This document shows, piece after piece, positions 1 to 64,000 of a stretch of 64,000 bases of DNA (the stretch's first letter is position 1; each line of letters starts with the position of its first letter). The notes under the pieces are model-generated. The model was not told where the DNA came from and ran no database searches. It worked only from the letters and a program-made list of their open reading frames with translations. Origin of the DNA: Onchidella celtica (lineage: Eukaryota; Mollusca; Gastropoda; Systellommatophora; Onchidiidae). The position numbers and the translations under genes were made by a program. The stretch spans positions 4,668,507-4,732,506 of the forward strand of contig OZ007569.1 in NCBI GenBank assembly GCA_963931925.1, read 5' to 3'.

Positions 1-2195
1 ATTGAGGACTGCAGGTAAGCTTGATTTAATTCAGCCTGACTTCAAGAGAGAAGCAGGTGTGTGATTTGTTTACCTAGCGTGTTTCAGACGGAGAGAAAAG
101 ATCAGTTTGCCCTGGTGGAGTGACAGAGATGGTTCAGACAAAACATTCAGGGCAGCTTTGTACTGCAATTTGTCTGTGTGCATGTTCCATGTCTGGACTC
201 TCTCACACAAACCTCTGGCAAAGGAAGTGCCACATTCAGTGACAAAAAGCCTTATAAAACAGATTTTTTTGCCCAGTGTAAGAATATTCAGTGTCCTTAA
301 TATTTACAGTATAACATAATGCCCCCTGAGGAATTCAAGCTCTTTTAGTCGCTGGACGGCAAGGAATGGATCAGTGACTGCAAAATGGAAATATGTTTAT
401 AGTGTGAAAAGATACTCATACACACGCGCTTACACACACACACCCGCCCCCTCTCTCTATCTCTCTCCCTCTCTCTCTCTCGTTCTCTCCTCTCTCTCAC
501 ATAAACACACACGCAGACACATCCACAAACACAGGCTCTCACCCACGTTTTTTTATACACACGTGCATGTGTGCGAGCGCATACACACACACGCATATGC
601 ACGAGAACACCTACGTGCCCACATACATACATACTCACGAACGATAAACGTAAAACAGAGATTTCTTACAGAATTGTTAAAACAGCAACATATGGCATCA
701 GTAGAGCCAAAGTACTGAGAACCTCTGGCACAGCCGAGTTCACTTACATCTGTTAGTCACAGTATTGATGATCAAATTCCTGAGTTCAGAGGTGGCAAAT
801 GAACTATTGTTATATTTGGCACATATTGCTATCTGTCATTGCTTTCTTCTCTTGCATCAACTCACTGCAAACATTTCAAGGTAGATACTTCCTATCTACT
901 TGTCTCCCTGTGAGTTTGGGCTCTTAAAGACTGACAAAATATTTTGACGTCCTTTATCCTTGTACCTTACATTTGTGGAGAGAGATTGCTGCAATCTGCG
1001 TTTGGCGGCAGGAGCTTCCTCCGCCGAGACTGGATCTGTGCTGAGCATTCCGTCAGAAAGTGGGACAAGGTCTTTGGTCTAGATTGCCATCTATTCGTCT
1101 GTGGGCGTTCAATTTCTGATCCATGTGTTCGACATTTAGGAGGAGCACACAGGGCTTGTCTCTGGTTTGCTGGAGCTTTCTTGAATAAATCTGCATACGG
1201 TGCAAATGTTCAGCCAGCAGGAATAGAGCTGGCTAAAAAAATCCAGTTACTCAAAAGAAAGAACTGAGTCAGTCTTTATTCTTTATTTGGTTTTCAAGGG
1301 AATCCGGTAAATATCCATCATGAGGTTTTCATATGAATAGAACCATAAACAGTTCAGGTGGTCTTAGCGTTTGTATGTAATTTATTTTACAACTACCTTT
1401 TTATGGGTAAAAACTTTGAGACTTATAACTGAGATGTGACTTTTTTTTTTTCAGTGGCCTGTCTGATACGTTTGCGGTGCAAGGGCTGGGAAAGTTCTGA
1501 GAGGCCCAATGTTTAAATAATGCAGAGGTGAAGTTCAGAAAGTGAAAGGGAAGAGGCGGAAACCTTGTATCAGAACGAAGATTCCTGGTCTACATGAGGA
1601 GCGCGTGATCACGAGGCAAAATTAATGTGCAATCATGTAATAATGGTTGTATGATTTGAATTAACCCAAGTCGCAATATTCCCATTCTCTACCGAGCTTA
1701 ATCGCTTTATAAATGACCCCTGCTTTTCTCAGCTGGCAAGCCAGCCTCCTTGACCTGTCCACATTAATTTTACGGTTCCTGCACACATGTGCCAGTTTGT
1801 CGTGGATTCGGTTTCCCGGCTTGCCGGTTATTTATCCCCATCTCCCTGCCAAATGTACTCTGAGGTAAGCCAAATCACACTAATATCGAAGTAAGGAAAA
1901 CACACTTGAATGTTCAAAATTCTACTTACATGTGCAACCACTGCATTGTAACTGTGCTTGCTGGCTAATTAATAGTGTAGCCTGCTCGGACAGGTGAAGC
2001 CTGTCTAAGTTTTCTCTTCATTGCAATAAGACCACAGATCAGCGCTCGCTTAGAGAGGGGAAAATGTAAAGGAAGAACTACTGGCGGCAGGTCGGAGTAA
2101 AACTCTATCCCTGCAAAGTCATTTAAAGCAATTTAAATAGTATCTCAACTTCAAGAAATCTTTGCCACACATGACTGCTTTATTTTGTATTTTTA
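1..2195. other. Non-coding DNA without recognised gene
   Basis: I see no recognisable protein domain, RNA gene or mobile element here. The only structured part is a CA/CT-rich tract near 416-640. Short open frames exist, but none resembles a known family and most contain low-complexity sequence. Confidence 0.5.
416..640. repeat. CA/CT low-complexity tract
   Basis: The stretch moves from CA repeats to CT repeats and back to CA-rich sequence. Open frames across it (Thr/His-rich on one strand, Arg/Glu- or Cys/Val-rich on the other) are products of the repeat, not genes. Confidence 0.85.
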
Positions 2196-2202
2196 ATTTT
2201 TA

Positions 2203-2648
2203 TTTGTATAACTCTTTAATCCCATTTGGGAAATTTGCCTTTGTGCCATTGCAGCCCCGTTATAACTGGAGCAGGCACGTCGTCGCCACAGTGCAGCGCC
2301 GGTCGACGGGTTGTTTTTTTTTGGGGGGGAGGGGGTGAGGGAGGAGGGGGGTGGTAGGGATGAATTTTATTTAATTTTGCCCGGGCAGTGGCCTGTTCGG
2401 CCTGCTCTTTTCGATTTCCAACTGCCAAGGTATCTTTAACGTGCGCAACGTGCACACGGGCCCTCCGAATTTTTTCGTCCTTATCCGAGAAGACTAGGTA
2501 CTCGATCCTACCCCCCAATAGGATCAGGGACACGAAAATATGAGAAAAATCCCAAACTTCCAACATGCCTGCACCGGCCGGGTTTTGAACCCGGAACCCT
2601 TGGCATGAGACGCGAGCATCTTGCCTCTACTCTAGACCACCTTGCCCC
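2203..2648 (-). mobile_element. tRNA-derived SINE, nearly full length
   Basis: Read on the minus strand, the head near 2648 carries an RNA polymerase III A box TGGTCTAGAG-like motif and a B box (GGTTCAAAACC) about 30 bases later, as in a tRNA. A body of about 350 bp follows and the element ends in an A/T-rich tail related to ATACAA repeats (2203-2215). The body holds a G/T-rich run on the plus strand (2312-2355). Closely related copies lie at 51567-52043, 25213-25400 and 8850-9295, so this is a repeated family. The tRNA of origin cannot be named from the sequence alone. The A box is slightly disturbed by an extra CT-like insertion ('ctctactctagacc' on the plus strand). Confidence 0.8.
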
Positions 2649-3160
2649 CTTGATTGCTTTATGGAACTTAACAATTAAGTTATAGTTTGTTGAATGTGTC
2701 CCAGTGTTTCAATTACTGTAGGCAGCAAGGAGCGGGGGCAGTGGATGGCCGGGTGTGTTTCTTCCTGTCAAGTTTATTTGGCAGATCGTGTATCTTTCTT
2801 GTGCATGGTTTGAATAATAAACTTAAAACTTGAAACTTGTACTAGTAATTTTTTATTTTAAATACCCATTTCAACGGGTATCCTGCAGTGACTCTCAAAC
2901 GCTTTGAATGGTTCTCCAAGGTCACGTTCCTGTTCTGTCGCCTATGGGGACACTTGGGCCGTATTTTTTTTTATCATTTTGATATCCAGACCACATTTTG
3001 TTTTCCTTCCCGAAGTCACCTGAATCTCACGTCAAATTCCATGGACCTTTCTCTGTAAGTCATGACCCGCAGCTTAGAAACCATTCCAGTGGTTGGTTGT
3101 CTGGGAAACAGTGCGTGTAATTACTTTTCAGTGGTATCAATTGATTAATTAATGGGACTA
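2649..3160. other. Non-coding spacer
   Basis: No gene is seen. An AATAAA motif followed by AAACTTGAAACTTG-like doublets near 2816-2838 could be the 3' end of an unrecognised retroelement, but nothing coding precedes it. Confidence 0.4.
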
Positions 3161-3162
3161 TA

Positions 3163-3590
3163 GGTTGAATGCGCATATCCGCCATCTTGGCTGTCCGGAC
3201 CCACACTTCCCCATGGCGATGATGGGATTGATTTTGATTCGTTAGCTGATTTGCACTGTGAGCACTTAAGGCGTCGCGAACCAATCGGAGACGAGATAAA
3301 AATATATGTAGTTAGCTGAAGTAAACAACGGCACGTGTGTTCATGCACATGGGAGGCGTTCGGTCAATTCTTTCACTTCCCTTCCCTTGTTTACACGGAT
3401 GGTAGACTATCTAACCAGCTTGGATCCATCCTTTCCACCCCTGTCATAACAATCAGCTACAATGCAACCAGCAGTCATTTTAACCGCTTAGACATTATCT
3501 CGAAGTTACACTCATCAGCTGATCCACCCGCCATCTTGTTTGGCGGAAGAACAAAACAAAAACACTCTGTGACGTCATGCGCATTCTACC
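3163..3590. mobile_element. MITE M2 copy 1, TA target duplication
   Basis: This 428-bp segment shares its whole length with 60249-60673. Its ends are inverted (GGTTGAATGCGCAT at the left; GGTAGAATGCGCAT when the right end is read in reverse) and it is flanked by TA on both sides (3161-3162 and 3591-3592). A short element with short terminal inverted repeats and a TA duplication is typical of non-autonomous Tc1/mariner-type transposons. No transposase is encoded. The right end carries TGACGTCA, a perfect cAMP-response-element core. Confidence 0.75.
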
Positions 3591-3594
3591 TATT

Positions 3595-5590
3595 GTTCTG
3601 TATCGTACTCAAGTCACAAAGAGCTGAGAACTCATATATTGAGCAAAACTGTGCCTGTGCACATTATGACTACAAAATCTTCATGCAAGTTCTTTCAGCA
3701 TGCACTACTCCAATAATAACAGTTCTGGGTTTAATGTACTTTGCACAAAATACAATACAATTATTTGCTGATCTTTAGGCAGAACTCTATTGTTTGTTTC
3801 AGTATTCAAGTGGACTTTCGGCATGGTCTAGAACTTGTCCTTTCAACTCCTCCTTGTTTGACTTGCACTGTGTTTTGTCAGTGCATAGTCTGTGGCGGTC
3901 CACCAGTAATTTTGTCTTCATGCCAAACTATCCCCTCGTTCATCAGTGTCTAGGAAGAGCAGATTTGAACTTAGGGACAGTTATATTTTCTTGCGCCATT
4001 GTGATTGGCGTGACAGCAGTGAAATAAAATGGTGAACAGGTTTCTTAATTGCTCACTTCGAATGTGTATTCTCGCCTATAACTCGTGATGAACTCCTGGA
4101 GGTATGTGAGGATGGCCAAACGAAAGACGGAAAGATATAATTATTTTGTACGTTTTGCCCATCATTAAAAAAGTACATGTATTTATTTGTTCAGTTATTC
4201 ACATGAGCTACGTACACACCGTTGGCCAGGATAAATCAACCCCTGCATCCGCGCCCTCCCCCCCCCCCACTCTCTCTATACCCCTTTCCGCCCCCTTTAC
4301 TTTTTCTCTTTCTTACTCTCTGTCTCTCTCTCCCCTCCCCCTCTTTCCCATTTCCCCCTGTCTCCCCCTCTCCCCCCATCTCCCACCCTCCCCTCAATGT
4401 GACTGAGAGCTTTTGCGAGTGAGAGGGGACTGGTTTATGTAAAAAAAAAAATGTGCGGGGTTTTGTATAGATATTATTTTGTTTTGTTTTGTTTAAACTT
4501 GGCTGTGAGTCCAAAATAATGATCAAAGTCATTGCAGTTTATCAGTGGAACTACAAGTCAAGATTTTAAAAACAGAACAAACAAAAAAACTTTCGCAACA
4601 TGTGGAAACACAAAATCGATAAAAGAATCATGTTCAAGACAGTATCTTGAAATAGTTCCCATGTTCTTGGCATTGAAATTGCATCACACTTGACATTGTC
4701 AAATGTGTCCCATGCGCACCAACGCCTGCAGATTCCCTTCCGGAGAAGTGCACCAAATTGAACTCTCTTGAAAGCAATAAAATGTTTATAACTGTGATTG
4801 TATTCTTTACCAAGTCCCCAAATTTGTATATATTATATAAATTTATTTGTTTACTTATTTATTTGACTAACTTTCTCTTTTGCACCTCAGATGCCTCCTC
4901 GTTGTCCCAGCGTGCTAAGAATCTTCCCTACTTCACAGGGTGCGTATTATTCTTTCTGCTTGAATGTTTGTCCATAAGTATGCTGTAACTGTGGTAGGCA
5001 CAGACAAAGTGGTAAACAAACTTATGTTGACATCAAGATGGCTGCTTTTTTCGAGGGCCTGAGATGAGGAGGGGAATAACATAATAGGAATCTCTTCAGT
5101 CATGTTCTTCTCCGCCCCTGCCTTAAAAATACAGTGGGGTGGGGGGGGGGGCAAGGTGGAGGTGGGGGTGGGTAGAGTAGGGGATGGAGGGTTGATACCC
5201 TATCGATCTTTATGATAACTTTTTCAGTAGAGTTTATACAGTAGCGGCTTCAAGAAACTCTGCAGGCACTTCTTATTGCCTCTCATGTAATGTAAACATT
5301 CTGATTTTTCATTCAACATTCATGAATTAAATTAACCACCCATCATTGCATGTCAAGCCAGACATTAATATAGAAAGTCTGGATGTTAATTATGAATATA
5401 GTGTCTGCCTTCCAGTAAACATGCCCACAGAAATAGCTGGCCAGACAAGTTCTGGTCTCATCATGCCATGTTCTGGAAAATAAAAGTAGAGCAGTGACAT
5501 AAGAATATCTGGCAATTTAATAATGTATCTGGTATATCTCTGTACAGTAGTATTCCATATCATAGCAGTAAAGAAAGTGGAGAAAATAAG
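3595..5590. other. Non-coding spacer
   Basis: No gene is recognised. A C/T-rich tract lies at 4248-4400 and a G-run near 5133-5185. Confidence 0.5.
4248..4400. repeat. Polypyrimidine tract
   Basis: About 150 bases are almost only C and T on the plus strand. Proline/serine/leucine-rich open frames here are artefacts of composition. Confidence 0.85.
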
Positions 5591-5591
5591 A

Positions 5592-5652
<61 letters not shown>

Positions 5653-5661
5653 GTCTATCTG

Positions 5662-5734
<73 letters not shown>

Positions 5735-5757
5735 ATATCTATTTATCTATTTGTCTG

Positions 5758-5836
<79 letters not shown>

Positions 5837-5893
5837 CTCTATCTATCTATCTATCTACCTATCTATCTATCTACCTGTCTGTCTGCCTGTCTG

Positions 5894-5958
<65 letters not shown>

Positions 5959-5993
5959 TTACCTATCTGTCTGTCTGTCAGTCTGCCTGTCTC

Positions 5994-6076
<83 letters not shown>

Positions 6077-6117
6077 GTGTGTGTATTATGTCTATCTATC
6101 TATCTATCTATCTATCC

Positions 6118-6193
<76 letters not shown>

Positions 6194-6290
6194 GTCTGTC
6201 TGTCTATCTATCTGTCTATCTATCTATCTATCTATCCCTCCGTTAGACCGCCTGTCTATCTGTCTGTCCTTTTTATTTATTCATCTCTTT
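5591..6290. repeat. Imperfect (ATCT)n array, about 700 bp
   Basis: The tetranucleotide ATCT is repeated with scattered variants (GTCT, ACCT, ATTT and a GTGTGT break near 6077). The repeat has no stop codon on the plus strand, giving an artefactual Tyr-Leu-Ser-Ile open frame. The many interruptions indicate an older array than the perfect TATG array at 38709-43948. Confidence 0.95.
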
Positions 6291-6595
6291 ATTTATTAAC
6301 TTTAAAGGAGAACTGGCTCTGACATTGCGGCACGAGTTAACTGCCATGTCATCCCGACCTTAATCCAAACATCCTGAAGTGTAAGACGATTTCAAAACCT
6401 CTCTCGAGGATCAGTTGGATCATCTTTACACTCTGACTTGGATGTCCTGGCGAGGCGGTCTGAGTATGGGCAGAATCACTATTGTTTTCTATCTGGGTGA
6501 CTCTACCAGTGCACACACAAAGTTATTATGTTCACTACAGAGATGGTCTGGAGAATATTTCCTAGCCTAACAATGAGTTGGTATCCATGTAACAG

Positions 6596-6996
6596 CACAG
6601 ACTAATAAATCAACCAGACTGGAAACACGAGCTTCGGGCTGTGTCGTTTTTTTACGGAAGTTAATGAGATGTGGCCGTATAACCAACGTGGCCGCCGCTC
6701 GGGAAATTCCGAGTCTAGTTCTATCTGCAGTAGAAATTTCTTTTTATGTGTCAAGATTGGTTGTACATGTATTAATAATGCATTAACTTGCATATCTTAC
6801 ATTTTATTGTCTACAGCTATCTTTTTTTATTGTTATAAATGATGACCGTATGGACTTTTAGCGACCGCTGCATTGTAGCTATGCTGAAGCGTCGGTCGCA
6901 ACCGTAAACCTAATGTGGCGGATGGTTCATGACCTTTCGCTGTTTTGTGACGTCACACAACGGGATCATCCAGTCTGGGTATTTTATTAGTCTGTG
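6596..6996. mobile_element. MITE M1 copy 1 (long variant, 401 bp)
   Basis: The ends are inverted repeats beginning CACAGACTAATAAA and ending TTTATTAGTCTGTG. The flanks TGTAACAG (6588-6595) and TGTCACAG (6997-7004) form an 8-bp target duplication with one mismatch. The interior has a long inverted repeat around GGGAAATTCC and GGAATTTCCC, and a TGTGACGTCACA palindrome near the right end. An extra internal block around 6800-6870 is shared only with copy 3. No protein is encoded. The 8-bp duplication and an A at position 2 with G at position 5 fit a non-autonomous hAT-like element, but no autonomous partner is visible. Confidence 0.88.
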
Positions 6997-6999
6997 TGT

Positions 7000-7665
7000 C
7001 ACAGTGGATTACATTCATTTTTTTTTTTTTTTTATTGAAAGAAGTGATCAAATTAATTTCGATTGTTCATTGATGTCCTGTACCATTCATGTCAATGAAT
7101 TCAACTCAATCATTCCCTATTAATCTCCACCGACTTAATTGGTACTGTCTGAAACTCGCATTGTGTTACAGTAAGACTTTCGATGTTTCAGTGGGAAAAT
7201 TGGATAAAAGTGGTTTCTGCTTGACTCACTTAACTCGCTAGGCACCAGAGTAGAGAAACAAGTCAAATGAATGTTCTCTCATGCCTGAACTTGAGCCATG
7301 CTCTTATGTATCGTTTCAACGACATGTCCTGCGTTTTTTACGGGCACTTAGCAAATTAAGTGGAAATGGTAGGGAAACATTGGTAGCCGTTGAAACAAAT
7401 GTGTAGACTTTCATAGGCAACTGACACGCATTTAATTAAATGTGACCACAGCAACTCAGGGTGAACTCCACAAACACAACGTGTTATTAGATTGCCAGTC
7501 CTACACAGAATAAGTAATAGCTCTTTAAAATCAAGTAGTACAAAATTATTTTAGGTGTTATTTTAGGAGGTTCGCTGCTCTTGGCATTTACACCTCAACT
7601 TTCTTGTCTTGCTGTTTCTTGTTCATGTTTCTGTGAGTTTTTGTGGTCGGGATTAGTTGTTGTTA
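7000..7665. other. Non-coding spacer
   Basis: No gene, RNA or repeat family is recognised beyond a T-run near 7019-7033. Confidence 0.45.
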
Positions 7666-7667
7666 TT

Positions 7668-7760
7668 GTTGTTATTTTTATTTTGCCCTGGCAGCAGCCT
7701 TGTTAAGCTTGCTTTTCTGGAGTTCCTACTGCCACCTTATCTTTAAGGAAGTGTGTTCGC
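7668..7760 (-). mobile_element. Diverged SINE body fragment
   Basis: The segment resembles the body of the tRNA-derived SINE at 2365-2455 (a TTTTGCCC-GGCAGC block, a CTGCTTTTC-like block, and ACTGCCA followed by TATCTTTAA), but head and tail are missing. It ends where the 37-bp minisatellite begins, so the tandem array arose in or beside a SINE relic. Confidence 0.5.
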
Positions 7761-7761
7761 A

Positions 7762-7962
7762 GTCGACCTGTCGACCACGAATGTGGTGTGCATTCGTGGT
7801 CGACCTGTCGACCAGGAATATAGTGTGCGTTCGTAATCGACCTGTCGACCACGAATGTGGTGTGCATTCGCAGTCGACCTGTCGACCACGAATATAGTGT
7901 GCGTCCGTAATCGACCTGTCGACTACAAATGCATGCGCATTCTTGGTAGACCTGTCGAATAG
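7762..7962. repeat. 37-bp minisatellite, about 5.5 units
   Basis: Units start at 7762, 7799, 7836, 7873, 7910 and 7946, giving periods of 37, 37, 37, 37 and 36 bp. Each starts with GTCGACCTGTCGAC or a close variant, which holds two GTCGAC hexamers and is itself an imperfect palindrome. Alternate units differ in the same way (GAATGTGGTG against GAATATAGTG), which suggests growth by dimers. Open frames here are repeat artefacts. Confidence 0.92.
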
Positions 7963-7964
7963 CA

Positions 7965-8848
7965 CGCATAGTATTTGGTTAATTATTTATTTTGTTTGAA
8001 TGTAGGGAGTTCTGAAAAAGCACCCAATTTAGTGTTTGATGTATGGCCATTCTTTCACTTCCCCACCTTTTCACCTGATAGTGATGCACCGTACTTTGTC
8101 CGCCCATGATGGTATTGATAATTGTATATTTATTATTATGCTGAGTCTGTTGAAAGCCTATTCATTTGAAGTGAATTATTTCCACGTCTGGCGTCTGCTT
8201 TTGTTTCAGTCCTTGTCTGTAATTAGCTTTGTGGGAGAAACACAATTTTACTACATGTACCTCTCAGTCTGTTGTATTTCAACATTTTGTCATCAATCAG
8301 ATGATATATATTATATGTTAATTAGAGTTTTGGTACAATGGACTGTATGAATGAAGAATAATACATGACATGTAATTAAGAATTTGGTATGTCAATGTCA
8401 GGGATCTAGGTAGTTTTACTAATCTAGTGTAGTATGTTCTCCATGTAGTTGAAAAGAACAGAATGCAAAGCTTCAAAGGGAAATTTAATGTGTTATATGG
8501 TTAATGAAGAATAGACTCATCCCCATCCAAGTTTATAAATTATTAAATGTCAGCTTGTATGGAAGCCAGTACAAAAGACGGTGGACACCAAAGACAGCAC
8601 ACAAGAAGAAACGATCTGGTTATGTTACCCGGTGCATCAACGCTAAGTTGTGCCCAGAAATTTTATTAATGAAACATGAAAATTCAGAGATGGGAACTAC
8701 TGAAAGAAAAATTTCTTGAACTTTTGATGCAGTGCGCCACTGCATACTGCAGTACACACATACACTAAGGCCAATTCATAATGGACAACAAACAATATGG
8801 TGTCTACGAAAAAAAAAAAAACACTTTTAAAAATCCGGAATTCAGGAA
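7965..8848. other. Non-coding spacer
   Basis: No gene is recognised. A Lys/Arg-rich frame near 8504-8719 matches no family that I know. Confidence 0.4.
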
Positions 8849-8849
8849 A

Positions 8850-9296
8850 TTTCCTGAGAATTCCCACGTGCACACCGGCCGTCCGAGTTTTCTGTCCTTA
8901 GCCGAGGATAGCCTTCCATAGGTTCAAGGACAGGAATTTTCCCCCAAATTCCATCATGCCCTCACCGGCCGGCCCGAACCCGGTACCTTCGGCATGAGAG
9001 GGGAGCATCTTGCCTCCAGACCAGGGGTCACCAAACTACGGCCCGCGGGCCGAATCCGGTCCGCGACGTCAGGTCGTCCGGCCCGCCATGATACTTGATT
9101 TTCTTTCATAAGTCCAGGGATATCTAGAGCTACAGGATGGACAAGCTTCCCCAAACCAAGACTCCTGGAGAGTTTTTCTTCTGCCTTGCAAGTATTGAAC
9201 AGATTGCTTATGCGGCCCGCGCTTGTAAGTCTGTCAGTTATCCGGGCCCTGTGAAAAAAGTTTGGTGGTCCCTGCTCCAGACCAACATGTCCCCGT
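8850..9296 (-). mobile_element. tRNA-derived SINE copy interrupted by hAT element
   Basis: The minus strand carries the same body motif (the GTGCACACCGGCC region) and tRNA-like B-box region as the other SINEs. The head is split at 9021/9275 by a 253-bp hAT element. With the insertion and one 8-bp duplication set aside, the A-box region (plus strand CTTGCCTCCAGACCA) is continuous. The 3' tail region is missing. The B box is slightly decayed (plus strand GGCCCGAACCC), so Pol III activity is doubtful. Confidence 0.65.
9022..9274. mobile_element. Non-autonomous hAT transposon, 253 bp
   Basis: The termini are CAGGGGTCACCAAACT and AGTTTGGTGGTCCCTG, an imperfect inverted repeat of the classic hAT type (CAGGGGT...). 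The flanks CTCCAGAC at 9014-9021 and 9275-9282 are a perfect 8-bp target duplication. The interior is rich in GGCCCGCGGGCC-like sequence near the ends, as in many hAT MITEs. No transposase is encoded. It is inserted in the head of a SINE and is therefore younger than that SINE copy. Confidence 0.92.
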
Positions 9297-9299
9297 GTA

Positions 9300-11940
9300 T
9301 GAATTTGTATAAAATGTTGCTTTGAAGGATTTAAATGACGCTTCCGATTTCTCAATGATACGTTTCTGGGAGTAAATATCAGGCTATTGTTGTTAAAGTT
9401 TGCATACCGAGCGCTGTATTCTGTAAACGTGTGTAGAAGAATTCTTTGATCCTACGAACAGCCTGGAACCGTTACCGCATGCCGGGGTCACAATCCTGAC
9501 TTAGTTAATAGTCAGCCGTGATTTTTTTTTTTCCTGCTCCTGCCGCACGGATCACATCCAGAAAGGTCAATAAAGATTTACCCTTGGCAAATAAAAAGAA
9601 GACCTCGGCACGATTTTCGATCAACTCTGGTTACTAAACTCGCCCCGTACCAAATCGAACTTTGTGATAGCAAGGCCTTGTGGGAATCGAACCCCCATAG
9701 ATTAGTCATGGAAACTTCCCGCAGCATACTGAAGATAGCTGTGGTGTGAGAAGTTCAGGGACTGCACCAAGTCACACAATTGCCAGTTACGTTCTTTAAG
9801 ATGGGAGTCAAAGTTGTTTTTTTTTTAATGCAAAGTGGCAATTTTAAATGACACACGGAAAGAAAATAAAAAAGCTTTGTGCAGTTGCATAAATCAGGGC
9901 TAGAAGTTCAGAAACAACAAACTAGTGAATACTGTTTCCTGTATTTTCATCCATATGTCTCGGGGATGCTACAGATAACTGTCGACACGATCAATAAAGC
10001 AAGTATCCTGCTGTGTAAATGGTTATTTAGTGTAACATTCATATTAACATGACATAAACATGTCAGTTTCTGAAATCAGCTGGAACTTTGTTATTTATTC
10101 CACCACTACCGCAGACTCTTGAAAACAGTGCAGACATTTAGGTGCACTACTGATCTATCTGACGCGCATGAGTGCAGTTTCAACAAAAAGAGACATGAGG
10201 TATGCGATACACAAATACGCCAGATGTAACACTACATGCGTCTCTAAATACCGCCTATTCTTGAAGTATCAGCTGCTACACAGCTGACATACAGATCTGT
10301 GGTACGTGTCCTGTATTTGGAACTGTTATATACGCCAGGCTTAAATTTACGTTTGAACGTGAATTTTAGGACAAACCAGTTTTATAGTGGCTTCATTGTA
10401 TCTCGCATGGTTCATTGATGATGTCTTTTGAGTAACACAAAAATGTGTGTAGTTGACAGTGAAGATCGAATCTTTACAACGATACCCGTATGTGCACGTA
10501 GCTAAAAACATTGTCCTCGAAGAAATAAAACAGAACAATGTAAGAAAGTTCAATACAGCAATAAAATTGACTGAGATGAGGAGAGATGCAACACCTGTCA
10601 TTGTTACGTTCAAACAGAGCAATTAGATCCAGTGTTCTTTAAAGAGTGTTAATGTTGGGTGAGATCTGGCGAAGACAAGCGGCTCCCCTACCCTGCAAAA
10701 TGCCATTGACTAAAAACTAAAATTATGCACATCTCAGCAATGTCTGTACACTCAAAGATGTGCAGATGTCATCAGCTGATACACAAATTAGGAGATCTCT
10801 CTCTCCCTCTCTCTCCATAAAAGGCTGGGACTTGGCAATGTGAGGATTTCCCTGAGATATTACAGAGACCACTGTTTGTATTCCATATTTGATCAGAAAT
10901 ATATTTTGTCACGTCACCCGCTGACTGTCCCCGTGTAAAAAAAAAAGTGAGTTTCAATAGCATACTGGGTCAGAATACACGAGGAATACAAAGCCGTAAG
11001 TTTGTCCATATTTAAGAAATGAAAAGATATGTTTTCCTTCCATGTCACAAGTGCAAGGAGAATTTTTCTGTAAGCATTATTACCTAAACTGTTACGAAAA
11101 CAGATTGGATTTCACGGGTTGGTGTTTACCGGATTTGGCCTTTGATTTTCTCGGTACCAAAATATTTGATATATCCAAATGATCACGGTTGTTTTCACTA
11201 TTGAGACAGTTCGTCTTGAAAAGGTACTCAAAAACCGTGTACTTGTTTCATGCTGGGAACATTCATCATATCAGTAATCTACAGGTGATAACTGATGGTT
11301 TTCTGGCTTGACTCAAGCTAATAATGCATTCTTTCATGGAACATTTCCTCTACTGCTGCTATCTAAACCAACACCAATGAAGATTAACTTTGCACTGCAA
11401 GTGGCCAGAGCATGTTTGGCAACGTCAGCTGTAAATGCTGACCATGTAGAAACTAGTCATTGGCAGTCTCCAGCAGCTGGCTAAATGCCATTACGTGTAA
11501 GCCTACATTATGGTCGTGAAAAGTGCCTGACCCTACCTCCAGCCGCTACCACCAGCTCCACCGCTGGGCTCTTTCCTCGACTACTAATTCAATTTCCACT
11601 ACAGACCTCACTGGAGGCATTCGAGTAATGGGTACTGCTGTGTAAAAGAAGCAGACGAGGGGTGTAAACTCGAGTGAAGTTGTCGGTATTTGAACATAAT
11701 GTCACGTTAAAAATTTCCGTAATGTTTCGCCGTTGTTGTTTTTAATGATACCAATATCAAAGACAAGAAACCGAATTATGCACGCAAAGAGCGACAAAGC
11801 CAAACACCGACTGTTGATTGAGAAAATAAAACAACAGAGCATAACACCAATCAGAGGCAAAAGATGATAGAAATACTGACCTGATCACCAGCTATTCTCT
11901 CAGTTCTATCCCAGCCTTTCTAGGTAGAATACTCTCTTGT
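9300..11940. other. Non-coding DNA, 2.6 kb, nothing recognised
   Basis: I see no coding domain, RNA gene or repeat family. A GGTTCGATTCC-type B-box match occurs on the minus strand near 9683-9697, but no acceptable A box accompanies it. This is one of the longest apparently unique segments in the window. Confidence 0.45.
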
Positions 11941-12078
11941 TCACTGACCAGTGTTCCCGCCACTGACCAGTGTTCCCGCCACTGACCAGTGTTCCCGCCA
12001 CTGACCACTGTTCCCGCCATTGACCACTGTTCCCGCCACTGACCACTGTTCCCACCACCGCCACTGACCATTGCGCAC
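11941..12078. repeat. 19-bp minisatellite, about 7 units
   Basis: The unit is close to CACTGACCAGTGTTCCCGC. The first units contain CACTG-AC-CAGTG, a perfect 5-bp inverted repeat with a 2-base spacer; later units carry CCACTG instead and lose the symmetry. Period 19 is regular until a CCACCACCG break near 12050. Confidence 0.9.
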
Positions 12079-12079
12079 G

Positions 12080-12555
12080 TCCTGTCTTCTGTTGGAAATT
12101 AAGCTTTATTTTTATTTCGAGCTGTTGACTGATATAAATTAACTACCTGAATCTGTTTAGTGATGAAATCTTTCCAGATAATGCATTTCTTGTAAAGATA
12201 ATCAGCCTTTTCTGAAACGAAAAGTAGATGGAGACCTCAAGAAAACAAGTGGGGGGGGGGGGGGGAGCAACGCGTGTGATTAATGTGCTGTGTGATAACT
12301 CTTGAACTATTTTGCACATCAGAACTTATCGTGGTGTAACCAACAGATACAGTGAAACAGTGGAAGTCCTGACACAGATCAATGTACCCACAATGTTTCC
12401 CTTGGCCAGTCAGACGAAGAAAAGCACGTTCTTGTATGCATAGGTCTATGAAATGACTGGGTACAAATCATGTATTCGTATTGAAGAAGAAACAGTAACT
12501 GATCTAGCTCCCAAACTGCTGGAGAAATGGAAAGCAAAAACATGCCATGTCCACT
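12080..12555. other. Non-coding spacer
   Basis: No gene is seen. A G-run lies at 12250-12266. Confidence 0.45.
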
Positions 12556-12878
12556 CACAGACTAATAAAATACCCAGACTGGATGATCCCATTGTGTGAC
12601 GTCACAAAACAGCGAAAGGTCATGAACCATCCGCCACATTAGCTTTACGCTAACGACCGACGCTTCAGCATAGCTACAATTTTGAATGATACCATTTTGA
12701 CGCGCCTACTGAACGCGGAAGTTTGGTTCCGCACCAAGAAATTAATACATGTACAACCAATCTTGACAAATAAAAAGAAATTTCTACTGCAGATAGAACT
12801 AGAATGGGAATTTCCCGAGTGGCGGCCATGTTGATTATACGGCTCGTGTTTCCAGTCTGGTTAATTTATTAGTCTGTG
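12556..12878. mobile_element. MITE M1 copy 2 (323 bp, reverse)
   Basis: The left end is CACAGACTAATAAAATACCC and the right end TTTATTAGTCTGTG. The flanks TGTCCACT (12548-12555) and TGTCTACT (12879-12886) make an 8-bp duplication with one mismatch. Orientation is opposite to copy 1. About 40 bp that normally hold one arm of the internal GGGAAATTCC hairpin are deleted near 12838, so this copy has lost the hairpin. Confidence 0.88.
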
Positions 12879-13467
12879 TGTCTACTACACTATGACAAAC
12901 AACTGAAGACGCTCAATACCTTTCTGAAGATCACATAGGCTTTACCTCTACCAGAGATTGCCAATGAAGACCGCAGGAGGACAACCATGGTCACGAAAAG
13001 TGATTTTCGCCCTCATCTTTTCTATGTACAAGTTTGGTTCATCAGCCTCGACTCTGCGAAAGCTTATTTTGAAAAAAAAAAAAAGCTGGAATCACAAAAT
13101 ATTTGAAACGGTATTTTCAGTTCAAGAACTAAATGTGAGTGTGCATGAGAAAACTCACAATAAGTCGGCAAAGCTGATTTTGAGAAAAACGGCTTTGAAG
13201 TGAAAATATGGGTCCGACACAAACTTCCAACTTGGCTGTTGTTTAGGGGACCGTGCATGTTACAGGGTAAACTGTAGTCGAGCAGTGAACACTACTCACT
13301 ATGATAATAATAATAATAATAATATATACATTTATATAGCGCCAGGACTAAAACATTAAAAGCTCTAGGCGCTGTACACAGTAAAAAATCATAAAAGCAC
13401 ATTCAAATAAACTTACACACACACAGACAAACTAGTTTTATACATCCAAAATAGCAAGCTATAAAAT

Positions 13468-14207
13468 TCAGTTTTTAAAAAGAAATGTTTTTAACCTGTT
13501 TTTAAATATGTTTAGAGAGGCAGAATTTCGAACCTCTTGTGGTAAAGAATTCCACACACAGGGACCAAAACAACTAAAAGCTCTATCTCCATAATTTGAT
13601 GTTTTACACCTGGGAACAACCAGTTTGTTTTCTGTAGTAGATCTTAAAAATCTATCAGACTCATGTTTTTTCAAAAGTTCCGAAAGATAGGAGGGAGCTG
13701 AACCTTCAAGACATTTGTAAACCAAAACTGCAGCTTTAAATTTTATTCTGTTTTCAACAGTAAGCCAGTGAAGTTGGTCAATAAGGCTTGAGGCAGATTC
13801 TCTTTTTGATTTTCTAAAAATCAGTCTAGCTGCATTATTCTGAATTATCTGAAGGCGTTTTATTTTGTTGCTCGGAATTCCAAAGAGCAGAGAGTTACAA
13901 TAATCAAGCTTTGAAAACATAAGTGAAGTGATAAGTATTCGAGTTGCCTCTTGGGATATGAATGGACGAATAGAGCTGATGTTTTTTAATTGAAACATTA
14001 ATGATCGACATAATGAACTTATTTGATTTTCCATGCTGAGATCTGATTCTAAAATTGTGCCTAAGTTTTTAACTTTATTCACGTTTGCTACAGTGCTTTC
14101 ACCAAGATTTAATTTTACATTTTTAATTGCAGTAATTTGTCTTTTCTTTCCAATAATCATAACTTCTGTTTTGTCTTCATTTAGCTTTAGTTTGTTTTGG
14201 TTCATCC
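13468..14207 (-). pseudogene. LINE reverse transcriptase, C-terminal block
   Basis: This frame encodes about 245 residues of the region after the RT palm and thumb of an L2/CR1-group non-LTR retrotransposon. Family signatures are visible in order: LNEDKTEVMIIG near the start, an LDYCNSLLFG motif, LQIIQNNAARLI, LHWLTVENRI, and a final GDRAFSCFGPCVWNSLP and FKNRLKTFLF. There is no stop until the natural end at 13468. The frame joins the upstream RT block at 15399 exactly once the solo LTR and one 5-bp duplication are ignored, so the LTR broke a frame that was still open. The copy cannot move by itself because its 5' half is missing. Confidence 0.85.
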
Positions 14208-15398
14208 TGTCACGAGTGGAGTGAGTGCAATTAAGGGGATTGCTACAGAGCGGGTGTAGAGTAAGAATGACTCACAGTAGACAGCAAGTTAAGCGTGCTG
14301 TTGTGAGTAGTGGGAGGAAGTCTGAAGGAGGCGAAAGCGCTGTATAACTATCACTGCAAGTTAGAAGGTCCTAGGGAGCGGATCTGTGAATAATAGCCCA
14401 TCGGGCAGAGATAAAAGGAAGCAGTCGAGAAGACTAGTGAGAGTCTTTCCAGTTATGACTGGTATGTAGAATGTTGATTGATTATTATGATTGATGTATT
14501 ATATTATATTCGTCTATTACCATGATGTGAATAAGTATATGTGAGGAATGTGGAAGTCCTTGATATTGGATATAGCAATGTGCGCCATGAGCGATAGATG
14601 AAAGTGAGTTCATGGATTTGTAGCGCGAGTGAGTAGTGTGTACTCCGATGGAAGTGTGTTACCGTAAGATGTGTGGTGAGTGAAAGGTGAACTAGTGTGT
14701 GTACGCTTCATGGATTGTAAGGAGAGGTGGAGTGAATAGAAATGGTAGGGTATTATACCAATGTAATGTTATTCTTGTAGGTGTCGGGGACGGGCCGCAG
14801 AGCCACCTCGATGAGCACAGGGGATAGGCCAGCATAGGGCCGGAGGCCACACATAGGCCAGAAGTGAGGCTGTCAGTGCAGGACAGTAGAGGCACATAAA
14901 GTCGTGGCAGTCAGGCCACGGACAGGGACGTAGATATGAGAGTGAATGAGATACTATGTTGTTGCCATGTTGATAGGCTAGTGAACTGATATTATGTTGT
15001 TGCCATGTTGATGGCTATGGAAATAATAATGTGTTATTGCCCTGCGGAGGTGCTAGGGGAGTGCTAAGGTGTATGACAATAGGAAGGTGATATTGAGAGA
15101 CTGCGGTGCCAGTGAATCATTAATGTACTATTAAGACCCTGAGGGGAGAGGCTGAGGCCGAAGTGCCTTTAGGAGTAACTACCGGATTGTGGATCCGAGG
15201 GAGCGTGTGTGTGAGAATAAGGCCGTTGTACGGCAGTCATTTCAATAATATAATATATGTAATTGCGCTATTATATGTATAAGTATGTTTAATAAATGTG
15301 TGAGTCTGATGGGTTGTTTTGTTAAGTGTTAAACTTGTTTGTTCGTGATTGTCGTCCTGTCATAAACTATTACATTTCCCAGTCTGGGATTTGTGACA
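14208..15398 (+). mobile_element. Solo LTR, 1,191 bp
   Basis: The segment starts TGTCACGAGT and ends TTTGTGACA, so it has TG...CA ends within a TGTCAC/GTGACA inverted repeat. CATCC at 14203-14207 and 15399-15403 is a 5-bp target duplication, the size expected of LTR retrotransposon integrase. No gag or pol lies inside. An AATAAA at 15291-15296, followed by a T/G-rich stretch to the end, supports plus-strand orientation. It is most simply a solo LTR left by recombination between two LTRs. It is unrelated to the 1,381-bp LTRs at 29949 and 36104, so it marks a second LTR family. Confidence 0.8.
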
Positions 15399-15840
15399 CA
15401 TCCATTCTTTTGTGTCCATAATACACTTTTCACTATCTTTTATAACATTGTCAACATGACCTAAAGTCGTACCAGGGTGATATAGTTGGACATCATCAGC
15501 ATACTGATGGTAATAAAAACCATGATCTTTAAAAATATTAGACAGGGGCCCAATGTACATAATAAAGAGAGTGGGGCCTAAAACTGAGCCTTGTGGAACA
15601 CCATATGGCAGTATGTATTCTTTTGATTTTATGTTATCTGTTACAACAATTTGTTTTCGGTCACATAGATAGGACCTGAACCATTTCAGAGCTATACCAG
15701 AGATCCCATAGGTTGCTTCTAATCTGCAAAGCATAATTTCATGATCTATAGTGTCGAAGGCAGCTGATAGATCAAGAATGTTTAAACACGAAACCAAGCC
15801 CTTGTCCAGTAATCCAAACAAATCATTAACAATCTCTTTA
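15399..15840 (-). pseudogene. LINE reverse transcriptase, palm block
   Basis: The frame carries the core RT motifs of an L2/CR1-group element: DLSAAFDTIDH (first catalytic Asp), GVPQGSVLGPTLF, and QYADDVQLY with the YADD catalytic pair. It opens directly from the 5' truncation at 15840 and has no native start codon. On its 3' side it reaches KEWM, where the solo LTR begins; translation would then stop inside the LTR near 15360. Upstream RT motifs and the endonuclease are absent because of the truncation. Confidence 0.88.
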
Positions 15841-15988
15841 TATGATCTCTATAAAGGCTTTGTAAATAGACTACGGTCTCCTAACAAGATCCAAAAACTT
15901 CCGACTTGGCTGTTGTTTAGGGGACCGTGGAATGTTACAAGGTAAACTGTAGATGAGCAGTGAACACTACTCACTATGATCTCTATAA

Positions 15989-16662
15989 GGGCCGGTTCAG
16001 ACAGGGCGGTTTAAACCGCGCGGTTGGAAACGCGCAGTTGCATTTTCAATGATAGCCTATGGAATCGTTCACACGTAACCGCAGCGTTTCCTCAACCGCC
16101 GCGGTTGTGAGTTTCCCCTCGCAACCGCGCGGTCGGCCAGCGGGTCGAGATACCTACACACATAGGCATCGTACACACACGGCTGGTCTCCCGCTCGGTT
16201 TGCAGTACGCCAGCCAATGAGAGAACAGGATGTGTGATGTAAACAAAAGCTTTCTGGGCTGATGCAATCCCTCATCGGGGTCTTGGTTGAGGACAGGTCG
16301 TCCTTGACTAGTTGCAGCAAGTCGTCAAATGATTTCCTGGACATTCTCAAATAATTGAAAAACTTTTCTTCATGCGCCCTTAAGGAAGGATACAGGGTGG
16401 TAAACATGCCGTGCGTTAGTCTATCACGTAGAATGGGATGAATCCAATATTATCTTTGTCTCTGTTTGCGTCGTTTTAAGCGGCGATGTAACAACCAAAC
16501 GCATGTTATTTCCTCCACATCCATCCTGACACTGCTTAAAATTTCCAGTTCTTGAGTCAACCGCTGTGGTTACGTCGCGTTGCAAACCGCCTTGTCTGAA
16601 CGATACCAGCGGGAAATGCGCGGTAGCCGTCGCGGTTGAAACCGCCCTGTCTGAACCGGCTG
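15989..16662. mobile_element. Non-autonomous PIF/Harbinger element, 674 bp
   Basis: The termini are GGGCCGGTTCAGACAGGGCG and, in reverse, CAGCCGGTTCAGACAGGGCG. TAA at 15986-15988 and 16663-16665 is the 3-bp TWA target duplication that defines PIF/Harbinger. The subterminal regions are very GC-rich, with many CGCGGTT motifs. A short piece of transposase lies inside on the minus strand. The element sits inside MITE M3 and removed or lost about 16 bp of it at the right junction. Confidence 0.9.
16069..16407 (-). pseudogene. Harbinger transposase N-terminal fragment
   Basis: The first 50 or so residues after the ATG at 16407 read as the start of a PIF/Harbinger transposase: FFNYLRMSRKSFDDLLQLV, then a TPMRDCISPE segment matching the usual T-MR-IS-E pattern before the helix-turn-helix region. 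After about residue 52 similarity ends, and the rest reads into GC-rich terminal sequence. The DDE catalytic domain is missing. This is an internal deletion derivative that would depend on a complete element elsewhere. The element is too short to hold the companion Myb-like protein gene. Confidence 0.75.
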
Positions 16663-16870
16663 TAACTACAGTCTCCTGACAGCAATCACTTCAATATTAC
16701 TTGATCAATCAGCTATTGCCACTTTTAGGATTAAATGCAATTTTCTCAAAATCTTGTCTCGGGGGGTTACTGACTTCAATTTATCAGAAATGTCTTGTCT
16801 TTTATTATATGTACAGAACTCAAAATGTCATGTTGCCGACATATTGTGGGTTTTCCCATGCACACTCACA

Positions 16871-17319
16871 AATGGTGGGACCTTCAGTCTTTACAGATAG
16901 ATTTTCTCAGTTTCACATTTTTGTGACTGTCACTGTTTTCTCCCTGTAGTCTCCAGATATTTTCATCCATGGTTTAAAACATGATAGATTATTTCCAATC
17001 AAGCTTTTCACAAAACACAGCTGTTTGTTTTTTCTTTGCTTTTACTCTGCTAATCAGAAACATTTGGTCTTGAATTTCTCTTGATCCTCTAGGGTAAACA
17101 AGCTTGGCCTATACGCCTTCCGTTCATGGGTAAGTTGACCTGTGTAGACGGAAACAGACGCAGTCTAATTGACTGAGGTGATTATTAATTATCGCTCTAT
17201 TTTTTAACGAATGAATCATTCAAGCGTGACGACTGTGCAAAATAAATAGCAACGTTACCAAATCTCTACCTGAGTGGGATTCCAGAGATAAAATCAGCCG
17301 ATCTATCTAAATCCAGTCA

Positions 17320-17322
<3 letters not shown>
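16871..17322. other. Non-coding spacer
   Basis: No gene or repeat family is recognised. Confidence 0.4.
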
Positions 17323-17384
<62 letters not shown>

Positions 17385-17445
17385 TCTCTCTATCCCTCTC
17401 TCTCCCTCTCTCTCTCTCTCAATTTCTCTCTCTCTCTCTCTTTCC

Positions 17446-17532
<87 letters not shown>

Positions 17533-17552
17533 CCTCCCTCTCTCTCGCTCCC
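17323..17552. repeat. (CT)n polypyrimidine tract, about 230 bp
   Basis: Nearly pure CT dinucleotides with few CC or TTT interruptions. It abuts the 3' side of the RTE-like LINE relic that follows (whose minus-strand 3' end points here), so it may have grown from that element's tail. Confidence 0.9.
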
Positions 17553-17940
17553 GGGGTCTCAGAACACTTTGCAACCAGCGTCCTCTATTCCTCCCGGTTC
17601 TCAAACGCTCTTAGGCAGTTGCTGAGTGTGAAACCAGCCCATTCACTGATGTTGTCCTCCGATCTCTTTCTCTGTCTTCCTCTCCTCCTGCCTCCTCGCA
17701 CTGTTCCTTGTAGAATGGTTTTTGGCAAGTCCTGTTGATCTTGATACATGACCACACCATCTCATTTTCCTTCTTTTCACTGTGGACGACTGATCTTCGT
17801 ATGGGGTCCAATGGCTTGCCTTACTCTGGTCTGGACCAAGTTGGTAACGTGATCTTTGTATGAGATGCCAAGGATCTCGAGGAAACATCTCATCTCTAAT
17901 ACCTGAATCCTTCGCTCAAGTTCAGCCCGTTAGACTAGGC
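17553..17940 (-). pseudogene. RTE-like LINE C-terminal relic
   Basis: Read on the minus strand and switching between two frames, the segment gives the characteristic C-terminal end of RTE/jockey-like LINE proteins: an MRCFLEILGISYKDHVTN-like stretch, then VKRRKMRWCGHVSRSTGLAK, then a Gly/Arg/Lys-rich GRQRKR-type stretch, and finally a SEWAGFTLSNC-like part ending at the CT tract. At least one frameshift lies near 17720-17760 and the RT palm is missing. It is an old, 5'-truncated copy and not a host gene. Confidence 0.72.
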
Positions 17941-18350
17941 GTAAATAATTTCATTTTCATAATTTCAGCCTTGCCCAGTGTAGCATAAACAGTCTTCACC
18001 ACAGGCTAATAAAATACCCAGACTGGATGATCCCATTGTGTGACGTCACAAAATAGCGAAAGCTCATGGACCGTCCGCCACATTAGGTTTAGGCTTACGA
18101 CCGACGCTTCAGCATAGCTACAATGCAGCGGTCGCTAAAACTCCATACGGTCATCATTTATAACAATAACAAAAGGCAGATGTAGACAATAAAATAAAAG
18201 GATGGGCAAGTTATAATAGTTCGTCCATCAGGTATGATGATGACCTTAACAACACCAGAGGAATAAAGAACAGAAATTGTTGAGAATTTCAACACGTGGA
18301 CAATGAAGAGAACTAAAGGACACAGAGGACAGAATGGAAAGACTGTTCTT

Positions 18351-19979
18351 TCATGACTTATGGCTTCTCATGTGACTGATAAGTCCTATTTTTGCCCTGC
18401 AGACCCTTCCGCATAAATGACAAGAGTGCTCCGTTGGTTCAGTACCACTGGGCCTTTTCTTGCGCCGTTCTCTTTTTTTGATAGCCTGCTGGACTCTGTC
18501 AGCTTCCCATGCTTTGCTGCCTCTGGTAAGGGCCGCCCTCCAATTTGCACGATCAAGCGAGAGCTTTTCCCACTCACTCACATCAATGGCAAAGGCCTTC
18601 AGTGATTGCTTGAGAGTGTCTTTGTAACGTCTCTTTGGGGCCCCAACATTCCTCGTTCCATTGGAGAGCTCAGAGAAGAAGATTTGCTTAGGGAGTCTGG
18701 AGTCGGGCATTCTGACAACATGTCCTGCCCAACGTAGCTGAATTTTTTTCAGGTGGCAGAAGATGCTCAATTCCTTGGCACGATTGAGGACCTCAGTGTC
18801 TGGAATTTTATCCTGCCATTTGATCCTTAGGATCTTTCTAAGGCAGGCCAGATGAAAGTGATTTAGCTTTCTGGCATGCGATTGGTACACTGTCCAGGTT
18901 TCAGCCCCATAGAGTAGGGTGGGAAGGACCACAGCATTGTACACTTTCAGCTTAGTGTCTGTGCGAATGCCGGCAACATCCCACACTCTCTTTCGAAGCC
19001 TGCCAAATGCAGAGCTGGCTTTGCTGATTCTTGAGAGAATTTCAGTATCAACACGAGCCGTGGAAGACAGTGTACTGCCAAGATAGGTGAAGTTCTCCGA
19101 CACCTTCAGAAGACTGTCATGGACTTTGATATTTGGGGTCACAGGATACTTGTCGTCTGGAGTAGGCTGATGGAGCACTTTCGTCTTCTTTGTGCTTACT
19201 GTGAGGCCAAAGTTGTCACAGGCACTAGAGAACTTATCAACACAGTTTTGCATGCTATCCTCATCGTGTGCCAGAAGTGCACAATCATCAGCAAATAGTA
19301 GGTCACAGTCTTGAGTACTTTTGGTTTTGGTTTTTGCCTGAAGTCTCCTGAGGTTGAATAGACTGCCATCAGTTCGGTACTTGATGCTTACCCCTTGAGG
19401 AGGAGAGCTAAAGGCTTCTTGTAGCATTGCAGAGAACATGATGCTGAAGAGAGTTGGGGCTAAGACACAACCCTGTTTTACCCCATTTGTGACAGCAAAG
19501 GGCTCTGAAACACTGCCGTTGCTTTTGACTGCAGCTTGCATGCCATCATGAAACTGGCGCACTATTGTGATGAATTCGGGTGGACACCCAAACTTCGCCA
19601 AGATTTTCCAGAGGCCTTCACGACACACTGTGTCAAATGCTTTTGTGAGGTCAACAAATGTGATATACAGCGCTTTATTTTGTTCCATGCATTTTTCCTG
19701 AATCTGTCTGGCAGCAAAAATAATATCCGCCGTTCCCCTCTCTTTACGAAAGCCACATTGGCTCTCGGGAAGCAAGTCATTTGACGAGAGGTGATCAAGA
19801 AGGCGATTCAGAAGCATTCTTGCCAATATTTTGCCAGCAATTGAAAGTAAAGAGATTCCCCGATGGTTGTCACAGACTTGGCTGTCCCCTTTGTTTTTGT
19901 ACAGATGGATGATTGAAGCATCTTTGAAGTCCTGTGGCAGCTTCCCTGCTTTCAACATATGATTGAACAACTCGGCAAC
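18351..19979 (-). pseudogene. LINE reverse transcriptase and C-terminal C2H2 finger
   Basis: About 540 residues are open. RT motifs are seen in order: HLYKNKGD near residue 23, RGISLLS, GFRKERGTAD, VDLTKAFDT with catalytic Asp about 107, GVKQGCVLAPTLFS, and LLFADDCALL with the FADD pair at about 226-229. A long connection follows, with LPTLLYGAETW and LRWAGHVVRMPD. The protein ends with a C-X2-C-X12-H-X3-H finger (Cys517, Cys520, His533, His537), which may bind the element's RNA or target DNA. The ATG at 19970 is internal to the original protein: the frame begins at 19979 through a one-base deletion and used to continue the endonuclease frame. Confidence 0.9.
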
Positions 19980-21630
19980 CTTTCAATAAGCTTTTCTCCA
20001 CCGAAGGCATACACCTCAGCAGGAATTGAATCCACGCCTGGTGATTGGTTAAAGGCCATCTGATTTGTGGCAGTTCGGGTCTCATTTGCTGTGAATGGCT
20101 TGGCAAGAGCTGCATTAATAGGAGTCTGAGGGAGGCGGTCAATGGACTCAGTATTTATATTTGATGGCCGATTTAGCACACCTTCGAAATGTTCTGCCCA
20201 ATGCTGAATTATGGCATTCAATTCAACAATGCGTGTTGAACCATCTGACGCAAGAAGTGGCGTCGTGCCAGAGCGGGATGGTCCAAACACAGCTCGGAGG
20301 CTCTCAAAGAACTTTCTAGTGTTGTTTGTGTCGGCATATTTCTGAGTTTCTCTTACTCGCTCTTCAAGCCAGTCATTTTTCATTTTCCTCAGCTTCTTCT
20401 GGAGTACACCCTTACATGCACGCAGTGCATCAGCTTTTGCTGTGGAAGAGGGGTCACTGCAGTGAGCTTGGATGAGACTATTTTTTTCTTTGATGAGCAC
20501 TTTGATTTCATTATCATTATCATTGAACCAGTCCTGGTGCTTGCGGACAGGAAAACCAACTGTGCTGCTGGCGCAAGAGTGTACAGTCGTTTTTAGGTCA
20601 GTCCAGCTCTGTTCAATGTTCTCAGGATCAAAAGTCACGCAATCCAATTTTGAGGAGAGTTCTGATGAGAGCTCGCTCTGTTTCTCAGCTGAGCAGAGTT
20701 TTGAAACATTTAGGCGTTTAGGTGGCGCTTTCCCTTGAGGGCGTCTATTGCGCCTCAATGTTAGTCTGAGCTTGCAAACAATGAGTCTGTGGTCAGTTCC
20801 ACACTCGGCACCACACATCGCCTTTGTTACAAGGACATCCTTTCTGTCAGTCTCCCTCACAATGACATAGTCTATGAGATGCCAATGCTTTGAGCCTGGA
20901 TGCATCCATGACGTTCTGTTTCTCACGGGGAGACTAAAATTTGTGTTGGTAATGAACAGGCCAAATTCAGCGCACAAAGTAAGTAAGCGCAACCCATTGT
21001 TATTGCATGAACCAACTCCATGAGGGCCCAAAACATTTGGCCACGCTGAGATTTCGGAGCCAACCCTAGAATTGAAGTCCCCCAAGAGAATCAGCTTATC
21101 AGCTGCCGGGACAGAGCATATGACAGATTCTAGATCAGAATAGAACTTGTATTTGGCTTGATCTGGGTTTGTCATGATGGGCGCATATGCGCTAATGAGG
21201 GTGGCTGACTGGCTTTTCCCAACTGGGATCCTGAGTGCCATTAGCCTGTCATTTATTTCAATTGGCATGGACTGCAAGTTTCTGACAAGGTCATTTTTAA
21301 TTGCAAACCCAACACCATGCTGTCTCGGTTCGACTGCACCCTTGCCTTTCCAGAAGAAGGTGTATCCACCACTGAGCTCTTTGAGTTGGCCACTATCAGG
21401 GAGTCTGGTCTCACTGAGTGCCACTATGTCCAGGTTTTACCTGCTGAGCTCAATGGCAATAAGTGCAGTGCGTCTTTCCGGGTTGTTTGAGTTGTCCTGT
21501 AGTGTGCGTATATTCCAGGCTCCTAGCCTGAGTAAGCTGAATTTCTTTTTGTTTCGACCGCAAAAAGGGATCCCCACCGGTCGCGGTATACCAGTCAGGG
21601 TGATGTGAAGTGGGCTTTCTTTAGGGCACC
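19952..21630 (-). pseudogene. LINE AP-endonuclease and N-terminal RT region
   Basis: The frame encodes an APE-type endonuclease, which nicks the target to prime reverse transcription. Visible motifs: LGAWNIRTLQD near 21500-21530, then an in-frame TAA at about 21437-21439, LSETRL (catalytic Glu), ISAYAP, LLGDFNSRVG, IDYVIVR, and GTDHRLIV with the catalytic Asp-His. The RT domain starts after about residue 430 (NQSPGVDSIPAEVYAFGGEK). Open sequence after the stop runs from 21424, which is a GTG codon and not a real start. The frame is lost at 19979, where a single A is missing relative to the downstream frame, and ends at 19952. Confidence 0.88.
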
Positions 21631-22683
21631 TTTTCTAGCCCCTTCCTCAGTTGAGGTGAGCAGTGCTATCCTTAAACAAGGCTGCTCAGCTACTGTGGGT
21701 GCTGCCTCCCCACGCCTCCACTTCAATCGACGATAAGCGACCATAGCCCACAGCCACCAACGTGTAGGTCTGTGCTAACAGCTTCCAGTCTATCCAAACC
21801 TGCTGCCACCGCACTCGCCCATCGCCGTTGGAATTTTGAGAGGAAAGAAGACGAGACAAAGATGAAAGAAGACGAGGTGAGTGTTAAGACTGGTGCAAAG
21901 AATTTGTTTTTAGTGAGAAAGAGCTGCGCAAACATCAGACTCACTCGCCTGGACACAACTTATCCAAGTGGCAAGACAGGGTCAAGACGACTGGAAATGT
22001 ATCCAGGTGCAGGAGGATGCCAGAGGGAGAGTCATATTGCCTGACCGGCTGCCTGTAGGCTACTCCACAGCCTCGCAGTCCCAACTGACTAGGGTGAAAG
22101 ACCCAAACCAAAGAACACCAATACTGGTGGATGCTCTGTGTCACGATATCCAGGCCAGAGTGACGGTATATTGCCATCTGCCCTATCAATCAACCACTGG
22201 CCTGCTGCCGCCAGCTTCGAAGCTGCGTCCGGTAAGTTTGCTCAATTCTTCGTCTGTGATTTAGGCAAACAAGCCTATGACCACACCGCTACCGGGAAGT
22301 TAATGTATTATTAATACATGTACAACCAATCTTGACAAATAAAAAGAAATTTCTACTGCAGATAGAACTAGAATCGGAATTTCCCGAGCGGCGGCCATGT
22401 TGGTTATGCAGTCGTCGCTCGGGAAATTCCGTAAAAAACGACACAGCCCGAAGCTCGTGTTTCCAGTCTGGTTAATTTATTAGTCTGTGGGTCTTCACTG
22501 AAAAAGAAACGGATGTTAAAATAATGTCTCAAGCAAGTCTGACGTTTTCCTCCTACTTCATTGACCTGGTTTGCCAAGTCAAAGCCCCAAATCATAAAAC
22601 GCTCTGGCATATAGGTTGTTTACAGTGGACACGTTATAATTATTTATAGATGAAGACCACATGCCGAAAAAACTACAATAACA

Positions 22684-23048
22684 CACAGGCTAATAAATTA
22701 ACCAGACTGGAAACACGAGCTTCGGGCTGTGTCGTTTTTTACGAAATTTCCTGAGCGACGACTGTATAACCAACATGGCCGCCGCCCGGGAAATTCCGAT
22801 TCTAGTTCTATCTGCAGTAGAAATTTCTTTTCATTTGTCAAGATTGGTTGTACATGTATTAATTTCTTGGTGCGGAACCAAACTTCCGCGTTCAGTAGGC
22901 GCGTCAAAATGGTGTCATTCAAAATTGTAGCTATGCTGAAGCGTCGGTCGTTACCGTAAACCTAATGTGGAGGATGGTTCATGACCTTTCGCTGTTTTGT
23001 GACGTCACACAATGGGATCATCCAGTCTGGGTATTTTATTAGTCTGTG
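22684..23048. mobile_element. MITE M1 copy 4 (365 bp, forward)
   Basis: Both ends are present (CACAGGCTAATAAATTAACC and TTTATTAGTCTGTG). The flanks CAATAACA and CCATAACC match at 6 of 8 positions, so this insertion is older or its duplication is eroded. It lies only 194 bp from copy 3 in the opposite orientation. The hairpin arms and the TGTGACGTCACA palindrome are retained. Confidence 0.85.
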
Positions 23049-25212
23049 CCATAACCACAGAATGTGATTTTTGCCCTTGTCCCCCCTCTCGTATGTACCC
23101 GTTTCAATCATCAGCCAAGTCGCGGAGAAGAAACAAAAGTTTCAAAAGAAGAGTTGAAATAACAAAATATTCAAAATCACCATTTCAGTTGCTAGGCTGT
23201 AACTGAGGACGTCCAAACTTTAAAAACCGCTTATCTCAGTGACACTTTTAACAATGGTGGTTTTTCCCTTCTGATCTTCCAATGCTACAGAGAATACACA
23301 TACTATAGAAAAAGCCACTTTGGTTACTAAAAAAAAGGTTTTTTGTTTACCTTTTTTTTTAACGAAGAGCTTGAAATGACCCAGGGTGGTGACAATACTT
23401 ACTTTGTTATGGAACAAAAATAATTGCCTTGACTGAAATAGGCCAAATATGGTGAAAACAGACCATGGACAATTTTAATAATGCCTCAGAACGATATGAC
23501 AAGACGGTTGTCATTGTCAAAATTCAAGTCCTTCCTGAACTTCAGTAGTCTTTCAGAATAAAAACACGTGTCTGTAAAGGAACGAAAAAAAAAAAAATCC
23601 CTTCATTTCTCGGCAACAGCTATAGCCGTGTGCACAATCCAAAACTGAATGTGTTGTAGGTTACCTGTGTTAACTAGCCGCTGAGAGCATCCAAAGTCAG
23701 GCACAAAAGATGCAGAAAACAAGAGAAAGAGATGAAGCAGAGAAAGGAAAACACAGGAAAGACGAAGTTGATGAAGATGAAGGTTAAACAATCAACAGTG
23801 TCGTTGTCTTTTTTCTCTTCTACTACTCAAACTTCTTCTATCTACTCATCGATGTCGCTGTGTGAGAAGACTTCTGGCAGATTCATAACTTAGGCACACG
23901 TCTTAATATTTTGATATTGAAAACTACACTACCTTTTTCAGGAATGTTCTAATTTAAACTAACAAGCTATATAATAGTAACACACAAACTGTGAATTAAC
24001 TCTCCAAGTCCTGTTACCTACTGATACACAGATACATCGAGTCTTTCAGATTTTTCATGGAACAAGTTTAGAATTCAGTCAGGTTTAGCTTGATAACTAA
24101 AAGCCGTGAGTCCTTTCAGTTAGTTTGACTCCGTTCTGAATGTTCAAAACCAAAGCATTCTAGTTTTTCTGGAATGTTATGAACCAATGTTAGCCTTAAA
24201 TCTGGAACCAGAATTTCGAAACGAAAGGGTTAAGGTATAATGAAGAGTGAATCCTTGCCTTATCACGGGTCCCACATGTGGTGAGTGTATGGCATTAGTT
24301 GCAGCTGAGCTGATAGTTGCTGTAACAAGGATCAACCCCCAGGTCTGGCCCGGGGAACAGCGCAAAGATCAAACTCAAGATGCCATCAAACATTGCGCAA
24401 TCGACAAGGTTGTGTTTGTGAATCTTTGCATTTTAAGAAGAGTACATAGGGCACGTGTGAGCCTTAATGCAGGGCCGTAGGAATATCCTTCCCTATTCTC
24501 AACTCTTTGCAGATATTATCGTGCAATCCTTTATATATTGAGGTCTTTGTTTTATGAGGATCTCTGGTCTGGGCATTTATACCTCCCTTTATTCTTCCTA
24601 TTGTTCTTGCTGCTTCTTTTCTTATTTTCTGTTGTTGTCTTCCCTGGCTTTCCTAGCCCTCAAAAGGGCTCCCATTTGGGTTTCTCTGTCCTGTTCTCGG
24701 TGCTGTTTCTTTTCTTTCTTTCTGGCTTGCTTTCTTGCTTACTAGCTCTCAAAACGGCTCCCCATCGGGCTGCTTTTTTCTTTAGTACAGTCCTCTGAGA
24801 TACAAGTTCACCTAGTACCACTCCACTGCCCCTCCCCCCCCCCCCAGGCGATGTAAAAGATTCTTGGTGCAGCAGTTCAGCCCCCTGGTGAGGACTCTGC
24901 ATGCCCACACTTGGCCAGCTCAATTTCCACACACAAAATCCTAGCCAGGCTACTGCACGATCTTGCATTAGCAAGGAATTCTTTGACAGAATACAGAAAG
25001 ATGATATTCACGACTTCTTATCTTCTGAGTGAGAGCCACTCTTGTCATTAAGTCCAACTTTAACGAGGGATGGTTTCAACGTGTACACTGATTTGTAGAC
25101 TTGAATCCACGGATTATCTGTTACAAGTGCCACTAAGTTTACCCACTGGAGAAATTTTAAGTTCGTTATGAACAACCCAACACATCCGCAGATTTAGTTG
25201 ATTCTGTGTGTA
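23049..25212. other. Non-coding DNA, about 2.2 kb
   Basis: No gene or known element is recognised. A CTTT-rich tract (24585-24790) and a C-run (24833-24845) occur. Two frames near 24540-24800 are low-complexity artefacts. Confidence 0.45.
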
Positions 25213-25402
25213 GGTCTTTATTTCAGGAGTTTTTCGTCATTAACCGAGAAGACTAGGTGTTCGATCCTACCTGCCATAGGATCAGGGACAGGATTTTTTT
25301 CCCCCGAAAAAAAATCCCAACATGCCTGCACCGCCTGGGGTTCGAACCCGGTGCTTTCGGCATGAGAGGCAAGCACCTTGCCTCTAGACCACTGTGCCTT
25401 CA
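25213..25402 (-). mobile_element. tRNA-derived SINE, head part
   Basis: On the minus strand the head holds A box TGGTCTAGAGG (perfect to the TRGYNNARNGG consensus) and B box GGTTCGAACCC separated by about 30 bases. The body stops after the CGAGAAGACTAGGT-like block (plus strand), so about half of the length seen at 51567-52043 is missing at the 3' side. The Pol III boxes are the best preserved of the four copies. Confidence 0.78.
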
Positions 25403-26700
25403 TTTTAGTTGATTCTCTTAACATTCCTGCTAGGCTGTGAAATTATTTTTTAAGTCTTCGTAATTCTAACGACTAGGCAGTGAATTCCCTACTCCCCGGC
25501 AGTTCTCCCCTTCTCTATTCTTGTTCCCGTCTTTCCTCTGTTTTCTGTGTGGAAACAAATTCCTATTTTACATTATGTTTATCCGTCTGCGTCAAACAAG
25601 AATTACTATATAGCGACAAAAAAATTATATCGTTAACAGGAAACAGCAAACGAAAGAAGAAATCCATTAACTTTTGATGATAGCAGAAAGCCAAGAAATA
25701 CTCCCTAACTCAAGTTAATTCAAACAGTGTTGTGTAAAATACTTTTTGGGTCAGTTGGTTTAGGCACACTGCGCAAATTGCCAAATCAGGCCAGAGAATA
25801 CATTGTTATGTTGGCCAAAAGAATTTTGATTGGTTGTTTGGCTGCGCTATTAACACTTCATATCACACGGAGCACCGACGTATGCTTATTATATAACAAA
25901 CAGGCGTAAATGCCGCCCAGCTGAATTATCCGACTGTTTTCTTACTTACCTTTCGGGCAGTTCTGTGACTAAACGCAGTGAAAGCCAAAATATAAAAAAA
26001 ATATTTAAAAATTCCAAGTCGGCACAGTTCTTGTGATAATTGGTTTATGTTCCAGTGAAGCCGAAAAAAGTAACAGAAAGAAGAAGCGCCCCACTCTCTT
26101 TGGACCTCCCCCCTTTTCCTGTTTTTTTTTTTTTTAGTTTTGGGGGCCAAAGACTGGGGCCCCAGAGAAACAAAATGATAGTTGGACGGAGAGGTCATTA
26201 ACCTGAATACTACTTAACTGATGATTTTTTGGTCTACTTTGGCGAACTATGACTTTCTTCTTGCATTGTACGGTGTTTTGTCAGGGACTCCTGCAATAAC
26301 TGATCTCTCCCAATTTATCGTGTTAGCCCCTCTCGTCGACTTGGCCCTTATGTTATTCGTTCCTCATATTAGTTTACTGTGTGATGCAATATTGTCCGGG
26401 ATTTCTAGAACTTTCTTATGTTTGGCTGTTTGTCCTGACCCCTACCCTCAATTTACTCCCTCCACCCCCCCCCTCGCCCCACCCTCCCGCTACATACGGG
26501 CACGCACGCACGCACCATTAGTTTGCTGCGTGTTATATAAGTCATTGAATTTTCAGCTTGAATGGGTCACTTCGGCGCGCTCTTTGCATGAACCTGTCGG
26601 AGGGTTGGAAAGAGAGTTCCAGAGCAATCAGTTTGTAGACTGCAGGTCATTCAAAGGCTTTTAACTCTTTGTATGCCAATCACCAATACATCGGTTCTTC
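25403..26700. other. Non-coding spacer
   Basis: No gene is recognised. The open frame at 26221-26664 is 147 codons but matches nothing that I know and contains a CT/C-rich stretch. Confidence 0.45.
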
Positions 26701-26701
26701 C

Positions 26702-27067
26702 GACAGACTAATAAATCAACCAGACTGGAAACACCAGCTTCGGGCTATGTCGTTTTTTACGGAATTTCCCGAGCGACGACTGTATAACCAACATGGCCGC
26801 CGCTCGGGAAATTCCCATTCTAGTTATATCTGCAGTAGAAATTTCTTTTCATTTGTCAAGATTGGTTGTACATGTATTAATTTCTTGCTGCGGAACCAAA
26901 CTTCCGCGTTCAGTAGGCGCGTCAAAATGGTGTCATTCAAAATTGTAGCTATGCTGAAGCGTCGATTCGCTACCTTAGACCTAATTTGGCGGATGATTCA
27001 TGACCTTTCGCTGTTTTGTGACGTCACACAATGGGATCATCCAGTCTGGGTACTTTATTAGTCTGTG
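26702..27067. mobile_element. MITE M1 copy 5 (366 bp, forward)
   Basis: The target duplication GTTCTTCC is perfect (26694-26701 and 27068-27075), which fixes both ends to the base. The first base is G rather than C (GACAG), a point change in the terminal repeat. Internal hairpin arms and the TGTGACGTCACA palindrome are present. Confidence 0.92.
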
Positions 27068-27075
27068 GTTCTTCC

Positions 27076-27860
27076 ACTGCTCATGTGCGTGCCAATCACC
27101 GGTGTATCGGTGCACAAGAATGCTAGGTTATTTTGTTTTTGGGAAGAAAGAAAGACGACTTTCTATTAGTAGATGTTGCTGTAGTTAGTCTTTATTCATC
27201 CCCCCCCCCCTCCATTATTTTCCTCCTGTGTCAGCAAACATGGGAAAATTCATGGCACACAAAAAGTTATGCTGTTCCTTTGAAGCGACTTTTTGTAATT
27301 AAGTTTTTGATGAGAGCATTTTTTTTCGAAGTATTTACATTTCTATTACATCTTCCATGGCGACACCTACAATACAAATAGAAAGATTTATATTTATAAA
27401 ACACGAGCGTGTTCACTGAGCGCAAAAGACGCGCAGAAAGACCTGAAAACACCTTTCATGGGAACAAGCTTTTATAAGAAGTGACTGTTGTTTTTCTACT
27501 GCAAATAGTTTGGTTCCTTTTGCATCTATACATTTACATTTATTTGCAAGCAAAACTATACAGCACAGGTTTACAACCCCCTGCCCCCCCCCCCTCTCCT
27601 CACCCTTTCTAGTAACATTTCACAAAGGTTCTTTACCATGTCACTTCCTGTATACCTGTTATGGAGTTATTGATTTGTAGTATGTTTGTGTAATGATACG
27701 TAAGATATGTGTACCATGTCATGTGCTGTTAAACGCTCTGTGATGGAGAATTTCCTTCGTGGGATAGTAATATAATTCTTGTCTTATCTCAACTGTAAAA
27801 GCCCCTCTCCTTTCATTTCTTTATTTATGTATTTATTTAGGTTTTTATGTATTCATATAT
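27076..27860. other. Non-coding spacer
   Basis: No gene is recognised; C-runs near 27200 and 27580 only. Confidence 0.45.
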
Positions 27861-27862
27861 GT

Positions 27863-27966
27863 ATTTATGTATGTATGTATGTATGTATGTATGTATGTAT
27901 GTATGTATGTATGTATGTATGTATGTATGTATGTATGTATGTATGTATGTATGTATGTATGTATGT
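27863..27966. repeat. (TATG)n array 1
   Basis: About 25 units of TATG, after a degenerate lead-in with TTTATG variants. It is the first array of the TATG island and directly precedes a 90-bp LINE 3' fragment. Confidence 0.95.
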
Positions 27967-28056
27967 GTTGTACAGCTGAAGATGGTTGAATATGTGATTA
28001 TGTAAATGGATGTATTCATTGCATGTAAAATCATATAGTCAATAAAGTTCTTGAAG
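27967..28056 (+). mobile_element. TATG-targeting LINE, 90-bp 3'-UTR fragment (S1)
   Basis: The segment is nearly identical to the last 90 bases of the copies ending at 38708 and 44529. It contains AATAAA 12-17 bases before the end, and then runs directly into TATG repeats. It starts abruptly out of TATG repeats, so it is an extremely 5'-truncated insertion of subfamily S1. Confidence 0.8.
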
Positions 28057-28117
28057 TATGTATGTATGTATGTATGTATGTATCTATGTATATATGTATG
28101 TATGTATGTATGTATGT
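28057..28117. repeat. (TATG)n array 2
   Basis: About 15 units with TATC and TATA variants, between the 90-bp S1 fragment and the first S2 copy. Confidence 0.9.
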
Positions 28118-28288
28118 GAAATAATTCTTTTGATCTTTAGTTCATTAGGTCACGTCCACAAGAGAGTAAAAAGTGGACTATGTAAACTTGGCCTCAGTAA
28201 AATTGAAGCAAAATTTATAGCAAAATACTGCAGTGTTAGCAGTGGCATAGGCTCTTTTAATGTATGGAAGCTGAGAGCAAGAAAGTAG
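28118..28288 (+). pseudogene. Endonuclease protein C-terminus (S2)
   Basis: Fifty-six codons encode the protein's extreme C-terminus. IFSSLGHVHKRVKSGLCKLG aligns with IVGSLGTVHNKSASGLKLLG of the 28751 copy, followed by CSVSSGIGSFNVWK against MSISAVIGSHRVWK. The frame is open from the upstream TATG array, which supplies in-frame ATG codons. The catalytic PD...E part lies upstream of the truncation and is absent. Confidence 0.78.
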
Positions 28289-28490
28289 GACAGAGGTAGT
28301 TTAGCATAAAGTGAAATAATATTGTATCAACTCTAATATTTTACCAGAGAAGAAGATTTGGAGAGCAAGAATGAAAAGGGACCATAGCATGTATTTCCGC
28401 TTCTGTACAATGTGAAGTTTTGTTTTTTCCAATAGGATATTGTACGGGTACATTTGACATGTAATTCATGGAAATAAACAAATTTGATCT
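28118..28490 (+). mobile_element. TATG-targeting LINE, subfamily S2, truncated copy
   Basis: A 373-bp 5'-truncated copy. It begins straight after TATG repeats and ends GATCT at 28490, followed by GTATG. It contains the last 56 codons of the endonuclease protein and a 3' UTR unlike that of subfamily S1, yet with AATAAA about 15 bases before its end. The same insertion habit in a divergent subfamily shows that preference for TATG is a property of the family. Confidence 0.82.
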
Positions 28491-28512
28491 GTATGTATGT
28501 ATGTATGTATGT
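28491..28512. repeat. (GTAT)n short array 3
   Basis: About five units between the first S2 copy and a 76-bp S2 3' fragment. Confidence 0.85.
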
Positions 28513-28686
28513 GAAGTATTGTTTTTCCAATAAGATATTGTACGGGTACATTTGACATGTATTTCATGGAAATAAACAAATTTGATCTGTATGTATGTAT
28601 GTATGTATGTGAAGTATTGTTTTTCCAATAAGATATTGTACGGGTACATTTGACATGTATTTCATGGAAATAAACAAATTTGATCT
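28513..28686 (+). repeat. Two tandem 98-bp units: S2 3' end plus GTAT repeats
   Basis: Segments 28513-28588 and 28611-28686 are almost identical 76-bp S2 3' ends (from GAAGTATTG to GATCT), separated by about 22 bp of GTAT repeat. They start at exactly the same base, 98 bp apart. Identical truncation points are unlikely for two independent insertions, so a 98-bp higher-order unit was probably duplicated in tandem after one insertion. Confidence 0.8.
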
Positions 28687-28750
28687 GTATGTTTGTATGT
28701 ATGTATGTATGTATGTATGTATGTATGTATGTATGTATGTATGTATGTAT
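28687..28750. repeat. (GTAT)n array 4
   Basis: About 16 units with one GTTT variant, leading directly into the next LINE copy. Confidence 0.92.
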
Positions 28751-29569
28751 GATTGTTACACCTTATCGATAAATGACGGCAATGGTTCTATAATTCATAC
28801 CAGTGATATAAATAAAGTGTCTAAATTTCTAAAAAGTCAAAGAATACAAGATGATATCAATTACTGGCATAATCTAGAGCAACAAGGACAAATTGTTAAC
28901 AAAGTACATGCAAACATTCACTCATCATCCAGTACTGTTTTTAAAAATGCAAATATCATTAAATTTGCTATGAAAGGGAGATTACAATTGTTAGAAACAA
29001 ACGCAAACATGAACAAATACTACCCACTGTCCTTTCAAAGATCATGTCCCTTGTGTAATCAGCCTTATGACACCAACTCACATATACTTAATAGTTGCCA
29101 GAGATTTAAAGGTTTCTACACAGAGAGACACGACAAAATTGTAGACTTTTTATTTGAAAATATCAACAAAAAACTTGCAAGTGATCAGTGCATTATCAGT
29201 ACCAACAAATGTGTCAATGTTGAAAACAACATCCCCAACAAACCTGATATATTGATTATTGATGAGAAAGAGAAAATTGTGTTTATAGTGGAAGTCTCTG
29301 TTCCCTTTGATAGGTTTATTGATATTTGTTTTAATGAAAAATTTCTGAAGTATTTACCACTACATAATCATTTCAATGATATGGGATACACAAGTAAAAT
29401 CATTGTCTTTATTGTGGGTTCACTGGGGACAGTGCACAATAAGTCAGCATCAGGTTTGAAGTTGTTGGGTTTCACTAACAGTGAAATAAACCAGTTTTGT
29501 AAATTCATGAGTATCAGTGCTGTTATTGGGTCACACAGGGTCTGGAAGAAAAGATATCATTTAATCTAA
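28751..29569 (+). pseudogene. REL-type endonuclease domain of LINE, copy A
   Basis: About 270 residues of the C-terminal part of a non-LTR retrotransposon protein. In order: a helical linker with INYWHNLEQQGQ, KGRLQLLETNANMNKYYP, a CCHC finger C-X2-C-X8-H-X4-C (CPLCNQPYDTNSHILNSC), RHDKIVDFL, and a PD...E catalytic site (NKPDILIIDEKEKIVFIVEV). It ends with IVGSLGTVHNKSASGLKLLG and a VWKKR end. This CCHC followed by PD-(D/E) is the hallmark of early-branching LINEs (R2, R4/Dong, NeSL, HERO group), many of which insert at specific sites. The reverse transcriptase is missing. The frame has no internal stop and is in frame with ATG codons from the repeat. Confidence 0.85.
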
Positions 29570-29892
29570 TTCATCTCTAACAATATTTTGTCATATACAG
29601 CAGCTTTCAGTGGTGCATTCACTCCCTTTTTTCTTCGTTTTTTATCAGTCAAAAGGCTTTTATCAATGCAATGCATGTTGGTTATTCCATACACTATATT
29701 ACTACTATGCATTCTCATTACAATGCATGTTGGTTACTCCATACACTATATTAGTATTATACAGTTTCATTGTATTACACTATTTAAGTTGTTGGTATGC
29801 TTGTAAGCTGATATATTATGTTGAATATGTGATTATGCAATTGGATTGTTCATTGCATGTGAAAAATCATATAGTCAATAAAATTCTCGAAG
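28751..29892 (+). mobile_element. TATG-targeting LINE, S1-like copy A (1.14 kb)
   Basis: A 5'-truncated copy, open directly from the TATG array. It holds about 820 bp of coding sequence and about 320 bp of 3' UTR that ends GTCAATAAAATTCTCGAAG, followed by TATG repeats. A 3'-UTR segment with two ATGCATGTTGGTTA-type motifs (29672 and 29722) is duplicated internally. It is clearly more diverged from copies B and C than those are from each other. Confidence 0.88.
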
Positions 29893-29948
29893 TATGAATG
29901 TATGTATGTATGTATGTATGTATGTATGTATGTATGTATGTATGTATG
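29893..29948. repeat. (TATG)n array 5
   Basis: About 14 units with one TGAATG variant, downstream of copy A. It is the left flank of the LTR retrotransposon; GTATG at 29944-29948 is its probable target duplication. Confidence 0.92.
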
Positions 29949-31329
29949 TGTGATGTTTCCACTTTCTCTCACTAACTTTCTTCTGACACCAGCCGTGATG
30001 GGCACGGCACAAACACACTAAATAATCGACTATCTCTCTTCTATAAGTTATAACAAACGATATCTGTATTGCTTACATATATACAATAATTATTAATTCA
30101 TTCAATAATAATAGGAACATAGGTCATACAATTTCATGTGAATTTCGATGGAATGAAGTGATGCAAATCAGTACATGCTAATTAAATGGCTTCGTAATAT
30201 TCAATCTCTAGCACATTTTATAAAACACATGGGAACATTCAGCATAAGGAAACCTCTCCTTTAGGGGTGTATGGCGCTATCTGGGCACTGGTTCTTCCTC
30301 TCTACCCTGGCTTGACTGCGCAGTTAGATCAACAGGTATCGGCAGGTACCAATAGGTCGGGAAGCCAAGAAGCCACGATGTCGTTAATCAAAGTACAAGA
30401 AGTTGAGAAGCCAAGAAGGTGTTGTTCTTCCTCCTCTGTAGAAAAACAATCGCAAAGTCCTAATCTACTGCTGGAAGGCATGACTTCCATACTTACTCCA
30501 TGACGGATATTCATCATTAACACTTTTAACCGCTGACACTGTTATAAGTCAGGCTGCAGCTCCCATACTCCATAGGCTCCCATATAGGGAATAGAATAAA
30601 CGATCAATACAGTTTTAATGATATTTACACGTTCCCCACGAAGAATAACGCTCTCTCTAACGGACCCCATCCTATAAGGTTTCGTAACATATATATAACG
30701 GCGTTTCCGTGACTCTCTCAGAGGCAGTAGTTATACCAAAGTAAACCCACTAGATTTAGGTTCTACAATCATGAACATTAAGTAAAATACACATACATCG
30801 TACAATTAACTTACCACTCAGCAACAGCTCAAATGCCGACAAGATACCAAAGATACCACGCTCTGACAAAGGATGTTTGCGGGTTCCCTGACCTTCCCCA
30901 CTCACAAGACTAGTACAAAGTTACAGTTGCAGTTGTGGTCTCCTCTTCGGCACGAAGCTGGTGAGTGCTCTCAGCGGTCTGAAGTTGGAAGGAGCGTTCG
31001 GGGATTTATACCCAGTCAGGTAGCGTCCCAAGACGCCCACCGAGTGTGCATTAGTTATCCTAATAGCCACCCCCGTCGGCTCCACGTCAAATACTATTGA
31101 AACAGCTCTACCCCCCAAGCAATTCCCAGGTGATCTGATCGACAAGTACGGCGGTCAAGTAAACACCACCCTTTTCGGGTGTCAAAGCGCCACAGTCGCA
31201 TCCCATACTTTCCCCCTCTGGCCCACAACGACTCTGTCTCCCCGCCGTTAACTATCTTCCCACGCCAGTCATAGGCACAACATTATTATAACTACTAGTC
31301 ACACCTTGCCAATCCATCACCCTGTTACA
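29949..31329 (-). repeat. 3' LTR of Gmr1-like retrotransposon (1,381 bp)
   Basis: This LTR is a direct repeat of 36104-37484; the only difference that I find is A at 31192 against T at 37347. In the element's sense it starts TGTAACAGGG and ends GGAAACATCACA. It holds no coding sequence of note; mirrored short open frames in both LTRs are not conserved proteins. It contains a 12-base copy of the primer-binding motif (29980-29991). Confidence 0.97.
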
Positions 31330-31343
31330 ATCGCCCCCACTTA
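31330..31343 (-). other. Polypurine tract
   Basis: In the element's sense the bases just before the 3' LTR read AAGTGGGGGCGAT, a purine-rich tract that would prime plus-strand DNA synthesis. It directly abuts the LTR start TGTAACAGGG. Confidence 0.85.
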
Positions 31344-31380
31344 AGTCGATTTTCCCTGGCAAAATCGGCTAATAAAATTA

Positions 31381-34300
31381 TTAATCTACTGGTAATCTAG
31401 ATAGAGTGTCGGCCCATAGAGCGTCTCGCCCCCTGATGTTGCTGACTCGAAAGTTATATGGTTGCAGCGCCAGGTTCCATCTAGTTACCCTCGCGTTCTT
31501 CTGGTCTTTAGTTCGCATCCAAGTTAGAGGTCGGTGGTCCGTCTCTAACACGAAGTTTCTCCCATACAGATACGCCTGCAACTTACTAACGGCGAAAACT
31601 ATGGCCAGGCATTCCTTTTCAATTGTTGAGTAGTTCTTCTCCGCGGGTTTCAACTTTCTGCTAACATATACAACTGGATACTTCGTACCCTCGTCTTCTT
31701 GAAGTAGGCAGCCACTCACTCCAAGGTTAGATGCGTCTGTCTGGAGAATCAGTTCCTTGTTCCAGTCTGGCATCCGTAGGATCGGCTCGGAACTCAAACA
31801 ATTTTTTAGGGCATTGAACGCGTTCTCCTGCGCGTGTCCCCACGCGAACTTTGTGCCCTGGGACTTCTTTGTGAGGTCTGACAACGGCGCCGAGATTGCA
31901 CTGTAATTTGGTACAAACTTCCGATAGTACCCCGTTAGCCCCAGGAAACTCCTCACTTGTGTCTTGGTCGTCGGTCGGTCACAGTCGACAATGGCTCGCA
32001 CCTTACTCTCCTGCGGTCTTACAGTCCCCTGTCCCAGCTTATGGCCTAAGTACTCGACTTCTGTCATCCCTATTAGCGTCTTGGTAGGTCTAGCTTTTAA
32101 ATTTGCCCGTCTCAGTCGCTCGAAGACATTCCGACAACGTTCCAAGTGGTCAGGCCAATTTGCACTGTGTATAAGACAGTCGTCTACAAATGCATCTACC
32201 CCTTCGCCAGCATCTTTTAATACTTTCCTCATGAGGCTGTTAAATGTGGCGGGGGATCCCTTCAACCCGAACGGCATGACCCTGTAATGGTATAGCCCAA
32301 ACGGTGTGGCGAACGCCGTCAGGCGTTTATCTTCCTCGGCCATCGGAACTTGATAAAAGCCCTTTGTCAAGTCCAGCTTGGTGAAATATTTTGCCTCCGC
32401 TAGATTGGAAATAATGGCTTCTACCTCAGGCATCGGTTCGGCGTCATCGGCAGTCACAACATTTAGCCGCCTGTAGTCGTTGCAGAAACGATGTTGACCA
32501 TCGGGCTTCTTAACTAATACAATTGGACTCTTGTACGGGGACTCGGACGGTTCGATGATTCTGGCCGCAAGCATCTTGCCTACCTCAGCATTGACAGCTT
32601 CTCTAGTTGAGTACGGTAGTTGGTAGGGTCTTACCTTCACAGGTTTTTGATCTAGCAATGGGATTTTGTGCTTGATCAGGTCAGTGAGCCCCGGTACATC
32701 GGTAAATATATCTTTGTATTCTTCCATGAGCTCTTGCATCTGTTCTCTCTGATCCTGATCTAGCGTGTCCCCTAACTGTACATCCCTGTAGGTTTCGGTC
32801 TGTTCTAGCTTAGGCATGACTGTCTCCAGAGGCATCGAAGTCGCTTCCTCTCCTTCATCGGTCTCGTCAATTATAGCTGCAGCTATTGCCTCTGTGTTTT
32901 CCTGTTCGTCTTCCCTCTCAATATACTTCTTCAGCATATTCGCGTGATACAGTCGTCTCTTCCCCTTGACGTTCACCATGTAGTTCACTGACCCTCTCTG
33001 CTCTTCTACTTTGTAAGGCCCTTTCCAAGTCATCTGTAGTTTCGATCCGTCACTTGGGAGAAGTATGAGGACGGAATCGCCCACTTGGAATTTCCTCTGT
33101 TTGGCCCCCCTATCGTAGTATTTCTTCTGCCTGTGTTTTTCGACGCTGCTGTTCTCGGCTACGACTTTCATGGCATCCTCCAATCGTTCCCTCATATCTA
33201 CCACGTATTCGTACGATGACCTCGTTTCTGACTCCGCTTCCCCAGTCCACAGATTCTTCAGTATTGCAAGTGGTCCTCTCACAGGGTGACCGAACACTAG
33301 TTCAAACGGCGAAAAACCTGTACTGGCCTGTGGGGTTTCGCGATACGCGAACAGCAGTGGACACAACATTCTGTCCCAGTCCTTGGGTCTGTCATGAGCT
33401 ACTCGGCGAAGCATATTCTTCAGCACTCCGTTAAATCTTTCACACAGACCATTGGCCATCGCGTGGTAGGGCGAGCAGAATATCTGTTTCGTTTTGAGAA
33501 GTGCACTGACCTCTCTCAACAGCTCACCGGTAAACTGTGATCCCCTATCTGAAACTATTTCCTTTGGTATGCCTAACCGAGAAAATATTTCCATTAACGC
33601 TTCACTGACCTGCTCAGCTGATATCCCCCTTAAGGCTACGGCATCCGGGAAACGCGTGGCATAATCTACTAGCGTCAAAATATAACGCGATCTCCCATGT
33701 TCCGTACGCGGAAGTGGACCAACCAAATCTATGGCGACGCGCGAAAAGGGCGTGTCGATCAGGGGTGTCGGCACTAGGGGTACCTTTGTCACCCTACCTT
33801 TATTGGATGTCCTTTGACACGCGTCACACGATCGACAGAAACGACCTACGTCCGCACCTATCCCAGGCCAAAAGAACGACTGCATTATTCTGTCCTGTGT
33901 GCGCGAAATTCCTAAGTGTCCCCCGAACACTCCTTCGTGAGCTATCTTCATCAGCTCACTTCGGTACTGCTTAGGTACCAACAACTGCTCCACATCAGCA
34001 CGTCCAGCCCCGGCCTTCTTTACCCGATAGTAAATTCCCTTACTCTCCTTTATGTGAGTACCTACCTCAGCCGATTGCTCCAACGTGGCTCTCTCCCTTA
34101 AAACTCTCAAAGTTTCGTCCTCTCTCTGGGCCCGGGCTATCTCACCTGGTGTGAGTTCCCCTATCTTGGCCCCTACCCTTACCTCCTCCGTTGAGTTGCC
34201 CTTGGCCTCCTCATTATCTGTGATCTGACTCACTTTCGCACTCGCATTCTCACACTCATGCTCTTCCTTGTCAATCTCCACCTTGCGAGATCGCGTGAGT

Positions 34301-35817
34301 ACCACACTTATCTTCTCAAGAGACGCCCCCTTTATGTTTCCTATAATCAAATCGGCCACTGGGTCTTCCACTACTAGCGCTTTGAGAAGCCCAGTATAAA
34401 ATGGGGTTTCTACCCACATTTCCGCGACAGGAGCAGACCTTCTCGTCCCGTCCATCAGGACATAACTCCTGTTCTTCCCAGTTAAGCTGTTAGGAGGCAG
34501 TTTGTCCCTTTTTATAATCGCACACGTGCATCCCGTGTCACGAAGGATAGTAATCTCTTTATCCCCTATCCTCCCCTTCTCCAAAAATGGAGCGGATAAA
34601 TCATTCTCCGGAACATCGTCTTCGGGCTCATGTTCTGTCGAACCTTCTAACTCAATACTCTTACCTTCCGTCTCCCAAGAAATGAAGGTCTGTGGCCCAA
34701 CACTCTGCTCAGCCCCTGGTTGAGTATTCGCCCTGCCCGATGACTCCCACTGACTGTCATCGGCTTCCTCATCGCTGGTTAGTACGACTGCGGTCGTCTC
34801 TTTCTGTCTCTTCCTACAGAATCTCGCAATATGGAGAAGTGACCCACACACAAAACAACCACGCCCACTCTCACGCTGGGACTTACCTCGGTTGTCCTCG
34901 ACAGTGGCAGCAGCACCCTTCTTCGTCCTGCCCTGGTCACACTGCCTACTCAGGTGATTGGGAGAGCCACAGTTGAAGCATACCGGTTTACTCACTCCTA
35001 AACCCTTACTTCTGCTCTCCTCAACCCTCTTACCTGACTTCTGCTGTTGCTCCAGCCCTCGCTTCGACTGATGAGCCTCACTATACAAGTCCGCCATCTC
35101 AACTAACTCATGCACGGACTTGGGGTCCCTCTCTTTCAAATATATGGAAAGATTACAGTCGACAATCTTCAACATCTGCTCCCTGACTAACAGATCCGTA
35201 ATCCCTTCCATAGTTCTCTCTGCCTCTGAGAGGTCTACCCACCTCTCAAAATATCTCTGCAATCTCACGGACAGCTGCGTATAAGTTTCGTCCTTATCTA
35301 GACGACTCTCCCTAAACTTACGCCTATAACCCTCTGCCGTGAGGTGATACTTCTTGAACAACACCTTCTTTACCTTCTCGTAATCCCTACTGTCTTCCTC
35401 GCTGAGACCGGAATAAACATCTAACGCCCTGCCAGTTAACAATGCCCCTAACATGTCTGCCCAGGTGTCTTCTTCCCAATCATTTGCCTGCGCGAGCCTT
35501 TCAAATCTTTTCAAATACGAGTCGAGATCCTCGCGCGAGTCATCAAAAATGGCAATTTTAGGTACCTTCGGGGCAGCAGATTTTCCATTCCCTTTACCAT
35601 TGTGACACCCGTTTTTGGCTAGTTCCCGTTCGCATTCCATTCTCTCCCTTTCAAATTGTCTTTCCTTCTCCTTTTCTTCTCGTTCGCGCTCCTTTTCTTC
35701 TCGTTCGATAGCCCTTTGTTCTCGGTTTTGGGCTTTCTCTTCGTCCCACCTAATTTTGAATTCCTCATCACTAATGCCTTCTTGTCTGGCAAGCTTCAGT
35801 GCGCCCAGATAGTCCAT
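31381..35817 (-). CDS. gag-pol: Gag-Pol polyprotein, Gmr1-type order (gag-PR-IN-RT-RH)
   Basis: One frame of 1,478 codons from the first ATG at 35817; the open frame begins slightly earlier with non-ATG codons. Order: charged coiled coil (residues 35-70), a capsid region whose part at about 165-250 resembles the SCAN fold (FRESRLDKDETYTQLSVRLQ then LLVREQMLKIV), CCHC knuckles at 280-293 and 321-334, and protease LRDTGCT at about 427. The integrase has a zinc site (His627, His634, Cys664, Cys667) and catalytic Asp697, Asp757 and Glu793 with 35 residues between the last two, then a GPY/F-type WKGPYKV at 931. The reverse transcriptase has LDLTKGFYQV and FVDDCLI (VDD, 1211-1213), and RNase H has LQTDASN and ETDHRPL. 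All catalytic residues that I can check are present. Fusion into one frame leaves no frameshift signal between gag and pol. Confidence 0.96.
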   Translation of the reverse strand: MDYLGALKLARQEGISDEEFKIRWDEEKAQNREQRAIEREEKEREREEKEKERQFERERMECERELAKNGCHNGKGNGKSAAPKVPKIAIFDDSREDLDSYLKRFERLAQANDWEEDTWADMLGALLTGRALDVYSGLSEEDSRDYEKVKKVLFKKYHLTAEGYRRKFRESRLDKDETYTQLSVRLQRYFERWVDLSEAERTMEGITDLLVREQMLKIVDCNLSIYLKERDPKSVHELVEMADLYSEAHQSKRGLEQQQKSGKRVEESRSKGLGVSKPVCFNCGSPNHLSRQCDQGRTKKGAAATVEDNRGKSQRESGRGCFVCGSLLHIARFCRKRQKETTAVVLTSDEEADDSQWESSGRANTQPGAEQSVGPQTFISWETEGKSIELEGSTEHEPEDDVPENDLSAPFLEKGRIGDKEITILRDTGCTCAIIKRDKLPPNSLTGKNRSYVLMDGTRRSAPVAEMWVETPFYTGLLKALVVEDPVADLIIGNIKGASLEKISVVLTRSRKVEIDKEEHECENASAKVSQITDNEEAKGNSTEEVRVGAKIGELTPGEIARAQREDETLRVLRERATLEQSAEVGTHIKESKGIYYRVKKAGAGRADVEQLLVPKQYRSELMKIAHEGVFGGHLGISRTQDRIMQSFFWPGIGADVGRFCRSCDACQRTSNKGRVTKVPLVPTPLIDTPFSRVAIDLVGPLPRTEHGRSRYILTLVDYATRFPDAVALRGISAEQVSEALMEIFSRLGIPKEIVSDRGSQFTGELLREVSALLKTKQIFCSPYHAMANGLCERFNGVLKNMLRRVAHDRPKDWDRMLCPLLFAYRETPQASTGFSPFELVFGHPVRGPLAILKNLWTGEAESETRSSYEYVVDMRERLEDAMKVVAENSSVEKHRQKKYYDRGAKQRKFQVGDSVLILLPSDGSKLQMTWKGPYKVEEQRGSVNYMVNVKGKRRLYHANMLKKYIEREDEQENTEAIAAAIIDETDEGEEATSMPLETVMPKLEQTETYRDVQLGDTLDQDQREQMQELMEEYKDIFTDVPGLTDLIKHKIPLLDQKPVKVRPYQLPYSTREAVNAEVGKMLAARIIEPSESPYKSPIVLVKKPDGQHRFCNDYRRLNVVTADDAEPMPEVEAIISNLAEAKYFTKLDLTKGFYQVPMAEEDKRLTAFATPFGLYHYRVMPFGLKGSPATFNSLMRKVLKDAGEGVDAFVDDCLIHSANWPDHLERCRNVFERLRRANLKARPTKTLIGMTEVEYLGHKLGQGTVRPQESKVRAIVDCDRPTTKTQVRSFLGLTGYYRKFVPNYSAISAPLSDLTKKSQGTKFAWGHAQENAFNALKNCLSSEPILRMPDWNKELILQTDASNLGVSGCLLQEDEGTKYPVVYVSRKLKPAEKNYSTIEKECLAIVFAVSKLQAYLYGRNFVLETDHRPLTWMRTKDQKNARVTRWNLALQPYNFRVSNIRGRDALWADTLSRLPVD

Positions 35818-36084
35818 CAGCAATTGACCTGTAAACAAAGCTAACAATAAAGCGTGGATCGTAACTGTGAAGTTAACAACAATATTCCTGCAATAGCAAA
35901 CAACAATTTTCTCTGTGACAAAAGATAAAATTGAACAGTCAATGCACAGGTAAAATCAGAGCATGTCGCAGGCACTAAATGTCAATCTCTCTCACTCGCC
36001 TCAGGGCAGATGACCTGTCCACACAATCACACAATAGCCCCTTGACACGACCCAGATCAAAATTAAATGTTATTTACTAGCAGG

Positions 36085-36102
36085 ATCCCACTTCTGACAC
36101 CA
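36085..36102 (-). other. Primer-binding site for tRNA-Leu
   Basis: The plus strand reads ATCCCACTTCTGACACCA, the same as the 3' end of a leucine tRNA including CCA; the element's RNA therefore has its complement, TGGTGTCAGAAGTGGGAT. One base separates it from the 5' LTR. Leucine tRNA is a known primer for several Ty3/gypsy groups. Confidence 0.9.
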
Positions 36103-36103
36103 T

Positions 36104-37484
36104 TGTGATGTTTCCACTTTCTCTCACTAACTTTCTTCTGACACCAGCCGTGATGGGCACGGCACAAACACACTAAATAATCGACTATCTCTCTTCTATA
36201 AGTTATAACAAACGATATCTGTATTGCTTACATATATACAATAATTATTAATTCATTCAATAATAATAGGAACATAGGTCATACAATTTCATGTGAATTT
36301 CGATGGAATGAAGTGATGCAAATCAGTACATGCTAATTAAATGGCTTCGTAATATTCAATCTCTAGCACATTTTATAAAACACATGGGAACATTCAGCAT
36401 AAGGAAACCTCTCCTTTAGGGGTGTATGGCGCTATCTGGGCACTGGTTCTTCCTCTCTACCCTGGCTTGACTGCGCAGTTAGATCAACAGGTATCGGCAG
36501 GTACCAATAGGTCGGGAAGCCAAGAAGCCACGATGTCGTTAATCAAAGTACAAGAAGTTGAGAAGCCAAGAAGGTGTTGTTCTTCCTCCTCTGTAGAAAA
36601 ACAATCGCAAAGTCCTAATCTACTGCTGGAAGGCATGACTTCCATACTTACTCCATGACGGATATTCATCATTAACACTTTTAACCGCTGACACTGTTAT
36701 AAGTCAGGCTGCAGCTCCCATACTCCATAGGCTCCCATATAGGGAATAGAATAAACGATCAATACAGTTTTAATGATATTTACACGTTCCCCACGAAGAA
36801 TAACGCTCTCTCTAACGGACCCCATCCTATAAGGTTTCGTAACATATATATAACGGCGTTTCCGTGACTCTCTCAGAGGCAGTAGTTATACCAAAGTAAA
36901 CCCACTAGATTTAGGTTCTACAATCATGAACATTAAGTAAAATACACATACATCGTACAATTAACTTACCACTCAGCAACAGCTCAAATGCCGACAAGAT
37001 ACCAAAGATACCACGCTCTGACAAAGGATGTTTGCGGGTTCCCTGACCTTCCCCACTCACAAGACTAGTACAAAGTTACAGTTGCAGTTGTGGTCTCCTC
37101 TTCGGCACGAAGCTGGTGAGTGCTCTCAGCGGTCTGAAGTTGGAAGGAGCGTTCGGGGATTTATACCCAGTCAGGTAGCGTCCCAAGACGCCCACCGAGT
37201 GTGCATTAGTTATCCTAATAGCCACCCCCGTCGGCTCCACGTCAAATACTATTGAAACAGCTCTACCCCCCAAGCAATTCCCAGGTGATCTGATCGACAA
37301 GTACGGCGGTCAAGTAAACACCACCCTTTTCGGGTGTCAAAGCGCCTCAGTCGCATCCCATACTTTCCCCCTCTGGCCCACAACGACTCTGTCTCCCCGC
37401 CGTTAACTATCTTCCCACGCCAGTCATAGGCACAACATTATTATAACTACTAGTCACACCTTGCCAATCCATCACCCTGTTACA
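36104..37484 (-). repeat. 5' LTR of Gmr1-like retrotransposon (1,381 bp)
   Basis: This is the transcription-start LTR for the minus-strand element and is nearly identical to 29949-31329. Its outer end (CCTGTTACA on the plus strand) meets TATG repeats. A TATATATAA-like box occurs inside (near 36845-36852), but I cannot assign the transcription start. Confidence 0.97.
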
Positions 37485-37516
37485 GTATGTATGTATGTAT
37501 GTATGTATGTATGTAT
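37485..37516. repeat. (GTAT)n array 6
   Basis: About eight units between the LTR retrotransposon and LINE copy B. Before the LTR insertion it was presumably continuous with the array at 29893-29948. Confidence 0.92.
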
Positions 37517-38557
37517 GTTCGAAAGACAGCGCGCAACGCGCTTCATTTACACATGTCAAAGCGAAAAGTTAAAGAGGTACAAGATAGGACGCAACATCAT
37601 TTTGGTGGCTTCGAGTTGACAGAGAAAAATATACTGAAAAAGGAAAGCAAAGTTAACTGGGGGGCTTCCGACTTTGTCGAAATGAATAGATTGTGTACAA
37701 AATTGAAATCTTCTTTAAATTTTGATGCAGAGAATGATCTTTTCACTTTGTCTATGTACGATAGCAACAATACTTTAATGTCCACCACCAATGTACACAC
37801 GCTATCAAAATATTTCAAACAACAAAGAATGAAAGAAGATATTGATTATTGGCGTAACTTGGAACAACAGGGTCAAATTTTTAACAGTGTCATGAAATGC
37901 ATGCATTCATCATCCAGTGCTGTTCTGAAAAACTCAAGTGTGAATGACAATATCATAAAATTTACAATGAAGGGGAGATTACAACTTCTTGAAACAAATG
38001 TTAACATGAATAAATATTACCCCGAGGCATTCCCTCGATCATGTTCCCTTTGCAACCATCCATATGACACAAACTCACATATTCTCAATGGATGTCAACA
38101 ATTTAAAGGAATGTACTCAGAAAGGCATGACAGAATTGTAAATTATTTGTATGAACACATCTCCAATAAATTAGCCAGTGATATTTGTGTAGTGACAACC
38201 AACAAATGTGTTCAGGTGGACGAAAACATCCCCAACAAGCCTGACATACTCATATTAGATGAAAAGAACAAAGATGCTTTTATTGTAGAAATTGCTGTTC
38301 CATTTGACAAATTCATCGATTTATGTTTTCATGAAAAGTTTTTGAAATATCTATCACTGCATAATAATATGAATGACAAGGGCTATCACTGTAGAATCAT
38401 TGTTATTATCGTGGGAGCATTGGGGACTGTTCATAACAAAGCCGCATCAGGGTTAAAAATGCTAGGTTTCAGCAATAGGCAGTCAACTAGCATGTGCAAG
38501 TTTATCAGCATTAGCGCAATTATAGGTTCGCAAAGAGTATGGAAAAAGAAGGTATAA
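37517..38557 (+). pseudogene. REL-type endonuclease domain of LINE, copy B
   Basis: About 346 codons, open throughout and in frame with ATG codons of the upstream repeat. The N-terminal 100 residues are a basic and charged linker that would lie between the missing reverse transcriptase and the nuclease. Then follow YWRNLEQQGQ, KGRLQLLETNVNMNKYYP, a CCHC finger (CSLCNHPYDTNSHILNGC), ERHDRIVNYLY, and the PD...E site (NKPDILILDEKNKDAFIVEI) with IVGALGTVHNKAASGLKMLG after it. The end is altered: one extra A in a run near 38545 changes the natural WKRRYNLI end to WKKKV and a stop. The nuclease core itself is undamaged. Confidence 0.87.
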
Positions 38558-38707
38558 TTTAATCTGATTGAAATAACGTACAAAATGTAATGTCTATTGT
38601 ACGGAATATATTGGTGTGTTGTACAGCTGAAGATGGTTGAATATGTGATTATGTAAATGGATGTATTCATTGCATGTAAAAATCATATAGTCAATAAAGT
38701 TCTTGAA

Positions 38708-38708
<1 letters not shown>
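37517..38708 (+). mobile_element. TATG-targeting LINE, S1 copy B (1.19 kb)
   Basis: This is the longest coding remnant of the family in the window. It starts straight from GTAT repeats and ends GTCAATAAAGTTCTTGAAA at 38708, where the 5.2-kb perfect TATG array begins. The 3' UTR is about 150 bp and has AATAAA 12-17 bases from the end, with TATG repeats in place of a poly-A tail. Copy C at 43949 differs by about a dozen changes over the shared 580 bp. Confidence 0.9.
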
Positions 38709-38738
<30 letters not shown>

Positions 38739-41700
38739 TGTATGTATGTATGTATGTATGTATGTATGTATGTATGTATGTATGTATGTATGTATGTATG
38801 TATGTATGTATGTATGTATGTATGTATGTATGTATGTATGTATGTATGTATGTATGTATGTATGTATGTATGTATGTATGTATGTATGTATGTATGTATG
38901 TATGTATGTATGTATGTATGTATGTATGTATGTATGTATGTATGTATGTATGTATGTATGTATGTATGTATGTATGTATGTATGTATGTATGTATGTATG
39001 TATGTATGTATGTATGTATGTATGTATGTATGTATGTATGTATGTATGTATGTATGTATGTATGTATGTATGTATGTATGTATGTATGTATGTATGTATG
39101 TATGTATGTATGTATGTATGTATGTATGTATGTATGTATGTATGTATGTATGTATGTATGTATGTATGTATGTATGTATGTATGTATGTATGTATGTATG
39201 TATGTATGTATGTATGTATGTATGTATGTATGTATGTATGTATGTATGTATGTATGTATGTATGTATGTATGTATGTATGTATGTATGTATGTATGTATG
39301 TATGTATGTATGTATGTATGTATGTATGTATGTATGTATGTATGTATGTATGTATGTATGTATGTATGTATGTATGTATGTATGTATGTATGTATGTATG
39401 TATGTATGTATGTATGTATGTATGTATGTATGTATGTATGTATGTATGTATGTATGTATGTATGTATGTATGTATGTATGTATGTATGTATGTATGTATG
39501 TATGTATGTATGTATGTATGTATGTATGTATGTATGTATGTATGTATGTATGTATGTATGTATGTATGTATGTATGTATGTATGTATGTATGTATGTATG
39601 TATGTATGTATGTATGTATGTATGTATGTATGTATGTATGTATGTATGTATGTATGTATGTATGTATGTATGTATGTATGTATGTATGTATGTATGTATG
39701 TATGTATGTATGTATGTATGTATGTATGTATGTATGTATGTATGTATGTATGTATGTATGTATGTATGTATGTATGTATGTATGTATGTATGTATGTATG
39801 TATGTATGTATGTATGTATGTATGTATGTATGTATGTATGTATGTATGTATGTATGTATGTATGTATGTATGTATGTATGTATGTATGTATGTATGTATG
39901 TATGTATGTATGTATGTATGTATGTATGTATGTATGTATGTATGTATGTATGTATGTATGTATGTATGTATGTATGTATGTATGTATGTATGTATGTATG
40001 TATGTATGTATGTATGTATGTATGTATGTATGTATGTATGTATGTATGTATGTATGTATGTATGTATGTATGTATGTATGTATGTATGTATGTATGTATG
40101 TATGTATGTATGTATGTATGTATGTATGTATGTATGTATGTATGTATGTATGTATGTATGTATGTATGTATGTATGTATGTATGTATGTATGTATGTATG
40201 TATGTATGTATGTATGTATGTATGTATGTATGTATGTATGTATGTATGTATGTATGTATGTATGTATGTATGTATGTATGTATGTATGTATGTATGTATG
40301 TATGTATGTATGTATGTATGTATGTATGTATGTATGTATGTATGTATGTATGTATGTATGTATGTATGTATGTATGTATGTATGTATGTATGTATGTATG
40401 TATGTATGTATGTATGTATGTATGTATGTATGTATGTATGTATGTATGTATGTATGTATGTATGTATGTATGTATGTATGTATGTATGTATGTATGTATG
40501 TATGTATGTATGTATGTATGTATGTATGTATGTATGTATGTATGTATGTATGTATGTATGTATGTATGTATGTATGTATGTATGTATGTATGTATGTATG
40601 TATGTATGTATGTATGTATGTATGTATGTATGTATGTATGTATGTATGTATGTATGTATGTATGTATGTATGTATGTATGTATGTATGTATGTATGTATG
40701 TATGTATGTATGTATGTATGTATGTATGTATGTATGTATGTATGTATGTATGTATGTATGTATGTATGTATGTATGTATGTATGTATGTATGTATGTATG
40801 TATGTATGTATGTATGTATGTATGTATGTATGTATGTATGTATGTATGTATGTATGTATGTATGTATGTATGTATGTATGTATGTATGTATGTATGTATG
40901 TATGTATGTATGTATGTATGTATGTATGTATGTATGTATGTATGTATGTATGTATGTATGTATGTATGTATGTATGTATGTATGTATGTATGTATGTATG
41001 TATGTATGTATGTATGTATGTATGTATGTATGTATGTATGTATGTATGTATGTATGTATGTATGTATGTATGTATGTATGTATGTATGTATGTATGTATG
41101 TATGTATGTATGTATGTATGTATGTATGTATGTATGTATGTATGTATGTATGTATGTATGTATGTATGTATGTATGTATGTATGTATGTATGTATGTATG
41201 TATGTATGTATGTATGTATGTATGTATGTATGTATGTATGTATGTATGTATGTATGTATGTATGTATGTATGTATGTATGTATGTATGTATGTATGTATG
41301 TATGTATGTATGTATGTATGTATGTATGTATGTATGTATGTATGTATGTATGTATGTATGTATGTATGTATGTATGTATGTATGTATGTATGTATGTATG
41401 TATGTATGTATGTATGTATGTATGTATGTATGTATGTATGTATGTATGTATGTATGTATGTATGTATGTATGTATGTATGTATGTATGTATGTATGTATG
41501 TATGTATGTATGTATGTATGTATGTATGTATGTATGTATGTATGTATGTATGTATGTATGTATGTATGTATGTATGTATGTATGTATGTATGTATGTATG
41601 TATGTATGTATGTATGTATGTATGTATGTATGTATGTATGTATGTATGTATGTATGTATGTATGTATGTATGTATGTATGTATGTATGTATGTATGTATG

Positions 41701-43948
41701 TATGTATGTATGTATGTATGTATGTATGTATGTATGTATGTATGTATGTATGTATGTATGTATGTATGTATGTATGTATGTATGTATGTATGTATGTATG
41801 TATGTATGTATGTATGTATGTATGTATGTATGTATGTATGTATGTATGTATGTATGTATGTATGTATGTATGTATGTATGTATGTATGTATGTATGTATG
41901 TATGTATGTATGTATGTATGTATGTATGTATGTATGTATGTATGTATGTATGTATGTATGTATGTATGTATGTATGTATGTATGTATGTATGTATGTATG
42001 TATGTATGTATGTATGTATGTATGTATGTATGTATGTATGTATGTATGTATGTATGTATGTATGTATGTATGTATGTATGTATGTATGTATGTATGTATG
42101 TATGTATGTATGTATGTATGTATGTATGTATGTATGTATGTATGTATGTATGTATGTATGTATGTATGTATGTATGTATGTATGTATGTATGTATGTATG
42201 TATGTATGTATGTATGTATGTATGTATGTATGTATGTATGTATGTATGTATGTATGTATGTATGTATGTATGTATGTATGTATGTATGTATGTATGTATG
42301 TATGTATGTATGTATGTATGTATGTATGTATGTATGTATGTATGTATGTATGTATGTATGTATGTATGTATGTATGTATGTATGTATGTATGTATGTATG
42401 TATGTATGTATGTATGTATGTATGTATGTATGTATGTATGTATGTATGTATGTATGTATGTATGTATGTATGTATGTATGTATGTATGTATGTATGTATG
42501 TATGTATGTATGTATGTATGTATGTATGTATGTATGTATGTATGTATGTATGTATGTATGTATGTATGTATGTATGTATGTATGTATGTATGTATGTATG
42601 TATGTATGTATGTATGTATGTATGTATGTATGTATGTATGTATGTATGTATGTATGTATGTATGTATGTATGTATGTATGTATGTATGTATGTATGTATG
42701 TATGTATGTATGTATGTATGTATGTATGTATGTATGTATGTATGTATGTATGTATGTATGTATGTATGTATGTATGTATGTATGTATGTATGTATGTATG
42801 TATGTATGTATGTATGTATGTATGTATGTATGTATGTATGTATGTATGTATGTATGTATGTATGTATGTATGTATGTATGTATGTATGTATGTATGTATG
42901 TATGTATGTATGTATGTATGTATGTATGTATGTATGTATGTATGTATGTATGTATGTATGTATGTATGTATGTATGTATGTATGTATGTATGTATGTATG
43001 TATGTATGTATGTATGTATGTATGTATGTATGTATGTATGTATGTATGTATGTATGTATGTATGTATGTATGTATGTATGTATGTATGTATGTATGTATG
43101 TATGTATGTATGTATGTATGTATGTATGTATGTATGTATGTATGTATGTATGTATGTATGTATGTATGTATGTATGTATGTATGTATGTATGTATGTATG
43201 TATGTATGTATGTATGTATGTATGTATGTATGTATGTATGTATGTATGTATGTATGTATGTATGTATGTATGTATGTATGTATGTATGTATGTATGTATG
43301 TATGTATGTATGTATGTATGTATGTATGTATGTATGTATGTATGTATGTATGTATGTATGTATGTATGTATGTATGTATGTATGTATGTATGTATGTATG
43401 TATGTATGTATGTATGTATGTATGTATGTATGTATGTATGTATGTATGTATGTATGTATGTATGTATGTATGTATGTATGTATGTATGTATGTATGTATG
43501 TATGTATGTATGTATGTATGTATGTATGTATGTATGTATGTATGTATGTATGTATGTATGTATGTATGTATGTATGTATGTATGTATGTATGTATGTATG
43601 TATGTATGTATGTATGTATGTATGTATGTATGTATGTATGTATGTATGTATGTATGTATGTATGTATGTATGTATGTATGTATGTATGTATGTATGTATG
43701 TATGTATGTATGTATGTATGTATGTATGTATGTATGTATGTATGTATGTATGTATGTATGTATGTATGTATGTATGTATGTATGTATGTATGTATGTATG
43801 TATGTATGTATGTATGTATGTATGTATGTATGTATGTATGTATGTATGTATGTATGTATGTATGTATGTATGTATGTATGTATGTATGTATGTATGTATG
43901 TATGTATGTATGTATGTATGTATGTATGTATGTATGTATGTATGTATG
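38709..43948. repeat. Perfect (TATG)n array, 5,240 bp, 1,310 units
   Basis: Every base that I read keeps the TATG phase from 38709 to 43948 without a visible substitution or indel, and 5,240 is an exact multiple of four. The repeat has no stop codon in any of the six frames (Met-Tyr-Val-Cys on the plus strand, Ile-His-Thr-Tyr on the minus), so enormous open frames cross it and are not genes. It separates LINE copies B and C. Other tetranucleotide arrays in the window carry frequent variants, so this one must be very young, actively homogenised, or an assembly product. Confidence 0.97.
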
Positions 43949-44389
43949 CATGACAGAATTGTAAATTATTTGTATGAACACATCTCCAATAAATTAGCCA
44001 GTGATAAATGTGTAGTGACAACCAACAAATGTGTTCAGGTGGACGAAAACAACCCCAACAAGCCTGACATACTCGTATTAGATGAAAAGAACAAAGATGC
44101 TTTTATTGTAGAAATTGCTGTTCCATTTGGCAAATTCATCGATTTATGTTTTCGTGAAAAGTTTTTGAAATATCTATCATTGCATAATAATATGAATGAC
44201 AAGGGCTATCACTGTAGAATCATTGTTATTATCGTGGGAGCATTGGGGACTGTTCATAACAAAGCCGCATCAGGGTTAAAAATGCTAGGTTTCAGCAGTA
44301 GGCAGTCAACTAGCATGTGCAAGTTTATCAGCATTAGCGCAATTATAGGTTCGCAAAGAGTATGGAAAAGAAGGTATAATTTAATCTGA
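43949..44389 (+). pseudogene. REL-type endonuclease domain of LINE, copy C
   Basis: 147 codons from HDRIVNYLYEH to the natural end VWKRRYNLI. It keeps the PD...E catalytic stretch (NKPDILVLDEKNKDAFIVEI) and the IVGALGTVHNKAASGLKMLG motif but lacks the CCHC finger because of truncation. The frame is open into the TATG array, which gives in-frame ATG codons upstream. The conserved Asp after VPF is Gly here (VPFGKF). Confidence 0.85.
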
Positions 44390-44529
44390 TTGAAATAACG
44401 CACAAAATGTAATGTCTATTGTACGGAATATATTGGTGTGTTGTACAGCTGAAGATGGTTGAATATGTGATATTGTAAATGGATGTATTCATTGCATGTA
44501 AAATCATATAGTCAATAAAGTTCTTGAAG
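43949..44529 (+). mobile_element. TATG-targeting LINE, S1 copy C (581 bp)
   Basis: A 5'-truncated copy that begins CATGACAGAATTG directly after the perfect array, with ATG microhomology at the junction. It ends CTTGAAG at 44529, followed by TATG repeats. It is about 98% identical to the corresponding part of copy B. Confidence 0.9.
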
Positions 44530-44640
44530 TATGTATGTATGTATGTATGTATTTATGTATTTATGTATTCTTGTATGTATTTATTTATTTATTGATTTAT
44601 TTATGTGTGTATTTATGTATGTATTTATGTATTTTAATTT
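44530..44640. repeat. Degenerate (TATG/TTTA)n tail array
   Basis: TATG units decay into TTTATG and TTTATT variants. It is the right edge of the TATG island. Confidence 0.88.
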
Positions 44641-44793
44641 CTGAATCCATTCAATGAACAGGAATAGATTAAGGAAGCAATCTGGAGCATATTACCATGA
44701 GCAGGGCATGCAGTAAAGAAGGAAAAATGTGCCATAACCATGCTGTTTCAAATCCTAAAAATTACTCAGATTGATTCTTGACTGGGCAATATC

Positions 44794-45158
44794 CACAGAC
44801 TAATAAAATACCCAGACTGGATGGTCCCATTGTGTGACGTCACAAAACAGCAAAAGGTCATGAACCATCCGCCATTTTAGGTTTACAGTAGCGACCGGCA
44901 CTTCAGCATAGCTACAATTTTGAATGATACCATTTTGACGCGCCTACTGAACGCGGAAATTTGGTTCCGCACCAAGAAATTAATACATGTACAACCAATC
45001 TTGACAAATAAAAAGAAATTTCTACTGCAGATAGAACTAGAATGGGAATTTCCCGAGTGGCGGCCATGTTGGTTATGCGATCGCCGCTCGGGAAATTCCG
45101 TAAAAAACGACACAGCCCGAAGCTGGTGTTTCCAGTCTGGTTAATTTATTAGTCTGTG
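44794..45158. mobile_element. MITE M1 copy 6 (365 bp, reverse)
   Basis: Complete ends (CACAGACTAATAAAATACCC and TTTATTAGTCTGTG) with 8-bp flanks GCAATATC (44786-44793) and GCACTATC (45159-45166), one mismatch. It contains the full hairpin around GGGAATTTCCC/GGGAAATTCC and the TGTGACGTCACA palindrome. Confidence 0.9.
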
Positions 45159-45249
45159 GCACTATCTGAGTAGATTAGTAAACCTGAACACATCTATTCT
45201 AGGGTCAGATGACAAGCTTTCCAATTTATCCCAGTTTTGAGGACGTATT

Positions 45250-45600
45250 GGAAAAACGGGGAGAGCCAGAGAGACAAACAGACAGACAGACAGAGACAAG
45301 ATGACACAAAGAGAAACAGAGAAAATACAGACACACACACAGAAAGACAGAGAGACGCAAAGACAGAGAGAGACAGACACAGAAAAAGTAGTGAGAGAGA
45401 GAGAAAGACTCATGCTGTTATGAATGGCCCCACAACTTCCTGTGCCATGCAGGAAAAGAGACTGACACAGAAAAAGAGAGACAGACAGACAGACATAGAA
45501 ACAGAGAGAGAGAGAGAGAGTCAGAGAGTGAGAGAGAGAGTCAGAGAGTGGGGGAGAGAGAGAGAGAGAGAGAGTGAGTGAGAGAAAGACTCATGCTGTA
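45250..45600. repeat. GA/CAGA low-complexity with duplicated segment
   Basis: Imperfect GA and CAGA repeats. A block around AGAAAGACTCATGCTGT followed by ATGAATGGCCCC occurs at 45400-45436 and again at 45583-45620, so a unit of about 183 bp is duplicated in tandem. Confidence 0.8.
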
Positions 45601-45828
45601 ATGAATGGCCCCCACAACGTACTGTGCAGGAGAACTCGTGCCCTAAGAGAAAGAAAACACCTTTAGCTGTCATAGCCCAAGACTTTGCTCACTCACCTTG
45701 TGATTGCTGACACGGTAGTTTCCCACCCCCACCATCCAATCCAGGCAACTGGCCAATCGCTCTGCCCTCTCCACCTTCTTCTCGTCCTTCCCCTGCCTCC
45801 CTCCTCCCTCCCCCATCGTTTTTCCTGA

Positions 45829-46235
45829 GGAAGTGTATATCCGCACAACATGTTGTATGGATATGGACAGTGCATATCTGTACAACATGTTTACCAAAAG
45901 CGCGTCTGGTGAAGGTTTGCTGAAACAAAACTTGGTATGGTGTTCACGAATTTAAAGTGACAATGGACCTGGGGGCGTAAGGGTCTAATCAGTTTGTATC
46001 AATGGGCCATTGGTGATGGACGTACACTCAAGTATATTATTAGCTCAGATCACGCAATTTCCGAGCAGAAGTCGGATTGTTTTGTTACTAAGCCGATTCA
46101 TATTTTTAAAAACTATGCAAATGAACAAGATCAGTAATATAGTATTCCGGTGTGTGTTCTACGTCATCGAATTGTGTGTGTTGTACTGATATGCACTGTC
46201 CATATCCGTACAAGAATGTACGGATATGCTCTTCC
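45829..46235. mobile_element. MITE M4 copy 1 (about 407 bp)
   Basis: It matches 52274-52687 in reverse orientation over its full length. The ends are inverted (GGAAGTGTATATCCG at the left; GGAAGAGCATATCCG when the right end is reversed), and each end itself contains a palindrome such as ACAACATGTTGT, followed by GGATATGGACAGTGCATATC. Terminal repeats are about 50 bp. No protein is encoded and I find no convincing target duplication. Superfamily is unknown. Confidence 0.75.
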
Positions 46236-47005
46236 TATATATAATTAAGACGGACATATTTTTTCAGTGTTAGATACGGGGAGTTTGTTCTAAGACCAGC
46301 GAGTTATGATGGAGTTCTTGAGGGAGGAGATACAGGGGTGCATGAGGAGATAACAATGAGTGAAAGGAAAGGAATAGAGAAGATATCATCTACACACGTC
46401 AGGCCTGTGAATACGATCGCACACAGTAAATTACAGGCATGGTGCGCCGCAGGGCCATTTAATTACTTTTCTTGTGAAAAAATAAGAAAATGCTGAATAC
46501 TACTGGCCGATTGTTTTTGTAATTTCAGCGGCTTCAGTTTGAAATTGGAAACTAATCGATTTGTGCAGGTAGTCGGCTACAGACAGACATAACAACGCCA
46601 ATACCACTGATGAAAGGACCTCTGATTTCTGAGGTATCGCGAACAGTGAGGTGCAAGATTATTATTATCTAGCATTACAATGAAAAGAATAATATGAAGC
46701 GCTTGGATTACTGCATAAATTAATTCTGATCTTATCTCCGTCTTCCTTTTCATCATCTGTTATTATTGGTTGTTGTTGTTGTTGTTTTACTCGTCTCCTC
46801 AAATTTCTATACTGAATTTCCTTTTTTTTTTTTTTTCATTTCCCTGCCCTTCCTCTTGATATCAAGACCAATCAGTTGTATGCTACTTCATGTTGAAAAA
46901 TAACGGTGGGGATAAGTAATGCTTACATGTAGCTGGGGGTGGGGGGGGGGATTATTATAGGCAATAGGCCAAAACACCAACAAATGGTTAGTTGTGGCCA
47001 AATCC
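46236..47005. other. Non-coding spacer
   Basis: No gene is recognised. A T-run (46811-46828) and a G-run (46934-46949) are present. Confidence 0.45.
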
Positions 47006-47307
47006 CACAGACTAATAAAATACCCAGACTGGATGATCCCATTGTGTGACGTCACAAAACAACGAAAGGTCATGAACCATCCGCCATTTTAGGTTTACGG
47101 TAGCGACGGATGCTTCAGCACCAAGAAATTAATACATGTACAACCAATCTTGACAAACAAAAAGAAATTTCCACTGCAGATAGAACTAGAGTCGGAATTT
47201 CCCTAGCTGCGGCCATGTTGGTTATACGGTCGCCGCTCGGGAAATTCCGTAAAAAACGACACACCCCTAAGCTTGTGTTTCCAGTCTGGTTAATTTATTA
47301 GTTTGTG
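47006..47307. mobile_element. MITE M1 copy 7 (302 bp, reverse, internal deletion)
   Basis: The 8-bp duplication CCAAATCC is perfect (46998-47005 and 47308-47315). About 60 bp of the interior around the GCGCCTACTGAACGC segment is missing, joining TTCAGCA to CCAAGAAATTAAT at 47118. The last base triplet reads TTTGTG instead of TCTGTG. Confidence 0.92.
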
Positions 47308-47316
47308 CCAAATCCC

Positions 47317-47522
47317 GAAAAGGCTATTATGATCACTGCGAAAAAAAAAAGGTATCATGGTGTCAGCTTCCTAAAAGTTACTATCATTATTGCTGCAAAA
47401 AAGTTACAATGCCCAGCTTCGGAAGAGGCTTATATGATTGTTGTACGCAAAATGCTATTGTGGCCAGCTTTTGAAAAGGTTATATTATAGTTATTGCGAC
47501 TAGAAACATTATTGCGGCCAAC
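47317..47522. repeat. Degenerate tandem repeat, four units of about 50 bp
   Basis: Four successive blocks share the pattern AAGG(C/T)TAT, an AT-rich part with ATTGC, an A-run, and an ending near GGCCAGCTT. Units are about 55, 50, 50 and 50 bp and strongly diverged. Confidence 0.6.
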
Positions 47523-49930
47523 AAACAAACTGCACCTTAATCCAGCTGCACACATCATTCTTTTCGAGAAATGCAGTGTTCAAACTTAACCTAATTTGGC
47601 CAGTCAAACTCAAAGAACAAGCACCGCTTTTATGCGTTGAAATTTGGTGCCCTCGTCCCATCGAGGCACCGTCACTTGGCTCTTTCTTAACCAAAAGAAC
47701 TCTGTAATGTTTTTGTTGATACCAGTTACTTCACCTTCGACATAAGTTACACTGTATCTCACTGAGAACAATGCCTGTGAACATGACCTGGATTGACCTG
47801 CTCGTGATCGATTTCTGCCTGGCACGTGATCGTGTAAACGTGATCTCATCAGGTTTTGTTTTTGTCCTATAAAAGATTAGAATATCAGATCTACTTTGAA
47901 TCCAATGCTTTCAGATCAATGGCAAGTTCTAACACATTTTGATCGCGGTATGGCCTTTCAGATTGAGCAAGACACAGTGGGGGCATTCTGATCTGGTTCA
48001 TCGCCGACCAAGAAAAATGTCGTAAAAATCTATTTTTAAAAAAAACTGCTTCCTCCTTGTAGTATACAGAAGAGTCATTTATTTCCAACTGATTTTCTAA
48101 AGATCAGCACTTTTCAGACAAAGCAAAAAGCTGTTTTATAACAAGTTCTTTATACTCTCCGAAAGGATAATTGAGATTCACTGCTATAATTAATCAAGCT
48201 AGATAATACATAATTTGATTATGCTTTCTTAAGAAATATACTTCTTACTTAAGTGCATGCTCACAGCCCGGAAACTGACGTGGATTGAATCATTTTTGCA
48301 ATTTCGTCACATTGAATATCATAAAGTCAAGTCGTTTAGCGGTTACCCTTACATACAAACAGAATATTCTTGCTTGATTTCAAGAAATGATGACATTTAC
48401 CTGGAGAGATATCTGAAGTGGGATTATTTGGATGGGATTTGTAATGACGTGGTTGGTAAAAAAAAAAAAAAAAAACTTTAAAATATGCTTTTCGCAGGTA
48501 AACTTGAATACAGACAAAAAAAAAAAATGATTGTCCTTCAAATTCCAAAGGGTTAAGAACCTTAACTTGGTGCAATGTAATACGGGCATACCCTGGTTAA
48601 ACTTTACAACCCGCTAAGCGTCTGTCGTTAATATAGATATTTTCCTTTCTTTAGACTCACGGACCAAAATATTTCTCCCTTACTGGAACGTATACATTCA
48701 TACTTCTTGGTACTCATAGACGTAGGCCTGTCTTAATGTGATAACACTTGCAGTTTTGACGTAATATCTAATTGTTACTGTATTAAAGGTTGGGTATTAC
48801 TGCTGTTAAGTTGCTTTCGCTTTTTTTTTTGGTTTGTTTCAGCCATTGATAACTATCAAAATGGTGGATTTTGACAAGGTAAAATACGATTTGACAGCAC
48901 TACTCGACAGGGCTTCTGTTGTGTTTTGTCTTCGTAGTGATGTTGATAGATATCAATACCTGATCCAATTTTTTTTTACAACATCCTTGAACGCGCTCTG
49001 GCTTTGTCTGTTCCGCGCATCCCTCAAGTCAGGTCTCCCCACCCCATCCCCCCACTCCCCCCCCCCTCTCCTCCCACACACTGTTTTCTTTGCCTTGTTT
49101 ATTTCTGCGGCCTTTGCCATCCCCATTTCCCCCACCCCCTCCCTTTCCTGCGTGTTTGCATTTCGGCAAAGGTTAGAATGAACGCGCATCACATAACGGG
49201 GAGAGTACCTTGTGCTCTCCTTCACCTGGTCCATTGCGAAATCCGTGGCATCTCTCCAGGTTTTTCCCCCTCTGCTGTGGTTTGTTTGCCGTAAGCACCC
49301 TGAAGAGTGGGGTAAGTACAATTATTTTCTCGCATCAATTCTAGCACGGAACGGTGGCAAACCCGAATTCAAACATTTCACGAATCATTATACGGTAATG
49401 AGATGTATCAGGATGTGCCTGTTAGGTGTTTTCTTTATGGAAGAAATCACATTTATTTTGCGGCTAATCTTACGAAGTTGTACAGCTTTTTTCTCCCCTC
49501 GGGTCTAGGTCATGGTAAATTCTAACTATGCAGGTCGTTATTTACAGCAGAATTATTGTGACATAAGCTGGCCGTACAAAAAAACGACAAATGACAAAGA
49601 GTTTATTATCTGAGGGAGAATATTTGTTTGGAATTTTCGTGCTTCCTTCTCGAGGGGAAACTTTGTTGGTATCTCTTTATATGAGGAAATCTGCACATCG
49701 GTGAAAGACAAATTGCCGCCTTGTGAGGGAAATGATGGCATTTTTAGTTTGTTATCCGCAGATCTTTTCCTTAGAGGGATTGATGATAGTAATAATTATT
49801 ATTTATAGAGTGAACAGTCCTTTAACTGATATTTTTGTAAAACACGGAAAAACTGAAATGTTGCAGCAGGGCCTGGAACAATAATAAAATAATTATGGAA
49901 AAAAAAAAATAACCAAACTCATTTGCAATT
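47523..49930. other. Non-coding DNA, 2.4 kb
   Basis: No gene or repeat family is recognised. A-runs occur at 48460-48475 and 48518-48529 and a C-rich stretch at 49037-49075. This is one of the longest apparently unique stretches. Confidence 0.45.
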
Positions 49931-50333
49931 TGTGAGTGTGCATGAGAAAACCAGGCTTAAGTCGGCAACATGACATTTTGAGTTCTGTACACATATTAAA
50001 AGACAAGACATTTCTGATAAATTGAAGTCCGTGACCCCCTTAAAACAACATTTTGAGAAAACGGCATTTAATCCTATAAGTGGCAATAGCTAATTGACCC
50101 ATTAATATTGGAGTGATTGCTGTTAGGAGACCGTAGACTAATTACAAAGCCTTTATTGAGATCATAGTGAGTAGTGTTCACTGCTCATCTACAGTTTACC
50201 CTGTAACATGCCACGGTCCCCTAAACAACAGCCAAGTTGGAAGTTTGTGACGGACCCATAATTTCACTTCAAAGCCGTTTTTCTCAAAATCAGCTCTTTC
50301 GACATATTGTGGGTTTTCTCATGCACACTCACA
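49931..50333. mobile_element. MITE M3 copy 2, intact (403 bp)
   Basis: The ends are inverted repeats of about 20-45 bp, beginning TGTGAGTGTGCATGAGAAAA and ending TTCTCATGCACACTCACA. The complete interior matches the broken copy at 13134-16870 in reverse. Within the element, an ACTTCAA...CTCAAAAT-type motif recurs near both ends. No coding sequence is present and no clear target duplication was found. Confidence 0.8.
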
Positions 50334-51186
50334 TATGTTAAAGAGTTACTTTCTTGCTTGTTTCTAATGCGGGACTTTGAAATACATTTTTTTTTTTTTT
50401 TGGCCACATTTTAGTTCCTTTATGAAACTTATTTGGTAGAATGTCACTTGAAAATATTTTTCTTTCTCTCAATCAGTCATGAATCCACTCATTGAGCAGA
50501 ATCAAGGATCATTTTTAAAAAAGCACATACGATTGTAACAATAACTACTGTGGAAGTAATTGCCATGATAAATTTGCACTGTATTTTACAATTGTCACAA
50601 CTTCACCGCCACTACATATGCCAGATTGAATAACCTGCTACTATTCGTTCTGCAAATTAATGCCATGCCAGAATTTTCGTATTCAGAGTTGCTTCCGGGC
50701 TGCTAAAACGCCAAACAGATGAAAAAGATTATCTAAATTCTTCTCATTAGGACGGTGATTTTGGAATCCTTTTATCATCTCGACCAGGCGGCTTTTCGAT
50801 ATAGCCAGGTTCAACTTACAGTGTCTAAGAAATTAATTGATCAAACAAAAGGGCATTAAGTTTGATTCTTTAGAACTAATTACAGAGCAAGCTTAAAAAG
50901 ACGAATGAGCGGTAGAATAACAAAGAAAAAGAGTGGAAAGTAACAAGGAGCGGAAGAAAGAAACGAAAACAAAACAAGGAAAAACAACAGATTAATGGAG
51001 AGGAAACTCAGAAAAGTACAGAAATGATTTGCCACAAAATGAAAAGGTAAGCAATTATAACTGACAGGTAGGCTTTACAAACAGGCTGTGTAAGTGCAGG
51101 GTTGGTTTTGGTTTTTTTTTGGGGGGGGGGTGGAGGGGGGGAACATGCAGTCACCTACACAATGCGGCATCTTCAACTGTAATGGC
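50334..51186. other. Non-coding spacer
   Basis: No gene is recognised; a T-run (50388-50402) and a G-run (51120-51140) only. Confidence 0.45.
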
Positions 51187-51290
51187 AGATTTTTGTATTT
51201 GTATTTGTATTTGTATAACTCTTCAACCCCATTTGGGAAATTTGCCTTTGTGCCATTGCCACCCAGTTACAATTGGAGCAGGCACTTAAT
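51187..51290 (-). mobile_element. SINE 3'-end fragment
   Basis: On the minus strand this is the last 100 bp of the tRNA-derived SINE, ending in ATACAAATACAAATACAAA. It breaks off at GAGCAGGCAC-equivalent sequence, so it is 5'-truncated. It lies 277 bp from the fuller copy that follows, in the same orientation. Confidence 0.75.
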
Positions 51291-51566
51291 GGCAGATGAC
51301 CCCCCCGTGGTTTGAAAATGGCGCTCTTGGTATGGGTACGGTGTCTACACTACAGAACAACCACTGAATATTTTCCATGGAAAAAAAATAACTAGTTAAA
51401 TTCTTACAAAAGAAACCCATCACTGACCTCCCAGTGGAGACGTCTTTGGTCTGTTGGTAACGCAACTGAATAGCACCACCTACGCCATTTTGCCAGCAAT
51501 GTAATGGCGATTCTTCAAAATGCAAACAGATCCAGAGGACCCCTTCACTACTTTGAGAAGAGACAA

Positions 51567-52043
51567 AATTGTATTTGTATTTGTATTTGTATAACTCTTT
51601 AATGCCATTTGGGAAATTTGCCTTTGTGCCATTGCAGCCCAGTTATAACTGGAGCAGGCACGTCGTCGCCACAGTGCAGCGCCGGTCGGTGGGGGGGGGG
51701 GGGCGGTTGTTGTTTTTTTAGGGGGGGGATGAGGGAGGAGGGGGAGGGAGTGGTAGGGATGAATTCTATTTAATTTTGCCCGGGCAGCGGCCTGCTCGGT
51801 CTGCTCTTTTCGATTTCCAACTGCCAAGGTATCTTTAACGAGCGCAACGTGCACACGGGCCCTCCGAATTTTTTCGTCCTTATCCGAGAAGACTAGGTAC
51901 TCGATCCTACCCCCAATAGGATCAGGGACACGAAAATATGAGAAAAATCCCAAACTTCCAACATGCCTGCACCGGCCGGGTTCAAAACCCGGGTACCCTT
52001 GGCATGAGAGGCGAGCACCTTGCCTCTAGGCCACCTTGTCCTC
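51567..52043 (-). mobile_element. tRNA-derived SINE, full-length copy
   Basis: This is the most complete copy. On the minus strand the A box is TGGCCTAGAGG at about 52033-52023, the B box is GGTTTTGAACC at about 51988, the body runs through a C-rich strand (G-run on plus, 51690-51730), and the tail is ATACAAATACAAATACAAT near 51567-51590. Length is about 475 bp. The G/T-rich internal segment is expanded relative to the 2203-2648 copy. Confidence 0.85.
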
Positions 52044-52207
52044 GAACAAATCCGTCATTTTTTTTAATGTGTCAAAAGAAGACAGAAAAACCTTTTTTGT
52101 TTGTTTTTAGTTTTTGTTTTGCAAAATCTGACATTGGGAACAACAGACAAAAATTTAATAACGTTTTTAAAAAATGAATGAAAATGAGATTAAAATGTAA
52201 TACATGT

Positions 52208-52270
52208 ATAATGCATTGTAGCATTTTTTACAAATCCGCTTATAGGGAAAGACAATAATAATGTAAAAGA
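52208..52270. repeat. 62-bp direct repeat, left arm
   Basis: The sequence starting ATAATGCATTGTAGCATTTT recurs at 52688-52750 with a few changes. The two arms exactly bracket MITE M4 copy 2. Confidence 0.8.
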
Positions 52271-52273
52271 AAT

Positions 52274-52687
52274 GGAAACGCATATCCGTACAATATGTTG
52301 TACAATTCGATGACGTAGAACACGACATTGTTAATTTGCATAGTTTTTAAAAATATGAATCGGCTTAGTAGCAAAACAATCCGACTTCTGCTCGGAGATT
52401 GCATGATCTGCGCTAATATACTTGAGTGTATGTCGATCACCAATGGCTACCCCAACCCCTTTTCGCCTGATTAGTCAATCTGACTACCGCCCATTGATAC
52501 AAACTGACTAGACCCTCACGCCCCCAGGTCCACCTGACAATTCCATGTGTTGTCACTTTATTAATTCGTGAACACCATACCAAGTTTTGTTTCAGCAAAC
52601 CTTCACCAGTCGCGCTTTTTGGTAAACACGTTGTATGGATATGCACTGTCCATATCCATACAACATGTTGTACGAATATACACTTCC
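52274..52687. mobile_element. MITE M4 copy 2 (about 414 bp)
   Basis: Reverse-orientation relative of 45829-46235, with GGAAACGCATATCCG at the left and, in reverse, GGAAGTGTATATTCG at the right. The palindrome ACAACATGTTGT is present near the right end. It lies between two 62-bp direct repeats. Confidence 0.75.
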
Positions 52688-52750
52688 ATAATGCATTGTA
52701 GCATTTTTGACAAATCGGCTTATATGGAAAGACAACACATGTAAAAAAAA
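52688..52750. repeat. 62-bp direct repeat, right arm
   Basis: It matches 52208-52270. Such a long flanking repeat is too large for an ordinary target duplication and suggests local tandem duplication or part of a larger unrecognised element. Confidence 0.8.
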
Positions 52751-52999
52751 AAATTCAACGACGTCTTAAAAGCGCCGAAGTGTCTGTTTCCAGGTGCCAG
52801 AACTGTACGTCTCCCACCGTAACACATCAGATCATGTGCAAAGCCAAGCGGATTACACTGAATTAAAGGCGTGAGGTAGTTTTGTACTATCAACAATGCA
52901 GGAACAAGACACGACGCAAGGTGGAGTCATTTATTGTGCGAACGTAAACTTTTTTGTCGTTAAGCGGACAATTTCGTATTTTGAAGACATGCGATAACT

Positions 53000-53000
<1 letters not shown>

Positions 53001-53091
<91 letters not shown>

Positions 53092-53110
53092 CCTGTCTGT
53101 CTGTTTTCTT

Positions 53111-53197
<87 letters not shown>

Positions 53198-53210
53198 GTC
53201 TGTCTGTCTT

Positions 53211-53297
<87 letters not shown>

Positions 53298-53306
53298 GTC
53301 TTTCTG

Positions 53307-53367
<61 letters not shown>

Positions 53368-53386
53368 ATATCTATCTGTCTATCTA

Positions 53387-53418
<32 letters not shown>

Positions 53419-53422
53419 TCTA

Positions 53423-53457
<35 letters not shown>

Positions 53458-53498
53458 GTCTATCTATCTGTCTATCTACCTGTCTGTCTGTCTGTCTT

Positions 53499-53567
<69 letters not shown>

Positions 53568-53595
53568 TATATCTATCTATCTATCTATCTATCTA

Positions 53596-53635
<40 letters not shown>

Positions 53636-53707
53636 TCTGTCTGTCTATCTATCTGTCTGTCTGTCTGTCTTTCTGTCTATCTATCTATCTATCTGTCTAT
53701 CTATCTA

Positions 53708-53748
<41 letters not shown>
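53001..53748. repeat. Imperfect (ATCT)n array, about 750 bp
   Basis: ATCT repeats with frequent GTCT and TTCT variant blocks and one frame break near 53566. The Tyr-Leu-Ser-Ile open frame across it is an artefact. Confidence 0.95.
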
Positions 53749-53814
53749 GCTCTTGTCCTTCCTGCCTCTGTCATGTCTTCTTTACCACCACATACTGAAA
53801 TTTTCTATCCATTC

Positions 53815-53945
53815 ATCAACCCATCCATCCATCCGTCCAACCACCCATCCATCCATCCATCCACCGATCGATGCATCCATCCACTCATCCATCCATCCTT
53901 TCATCCACCCATCCATCCATCCATCTATCCATCCATCTATCCATA
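53815..53945. repeat. (ATCC)n imperfect array
   Basis: ATCC repeats with ACCC, GTCC and ATCG variants, next to but distinct from the ATCT array. Confidence 0.88.
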
Positions 53946-54534
53946 TACCTTGCATTCTCTAGAATGTCTCAGCGAGCCAGGTAAAACAATACCAGTTACA
54001 TCAGAGACAGAGCGTGGGTGGGTAGGTGGGGATAGAAGAGATTGCTCAATCACTTTTACCTCATTATCCTCTCTCCAGTACAAAAACACAATAACAACAC
54101 ATGACAAACGATAGAAAGGAAACCTCAGGTATCCGTGCAACAACGTGATATTTCCACTGATAAATTAACTTATCATGTTACCCACTAGATAACTCTGCTT
54201 TGTTTATGTAATGCAAATTCTGACCGATTGAATTCCTACGTTTAGACGGGCGGTTCGCATTTCCAAGGATGTTACATAAGTTAGTTTTAGAGGCAGCTGG
54301 AGCTGGCATGTTTATCTTCAAGCCGTAGGAAGAAAGTTATGAAGAAAATTATGTTAAGTTTTACGGTAAACCTTGATGTGAGATGGAAATGAGGATAGGT
54401 AGAGACGGTTTGTCGTGGCTGTTCAAAGTAAGGTTGTTGTTGAAGTTGAAGTAGCAGTATGAGTACTATGAGTTGCTGTTGTAGTGGAAGTTGTGGTCCT
54501 GGTTATTATAACGGTTGCTACAGTCGTTAACAGT
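53946..54534. other. Non-coding spacer
   Basis: No gene is recognised. Several GTTGAAGTAGCAGT-like short repeats flank the following CTTT tract at 54430-54480 and 54960-54990. Confidence 0.45.
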
Positions 54535-54893
54535 CTTTCTTTCGTTCTTTCGTTCTTTCGTTCTATTTCTTTCTCTCTCTCTTTGCTTTTTCTTTCTCTC
54601 TGTGTTCTTTCTTTCTATAACTTTCTTTCCCTCTTTCTTTTTCTTTTTCTTTGTTTGTTTCCTTCTTTCTCCTTCTTTCTTGCTTTCTTTCTTTTATTCT
54701 TTCTCTTTCTTTCCCTTTCTTTCTTTCTTTCTATCTTTCTCTATCTTTCTCTTTCTTTCTGTGTTTCCCTTTCTTTCTTTCTTTCTTTTGTTCTTTCTTT
54801 CTTTTTTTTAGTCTCTATTTCTCTCTTTCTTTCTCTTTCCTTCTTTCTTTCTTCCCTATTTTTCTTTCTTTCTGTCTGTCTTTCTTCCTTACA
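54535..54893. repeat. (CTTT)n polypyrimidine tract, about 360 bp
   Basis: Nearly pure C/T on the plus strand, made of CTTT units with CTCT and CTTTTT variants. Phe/Leu/Ser open frames are artefacts. Confidence 0.92.
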
Positions 54894-56078
<1,185 letters not shown>

Positions 56079-57002
56079 AATATATACGAGCGTACTCACG
56101 TACAAAAAGACACAAACCTATATTTATCTACACCCAAGGGATAATAAAAACATGTTTATGAAAACCCAAAGGTATTGATAAGATATTGTCAAAAGAGCCT
56201 TTTTCTTGAGCGGAGGCCAAGATGGGCGGTGCTAATATTCCATTGCCAGGTAAGTAAGGTGCCGTGAGAAAAAGACCTGTTACTCTGCCAAACAGCTCAC
56301 TCAATCTGATACAGTTACGCTGTTACAGATGTACACTAATACAGCCACTACACTTAGGGCACCCATCATTCTCTATTATAATAAAAAAGGTTCTTCGACA
56401 AATGTCAGTATGTGTCCAAACTGGAAACGTGTCACTTAATCAATTCACCCAACCCGTTATCAGAAGCTCAGGGTATCTCAGACCGATGAAAACAGAGATA
56501 AGATGCCGGATTCTCTGATGATGACAAATGATTAAAGAAATGATCTCGACATACTGACGTCTTTTAATGAAACTCTTTATAAGTTCATTGACAGAGGGTT
56601 GTTTGTAAGTGCTCAAGAGATAATGACTTATATCTTCTTTCCTCACACTATAATTCTTTCTCCATATCTTCCAGTGCTTTCCAAAACCCGTGTCAGTCTG
56701 AATGTCAGTAAAATATAATTGGGAGCTAGTTGTTAGGGGAATTCTTAATGAAGATTAAAATTATGGGGGTGAGGGGGGGGGGGTGTTAAAGTAAGGAGAA
56801 ATAGAAAGATAACTATGAGATGTACAGGAAAAAGAGAGAAATAAGATACTTCAATGTTATGGAAAAAGGAAGTATATGCCCAAAACAAAAATTTACAGAA
56901 TGCTCAAAAACATTTGGTGCTGAGCTCCAATTTCATGCTTTGTTTAATTTCCATTTCCTGATGACCAGGAGAAACCATCGATCACACATAAGAAGGACAC
57001 GG
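56079..57002. other. Non-coding spacer
   Basis: No gene is recognised; a G-run at 56774-56784. Confidence 0.45.
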
Positions 57003-57118
57003 GTAATAATAACAATAATAATAATGATAATGATGATAATGATGATAATAATAATAAGTGCATTTATATTGGGAGCATTTTTGGACGGCTCAAGGCGCTT
57101 TACATGAAGGAAAACAAA
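57003..57118 (-). mobile_element. LINE 3'-end relic with ATT-type tail
   Basis: An AAT/GAT-repeat stretch (57003-57056) is followed by TGCATTTATATTGGGAGC and AAGGCGCTTTACATG. This is the reverse of the GGCGC...TATATAAAT 3' end plus ATT tail seen in the L2-like LINE at 13306. Only the 3' UTR remains. Confidence 0.6.
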
Positions 57119-57309
57119 TTAATGATCATCCACTCTCATACACGCATACATGCATACACACACATAACTACACACACGCACGATCGGATGTAAACGCACA
57201 AAGACACAACACACACACACAATATACTAAACACGGCACAAAATTCCACCAAAATTCGAAAAACGCTTTAAGTAGGTTAGTTTTTAAACTATTGTGTAAA
57301 CTGGGGAGG

Positions 57310-57656
57310 GATTCTTAAACTGATGACGGATTCTTAAACTGATGACGCATTCTTAAACTGGTGACGCATTCTTAAACTGATGACGCATTCTTAAACTGAT
57401 GACGGATTCTTAAACTGATGACGCATTCTTAAACTGATGACGGATTCTTAAACTGATGACGGATTCTTAAACTGATGACGCATTCTTAAACTGATGACGG
57501 ATTCTTAAACTGATGACGCATTCTTAAACTGATGACGGATTCTTAAACTGATGACGGATTCTTAAACTGATGACGGATTCTTAAACTGATGACGGATTCT
57601 TAAACTGATGACGGATTCTTAAACTGATGACGGATTCTTAAACTGATGACGGATTC
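57310..57656. repeat. 19-bp minisatellite, 18 units
   Basis: The unit is GATGACGGATTCTTAAACT or GATGACGCATTCTTAAACT. Eighteen units follow at a strict 19-bp period, with the G/C difference in the middle as almost the only variation. C-type units are confined to the first two thirds, and the last seven units are all G-type. Confidence 0.95.
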
Positions 57657-57659
57657 CAG

Positions 57660-58365
57660 TTCAATGATGTTCGATTGAAGTTCATTTCAAGCAGAGAGAT
57701 AGAGCACATTTCTTTCCGTAAAATATTATTGAAAAGTGAATATGTCCAATATTGGCGAATACAGTCATTTTCCATAGCCCGCCAGAATATATTAAAGGCT
57801 CCGTAGCAGTTTCAGCCTCTTATAGACATATCTAGCAGCGCGTGTTTGCTATCGTAAGCATCGAGCACAGTCTATGTATTATTATTTTAAGCGTTAACTT
57901 TCGGTATTTGTTACCGTTTAAGGAGAGTTCATAAATAAATCAGGACTGGGCAACCCGCGAAACTTCCCGTACATAAAATAAAGAAATTTGATGGGGGTGG
58001 TTAAGTTTTTTTTTAAAAAGAAAGAAAAAGTTCTGCTCTTTGAATAACTTCTGACTACAAATAATTCCCAAGATCCTGCTATCTGAGTAAATTTTCTGAT
58101 TCACAAAGAATGATTAATTTTGTTTTGTTATGTTATTAATATGTTCTAATATGTCAATGTTATACCTGTTTTTTTAAATGAAAGATTATACTTTTAATGA
58201 CTTCAAAATAAATACAGAGAATTATAAAAATATTAGTTACGCCTTACTGCCAATGTTTGCTATAGTTTCTCACCACAAAACGAAATCTCTACTACAGTAT
58301 TTATAACTAAAAGCGCGTATCTACGTAACATTAATACTTAATCTATCTTATTATTAAAAAAAATA
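57660..58365. other. Non-coding spacer
   Basis: AT-rich DNA with no gene or known repeat. Confidence 0.45.
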
Positions 58366-58732
58366 GTGGTGGGAGTAATTCATTGTGGTGCAGTTTTGCC
58401 CCATTTTTTGCTCAACTCTACAGCCTAAATGACAGTTTCAAAAGTTATAAAATTAATTTTCTTAAGTGTCAACCAATCCAGTCCAATCGCTTTTGTATCG
58501 ACCCATTGTGTTGATTCAAGTTTCAGGTACTTTTAAATTAAAAGTCGTAAAAAAGTAAAATACAATGATCTTTGTTTTGGCTCCCTGTAGTAAGCCCACC
58601 GCACCGGAAATGATGTATTAATACGCGTTCAATTCCGTGCGCACAGTTTCCTTATCAGAAATGAGTGCGCTCTGGTGTGCATGAAAATAATCTGTAGTAA
58701 GACTAGGATAATTATTGGAAGCTTTCTAGACC

Positions 58733-58830
<98 letters not shown>

Positions 58831-58855
58831 AGAGAGAGAACAGTGGGAACCTCAT
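58366..58855. repeat. Segmental tandem duplication, arm 1 (empty site)
   Basis: This arm matches arm 2 (58872-59660) from ATAGTGG through CAATTCCGTG and GGAAGCTTTCTAGACCA to a (GA)n run. It lacks the M1 insertion: at about 58594-58606 it reads AAGCCCACCGCACCGGAAA where arm 2 has M1 between CGCCGAAC and CGCCGGAC. Confidence 0.85.
58738..58838. repeat. (GA)n tract, about 100 bp
   Basis: Almost pure AG dinucleotides, the right part of duplication arm 1. A shorter counterpart lies at 59622-59650 in arm 2. Confidence 0.93.
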
Positions 58856-58871
58856 CTAGTAATAAAAAGAA

Positions 58872-59617
58872 AAATAGTGGCTGGAGTAATTCATTGTGGT
58901 TCAATTTTGGCCTTTTTTTTTCGCTAAAATGCAGCCTAAATCGCAATTTAAAAAATTATAACATTCATTTTTTTAAGTGTCAACTAATCCAGCCCAATCG
59001 CTTTTGTATGGACAGATTGTGTTGTTTCAAGTTGCAGGTATTTTTAAATAAAAAGTTGTAAAACTGTAAAATACAATGATCTTTGTTTCGTCTCCATGTA
59101 ATAAGCCCGCCGAACCACAGACTAATAAAATACCCAGACTGGATGATCCCATTGTGTGACGTCACAAAACAGAGAAAGGTCATGAACCATCCGCCACATT
59201 AGGTTTACGGTAACGACCGACGCTTCAGCATAGCTACAATTTTGAATGACACCATTTTGACGCGCCTACTGAACGCGGAAGTTTGGTTCCGCACCAAGAA
59301 ATTAATACATGTACAACCAATCTTGACAAATAAAAAGAAATTTCTACTGCAGATAGAAACTAGAATCGGAATTTCCCGAGTGGCGGCCATGTTGATTATA
59401 CGGCCGCCGCTCGGGAAATTCCGTAAAAAACAACACACCCCGAAGCTCGTGTTTCCAGTCTGGTTAATTTATTAGTCTGTGCGCCGGACGGGAAACGATA
59501 TTAATATGCGTTCAATTCCGTGCCGGCAGTTTCCCTACCAGAAATGAGTGCGCAATGTTCTGGTGCGCATGAAATCTGTATTAAGACTGTAGAATATGGG
59601 AAGCTTTCTAGACCACA

Positions 59618-59650
<33 letters not shown>

Positions 59651-59660
59651 TCGGTGGGTT
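58872..59660. repeat. Segmental tandem duplication, arm 2 (contains M1)
   Basis: Same sequence as arm 1 with about 15-20% differences by eye, interrupted by M1 copy 8 at 59116-59481 and ending with a shorter (GA)n run. The duplication predates the M1 insertion. Confidence 0.82.
59116..59481. mobile_element. MITE M1 copy 8 (366 bp, reverse)
   Basis: Complete ends with 8-bp flanks CGCCGAAC (59108-59115) and CGCCGGAC (59482-59489), one mismatch. The paralogous empty site in arm 1 confirms that the sequence between is an insertion and that the 8 bp are duplicated. Confidence 0.94.
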
Positions 59661-60246
59661 CATTGGTTTATCCCGGATAATGCCGGGCACGTCATCTGGA
59701 CGGTTAAAAAAAAAAAAGTCTGTTAGTGGTAACAATGGCTGTAATTATGCCGCCATATCTTGATAGCTTGAAATAAAAACAGCAACCAAGACAGTGAAAT
59801 GAAGGATAACAAGAATGATATTTGTATTGTTTATGTTTGTTTGCGAAGATTAAAAATCTGACATGAAAATTTAAAGCCCGGACAAGCAAAGCATAGACCG
59901 AAATTAACGGTTGCTAAGCTAGTGTTTTAGAATGAGTGGTATCATTATTATGTTTTATTACACGATTGTGAGATCTTGTTAAGGAATTGAGCTGACTGGT
60001 AATGTTATAGCACTTGTGTGATCTGCAAAGATCGATATTCGTTTCATCAATCACCTTAGCTTTAATGTTCCCTCGTAGACAGATGGGCGACTAAAATTAT
60101 CAAGCATAATTAAATTCCGTTGAAACAGTGAGAAAATAGGTAAAAGGAGAAAGAAAGAAATCAGATTCTTCCTTTTGGCTTATGAAAAAAAGTTCAGTTG
60201 GATGAAAAAGAAAATAAAACTGATATGAAATTAAAATCTTGACCAA
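59661..60246. other. Non-coding spacer
   Basis: No gene is recognised. Confidence 0.45.
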
Positions 60247-60248
60247 TA

Positions 60249-60673
60249 GGCCCATTGCGGATAACGGCCATTTTAGTTCTCAAGACCGACGCCTCATCAT
60301 GGCGATGGCAGCATTGATTTTGATTCGTTAGCTGATTTGCACCGTGAGCACTTCAGGCGTCGCGAACCAATCGGCGGCGAACTAAAAAAAAAGTAAACAA
60401 TAACACGTGTGTTCACACACATGGGAGACGTTCAGTCAATTCTTTCACTTCCTTTCCCTTCTTAAACAAGTTGTTCACACGGATGGTAGGGGATCTGACC
60501 AGCCTGGATCCCTTCTTTCCACCCTTGACATAACAGTCAACTGCACTGCAACCAGCAGGCATTTTAACCGCTTAGACATATCTCGAAGTTACACCCGTCA
60601 GCTGATCCACCCGCCATTTTAGGTGTCGGAAGTACAAAATAAAAACACTCTGTGACGTCATTCGCAATGGGCC
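60249..60673. mobile_element. MITE M2 copy 2 (425 bp)
   Basis: Termini GGCCCATTGCGGAT and, in reverse, GGCCCATTGCGAAT, flanked by TA on both sides (60247-60248 and 60674-60675). The whole length aligns with 3163-3590. It keeps the TGACGTCA motif next to the right terminal repeat. Terminal sequences of the two M2 copies have drifted together as pairs, since left and right ends match each other better than they match the other copy. Confidence 0.8.
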
Positions 60674-60675
60674 TA

Positions 60676-63600
60676 TACTTTGCCGTCCATTCATCATCTG
60701 TTTTGACAATGGATGCCAGCAAATCTAACGGAGAACTTAATCCACATAACAGCAACTCGCTTTAGTGATTAGACTAACTGACAATGCTTTAAAACGCAGA
60801 AAGACTAAAGGAGCGTTCAAGAACAACATTGTGCTTTTCTTGACAGTTCAAGAATTCTGGGTCAAACTAATTAAAGTGTGTTGTTCTTGGAAACGGGTGT
60901 CTCTGTCGTATTTAAAACATTAGCGGCCGTGTTTGAACTGAACACTATTTAGACAGGTGGCCTGAAAGGTTTCACAGTTTCCCCCGTGCAAGGTGAAGGA
61001 GCGATCTTCTACACCCCAGGGAGATTTTGAAAGCCCGTCAGTTTGCCAACAGTTGATGCTTGCCGTTGGAATGAAAAAAAATTTTAATTTACCTACTAGT
61101 TATTATTTAGTTGTTGTTTTTTTTATTCCCTTGATAAGCAGGCATCTTGAAATTAATTTCATAATTAGTCATTTGACCATCGAGTCCTGAGGGTGGTATT
61201 GACACACTCCTATACATCGAGTATTTCAGATAGGGTGACTGTTTTTCTGAACCTTTTCTTTTTCTCATTGTTCTCTTGGCTATGGGTTATAGAAGCAGTT
61301 GCGTTGTATTTGTACAAAAAAAATTCATTGTCTATTAAAGAGTTAAAACAGGAATATTTCACCTGGCAAGAAATGTCACACCGGAATGATAACTTTCCGT
61401 CTCGAAATGGATGATATTTGTAGGAGATATAAAAACGACGTAAGTGAAAAACCAGCAGTTATGTTTTTATGGTCTTGAGAAAACCATATTTTTGTCTTAC
61501 TTTGGTTTATCAAACCTTTCTGCTCTTGTGATTTGATTATCTGCATACTTTCTTTGTCAATTCCTTTGTCAATGTTTTATAATGATGACAATTATAATTA
61601 TCATTTTGAACATACTTTGAATAGAAATGACTGAATATGACTGAGCTTAAATTTATCTTAGCTGTTTTTTTTTCATTTGAGCTCTTGCTTGAGAACTGTT
61701 ACTGTGTTATCAGTGGAGATGGAAAACTGGTGATATAGCAAAGGAAGTAGACGAGGTGACATATACGATAACAAATTATAATCTCAATTAGATTTCATTT
61801 TTATTTCTCTTGCTAGTTCTTCTAGAGGCAACCGGCTCCTCGGTATGTGACATTTAAATAAATCAGAATGTTCGTGTCCAAGCTGAAAATATACCGTCTA
61901 ACTACAGAACAGAATCGTGATTACCGAATGAAATTTCAAATAAACAATGGTATAAATAAGATAGAAATTTCAGACTGATCAATAACTTGCCAGATTGGCC
62001 TACCACTTTTCTTTTTTTTCCCTTTTTCCCCCTCTCAGCCAATTTGGCAGACAAAATAAACTATTATATCAAATAACCATCTTTTTGCATTATATTTGTG
62101 CGTATAAGATATAAGCTGTATACATTCTTGGCAGACACTAAGTTATTGATTCTCGGTTCATTTTTCAGTTGTTTACTCTTGAGTAATAATGCAAATTCAT
62201 CATCCCGTATGTACTTTTACCCCCCGTTTTTGCTTTTTTTCCCCCTGTTTTACTTGCGTGTTCTTCTTGTCTCTGTTTCTGACATTCTCATCCGTGCCAG
62301 GTCTCAAGACCTGGTGATCTTTTTGGCATACTTTTCTCCGCCTCTTCCCCGCCTCCCCCGTCTTGCCTTCCTTGACTCTTAAAGACTTGTGTGTCCCAAG
62401 GGACTCCTCAACGGGGATTTTCTGTGTGCAAGGACGGGGGAGGGGGGGGGGGTAGGAGGGTGGATATTGCAAGGTAAGGCGCGAGGAGAGGGGGAAAGGG
62501 GGGGGGGGTAAACCTGATCAAAGAATTCTCAGATGTGGCGTAACTGCACAGAATTCACCCAAGCCAATTTATTTCGGAAAGATTTTACGTTCTTTTATCA
62601 GTAGTTCGAACTCGCTCCGGATTCTTCGTACAAACTCTTGGGTAAAATTTCACTCAACATTTGGTATGGGAAAGTGGGGTAGAAAAAAAAAATCACTAAA
62701 AAAAAAAAAAAAAAGTAAAGGCAAAAGGGGGGATTACTCCATTTTACGCCTACAAGTGCAAGCGCCTGGATAAACACGCAGACCAGATTCTTCTCCCTTT
62801 GATTTCTTACCTAAGATTCCACTGCGCAGCCGGTAAAAGTATTTTTGTGACGGAATAAAAGGGAAAATGAGACGGGGGAAATCATTAAGTGGTATTTTTG
62901 TGACAGAAGCTAATGGTGGGAAAAGGGTTACACGTAGAGAGAAGATTGCCACACCTGGAAAATAGATCGATGCTGAAATTCATAGAACACACACCCAATC
63001 TGAGAGAGATTTGATTAATTGGTTAATTTTGTGGATATTTAAATGACCCAAATGGGCAATCGTAATAGGAAACAATGGTCTGAAGTGACCCAGAAATGTT
63101 TCACAAATCCGCATACAGACAGGTTGGGACTGAGGTTATGGAAAGCTGCAGATACCTCATTTGATAATTCTCAACGGAGCGTATGTATAACAAACCAACG
63201 TGTCAAAGATGCCTTCAAAGTACGCAACAGTTCCTTACCTAAGCACCTAAGTGATGGTGTGAATAATTAGTAAAAACACCGATTAACTAATATGTTATTA
63301 AATGTATTGCTTATTGTCTGATGATCTACAGTGTAAATTATATTGTCTGAATAAAAGATATTAGAGAAGATTATGCTAAACAAGACCAGGTAAATTTTCA
63401 ATAATTATGTCATAATAAAACTGTAACTAAGGAGGGGGTAGTGGGGTGGGGGGGGGGTTGAAACTGCAAGACCCGTGTCCAAAGCATGGGTAGGTAGCTG
63501 AACTAGTTTAGACTAAATCCGGCCCTGTAGGCCATGGGACCAAACTTGTAGCTTGTCATTCCGTTACGCACCTGAGGGGATAAGCTGATTTTTTGCATGC

Positions 63601-63900
63601 AAGCTCTTATGCATCTCCCCTTCACAAAAAACCAATGTTGTCATTTCAAGTCTTGCACATTTTTGTACAATTTGTATGTAAAGTGTGCCAATAAATGATA
63701 ATTAATGATGCGAATTGAGTTTGCCATTTAAACAATGCTATTTTAATCAACCAATGGAATTGAGCCTTTCGCCGCGAAATCCAAAATGGCTGCCTCCATG
63801 ATGGAATGCTGTATGCACACTAAGAAAGATGTAAATAGCGATATGATTCAGTTTTCTTTGAAAAGTTGGCTGAAATTTCGAGAATAAACAATTATGTGCT
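60676..63900. other. Non-coding DNA, 3.2 kb
   Basis: No gene, RNA or repeat family is recognised. G-runs occur at 62436-62452, 62492-62510 and 63446-63457, and A-runs near 62682 and 62698-62716. The frame at 63043-63270 (75 codons) matches no family that I know. AATAAA at about 63690 follows a T/G-rich stretch and may be an old 3' end. Confidence 0.45.
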
Positions 63901-63901
63901 T

Positions 63902-63935
<34 letters not shown>

Positions 63936-63944
63936 TCTCTCTCT
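63901..63944. repeat. (CT)n tract
   Basis: About 22 CT units with one GTCT variant. Confidence 0.9.
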
Positions 63945-64000
63945 TACAATAAAAGTAGTAATCTGCAGTCCTGCTTCAGAACTCATGCGCGCCAGGACAC

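Follow-up and report, generated by a model that had tools for sequence, protein, structure and literature searches.

R2-group non-LTR retrotransposons (LINEs) very probably integrate into (TATG)n microsatellites of the gastropod Onchidella celtica by target-primed reverse transcription. The window, a 64,000-nucleotide stretch of contig OZ007569.1 (assembly GCA_963931925.1, positions 4,668,507 to 4,732,506 of the forward strand), holds a long TATG microsatellite locus in which several LINE pieces are embedded (Table 1). A first-pass annotation of the letters alone had read these pieces as a LINE family specific for TATG microsatellites, and this reading is supported by the window and by the searched genome (1.14 Gb, 43 contigs).

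LINE pieces within a TATG microsatellite

The TATG-bound LINE pieces in the window are real. All five lie on the plus strand with TATG on their flanks, and the first-pass annotation had located them correctly to a base or two. It had also described variable 5' truncations, and the pieces indeed begin at different points of their elements. A1, A3 and A4 are nearly the same in sequence (97.8-98.9% DNA identity in their overlaps) and have three different start points, and A2 shares 72% DNA and 66% protein identity with A3. The similarity of B1 to A3 and A2 is limited to the protein C-terminus; its 3' UTR is its own and is also found at 39 other scored places in the genome. The two subfamilies named earlier do share a target, but the window contains three groups (A, A2 and B). 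Since these three sequence groups have different 5' truncations, the window pieces are not one duplicated insertion.

Table 1. Features of the TATG microsatellite locus, in positions of the window
Feature	Position	Strand	Remarks
Microsatellite locus, whole	27822-44634		outer edges degenerate TATT/TATG on both sides
Left edge of locus	27822-27965	+	degenerate TATT/TATG, then 25 perfect TATG units (27866-27965)
A1, family A LINE, last 90 bp, 3' UTR only	27966-28056	+	97.8-98.9% to A3/A4
B1, family B LINE, ORF end and 3' UTR	28118-28490	+	protein 38% to A3, 45% to A2 C-terminus
98-bp tandem units, B 3' end and TATG	28492-28708	+	B ends 28509-28588 and 28607-28686
A2, LINE 3' part: CCHC finger, nuclease, 3' UTR	28752-29892	+	
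LTR retrotransposon within TATG repeat, separate from the LINEs	29949-37484	-	LTR pair
A3, family A LINE 3' part: finger, restriction-like nuclease, 3' UTR	37518-38708	+	open 346-aa frame
TATG array	38709-43948	+	1310 perfect units
A4, family A LINE, truncated in nuclease region, with 3' UTR	43949-44529	+	97.8% to A3
Right edge of locus	44530-44634	+	5 TATG units, then degenerate TATT/TATG

To the five pieces listed earlier we add two further B ends, which lie in a 98-bp tandem unit. Over their last 78 bases these extra ends carry the majority sequence of the genome, from which B1 differs. A changed TCTG unit is common to B1 and both extra ends; we therefore count B once, which gives at least five insertions in the window. 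The 3' ends were said to join the repeat in a single register, and they do, but the CTG that had been noted before TATG in B is itself an altered unit of the repeat. All five pieces stop short of the reverse transcriptase and are in this sense 3' remnants.

The other long tetranucleotide arrays of the window (e.g. TATC at 5592-6236 and TCTA at 53000-53748) serve as a negative control from within: they gave no matches when the five pieces were compared with them by BLAST.

Two further features of the locus may bear on its recent history. The 1310-unit TATG array runs without any interruption, as could result from very recent expansion, from homogenisation or from an assembly effect. The LTR retrotransposon, whose 1381-bp LTRs differ by one mismatch and which has GTATG flanks on both sides, is very recent; it later split the TATG repeat between A2 and A3. 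Its minus-strand ORF (31384-35955) encodes members of the reverse transcriptase, integrase and RNase H families. The integrase precedes the reverse transcriptase, an order known from Gmr1-type elements.

Junctions with the repeat across the genome

For the genome-wide comparison, the best 40 of 369 family A candidates and the best 40 of 394 family B candidates, the window among them, were scored. In 39 of the best 40 A copies all 151 bases are identical, and in the fortieth 150 are, a near-identity that points to a young group. A search for the exact 21-base A end gave 148 occurrences in the genome and none of its reversed control; exact B ends number 188. The copies inspected were best-scoring or exactly matching, and are thus mostly young.

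The earlier reading would be in difficulty if copies elsewhere lay mostly outside TATG repeats. Instead, TATGTATG is directly attached to 122 of the 148 exact A ends. When 110 of these ends were inspected singly, 95 had TATGTATG at +0 and 11 had TATG at +0 followed by other sequence; three more had TATGTATG within 20 bases, and one (L133, adjoining another A copy) had none. The join with TATG is therefore at the same base in 106 of the 110 ends, and 109 are at a TATG-type repeat. The opposite orientation, CATACATA, was found in none of the 110 A flanks. The last base of the element is A in 96 of these ends and G in 14. Family B behaves alike: at the 39 fetched loci its ends read AAATTTGA followed directly by TATG, with small variations, and among the 37 ends matched to a pattern by script (window included) TATG stood at offset 0 in 33 and at offset 4 in 4, the ends outside these 37 being judged by eye. 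These LINEs join one repeat, in one register and one orientation, throughout the genome.

A chance association with TATG is rejected by the background. Outside 27800-44640, TATGTATG starts at 2 of the 94,320 positions of the window, both strands counted, and at none of 16,000 positions taken as 20 stretches of 400 bp elsewhere. At the window rate, 0.002 of the 110 flanks would be expected to start with TATGTATG and 0.4 with TATG.

The association also extends to other families. The 3' ends of A2 and C met TATG at +0 in 7/7 cases each, and those of D within 14 bases in 4/4; a fifth end, E, did so in only 2/4 matches. All these ends come from loci that had been retrieved on account of A or B, and so do not make up an unbiased sample.

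On the 5' side, of 20 A copies fetched, 9 exceed the fetched stretch and 11 are truncated, and 10 of these 11 are preceded by TATGTATG; the lone exception, L057, is preceded by a TCTG/TCTC-rich stretch. Seven A copies were picked for a short 3' TATG: four of them exceed the 420 bases fetched and L168 is undecided, while L173 (with L083) and L172 (with L124) lie within short TATG patches that adjoin other tetranucleotide arrays. By eye, 29 of 39 B copies have TATG at their 5' end or at most about 30 bases from it, L017 being scored among such copies because its element is read as interrupted. In 5 of the 29 (L011, L016, L027, L029 and L041) this TATG is a single unit, behind another LINE end in four cases. 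Eight B copies (L013, L014, L019, L021, L022, L023, L039 and L045) have no 5' TATG, and two (L032 and L037) are ambiguous. The flank is the same in L021 and L039, a sign that a later insertion into a LINE is seen there and not a true 5' end.

The 5' break-points overlap the repeat by more bases than random draws do. Only copies flanked by 8 perfect bases of TATG repeat enter this comparison; the overlap is 2.75 bases in family A against 0.40 at random (n=8) and 1.0 against 0.35 in family B (n=10), and 0 of 20,000 random draws were as high. Four long copies (L021, L026, L037 and L046) open with a common AAGATGGCGGA start right after TATG. An Rfam scan of these four loci for a 5' ribozyme gave nothing at the gathering score; its best lines, mir-297, did not reach the threshold and fell at least in part within the TATG repeat.

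Kinship of the encoded protein to R2

A CCHC finger and a PD...E nuclease of an early-branching LINE type had been proposed for the encoded protein, and both profile and fold identify the pair as R2-type. The finger has the spacing CX2CX8HX4C and is followed by a C-terminal nuclease of PD-(D/E)XK type. The open 346-aa frame of A3 alone gave weak matches, all of them R2 proteins (3/3, E 0.05-0.09), and a Pfam zf-RVT match stayed below the cut-off. A profile of five rows, from three window pieces and two relatives, matched the zebra-finch R2 (2.5e-15 and 3.9e-15) and a turtle R2 (2.9e-10) over a span that covers the finger and the nuclease. Its weaker matches were to silkworm R2 (0.07-0.12) and to a viral protease (0.22), the latter being taken as chance. 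Consistent with this, when a structure model built from 33 sequences (pLDDT 86.7, pTM 0.60) was compared with PDB folds, all seven matches at E<=0.001 were R2 proteins (E from 1.9e-13 to 1.5e-6, TM of 0.49-0.53 by query), and the next fold matches after R2 were viral cap-snatching nucleases.

Searches for relatives found 2 with P0001 alone and 85 with the five-row alignment, and 32 of the 85 contain RVT_1. Viral contigs contributed 90 pattern stretches and no relatives, and one weak match in a plasmid record was taken as chance. A search for a copy with the reverse transcriptase had been proposed. The window pieces are too short to provide one, but a long family D relative from the same genome, P0087 (locus L027), does: its open 1006-aa frame contains RVT_1 (2.1e-25), has R2 as its best solved match (6.8e-31) and places the reverse transcriptase upstream of the nuclease in a single ORF. 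The elements have no LTRs, a fixed 3' end and variable 5' truncation, all features of R2-group non-LTR elements. Together, the profile, the fold and the relatives with a reverse transcriptase indicate that the window pieces are 3' remnants of R2-group non-LTR retrotransposons.

These elements resemble R2 in the reverse transcriptase, the CCHC finger and the C-terminal restriction-like nuclease, and profile, sequence and fold all give R2 proteins as their best solved relatives. They differ in target, which is 28S rDNA for R2 and a TATG repeat here, and protein identity in the fold matches is about 16-22%. A further difference may lie in the N-terminal zinc finger: in the single N-terminal frame at hand (L046; 363 aa, one copy, start not established), neither a Pfam zinc finger nor a CCHH/CCHC pattern was found.

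Target choice and its spread among lineages

The nuclease presumably sets the target, and insertion would then take place by target-primed reverse transcription. In such a process, the protein would nick the CATA strand at the boundary between two TATG units; as the last base of the family A element is A or G, the nick of family A can be placed only to within a base. The freed DNA end would serve as the primer from which the end of the element RNA is copied, and the cDNA, often incomplete, would be joined at its 5' end with help from short stretches that match the repeat. Several families could become stacked head to tail, as in the window, when an array is entered again and again. Recognition of TATG by the nuclease itself goes a step beyond the evidence, and we infer it.

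Targeting of TATG has exceptions to account for: the 5' TATG is absent from 8 of 39 B copies and, among the 11 truncated A copies, from one; of the 110 A ends inspected, 11 have a single perfect TATG and one has none; and E shows TATG in half of its four matches. A different reading, which we consider improbable, makes TATG a tail: the element RNA would end in UAUG repeats, each insertion would lay down TATG, and later copies would enter the tails of earlier ones. TATG on the 3' side of nearly every A end would fit such a tail, as would the eight B copies and L057 with TATG solely 3', and some LINEs do end in short repeats, according to the accessible part of one source (PMC3747384). However, a tail could not have placed TATGTATG in front of 10 of the 11 truncated A copies, and on its outer left side the window locus opens with TATG repeat that no LINE precedes. 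L045 shows one TATG unit only, followed by unique sequence, and L172 and L173 are flanked by TATG on either side within short patches of this repeat. We thus disfavour TATG as a mere 3' tail, chiefly on the 5' TATGTATG and the two patches, although not for every copy.

It is very improbable that the LINEs have no insertion preference, and instead either insert all over the genome, with survival confined to harmless repeats, or multiply as arrays expand. Tandem duplication does occur, as in the 98-bp B unit, and microsatellites are presumably tolerant places. Yet the two groups sampled over 18 large contigs have many truncation points and different outer flanks, and these, with the different groups, rule out one duplicated insertion, a prospect that the first-pass annotation had itself raised against its reading. 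Moreover, those A copies that are nearly identical, and so recent, lie in TATG, a single register and a single orientation are unexpected from selection, and the TATC and TCTA arrays of the window are without any pieces. Insertion directed to TATG therefore remains the reading that we prefer.

Dong, of the R4 clade, has a TAA repeat as its target. It shares with the present elements this type of nuclease and insertion in microsatellites, as do DongAg and DongBg, two LINEs with restriction-like nucleases that are described as inserting in microsatellites in the accessible part of the source (PMC3636483); the comparison is by description only. HERO and Togen elements, likewise compared by description, also have a restriction-like nuclease and in some cases a microsatellite target: in what is accessible of the source, some HERO families of a leech are microsatellite-specific and Togen of fish is (TG)n-specific (PMC4640811). 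In contrast, several other HERO families are reported to have no specific site, again from partial access to the source (PMC3636483). Because microsatellite-specific LINEs with such a nuclease are in print, the present elements add a new target and new families to a behaviour that is already known. The novelty claimed earlier thus holds for the TATG unit, which we did not meet as a LINE target in the open papers searched, but not for microsatellite targeting itself; an earlier case in Kojima and Fujiwara 2004 or in Repbase Reports is possible.

The target is not confined to one lineage. In a tree of 55 rows, in which the relatives are unnamed and named reference elements are absent, A and A2 fall in a supported set of 23 rows, 20 of them unnamed relatives, and B, C and D fall outside it. 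Relatives from environmental sequence separate the A/A2 branch from the B/C/D branches, and a single clade of the six rows of this genome is rejected (p-AU 9e-94), the A/A2 grouping having been seen on a quick tree before this test. A/A2 and B/C/D are thus not one clade, yet repeat, register and orientation are the same in both. TATG targeting could go back to the ancestor of a large, unnamed clade of LINEs with restriction-like nucleases, although we lean slightly against it. If the target has been kept since the split of A/A2 from B/C/D, TATG repeats are a long-lived niche for competing LINE lineages; alternatively, it was acquired more than once.

A tetranucleotide in fixed register is hereby added to the list of LINE targets, and the stacked arrays illustrate how a microsatellite may turn into a nursery of mobile elements. 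Each of families A and B offers more than 100 exact ends, and one group is young enough for the direct study of insertion. Diverged families with one target in one genome also provide a route to the protein parts that set target choice, and, as with R2, a LINE homing to a plentiful simple repeat could be of interest to builders of gene-insertion tools.

Two minor observations concern the 3' ends. The B 3' UTR contains a tandem repeat of about 88 bp whose copy number is very variable (L009, L014, L015, L023, L041 and others). The LINE-like E end (GGAAATAAAGAATT...), found in L011, L017 and L041, adjoins either TATG or TATC; the target of some kin may thus be looser.
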